Source: Methylococcaceae bacterium NSP1-1
GTDB lineage: Bacteria > Pseudomonadota > Gammaproteobacteria > Methylococcales > Methylomonadaceae
Reading direction: 5' to 3'
Length of the DNA stretch: 14,028 nucleotides
Assembly: GCA_002256465.1 (NCBI GenBank)
Contig: NQJG01000005.1
Span: 1 to 14,028 of the forward strand
Position numbers and translations under genes: made by a program. Position 1 is the first letter of the stretch, and every line of letters starts with the position of its first letter. The notes beneath the pieces were generated by a model. It searched no databases, was not told the DNA's origin, and saw only the letters and a list, made by a program, of their open reading frames with translations. Below, one piece after another: positions 1 to 14,028 of the stretch.

Positions 1-510
1 TTAAGCTATACCGGTACAATACTGGTTTTTATCGAATATCTGTCGATAGCATCATCCGGTCTTTTGTTGGGTTCAGGCCTGGTGCTGGGCAGCGCCATCA
101 TTTTTTCCTGGTTTGTCATGGGCAGCGGCGTTATGACGCAGCGCATAGGCTCCGCACGTTTTACCGCTTACACGATGACAGTTGCCAGTGTCGCAACATT
201 AGTGCATTTTGCTTTCCGGCATAGTGCTGAGCTTACACGATTATCCTCCCTCCCATACGCCGCGTGGGATCGTGTTTACAGTCTGGCATTAATCATGGCA
301 GTTTTTTCTACCGTGTTGCCGGCATTTTTCATGAATGCCGGCATACGCAGAATCGGTGCGGGATCAGCGTCTATTATCAGCACGACTGGCCCGGTTGCAA
401 CCCTGGTTTTGGCCTATATGCTATTGGGTGAGGCGATTACCCCAATTCAGTTGGCGGGTACTTTTTTTGTGTTAGCGGGAGTATATGTGGTGAGTCGAGT
501 TAAATCGTGA
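1..510 (+). CDS. EamA/DMT-family transporter, 3' part (5' end outside window)
   Basis: The frame is open from base 1 to the TGA at 508-510, so only the C-terminal ~169 residues are present. An internal TTG at 64 is not needed as a start, because the frame continues upstream without a stop. The protein is very hydrophobic, with about five membrane segments. It ends in the pattern of a second EamA repeat: a run near IGAGSASIISTTGPVATL, then LLGEAITPIQLAGTFFVLAG and a short basic tail. EamA proteins are inner-membrane drug/metabolite exporters built of two five-helix repeats; the substrate cannot be read from sequence. The gene ends 150 bases before a separate lipoprotein gene on the same strand. 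Family assignment is firm, function unknown. Confidence 0.85.
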   Translation, partial: LSYTGTILVFIEYLSIASSGLLLGSGLVLGSAIIFSWFVMGSGVMTQRIGSARFTAYTMTVASVATLVHFAFRHSAELTRLSSLPYAAWDRVYSLALIMAVFSTVLPAFFMNAGIRRIGAGSASIISTTGPVATLVLAYMLLGEAITPIQLAGTFFVLAGVYVVSRVKS

Positions 511-517
511 TTTTTAC

Positions 518-573
518 CCGGATTATTATTGTGGTGTAGAATTGCTGGGAATTTCTCTATTGTTCTAATCCGG
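518..573. repeat. Inverted repeat after the EamA gene
   Basis: CCGGATTA at 518-525 is matched by its exact reverse complement TAATCCGG at 566-573, with about 40 bases between. Inside, AGAATT (538-543) and AATTTCT (551-557) can form a second, bulged stem. It lies just past the transporter stop codon. There is no U-run after it, so it may be a structured 3' end rather than a classical intrinsic terminator. Confidence 0.4.
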
Positions 574-589
574 TCTACCAAGCTAAAAT
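560..589 (+). promoter_or_regulatory. Possible sigma70 promoter for the lipoprotein gene
   Basis: TTGTTC at 560-565 and TAAAAT at 584-589 are separated by 18 bases and lie about 75 bases before the lipoprotein start. A short palindrome, TGTCC-T-GGACA, follows at 594-604 near the expected transcript start and could be an operator. The match is only moderate and the -35 element overlaps the inverted repeat described above. Confidence 0.3.
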
Positions 590-661
590 CTCCTGTCCTG
601 GACAATAATTAAGAATTAGACTAGATTCCCACCTCATCAACCAACTATATTGCAAGGAATT

Positions 662-1117
662 ATGAAAAAATTGATCGGCTTTTTTATTCTAGTATCGATA
701 ACGTCTTGTTCCACCGTCCCGCAATCGCAAAGGGTGGAGGAAGTACAACCCGGCTTTGTAATATTGGATGTTCTGCTTTACCGTCCAGTGGGTTTGATTG
801 CAACTGTTATTGGCACCGGGGCGTTTATAGGGATGAGTCCGTTAACGGCCTTGGCATCCATACCTGCACCACATGATGCGTTTGTCAAAACCGGCAAGAT
901 TTTAATTCTCTCGCCCGCCGCCTATACGTTCATTAGACCGGTAGGTGACCGAAGCTTTCCATATAATTTGCCGCAGTATAAACATAGACCGATTGCAAGA
1001 CAGAACAATGTCGAACCTTATAAAAACGCCGTGATACCAAAGCAACGCCCTGTAACTCCCACAGTACCGTATGCGCAGCCGCCGCTGCGTTACCCTGATA
1101 CTGGCAAGGGCTTGTAG
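662..1117 (+). CDS. Small predicted lipoprotein of a conserved proteobacterial family, function unknown
   Basis: The start chosen is the ATG at 662, preceded by AAGGA at 654-658, rather than the TTG at 650; it gives 151 residues. Residues 1-16 form a lipoprotein signal (two lysines, hydrophobic core, ITSC), with Cys16 as the predicted lipidation site. The mature part has a hydrophobic stretch (about residues 30-65) containing a LLYRPVGLIATVIGTGAF-like segment and then YTFIRPVGD. This resembles short proteins in Pseudomonas and relatives that are often loosely called multidrug transporters without evidence. The C-terminal third is rich in proline, basic residues and tyrosine and looks disordered. 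It converges on yggX. Lipoprotein status is well supported; the role is unknown. Confidence 0.75.
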   Translation: MKKLIGFFILVSITSCSTVPQSQRVEEVQPGFVILDVLLYRPVGLIATVIGTGAFIGMSPLTALASIPAPHDAFVKTGKILILSPAAYTFIRPVGDRSFPYNLPQYKHRPIARQNNVEPYKNAVIPKQRPVTPTVPYAQPPLRYPDTGKGL

Positions 1118-1178
1118 TTTTCAGGCCCGCAATATGGTAAGCATTAGCGAACTGCATCAAACCGAGGCTACCGCCATC

Positions 1179-1252
1179 GTAGGCTGAACAACGTGAAACC
1201 CGGCAGTCGCAAATGACACCGGGGTTCTGCAATCGCTGAAAAACCAGCCTAC
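1179..1252. repeat. Nested inverted repeat between convergent genes
   Basis: The outer arms GTAGGCTG (1179-1186) and CAGCCTAC (1245-1252) are exact reverse complements. The inner arms GAAACCCGG (1195-1203) and CCGGGGTTC (1219-1227) pair over 9 positions with one mismatch around a 15-base loop. The structure fills the gap between the lipoprotein gene and yggX, which converge, so a bidirectional transcription end or a dispersed palindromic element is plausible. No T-run is adjacent. Confidence 0.4.
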
Positions 1253-1278
1253 CAAATATTATCGTTAAAATTCAGCAA

Positions 1279-1551
1279 TCAGGACTTTGGCGGCACATAG
1301 CCCTCAGGCATCTCGTTGTTGCCTTCAAAGAGAAACTTGGTCCTTTCTTCTGCCAAAAATGCCCTGGCTTTGGGGTCAAAACTGGCTAATCTATTCTCAT
1401 TAATAAGCATGGTTTGTCGGGTTAACCATTCTTTCCAGGCTTGTTTGGATATTTTTTCATATATTTCCTGGCCTTTAGGTCCTGGAAATGGCGGTTCATC
1501 AAAGCCTTCGGCTTCTATACCCAATTTTACGCACTTAACCATTCTAGTCAT
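1279..1551 (-). CDS. yggX: YggX, probable Fe(2+)-trafficking / oxidative damage protection protein
   Basis: 90 residues, the usual length for the family. The conserved layout is visible: an N-terminal MTRMVKCVKLG segment with the conserved Cys7, AEGFDEPPFPG, the helix IYEKISKQAWKEWLTRQTML, INENRL and the C-terminal FLFEG...EGYVPP. YggX is a small cytoplasmic protein that protects iron-sulfur clusters from oxidants and is thought to handle Fe(II). It begins two bases after the mutY stop, with GAGGAT as ribosome binding site inside the end of mutY, so the two are almost certainly one transcript. The pairing makes sense because MutY carries a 4Fe-4S cluster. mutY-yggX is a long-known gene pair in gammaproteobacteria. 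Confidence 0.97.
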   Translation of the reverse strand: MTRMVKCVKLGIEAEGFDEPPFPGPKGQEIYEKISKQAWKEWLTRQTMLINENRLASFDPKARAFLAEERTKFLFEGNNEMPEGYVPPKS

Positions 1552-1553
1552 TG

Positions 1554-2597
1554 TTATCCTCGTGTGTGATGTTGCAACAGCAGTTTAATAGGCGCTGGTA
1601 ATCCCAGAGTGTTAATCTGTTCAGCGTTATACCAGACAGTATGACTGCCTTCCATAACAAAATTTATAGGGTTATCCGTTTGGATAAGAACCGGCGTGTA
1701 GTCCAAATGGTAATGGGAAAAGGTGTGGCGCCGGGTTGCCAGTATTTGCGAATCGCCTATAGGCATGTTTTTTGTCAAACACCAGTTGTGCGCGGATTCA
1801 ATGCCATCAAATTCCGGAAGGCTCCATAAGCCGCCCCAGATGCCGGTGGGCGGCCTTTTTTCCAGTAAGATCTGCTTGAGATTATTGCTCAGTAACAAGA
1901 AAAAAAGTCGTTTAACCGGCAAGGTTTTAGCGGGTTTAGGCGTCGGCAATAGGGATACAGTCCTGGTAATTCTGGCCAAACAATGGCTCTCAAGCGGGCA
2001 ATCCTCGCAGGCAGGTTTACTGCGCGTACAAATTGTCGCGCCTAAATCCATTATGGCCTGGGTGTAATCAGCGACACGCTCTACGGGTGTCAGATAGGCG
2101 CTGATAGCCCATAATTGCTTATTAACCTGGCTATTTCCAGGCCAGCCGGAAATAGCTTTAAATCGGGCCAGTACTCTTTTTACGTTGCCATCCAGTATGG
2201 GATGGCTTTTTTTAAAGGCGATGCTCAAGATAGCTCCAGCTGTCGATAACCCGATGCCGGGCAATGCGCTGAGTTCATCCAGCGTATCGGGGAAACGACC
2301 TAGTTCCACTATAAGCTGAGCGGTTTTATGCAGGTTGCGGGCGCGAGCGTAATAACCCAAACCTGACCAACGATGTAATATTTCATCAATAGGCGCTTGC
2401 GCCAGACATTCCATGGTAGGGAATTTCTCTACGAACGCATTAAAGTACGGAATAACGGTCGCAACCTGGGTTTGTTGTAGCATCGTTTCCGAAAGCCATA
2501 CACGATAAGGCGAAATGTCTTGTTGCCAGGGCAGGTCTTTTCGGCCTTGTTGATCGAACCAGGCGAGGATGTGTTGTTGGAAGGCTGACGGATTCAT
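1554..2597 (-). CDS. mutY: MutY, A/G-specific adenine DNA glycosylase
   Basis: 347 residues, normal for MutY. It removes adenine mispaired with 8-oxoguanine in base excision repair. Visible elements are LPWQ near residue 22, SETMLQQTQVATVIPYF with the catalytic Glu37, the helix-hairpin-helix LPGIGLSTAGAI (112-123), LDGNVKRVLAR with the catalytic Asp136, and the cluster ligands Cys190, Cys197, Cys200 and Cys206 (spacing 6-2-5). A NUDIX-like C-terminal domain for 8-oxoG recognition spans about 225-347. The ATG start matches the family N-terminus, but no Shine-Dalgarno sequence precedes it: the upstream bases on this strand are C-rich. A BIME-like repeat ends about 20 bases upstream. It lies between an asmA-type gene and yggX, a conserved order. 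Confidence 0.97.
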   Translation of the reverse strand: MNPSAFQQHILAWFDQQGRKDLPWQQDISPYRVWLSETMLQQTQVATVIPYFNAFVEKFPTMECLAQAPIDEILHRWSGLGYYARARNLHKTAQLIVELGRFPDTLDELSALPGIGLSTAGAILSIAFKKSHPILDGNVKRVLARFKAISGWPGNSQVNKQLWAISAYLTPVERVADYTQAIMDLGATICTRSKPACEDCPLESHCLARITRTVSLLPTPKPAKTLPVKRLFFLLLSNNLKQILLEKRPPTGIWGGLWSLPEFDGIESAHNWCLTKNMPIGDSQILATRRHTFSHYHLDYTPVLIQTDNPINFVMEGSHTVWYNAEQINTLGLPAPIKLLLQHHTRG

Positions 2598-2616
2598 AAG
2601 GGGGGCGGCAATACTT

Positions 2617-2660
2617 GTAGGGGCGACAGATTCGCCCTAGGCGACTAAAGTCGCCTCCAC
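2617..2660. repeat. BIME-like pair of REP-type hairpins upstream of mutY
   Basis: Two adjacent palindromes are seen: GGGCGA (2621-2626) with TCGCCC (2632-2637) around a 5-base loop, and AGGCGAC (2639-2645) with GTCGCCT (2650-2656) around TAAA. The outer ends, GTAGGGGCGA (2617-2626) and the reverse complement of 2651-2660 (GTGGAGGCGA), match at 8 of 10 positions. The element is thus two similar units head to head, the layout of bacterial interspersed mosaic elements. The GTAGGGGCGA end resembles the GTAGGAGCGA head of REP sequences known from Pseudomonas. Identification as a dispersed family is inference, because only one copy is in the window. Confidence 0.55.
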
Positions 2661-2664
2661 TAGA

Positions 2665-2700
2665 TTCAAGGTGAAAAAAATAAGCATTTTTCGCTTTGAA
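2665..2700 (-). terminator. Possible weak terminator after the asmA-type gene
   Basis: Arms at 2665-2678 and 2687-2700 pair over 14 positions with two G-T wobbles. Read on the minus strand, a shorter AAGC/GCTT stem is followed by a run of seven Ts. It begins four bases past the stop of the asmA-type gene. The stem is AT-rich and the T-run lies within the larger arm, so termination would be leaky and mutY could still be read from the same transcript. Confidence 0.35.
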
Positions 2701-2703
2701 CCT

Positions 2704-4848
2704 CTAATGTTTTTTAAAAAGGCCTTTTAATAAATCACCTACACCAGGCCCTAATTTTTTATCAATTTTATCCGCTATTTTGTCTATTTTTTCCTGGTTT
2801 TTATCGACAAATTTCTCTATTTTGGCTTTATTTTTTTCAGTTAACAATGATGATACATCAAGCGTATAAGTCGGCTTGCTGAATGTGCCGGCAACAATAA
2901 TATTGATAGGTGTGTCATGGATCTGCTCCGGTTCAGTTGCGGTAGCTTTTGTCTTAATAAAGGTGGCAATAAATTTATAATCCAGTTTCTCTGTATTTAG
3001 ATCTGCGTTGCCCTTACCATTGATATGAATTCTGGAGGCTGTGGCAACGAGATCATTGTTTTGGAAGAGGCCGTTATTGAGGGTTGCCGTTCCTTTTATT
3101 TCAGAAAATAGTGTCTGATCATTTTTGTTATTGGCGGGTAGTGCAGATTCCTTGATTAAGGCTTTGGCGTGATCAATAATTTTTTGCAGATTAAAGCCTT
3201 TGACTACACTATCTTTAAACAAAAAACTTAAGCTGCCATTGAGTGAGGATTTCAGTTCATCGGCATTGTTACCGTGTCCCTGCAGTTGTGCTGATGCGTC
3301 AACAATTCCACTCATTCGAGCTTCGCCTTTAAAGTCCTTAAGTAAAGGTTCAATTTGTACATGACTTATTTTTTCGTTTAAAGCCAGAGCCGGTTTTTTG
3401 TTACGCAGATCGACGCTGAGATTGCCGTTATAGGAGCCTTGATAAAAGGCTTTAGCGGATTGTTGCGTTTTGATAACTCCATCCTTCGCGCTCAGGTTTA
3501 ACTGGATGTCCTGCATGGACAAGCCATTAATTTTAAGCTTGCCCAACGATAATTGGCCATCGATATTCAATTTCCTTAAAGTCTCTACCGGCAAAGCGGA
3601 AGCGGCTGCCGCTAAGGCGACTGCCGGGCTGGTTATTGGCTTGGAGGATTTACCGGCGACGGGCGGCAAATAACGATCAACATCAATGGCATCAGCCGTT
3701 AAATTAAAAGCGATAAGGGGTTGAGCAAAGTCTTTTATTCTGGTTGAGCCTTTAATTTGGGTATCATCCAGAGTCATTGCCAGGTTTTGCAAATCCACCG
3801 AGTTTTCTGAGGTCAGCAGGTTAAAGTTGACTGCCGACTTACTCAAGGCATTGGCATCCTGCATAACAGGAATTTTAATGCCCAGCTGCTTCATGAGCTG
3901 AGCTGGACTAAAGACAGCAATGCTAACGGGGCCTTGAAATGAGGGCTTGTCTTTAATATTGTTACCGGTAATTTCGGCAGAGAGTGTTACATCTTTCGAC
4001 TTCAACTGTAATCCGGACACTTTAACCGTCTGTTTGGACATATCCAGTGCAGCATCGGCAACAGTAAGCATAGCCGTTAGCGATTTGCCGGGTACGTTTT
4101 CGCCTTCCGATGTTGTTTGCAAATCACTTTGGCTTAACAAAATCGTATCTAGTTTTTCGTTAACCGTTAACTTGGTCGTTAGTTTGATAGACTCTGTAAA
4201 TTTTGTTTCGGGATTCAAAATGACCAGGGAAAGATCAACAGCAACCGGTTCATCATAAGAAAATCTGTCGATATTAAGGTTAACGTCTTTTATGAGCAGG
4301 TGTTTTCCTGAACGCTGATCATCCCAGTTAATTTGGGCATTTTCCATGGCAATACCGCCGATAGTTAAAACTCCCGGCGCTTCGGTTTCCTCTTGTATGC
4401 CGATGTTACTAGCAGGCGGAGAAGGGGTGGTTTTTGTTGCATACAATGCTGTTAAATCTTTCCAGTTACTTTCGCCCTGTGGGTTTCTTGCAAGATTTAG
4501 AGTTAGCCCTTTTAAAACCAAGCGGCTAATTTCAACTTTTTTTGTTAATAACGGCAATAACTTAACTTTTATATCGCTTTCCTCCAGGGTTGCAAAGGGC
4601 TTATCCTGAAAGGCTGCGGCATTGCCCAAAGCCATTTTACCTGTTGAGATGCCTAGCCATGGGAAAATCGATAATTTTAAATCGCCTGACAATGTTAAAT
4701 CACGGCCGGTTTTGTCTTTAACAGCGGCGGCAATCTCGGGCTTGAAGTTATTCGGATCAATGAAAAAAGGCAGGGTAATGATCGTGATAACTATCAGAAA
4801 GGCTATTGCCGCAATGATTGATAGGATGATTTTAACGGGTTTTCCCAC
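2704..4848 (-). CDS. AsmA family protein
   Basis: 714 residues. An N-terminal membrane anchor (about residues 6-27) is followed by the AsmA N-terminal pattern: FIDPNNFKPEIAAAVKDKTGRDLTLSGDLKLSIFPWLGI, then a long beta-rich periplasmic region with many NAD/NWDDQ-type turns. An AsmA C-terminal domain lies near residues 510-600 (GIVDASAQLQGHGN, GSLSFLFKD, GFNLQKIIDHAKAL). The last 35 residues are a lysine-rich helix. The start is a GTG with AGGA seven bases upstream; no better upstream start is seen. AsmA-like proteins form long grooves that carry lipids between inner and outer membrane, and the asmA-mutY-yggX order is common in gammaproteobacteria. Which AsmA subgroup it is cannot be settled here. 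Confidence 0.92.
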   Translation of the reverse strand: MGKPVKIILSIIAAIAFLIVITIITLPFFIDPNNFKPEIAAAVKDKTGRDLTLSGDLKLSIFPWLGISTGKMALGNAAAFQDKPFATLEESDIKVKLLPLLTKKVEISRLVLKGLTLNLARNPQGESNWKDLTALYATKTTPSPPASNIGIQEETEAPGVLTIGGIAMENAQINWDDQRSGKHLLIKDVNLNIDRFSYDEPVAVDLSLVILNPETKFTESIKLTTKLTVNEKLDTILLSQSDLQTTSEGENVPGKSLTAMLTVADAALDMSKQTVKVSGLQLKSKDVTLSAEITGNNIKDKPSFQGPVSIAVFSPAQLMKQLGIKIPVMQDANALSKSAVNFNLLTSENSVDLQNLAMTLDDTQIKGSTRIKDFAQPLIAFNLTADAIDVDRYLPPVAGKSSKPITSPAVALAAAASALPVETLRKLNIDGQLSLGKLKINGLSMQDIQLNLSAKDGVIKTQQSAKAFYQGSYNGNLSVDLRNKKPALALNEKISHVQIEPLLKDFKGEARMSGIVDASAQLQGHGNNADELKSSLNGSLSFLFKDSVVKGFNLQKIIDHAKALIKESALPANNKNDQTLFSEIKGTATLNNGLFQNNDLVATASRIHINGKGNADLNTEKLDYKFIATFIKTKATATEPEQIHDTPINIIVAGTFSKPTYTLDVSSLLTEKNKAKIEKFVDKNQEKIDKIADKIDKKLGPGVGDLLKGLFKKH

Positions 4849-4980
4849 AATTTTTTCCTGGTGTTAAAAAAGTGTAATGATTGGCTATTATGGAATATCA
4901 TGCAGCCCTGTTGCTAGTTAAATTCTAGCCGGAATCAATGATTTTGTATTACTTAATAATAATTAAAGAGGGGTGGAAAG
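4849..4980. promoter_or_regulatory. Divergent promoter region, asmA-type gene / small membrane protein
   Basis: These 132 bases separate two genes reading away from each other, so promoters in both directions are expected. It is AT-rich with a small inverted repeat, GCTAG (4913-4917) and CTAGC (4925-4929). No pair of -35/-10 boxes is convincing on either strand. Confidence 0.35.
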
Positions 4981-5268
4981 ATGTTGTTTTTAGCTAAATT
5001 TGCCGGAATTGCTGTTCTTGTATGGTTTTATTTAACTGCAAAAGATAAAGGCGAGCAGCCTTTTAAGTGGGCTATTATAGGGCTAATAGGTTATTGGATT
5101 GCATGGTGGGCAGTTAGGCTGACGGTAGTTGCCGCTTTATCAGGACTCGTTGCCAAAAGCCCCATGATGACATTTATAGTTATTCAGATACCGGCTCTTT
5201 GTGCTATTGCAGCAGCTTTTTTAATCAGGAAGAAATTAATTGCGGATGCGGATGCCGCTAAAAAATAA
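4981..5268 (+). CDS. Small hypothetical inner-membrane protein
   Basis: 95 residues starting at ATG with a GAGGGG-type ribosome binding site about 10 bases upstream. Three hydrophobic segments are seen at about residues 4-20, 29-53 (containing the tryptophan-rich YWIAWWAVR) and 62-82. A short charged tail, RKKLIADADAAKK, follows and probably lies in the cytoplasm by the positive-inside rule. It resembles small membrane proteins of unknown role. It is divergent from the asmA-type gene and convergent with the peroxiredoxin gene, so it is probably transcribed alone. I do not recognise a named family. Confidence 0.75.
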   Translation: MLFLAKFAGIAVLVWFYLTAKDKGEQPFKWAIIGLIGYWIAWWAVRLTVVAALSGLVAKSPMMTFIVIQIPALCAIAAAFLIRKKLIADADAAKK

Positions 5269-5280
5269 AGAAACAAGGCG

Positions 5281-5331
5281 CAAGGTTCAAGAGTTAAATT
5301 CATTAACCTTGAACCTTGAACCTTGAACCTT
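5281..5331. terminator. Strong hairpin with 7-bp tandem repeats between convergent genes
   Basis: CAAGGTTCAAG (5281-5291) pairs perfectly with 5308-5318, and GTTAA (5293-5297) with TTAAC (5303-5307). The result is a 16-bp stem with one bulged base and a 5-base loop. The right arm is part of 3.6 copies of the 7-mer CCTTGAA (5307-5331), so the left arm can also pair one repeat further on, at 5315-5325. It lies between two convergent stop codons and touches the peroxiredoxin end. A bidirectional terminator is the simplest reading, though no clean T-run is attached. Confidence 0.5.
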
Positions 5332-5333
5332 AT

Positions 5334-5936
5334 TTACAGTTTATCTGCATTTTTATCCAGGTATTCTGCAACGCCTGCAGGGCTCGCATTCATGCCTGAA
5401 TCGCCTTTATTCCAGCCGGCTGGACAGACTTCGCCATGTTCTTCGAAAAATTGTAATGCATCAATCATACGCAACAATTCATCCATATTACGGCCTAACG
5501 GCAGATCGTTTACAACCTGATGACGAACGACGCCACCACGGTCAATCAGGAAAGTGCCACGGTAAGCAACACCACCGCCCGCCTCAACATCATAATCCTT
5601 AACGATAGAGTGAGTTAAATCAGCTGCCAGTGTATAACGGACAGGGCCTATACCACCTTTGTTGATGGGTGTGTTGCGCCATGCATTGTGGGTAAAATGA
5701 GAGTCTATAGATACCGCAATAACTTCAACACCACGGCTTTTGAATTCATCGATACGGTGATCTAAAGCGATCAGTTCACTTGGACAAACAAAAGTAAAAT
5801 CCAGCGGATAGAAAAATACGACGGCATATTTACCGCTCGTGGCTCCAGAAAAGCTGAACGAATCAACTATTTGACCATCGCCCAGTACGGCAGGAACTGT
5901 AAAATCAGGTGCTTGTTTACCTACTAATACGCTCAT
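5334..5936 (-). CDS. Typical 2-Cys peroxiredoxin (AhpC/TSA family)
   Basis: 200 residues. The peroxidatic motif PLDFTFVC places Pro44, Thr48 and Cys51 in the active site, with Arg126 in VAYRGTF as the conserved arginine. The resolving cysteine is Cys171 in EVCPAGW. It reduces hydrogen peroxide and organic peroxides in the cytoplasm by forming an intersubunit disulfide that is then reduced, usually by thioredoxin. A GGIG motif (94-97) is present, but the C-terminal YF motif of over-oxidation-sensitive eukaryotic enzymes is YL here. Length and C-terminal arm fit the longer Prx1-like group more than the 187-residue enterobacterial AhpC, and no ahpF is adjacent. ATG start with GGAG at 5944-5947. 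It has its own divergent upstream region. Confidence 0.95.
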   Translation of the reverse strand: MSVLVGKQAPDFTVPAVLGDGQIVDSFSFSGATSGKYAVVFFYPLDFTFVCPSELIALDHRIDEFKSRGVEVIAVSIDSHFTHNAWRNTPINKGGIGPVRYTLAADLTHSIVKDYDVEAGGGVAYRGTFLIDRGGVVRHQVVNDLPLGRNMDELLRMIDALQFFEEHGEVCPAGWNKGDSGMNASPAGVAEYLDKNADKL

Positions 5937-6084
5937 TGATTATCTCCAAAAATATTGAAAAAGCAAAAGGTTATGGACTTATTACTAGCCACTGTCGCAG
6001 TGGTATAAACATATTCTACACTGAATTAGTCGGTAATTGTCCAGTGTTGTTATTTTTAACTTGCTTTTATGTCAGCTTTAGCGA

Positions 6085-6112
6085 TAATTTGTAATTAATG
6101 GATTACAAATTA
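6085..6112. promoter_or_regulatory. 11-bp perfect inverted repeat, candidate operator
   Basis: TAATTTGTAAT (6085-6095) and ATTACAAATTA (6102-6112) are exact reverse complements separated by 6 bases. The site lies 99 bases before the AP2-domain gene and about 150 before the peroxiredoxin gene. The two-fold symmetry and AT-rich arms fit binding by a dimeric regulator. A stem-loop in RNA is the alternative. Confidence 0.45.
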
Positions 6113-6162
6113 CAGCAACTCTGAATTTTTAAAGGAATACTCCAAAGTTTGGCAACATAGCC

Positions 6163-6189
6163 TTGCTGTTAAATTCGAATACATATAAT
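6163..6189 (+). promoter_or_regulatory. Candidate promoter of the AP2-domain gene
   Basis: A perfect TATAAT at 6184-6189 is preceded by TTGCTG at 6163-6168. The spacer is 15 bases, short for sigma70. Transcription would begin near 6196, immediately before the GAGGGGG ribosome binding site (6197-6203), giving a leader of about 16 bases. Confidence 0.4.
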
Positions 6190-6211
6190 TCTTGTCGAGG
6201 GGGATTATTCT

Positions 6212-6721
6212 GTGGCAAAAAATAAGCATATAACCGAGCCTGATGTCTTTGGTTATCAGGTGCGTATCGTAAGACGCGGTAAAGAGAGTAGCCGTTATTT
6301 CTCTCATAAATTGTGGGGCAACAAAAATAAATCTCTTCAGGCTGCAATAACCTGGCGAGATCAGATGCTGGTCGTTTTAAAAGGCAGTAAAACACGTTTT
6401 CTCAAACCACCCAAAAATAAAACCACCACCGGTGTCACGGGTGTATCCAGAACTATCAAATATGATCATCGTAAAGATAAAAATTATCTGTGCTATACGG
6501 TTTTTTGGGTCAGTAATGGCAAATCCAGAAATAAAACATTTCAAGTTGGCAATGTAGAAAAAGTTTCAGCTGATGATGAATTGCATGCGTTTCGTACAGC
6601 CAAGTTATTCAGAAGTTGCTATGAATTTTCAATTGATAACGACATTGAATTTCATGACGACAAATTTGCCGGCTGGAAGAAAACACGGCTTTATGATGTA
6701 GAGAACTTAAACGCAGTATAA
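6212..6721 (+). CDS. AP2-type DNA-binding domain protein, likely two AP2-like units
   Basis: 169 residues from a GTG start, with GAGGGGG at 6197-6203 as ribosome binding site. The clearest AP2-like unit is at about residues 74-139: GVTGVSRTIKY, a strand YLCYTVFWV, a turn SNGKSRNKTFQVG and a helix HAFRTAKLFRSCYEF. This is the three-strand-plus-helix plan of AP2 domains. Residues 14-53 show the same plan in degenerate form: GYQVRIVRRGKESSRYFS, then a helix KSLQAAITWRDQML. Bacterial AP2 domains are often fused to HNH endonucleases; no HNH motif is present here, so a stand-alone DNA-binding protein is more likely. It is basic overall. It converges on parB, and its role is unknown. The family call is from pattern only. 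Confidence 0.7.
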   Translation: MAKNKHITEPDVFGYQVRIVRRGKESSRYFSHKLWGNKNKSLQAAITWRDQMLVVLKGSKTRFLKPPKNKTTTGVTGVSRTIKYDHRKDKNYLCYTVFWVSNGKSRNKTFQVGNVEKVSADDELHAFRTAKLFRSCYEFSIDNDIEFHDDKFAGWKKTRLYDVENLNAV

Positions 6722-6748
6722 GCGACTTTGAATTTGAACTATACCGCT

Positions 6749-6760
6749 TTGAACGTTCAA
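6749..6760. repeat. 12-bp perfect palindrome between convergent genes
   Basis: TTGAACGTTCAA reads the same on both strands. It lies in the 105-base gap between the AP2-domain gene and parB, next to further TTTGAA words at 6727-6738. It could be a protein site or chance. Confidence 0.35.
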
Positions 6761-6813
6761 CTGATATAGAAAATAGTGCAGTGACTTGGGTAATTGGGTG
6801 TGAAATCTTCTTG

Positions 6814-6828
6814 GAAAACCGTGTTTTC
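6814..6828. terminator. Short hairpin at the parB stop, weak terminator candidate
   Basis: GAAAAC (6814-6819), a 3-base loop and GTTTTC (6823-6828) form a 6-bp stem that overlaps the parB stop codon. No T-run follows on the minus strand, so its role in ending the par transcript is doubtful. Confidence 0.25.
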
Positions 6829-7681
6829 ATTCATGCGTTCTAAGCTGCAGAATTATCCCATCCAATTCATCCAAGCTGGAATAGGCAATGACTAATTTCC
6901 CTGAGCCGTTTTCTTTATGGTCAATGATAACTTTTGCACCCAATTTCGCGGTTAAATCATCCTGTAAACGCAAGGTATCATTATCAATGACCTTGATTTT
7001 TTGAATTTTTGGCTCGGCGTGGCTTTCTTTAACCAATCGCTCCGTCGCTCTTACCGTTAAGCCTTCTTTAACTACTTTATTAGCTATCGCTACTTGTTTA
7101 AGTCCGTCTAATGACAAGAGTGCGCGTGCATGCCCCATTTCCAGTTGATTATTAAGCAATAATTTTTTTACATCCGGGTGCAAATCCATTAATCTTAATA
7201 AATTGGTAACCGTAGTACGAGACTTGCCAATAGCTTCGGCTATATGTTGATGAGTCATATCAAACTCGTCCAGCAAGCGCCTTAAAGCTTCGGCTTCTTC
7301 TAAAGGGTTAAGGTCTTCTCGTTGAATATTTTCAATCAACGCGATAGCCATTGCCGCGCGGTCATCTATTTCCTTAATGACTATGGGTACTTGCGCCAAG
7401 CCTGCCAACTGTGCGGCCCGCCAACGGCGTTCTCCAGCCACTATTTCATATTTTTCATGGGCAATTTGGCGCACCACTATAGGCTGTATGACACCCTGCG
7501 CCTTGATGGAATCCGCCAGTTCCTGTAATTTTTCCGGATTGATATCTTTGCGCGGTTGATATTTGCCCCGCTGCATACATTCGATTGGCAGTGTTTGCAG
7601 ATGATGTTTTTCCTCTTTAACAGAAACATCACCTAATAAGGCATCAAGACCACGACCTAATCCGCGTTTGTTTGAAGACAT
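6827..7681 (-). CDS. parB: ParB, chromosome partitioning protein (full length)
   Basis: 284 residues, usual for chromosomal ParB. ParB binds parS sites near the replication origin, loads as a CTP-dependent sliding clamp and stimulates ParA. In order: the N-terminal ParA-contacting peptide KRGLGRGLDALL (5-16); the CTP-binding ParB/Srx domain with QPIVVR (66-71), GERRWRAA (83-90) and ENIQRED (117-123); a helix-turn-helix around HQHIAEAIGKSRTTVTNLL (144-162) for parS; and a C-terminal dimerisation domain to residue 284. All key residues are intact. The start ATG lies in AAAGAGAAAAAATG, a weak ribosome binding context. It is preceded not by parA itself but by a relic of the parA 3' end and a truncated parB copy. 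Confidence 0.97.
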   Translation of the reverse strand: MSSNKRGLGRGLDALLGDVSVKEEKHHLQTLPIECMQRGKYQPRKDINPEKLQELADSIKAQGVIQPIVVRQIAHEKYEIVAGERRWRAAQLAGLAQVPIVIKEIDDRAAMAIALIENIQREDLNPLEEAEALRRLLDEFDMTHQHIAEAIGKSRTTVTNLLRLMDLHPDVKKLLLNNQLEMGHARALLSLDGLKQVAIANKVVKEGLTVRATERLVKESHAEPKIQKIKVIDNDTLRLQDDLTAKLGAKVIIDHKENGSGKLVIAYSSLDELDGIILQLRTHE

Positions 7682-7749
7682 TTTTTCTCTTTATTAATCA
7701 TCTCACCCGCCGGGACAATAGCACCAAAGCCCCGCGATGCTTTATTGTA
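7682..7749 (-). pseudogene. Relic of the parA 3' end just upstream of the full-length parB
   Basis: Read on the minus strand in the parA frame, this spacer gives YNKASRG, then GAIVPAGEMI, then NKEKK. ParA ends YDKSSRG, VAYMALAGEMI, RKDKI. About 13 of 23 aligned residues are identical, with one whole-codon gap. The last codons align exactly with the parA/parB-copy junction: where parA has its stop overlapping the ATG of the first parB copy, the relic has TGT overlapping the ATG of the full-length parB. Homology begins near base 7749; before that is about 45 bases of unrelated sequence. This is direct evidence that parA-tail plus parB was duplicated as a block. Confidence 0.8.
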
Positions 7750-7793
7750 GTAATATTTTGTTTATTGCCACTATCACACACAAGTTAGTGTGG

Positions 7794-8237
7794 TCAAAAA
7801 TGGCGAACCATAGCTTCAAACTCATCAATCAACTTTCTTAAAGCCTCGGCTTCTTGCAAGAGACTAAGATTTTCTTTTTGAATAGTTTCAAGTAACTCAA
7901 TCGCCATAGCCTCTTGATCATTCATCTCTTTGATGATCACAGGCACCTCTTGTAATCCTGCTAACCTGGCAGCACTCCAGCGGCTTTCGCCAGCAAGTAT
8001 CTCATAATTGCTTTCAGCAATTTTTCTCACAACGATGGGTTCGACTGTATCTGACGCTATTATGGAATAAGCTAATTCCTGTAATTCATCTGAACTCATA
8101 TCGTCTGGCGGTAGATGACTGCCACGCTGGAGAATATCAATCGGCAGGGTTTGCAGTTGATGTTTTTCCTCTATAGTAGAAACATTAACTAACAATGCTT
8201 CAAGACCCCTGCCCAGTCCACGTTTTTTTAAACTCAT
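7794..8237 (-). CDS. Truncated, diverged ParB paralog (N-terminal domain only)
   Basis: 147 residues that align without a gap to residues 1-140 of the neighbouring full-length ParB; I count about 86 identities (61%). Homology stops at LIDEFE and seven unrelated residues follow, so the helix-turn-helix and the dimerisation domain are missing. The ParA-contact peptide KRGLGRGLEALL is kept. The CTP-site motifs are changed: GERRWRAA is GESRWSAA, and ENIQRED is ETIQKEN. Its ATG overlaps the parA stop (ATGA), so it is translationally coupled to parA. Despite strong divergence the frame is intact, which suggests either selection or a fairly recent loss of function. It cannot bind parS by the usual domain. 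A ParA modulator or a decaying pseudogene are both possible. Confidence 0.8.
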   Translation of the reverse strand: MSLKKRGLGRGLEALLVNVSTIEEKHQLQTLPIDILQRGSHLPPDDMSSDELQELAYSIIASDTVEPIVVRKIAESNYEILAGESRWSAARLAGLQEVPVIIKEMNDQEAMAIELLETIQKENLSLLQEAEALRKLIDEFEAMVRHF

Positions 8238-9001
8238 ATCTTATCTTTTCTAATCATTTCACCCGCCAGGGCCATATATGCCACCGTACCACGTGAGGAT
8301 TTATCATAGCTTAGCACCGGCAAACCATGACTCGGAGCCTCTGCTAAGCGAATATTTCTAGGAATACAGGTTCTGAATACTTTATCGCCAAAATACCGGA
8401 TCAGTTGCTCAGAAACGTCTTTGGTCAGGCGGTTTCTATCGTCATACATCGTCCGTAAAATACCTTCCAGGTGTAAATCCGGATTAACTGAGTTTTGAAT
8501 ATTGTGAAGCGTGCTCATCAGTGCGGACAAACCTTCGAGAGCGTAGTATTCGCATTGCATCGGGATCAACAAACTATTTGCGGCCACCATCGCATTTAAA
8601 GTCAGCATATTTAAGGATGGCGGACAATCGATCAGAATGTAATCGTACTGTGATTTAATCGGAATCAACGCATCGGCAAGTCGCAGCTCTTTACGATCGG
8701 CATCTATTAATTTTACCTCAGCTGCAGTCAGGTCAGCATTTCCGGGAATCACTGAAAAGCCGATGTTTGGCAGATAAATAACTGTTTCTGCTGCAGGCAC
8801 ATCTTCCATTAACAAATCGTAACTGGAGTACTTGACTTCCTGTTTATCTATACCACAGCCCATTGCTGCATTGCCTTGTGCATCAAGATCCACCAACAAC
8901 ACACGACGCTTGGCGGCCGCCAAAGAAGCTGCCAAATTTACACTGGTTGTCGTTTTTCCTACGCCGCCTTTTTGATTGGTCACGGCAATTATTTTTCCCA
9001 C
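8234..9001 (-). CDS. parA: ParA, chromosome partitioning ATPase
   Basis: 255 residues with no N-terminal DNA-binding extension, the chromosomal Soj-like form. The deviant Walker A KGGVGKTT (11-18) carries the signature Lys11. DLDAQGN (38-44) is the A' motif and YILIDCPPS (121-129) the Walker B region. ParA-ATP dimers bind DNA non-specifically and are released by ParB, which segregates the origin. The start is a GTG sharing one base with the rsmG stop, with GAGGT at 9008-9012 inside the end of rsmG. The stop overlaps the start of the truncated parB copy. mnmG-rsmG-parA-parB is a widespread origin-proximal operon, and overlaps throughout imply one transcript. Confidence 0.97.
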   Translation of the reverse strand: MGKIIAVTNQKGGVGKTTTSVNLAASLAAAKRRVLLVDLDAQGNAAMGCGIDKQEVKYSSYDLLMEDVPAAETVIYLPNIGFSVIPGNADLTAAEVKLIDADRKELRLADALIPIKSQYDYILIDCPPSLNMLTLNAMVAANSLLIPMQCEYYALEGLSALMSTLHNIQNSVNPDLHLEGILRTMYDDRNRLTKDVSEQLIRYFGDKVFRTCIPRNIRLAEAPSHGLPVLSYDKSSRGTVAYMALAGEMIRKDKI

Positions 9002-9633
9002 TAACTTACCTCGGATTCATTAATCAATTGTACTTTAACCAGACATCTTTCTGCGGATATCCCTGGAACGTTGACAGGGATCAACTCCGTTTTTGCTGAT
9101 TCCAGCTTGGAGACATCAGGTATTTGCCCTTTCATAGCCAGCAGCACGCCATCCTTGTTAAGTAAATGTGCAGTCAATTCCACTATATCAGATAAACCGG
9201 CAAACGCTCTGGTAATGACAGTATCAAAACTTTTTTCAGGATGATATTGTTCCACACGATTATGACAGACACTTACATTTTTAAGCTTTAACTCTAAAAT
9301 TGCTTGTTGCACAAACCGTGTTTTCTTGGCATTACTATCCAATAAAACAAACTCTATTTCAGGCAAATAAATTGCCAGCGGAATGCCCGGCAAACCGGCT
9401 CCGGTGCCTATATCAATAACTCGCTTACCTTCGATAAAGGGCACAATAGCCAAACTGTCCAATACATGTAAGCGCACCATATCTTCCCTGTTGCGTATAG
9501 CGGTCAGATTATATGCTTTATTCCATTTTTCAATCAGCTTTATAAAGCCAAGCAATTGCTCTATTTTGTCTTCAGCCTGGGACAGATTCAGCGATTGAAG
9601 ACCGGAAACCAGAATTTTTCGACACGCTTCCAT
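9001..9633 (-). CDS. rsmG: RsmG (GidB), 16S rRNA (guanine-527-N7) methyltransferase
   Basis: 210 residues, normal length. The SAM-binding motif VIDIGTGAGLPGIPLAI lies at 72-88. KWNKAYNLTAI (36-46) and RLHVLDSLA (54-62) are family-typical, as are the ITRAFA segment (about 140) and AMKG near 166. It methylates N7 of G527 in 16S rRNA; loss gives low-level streptomycin resistance in several bacteria. The ATG shares one base with the mnmG stop and no clear ribosome binding site is seen, so translation probably depends on coupling. The TAG stop overlaps the parA GTG. Confidence 0.97.
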   Translation of the reverse strand: MEACRKILVSGLQSLNLSQAEDKIEQLLGFIKLIEKWNKAYNLTAIRNREDMVRLHVLDSLAIVPFIEGKRVIDIGTGAGLPGIPLAIYLPEIEFVLLDSNAKKTRFVQQAILELKLKNVSVCHNRVEQYHPEKSFDTVITRAFAGLSDIVELTAHLLNKDGVLLAMKGQIPDVSKLESAKTELIPVNVPGISAERCLVKVQLINESEVS

Positions 9634-11504
9634 CAGGCGCTTTTCTTTTTTAAATAAACCAGCAACAAGGAAATGGCAGCGGGGGTCATACCCGGGATTC
9701 GTGATGCTTGTCCCAAGGTTTCCGGCCGCTGCGCTTTAAGTTTTTGACTCACTTCATTCGACAAACCGGGAACGCCGGTATAATCAAGGACATCCGGCAG
9801 CCGCAAATGATCGTATCGCAAGGCTTTATCAATTTCAGTTTGTTGCCTGACGATGTAGCCGGCATATTTAGCCTGAATTTCAACCTGCTCACCAACCTGT
9901 TCAGCAATAGCCTCGCCGCCTTCCAGGAACGACAGCAGCCGTTGTATATCCACTTCGGGCCTACGCAGTAATTCCATCAAACTGGCTTCTTTTAGCAGGG
10001 GCTTACCCCAAATTTCCTCAACCTGACGGGATTCTTCAGTATCTGCTCTGACCCATTGCTTTTTCAAATCATCCTGCAAGCCGGAAATAGCTGCACGTTT
10101 AGTTTCAAAAGCTTGCCAACGCTCATCATCAACCAGCCCTAATTCGCGCCCTTTTTCAGTTAAGCGTAAATCGGCATTATCCTCTCTTAACAACAAGCGG
10201 TATTCGGCACGACTGGTAAACATACGATAGGGTTCTTGCGTGCCGCGTGTAATCAGGTCATCAATCATCACCCCTATATACGCTTCATCACGTCCCGGGC
10301 ACCAGCTTTCCAGCCCCAGCACCAAACGCGCCGCATTCAATCCCGCAATCAAACCTTGAGCAGCTGCTTCCTCATAGCCTGTTGTTCCGTTTACTTGTCC
10401 GGCAAAAAACAATCCATCCATGTGCTTGGTTTCCAGAGACATTTTCAAATCTCTGGGATCAAAAAAATCATATTCAATGGCATAACCCGGGCGCACAATT
10501 TCGGCATTTTCAAAGCCCAGCATGGAGCGCACAAACTCGTACTGTACATCAAACGGCAAGCTGGTGGAAATGCCGTTTGGGTAAATTTCATGGGTATCCA
10601 ACCCTTCCGGTTCGACAAAAATCTGGTGCGTATCTCTATCGGCGAAACGGACGATTTTATCTTCAATCGAAGGACAATAACGCGGCCCGATACCTTCAAT
10701 AATCCCCGAATACAGTGGCGATCTATCCAGGCCGGAACGGATAATATCGTGGGTTTTACTGTTAGTGCGAGTAATATGGCAGGGTATCTGCTTTGGATGC
10801 TGGTCACGTTTACCCAGAAAAGAAAATACGGGGACAGGATCATCGCCGTGCTGTTCTTCCAATTTACTGAAATCAATGGTTCTGCCATCAATCCGCGGCG
10901 GCGTTCCGGTTTTTAGCCGGTCGATGCGGAACGGTAATTCGCGGAGCCGATCAGCCAGAGCAATGGAAGCAGGGTCACCTGCGCGACCACCGCTATAATT
11001 TTCCAGACCGATATGAATCTTACCGCCTAAAAACGTACCCGTCGTCAACACCACGGCATTTGCCATGAAATTCAGGCCCATTTGGGTTTTAACGCCGACC
11101 ACTTTATTACCGACCACAATTAAATCAGCGACAGTTTGCTGGAATAACGCCAGGTTAGGCTGGTTTTCCAGTGTACTTCTAATCGCCTGTTTATACAGTT
11201 TACGATCCGCCTGAGCGCGAGTCGCTCTAACCGCAGGGCCTTTGCTGGCATTCAAGGTGCGAAACTGAATACCGCCGAGATCAATAGCCTTAGCCATAAT
11301 CCCACCCAAGGCATCAATCTCCTTAACCAAATGTCCCTTGCCTATCCCGCCAATCGCAGGATTGCAGCTCATTTGCCCCACGGTCTCGATGTTTTGCGTC
11401 AACAACAGTGTTTTTACGCCACATCGAGCGGCTGCCAAGGCGGCTTCGGTACCCGCATGACCTCCGCCCACCACAATCACGTCAAAATCTTTTTTGAATT
11501 TCAC
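9633..11504 (-). CDS. mnmG: MnmG (GidA), tRNA wobble-uridine modification enzyme
   Basis: 623 residues, close to the 629 of E. coli. The FAD-binding site [15 protein letters not shown] is at 13-27. The two conserved cysteines are visible: Cys47 in [15 protein letters not shown] and the one in [20 protein letters not shown] and [11 protein letters not shown] are further signatures. A helical C-terminal domain ends in [10 protein letters not shown]. With MnmE it makes the (carboxymethyl)aminomethyl group on U34 of several tRNAs. The start is a GTG; the next upstream in-frame codon of note is a TGA four codons before, so it is fixed, but no good ribosome binding site precedes it. It heads the rsmG-parA-parB series; mnmE is not in the window. 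Confidence 0.97.
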
Positions 11505-11583
11505 AAGCTTTTTTCACTCTGAGTAGTGCTATATTAATCTATGTCAAGTAAGACATACTTTTGTCTATTATAAGAGGTAAACC
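11505..11583. promoter_or_regulatory. Divergent region between mnmG and a small basic protein gene
   Basis: Only 79 bases separate the two starts. An inverted repeat TATGTC-AAGTAA-GACATA (11540-11557) sits in the middle. On the minus strand a perfect TTGACA (11542-11547) is present, but no good -10 lies at the right distance. On the plus strand TATTAT (11566-11571) is the best -10 candidate for the small gene. Promoters are expected here but not pinned down. No DnaA boxes were seen. Confidence 0.35.
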
Positions 11584-11796
11584 ATGAAAAAACGTAAAAA
11601 TCCGAACAAAATGGAATGTGTTCCCATTCCAAACCCTGTTGCGAAGTTCGCGCATCAGTTTAATAAAGCACATGTATTTGAGGATAAAAACAAATACTGT
11701 CGCAATGCAAAGCACAGGAAGCAGGAGGCTTCTCCAATCACTCTAGTTAGAGCTATTAGAGAAGTCTCTTGTGCTTTGGACAAAAGAGTTTCTTAA
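11584..11796 (+). CDS. Small basic conserved hypothetical protein (DUF7230-like)
   Basis: 70 residues, ATG with AGAGG about six bases upstream (11574-11578). The core NPVAKFAHQFNKAHVFEDK, followed by KYCRNAKHRK, resembles a family of short basic proteobacterial proteins built around NPVAK-FNKA-V-DRKK-KHK, which I recall as DUF7230; this name is from memory. The first 50 residues carry most of the conservation; residues 50-70 (SPITLVRAIREVSCALDKRVS) look like an extension. Strong positive charge suggests nucleic acid or ribosome contact, which is inference. It is divergent from mnmG and probably transcribed alone. Confidence 0.7.
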   Translation: MKKRKNPNKMECVPIPNPVAKFAHQFNKAHVFEDKNKYCRNAKHRKQEASPITLVRAIREVSCALDKRVS

Positions 11797-11890
11797 TGTG
11801 GACTGGAAGATAAGAACAAACAACTGAGACAGATTAACCCATTAGAATGGTCTACGGAGGAGATAACCTTGCTTGGGTTTTATGGTTCTG

Positions 11891-11910
11891 ACAACACATC
11901 CCTGTGTCGC
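11891..11910 (-). terminator. Hairpin between convergent genes, weak terminator candidate
   Basis: Read on the minus strand, GCGACACA and TGTGTTGT pair over eight positions, including two G-T wobbles, around GGGA. It lies 30 bases past the glycine-zipper lipoprotein stop and 95 past the small basic protein stop. No T-run follows on the minus strand. On the plus strand a GCAATATTGC palindrome and TTTTT come after it, but the stem is shorter there. Confidence 0.3.
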
Positions 11911-11939
11911 AATATTGCAGTTTTTAAATGTTAATCAAA

Positions 11940-12335
11940 TTATCTGACAACGCGGTGTCCGCGACCGCTCATGCAGTTGTTATAAGCATTTCTATACCTT
12001 TCGTCAGTGCTAAGACCTTTATATGCACCGCCACCCAAACCACCCGTCGCAGCGACGATAGCCGCACCAGTGCCTGCGCTCCCTGTGAATGCGCCTATAA
12101 TGGCTCCCGTGGCAGCGCCTAAAGCCGCACCTGTGCCTGCACCTATGGCTGTCTCTTTTGCAGCGCCACCTGACGCTTGACTGGCAAGCTGTTTGCATTC
12201 GGCCATATCCTGATTAATTCGATAGGCATTAGGATCGTTATAAGAATCGACAGTAGGCTGATATCCTCCATAGCTGTAGCATCCAGAAAGCAGCGTGACA
12301 CCGATAAAAACGATACCGTTTGTTAATTTTTTCAT
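11940..12335 (-). CDS. Glycine-zipper lipoprotein
   Basis: The start chosen is the ATG at 12335 with AAAGG eight bases upstream. A longer reading from 12386 would bury the signal peptide. It gives 131 residues. MKKLTNGIVFIGVTLLSGC is a lipoprotein signal with Cys19 lipidated. A linker with the pattern NDPNAYRINQDMAECKQLASQ follows, then a glycine-zipper region at about 77-117 (repeated GAGTGAALGAATGAIIGA-type spacing). The tail YRNAYNNCMSGRGHRV has the R/Y-CM-RG ending seen in many envelope glycine-zipper proteins. It likely sits in the outer membrane facing the periplasm; the exact role is unknown. It lies 80 bases downstream of the permease gene on the same strand. Confidence 0.85.
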   Translation of the reverse strand: MKKLTNGIVFIGVTLLSGCYSYGGYQPTVDSYNDPNAYRINQDMAECKQLASQASGGAAKETAIGAGTGAALGAATGAIIGAFTGSAGTGAAIVAATGGLGGGAYKGLSTDERYRNAYNNCMSGRGHRVVR

Positions 12336-12415
12336 ACAAAATACCTTTAATAATTTTTTTTCAGTGTAATGATTTATTGTGAACAAAAACTGAACGCAAA
12401 GACCTCATTATATAT

Positions 12416-14028
12416 CTATAGTTCCCTTAAAACCCGTAGCGGAGATTTATTAAGCACATGTCTTACACCCCAACACCCTGCCATGCCTACAAATAAAGCC
12501 CCTGCAACAGGTATTACAGGCCACAGATACAGGCTGGGGCGATAATCCATATGCATCACTTGCGTATATAACGCATAAATGATGGCTTCCGAAATGAGCA
12601 CCGCCAACAAACCGGATATCAGCCCCAGCGCGAAAAATTCGATAATATGGGTTTTTCTTAACAATGAACGGTTCGCGCCCAGCGTTCGCATTAACGCGCC
12701 TTCATAAATGCGATTATCCAGAGTCGCATAAACGGCTGCAAACAATACTGTAAATCCGGCCATTAAGGCAAAGTACAGCAAGTAGTTAATGGCTTCTGTC
12801 AATTGAGTCAGTATGGTTTTAAATTGCTTCAAAATTAAATCAACTTCCAGAATAGTCGTGCCGGGATATTTTTTAACCAGTGTGTTTAACACGTTTTTTT
12901 GTGTTCCAGGCAAATAAAAGCTGGTGATAAAAGTACTGGGATAGGCATCGAGTGTTCCTGGTGAGAAAATCATATAAAAATTAGGCTTCATTGTATCCCA
13001 TCTAAGTTCACGAATACTGGCAACCGTGGCATTAATTTGTTGGCTGCCAACGGTAAATGTCAAAAGATCACCTGGCTTTATTTTCAGGCTATCAGCCAAT
13101 TTCTGCTCAACAGAAACCAATCCGGTCTGTTGATTATTCCACCAATTTCCGGCAACTATTTTATTCTCTTCAGGCAGATCCTTTGTCCAGGTAAGACTTA
13201 ATTCTCTATGTGTGGCATTTTCGCCCTGCGTGTCTTTACTGACAATTTGTTGTACGGGGGTGTGATTGATTTCTACCAGACGACCTTTAACGACCGGATA
13301 AAAGCGGCTTCCATCAATGTGTTGCTGTTGCAGTTCTTGTTGGAAGGCGGCTTGTTGGTCGGGAAAAATATTTAGCGCAAAATGATTGGGCGCATTATCG
13401 GGCAATTGCTTTTGCCAGTTATCGATTAAATCAGTGCGCACGGTAAAACTGAGTACCATGGCAACCAAGGTAATACTGAAAGCCAAAATTTGGCTGACGC
13501 TGGCGTGGCTATTTCTTAATAAGCCCTGTAAGCCGAAACGCCAGATCAAGCTCATGGAAGGCAGCAATTTACAGGTTAAATTCAACAAACTGTAAATCAG
13601 TAAGCCCAGGGCTAGCAAAGTCATCAGACCAACGCCTAAAATAGTTGCGGTCATTTTAATATCATCCGTATATTTCCATATTAACAGGCCAATAATTCCA
13701 ATAGATAAACCATAGATCAGCCATGCACTACTGGGCAAAGGCTCCAGTTCGCGGCGCAAAACCCTAAGCGGTGACACCTGTTTAAGCCGTAATAACGGTG
13801 GCAAAGCGAACCCTAATAAAACTGCCATACCGATGATAAAGCCGAAAAAAACCGCCAATAAACCGGGACTGGCGACGTGTTGCGGTAGTAATCCTCTCAG
13901 TAAATGAAACAAGGCTTCTTGTGCAAACCAGCCCAACAAACAACCGATAGCACTCGCCACCAATCCCAAGACAATAAACTGACTGCTATAAAGCCAGAGT
14001 ATTTCGTTCTGTTTACAGCCCAGGCATC
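12416..14028 (-). CDS. FtsX/YbbP-type ABC transporter permease, 3' part (5' end outside window)
   Basis: The frame is open to the right edge of the window, so the TTG at 13969 is internal; about 537 C-terminal residues are present. The first visible portion (LGCKQNEILWLYSSQF onward) matches the end of a first FtsX domain. Then come several membrane segments, a periplasmic region with LIDNWQKQLPDNAPNHFALN and FYPVVKGRLVEIN, and a second FtsX domain (RIYEGALMRTLGANRSLLRK) with three or four helices ending SPLRVLREL. This is the layout of the roughly 800-residue YbbP family, which works with a YbbA-type ATPase in envelope export of unknown substrates. The ATPase gene would be expected just upstream, outside the window. 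Confidence 0.92.
   Translation of the reverse strand, partial: CLGCKQNEILWLYSSQFIVLGLVASAIGCLLGWFAQEALFHLLRGLLPQHVASPGLLAVFFGFIIGMAVLLGFALPPLLRLKQVSPLRVLRRELEPLPSSAWLIYGLSIGIIGLLIWKYTDDIKMTATILGVGLMTLLALGLLIYSLLNLTCKLLPSMSLIWRFGLQGLLRNSHASVSQILAFSITLVAMVLSFTVRTDLIDNWQKQLPDNAPNHFALNIFPDQQAAFQQELQQQHIDGSRFYPVVKGRLVEINHTPVQQIVSKDTQGENATHRELSLTWTKDLPEENKIVAGNWWNNQQTGLVSVEQKLADSLKIKPGDLLTFTVGSQQINATVASIRELRWDTMKPNFYMIFSPGTLDAYPSTFITSFYLPGTQKNVLNTLVKKYPGTTILEVDLILKQFKTILTQLTEAINYLLYFALMAGFTVLFAAVYATLDNRIYEGALMRTLGANRSLLRKTHIIEFFALGLISGLLAVLISEAIIYALYTQVMHMDYRPSLYLWPVIPVAGALFVGMAGCWGVRHVLNKSPLRVLREL

Follow-up and report, generated by a model that had tools for sequence, protein, structure and literature searches.

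A small parB-derived gene between parA and parB in Methylomonadaceae: a candidate ParA effector

In several systems, among them PomX/PomY, McdB and the N-terminus of ParG, a ParA-family ATPase is stimulated by a short peptide belonging to a protein that is otherwise different; these proteins serve other cargo or bind DNA. The likeness of these ParA/MinD ATPase activators to the small protein described here would be a functional one. The parent of the small protein is chromosomal ParB/Spo0J (PF02195, PF17762, PF23552; 6t1f, 7bm8, 1vz0, 6sdk), which has the same ParA-binding motif. According to PMC12462528, the ParB1-20 peptide suffices to stimulate ParA with DNA, although closed clamps, in which two ParB tails are paired, are over ten times more effective. 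When the ParB clamp is closed, alpha3 is turned outwards and lies packed on alpha4′ of the partner subunit, and single changes at R60, R103, R104, N136, R139, G79 or S74 of Caulobacter ParB leave little or no CTP binding (both as given in PMC8367383). PadC of Myxococcus xanthus is described as another relative of ParB that has a ParA-binding motif and works away from parS (PMC12704722; PMC5703909); it binds CTP and bactofilins, whereas the small protein lacks several CTP residues and is encoded inside the parAB operon. The small protein Sci of SGI1 was considered as an analogue and rejected: its paper, in the part accessible, favours operon regulation via an unidentified factor and contains no tie to the ParB tail. 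No description of a small ParB-derived protein between parA and parB was found in the open-licence literature, and the words 'Methylo' and 'paralog' are absent from the main text of a 2025 survey of the ParB fold (PMC12704722).

The parA–parB interval of the window

The window analysed here is a whole contig of 14,028 bases from a draft genome of 1,668,253 bases (327 contigs, 77% complete). The host is probably a methane-oxidising bacterium, its kinship being read from named relatives. On the minus strand the window carries mnmG, which we take to be this gene by recognition from its sequence, rsmG, parA, a truncated parB, a spacer and a full parB. The features of the interval are as follows:

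8234..9001, minus strand: parA, 255 amino acids; ORF with GTG start, Pfam AAA_31 and CbiA
7794..8237, minus strand: small gene in its long form, 147 codons, a truncated and diverged parB paralog; ORF, Pfam ParB_N 4e-27
8187..8237, minus strand: ParA-binding motif MSLKKRGLGRGLEALLV, codons 1–17 of the small gene; LGRGL in 68 of 68 long-form rows, dN/dS 0.08 (codons 2–20)
7875..8186, minus strand: variable middle with a degenerate CTPase core; several CTP-contact residues gone, and in many relatives lost or swapped for an unrelated linker
7797..7874, minus strand: C-terminal amphipathic helix, corresponding to ParB alpha4 extended by a short new end (ENLSLLQEAEALRKLIDEFEAMVRHF); counterpart in each of the 68 gene-carrying family loci (best ungapped match), dN/dS 0.22 (last 32 codons)
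7682..7752, minus strand: decayed copy of the parA 3′ end, from alignment to the parA end; carries the likely ribosome-binding region of parB, AAAGAG before AAAAAATG
6827..7681, minus strand: full-length parB, 284 amino acids; ORF with ParB_N, HTH and dimerisation domain (Pfam), ParA motif and intact CTP-pocket residues

The stop of parA and the start of the small gene overlap as ATGA, and the small protein is 59% identical to ParB. Like ParB/Spo0J it is encoded next to parA, and in its long form it shares the ParB_N homology. In contrast to ParB/Spo0J it lacks the HTH, the C-terminal dimerisation domain and several CTP-contact residues, and the core is unrecognisable in the short forms. No parS was found inside the window at up to two mismatches to a degenerate consensus, and promoter and terminator scans of positions 6700–9100 yielded about as much as shuffled sequences. 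An ORF of 169 amino acids (6212–6721, plus strand) lies convergent with parB; it has a weak AP2-domain match (22.1 bits, cut-off 33.3) and no match in PHROGs.

The two parB copies stand in register, 556 bases apart throughout, and the repeat runs on into the parA end before each of them: a repeat search paired 7499–7720 with 8055–8276 (222 bases, 74%). Alignment of the N-terminal parts of both copies without gaps gave 246 identical bases out of 360, so the repeat is real. A first-pass annotation of this DNA had read the spacer before the full parB as a copy of the ParA tail that meets the parB ATG in the same register, and both claims were borne out. Positions 7682–7749 match the parA end in this register at 38 of 68 bases, above all of 10,000 composition-keeping shuffles (maximum 31). 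A gapped alignment leaving out the last 12 bases before parB scored 5.7 SD above 200 composition-keeping shuffles, none of which reached it. At the first parB the true end of parA forms an ATGA overlap, and at the second the relic has ATGT. Read in the parA frame, the relic gives NKASRGFGAIVPAGEMINKEKK and its ParA counterpart DKSSRGTVAYMALAGEMIRKDKI; with 12 identities (counted by hand) and one codon missing, it is a recognisable rather than a near-exact copy of the ParA tail. The order of parA, truncated parB and full parB, which the annotation had suggested looking for in related genomes, is seen in relatives. An assembly artefact was rejected in view of this shared gene order and of a cluster of 99%-identical proteins of 147 amino acids (P0001, 15 members), whose longest member contig has 109,669 bases.

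Distribution, architecture and selection

We compared 96 parA–parB loci of the family. These are a chosen and uneven sample, and many of them were picked from matches sorted by their similarity to the small protein, so that the fraction found, an open small ORF between parA and parB in 68 of 96 loci, is not a prevalence. In the window's genus all 32 loci with parB have an open intervening ORF of 83 to 148 amino acids; 36 of the 64 loci from other genera of the family have one (70 to 160 amino acids as called, the shortest being 67 from the methionine nearest the motif) and 28 are without. Relatives were searched with ParB in 61 genomes including the window's own, 58 of which matched; the genomes of the window's genus without a ParB match (G006, G020, G033) are 65 to 79% complete, and two further loci from other genera, G063 and G093, were left out because the stretch taken had no parA or no parB match. 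In the outgroup, loci from other families of the order, parA and parB lie within 63 bases of each other in 10 of 11 cases, with a gap of 2,505 bases in G060. Holders with names include Methylobacter sp. KS41 and other Methylococcales MAGs, together with records entitled 'hypothetical protein [Methylobacter]'.

Two database searches returned 321 and 576 proteins matching the small protein at E ≤0.001; a few of the best 120 of each, which we inspected, are ordinary ParB. A class-wide search of 321 genomes gave no small form outside the family among the matches listed: all those listed from outside the window's family lie in open frames of at least 263 amino acids and are ordinary ParB. The small gene is dispensable, as it is missing from G105, G237 and G241 within a clade otherwise having it. 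At the G105 locus (L112, genus g22) the parA end (ATTAATAAAGAGAAA) resembles the relic type by eye, as if the small gene had been excised between two parA-tail repeats. Three of the five parB matches in genus g8 of family f6 (G041, G055, G058) contain one internal TAA.

The small ORF begins with the ParA-binding motif of ParB, typically KRGLGRGLEALL, and ends in a single helix, typically LLxEAExLxxLLDEFExxVR; the middle varies in length and letters among relatives. In the 68 family loci the motif reads RLGRGLE or RGLGRGLE in 65 and LGKGLE, LNRGLE or LGRGLD in the other 3. Of the 68 small genes, 60 have L at the first helix position and the other 8 have I, whereas ParB has P in 68, A in 15, S in 7 and V in 4 cases there (94 of 96 ParBs matched by pattern). 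The helix carries a hydrophobic stripe that is plain in composition, at 405 of 408 positions versus 115 of 680 elsewhere, the positions having been picked after viewing the alignment, but its hydrophobic moment exceeds 95% of its own shuffles in only 39 of 68 helices.

Neither HTH_ParB nor the C-terminal dimerisation domain ParB_C of Pfam matched the window small protein, 38 short forms or 10 further loci. A recognisable CTPase core is seen only in the window's genus, where Pfam ParB_N scores 71.1 bits in G001 and 64.4 bits in G012 (cut-off 26.3), falls just below with 25.1 in G024 and gives no match in the 125-amino-acid form of G034. Longer forms of other genera (L116, L117, L081, L083, L084, L073) had no ParB_N match either. 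P0094 (91 amino acids) is the window protein minus its core, in frame and with one residue altered at the junction, and P0113 is a close variant of it. In L081–L083 (genus g21) the linker contains repeats of about 16 residues, EVEQRREQLPTTAGKQ-like, and the repeat number varies between close genomes. The long form of the window passes the domain cut-off of NCBIfam parB_part (96.4 versus 58.45 bits), so that annotation places long forms in the ParB family. The short forms have no Pfam family of their own, with 3 stray single-member matches among 38; in NCBIfam at E ≤0.001, nucleoid_noc matched 10 of these 38, parB_part 5 and two other models one member each. The one member with a score given in this search reached 28.2, far below the cut-off of 315.

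The CTP pocket was compared in 68 long-form rows: the window, 5 loci and 62 of the best 120 database proteins out of 321, some of them near-identical. Of the Caulobacter ParB residues, R60 has its equivalent in none of these rows, R103 in 1, N136 in 5 and R139 in 7, and the Q58 equivalent is never Q, whereas each is kept in 95 or 96 of 96 family ParBs. All 68 rows keep LGRGL. The equivalents of E102, R104 and E135 are still present in 68, 52 and 62 rows, respectively; as these residues remain common and residue equivalence rests on our own alignment, the loss of CTP binding by the long-form protein stays a prediction.

In 24 close pairs, which are not independent because some genomes recur, pooled dN/dS of the small gene was 0.28 overall; codons 2–20 gave 0.08, the middle 0.39 and the last 32 codons 0.22, compared with 0.07 for ParB. 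Values above 1 occurred in 2 of the 24 pairs, both at very low dS (G034–G018, 1.22; G010–G013, 1.70). In the first of these pairs (L007, L009) the dS of the small gene is 0.06 and that of the neighbouring parB 0.35, in the second (L027, L028) 0.02 and 0.18; recent recombination or a constraint at the DNA level may account for the low values. Inside the ORF 18 of 23 indels have a length divisible by three, versus 5 of 26 in the downstream spacer, counted in pairs with a spacer of at least 30 bases (Fisher p 4.8e-5). The ORF thus behaves as protein-coding with constrained ends and the DNA directly downstream does not. At the codon level these data show purifying selection on the small gene, strongest at the motif and the helix.

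Origin and history of the small gene

The first-pass annotation had explained the two parB copies by a block duplication of the parA 3′ end together with parB, and this part of its interpretation is supported by the comparison with other genera, where the relic occurs at the same site. It stands plainly before parB in G094 and G107 (g22), G071 and G073 (g17) and G110 (g23), scoring 6.9 to 8.9 SD above shuffles with 0 of 200 reaching the score. Among the spacers of the 68 loci, 59 could be put to the relic test, the other 9 being missing or not long enough. Scores of at least 3 SD came from 20 of them, 11 lay between 1 and 3 and 28 below 1, and the relic is therefore visible in part of the clade only. 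Its position at the same place in several genera supports a block duplication older than their split. By eye, the relic resembles the parA–parB junction of genera without the small gene, such as G182, and a ribosome-binding-like AAAGAG stretch lies just before parB in most of 33 spacers. The spacers of L075 (G088) and L080 (G083) are enlarged to 225 and 227 bases, and the one of G088 contains short palindromic repeats, CCAAGCTCCAGCTTGG-like. The L or I shared by all 68 small genes at the first helix position and the similar end point point to a single origin of the small gene.

What did not hold is the picture of a private, uncommon event that left a truncated leftover behind. A private relic was rejected, as the gene is open in 68 of the 96 loci, across much of the family, and under purifying selection strongest at both of its ends. 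Furthermore, none of the 96 family loci has a second complete parB within the parA–parB interval, and the intermediate with two complete parB copies that the annotation had thought a sister might show is thus seen in 0 of 96.

On the ParA+ParB tree, in which many forks are weak, no fewer than 7 changes are required for presence versus absence of the small gene. Long versus short forms in the window's genus, with 11 loci counted as long, require at least 3. A core tree of 11 long forms separates G024 by a very long branch from the other ten, whose fork has a support of 81/0. A core tree of 8 chosen long forms, taken from 6 loci and from 2 database proteins with G001, G018, G024, G028 and G034 left out, unites them in one clade with 100/100. 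Neither a join of the long-form clade to the ParB of its own genus (AU p 0.14) nor one to the wider clade (AU p 0.09) was rejected. It is possible, though we consider it doubtful, that the ancestor of the genus had the short form and that the core was regained from parB by gene conversion instead of being kept. Such a course would fit a recognisable core confined to the window's genus, four unordered long/short changes are enough on the ParA+ParB tree, and the join to the genus's own ParB is not rejected (p 0.14); the stem of the long forms, however, has 0.5 changes per column, which is long for a recent copy, and long forms are spread over several lines of the genus, including the first-branching G031.

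Proposed role of the small protein

We propose the following course of events. In the ancestor of a large subclade of the family, Methylobacter-like and probably methanotrophic, the block of parA 3′ end and parB would have been duplicated. The second parA piece would then have decayed except for the stretch holding the translation start of parB, and the first parB copy would have lost its DNA-binding and dimerisation domains and become a separate small protein. Selection keeps mainly the gate helix alpha4 and the N-terminal peptide with which ParB binds ParA and stimulates its ATPase; the CTPase core between them lost several nucleotide-binding residues and was reduced or deleted repeatedly. 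Self-pairing of the helix could place two ParA-binding peptides side by side without CTP or parS. The small protein may then act as a diffusible ParA effector that tunes ParA-ATP turnover away from the partition complex, and, being encoded in one operon, it would be made in step with ParA and ParB.

The explanation we favour overall, and hold to be probable, is that a duplicated parB was stripped down to a small ParA effector that needs neither CTP nor parS. It builds on the duplication, the retention, the selection, the loss of CTP residues and the two-part architecture, all of which are shown at the level of sequence. Binding of ParA by the small protein, its self-pairing and its effect on the ATPase are what we infer from this pattern. 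The further idea that the ParABS system here has a fourth, operon-encoded part, a dedicated ParA activator made of ParB tail and gate helix that would partly free ParA turnover from the CTP/parS switch, seems to us evenly balanced. If true, a natural protein of tail and gate helix would show the effect of bypassing CTP/parS control, and it would offer a ready-made minimal ParA effector for experiments. The small gene is also an example of a duplicated segregation gene whittled down to a two-motif protein, with an in-frame deletion of the core still visible between the window protein and P0094.

The retention of exactly tail and alpha4 is best read as that of a ParA effector free of CTP and parS or, as the main rival, of a partner that docks on the ParB gate. 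According to this rival, which we regard as rather unlikely, the small protein would act mainly on ParB, its alpha3–alpha4 segment exchanging with the gate helices, and would cap or poison clamps or add ParA-binding tails to the partition complex. The packing of alpha3 on alpha4′ in closed clamps (PMC8367383) speaks for it; the retained helix has stayed similar to ParB alpha4, as would also suit a partner of ParB instead of a self-pairing protein, and an alpha3-like stretch is retained in many genera, as judged by eye. However, alpha3 has degenerated in a number of short-form groups, such as those of G023 and G005, and the ParA motif, not the helix, is the best conserved part.

The ParA effector reading also has to be set against an inert product, in which case the ORF would be a translated leader that couples the translation of parB to that of parA. 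The small gene often begins within the parA stop (ATGA), and its end overlaps the parB start in 5 of 5 g36 loci and in 3 of the 4 g37 loci with the gene. We consider this improbable all the same, as coupling leaves the protein-level constraint on motif and helix (0.08 and 0.22) unexplained, most of the 33 spacers keep AAAGAG before parB, and the ORF is missing from 28 of the 96 family loci. A decaying pseudogene is the least credible reading: although the HTH, the dimerisation domain and CTP residues were lost and the gene evolves faster than ParB, its frame is open in all 68 loci having it, across 13 genera, its indels mostly keep the frame, its ends are constrained, and the codon statistics speak against decay for the clade as a whole.
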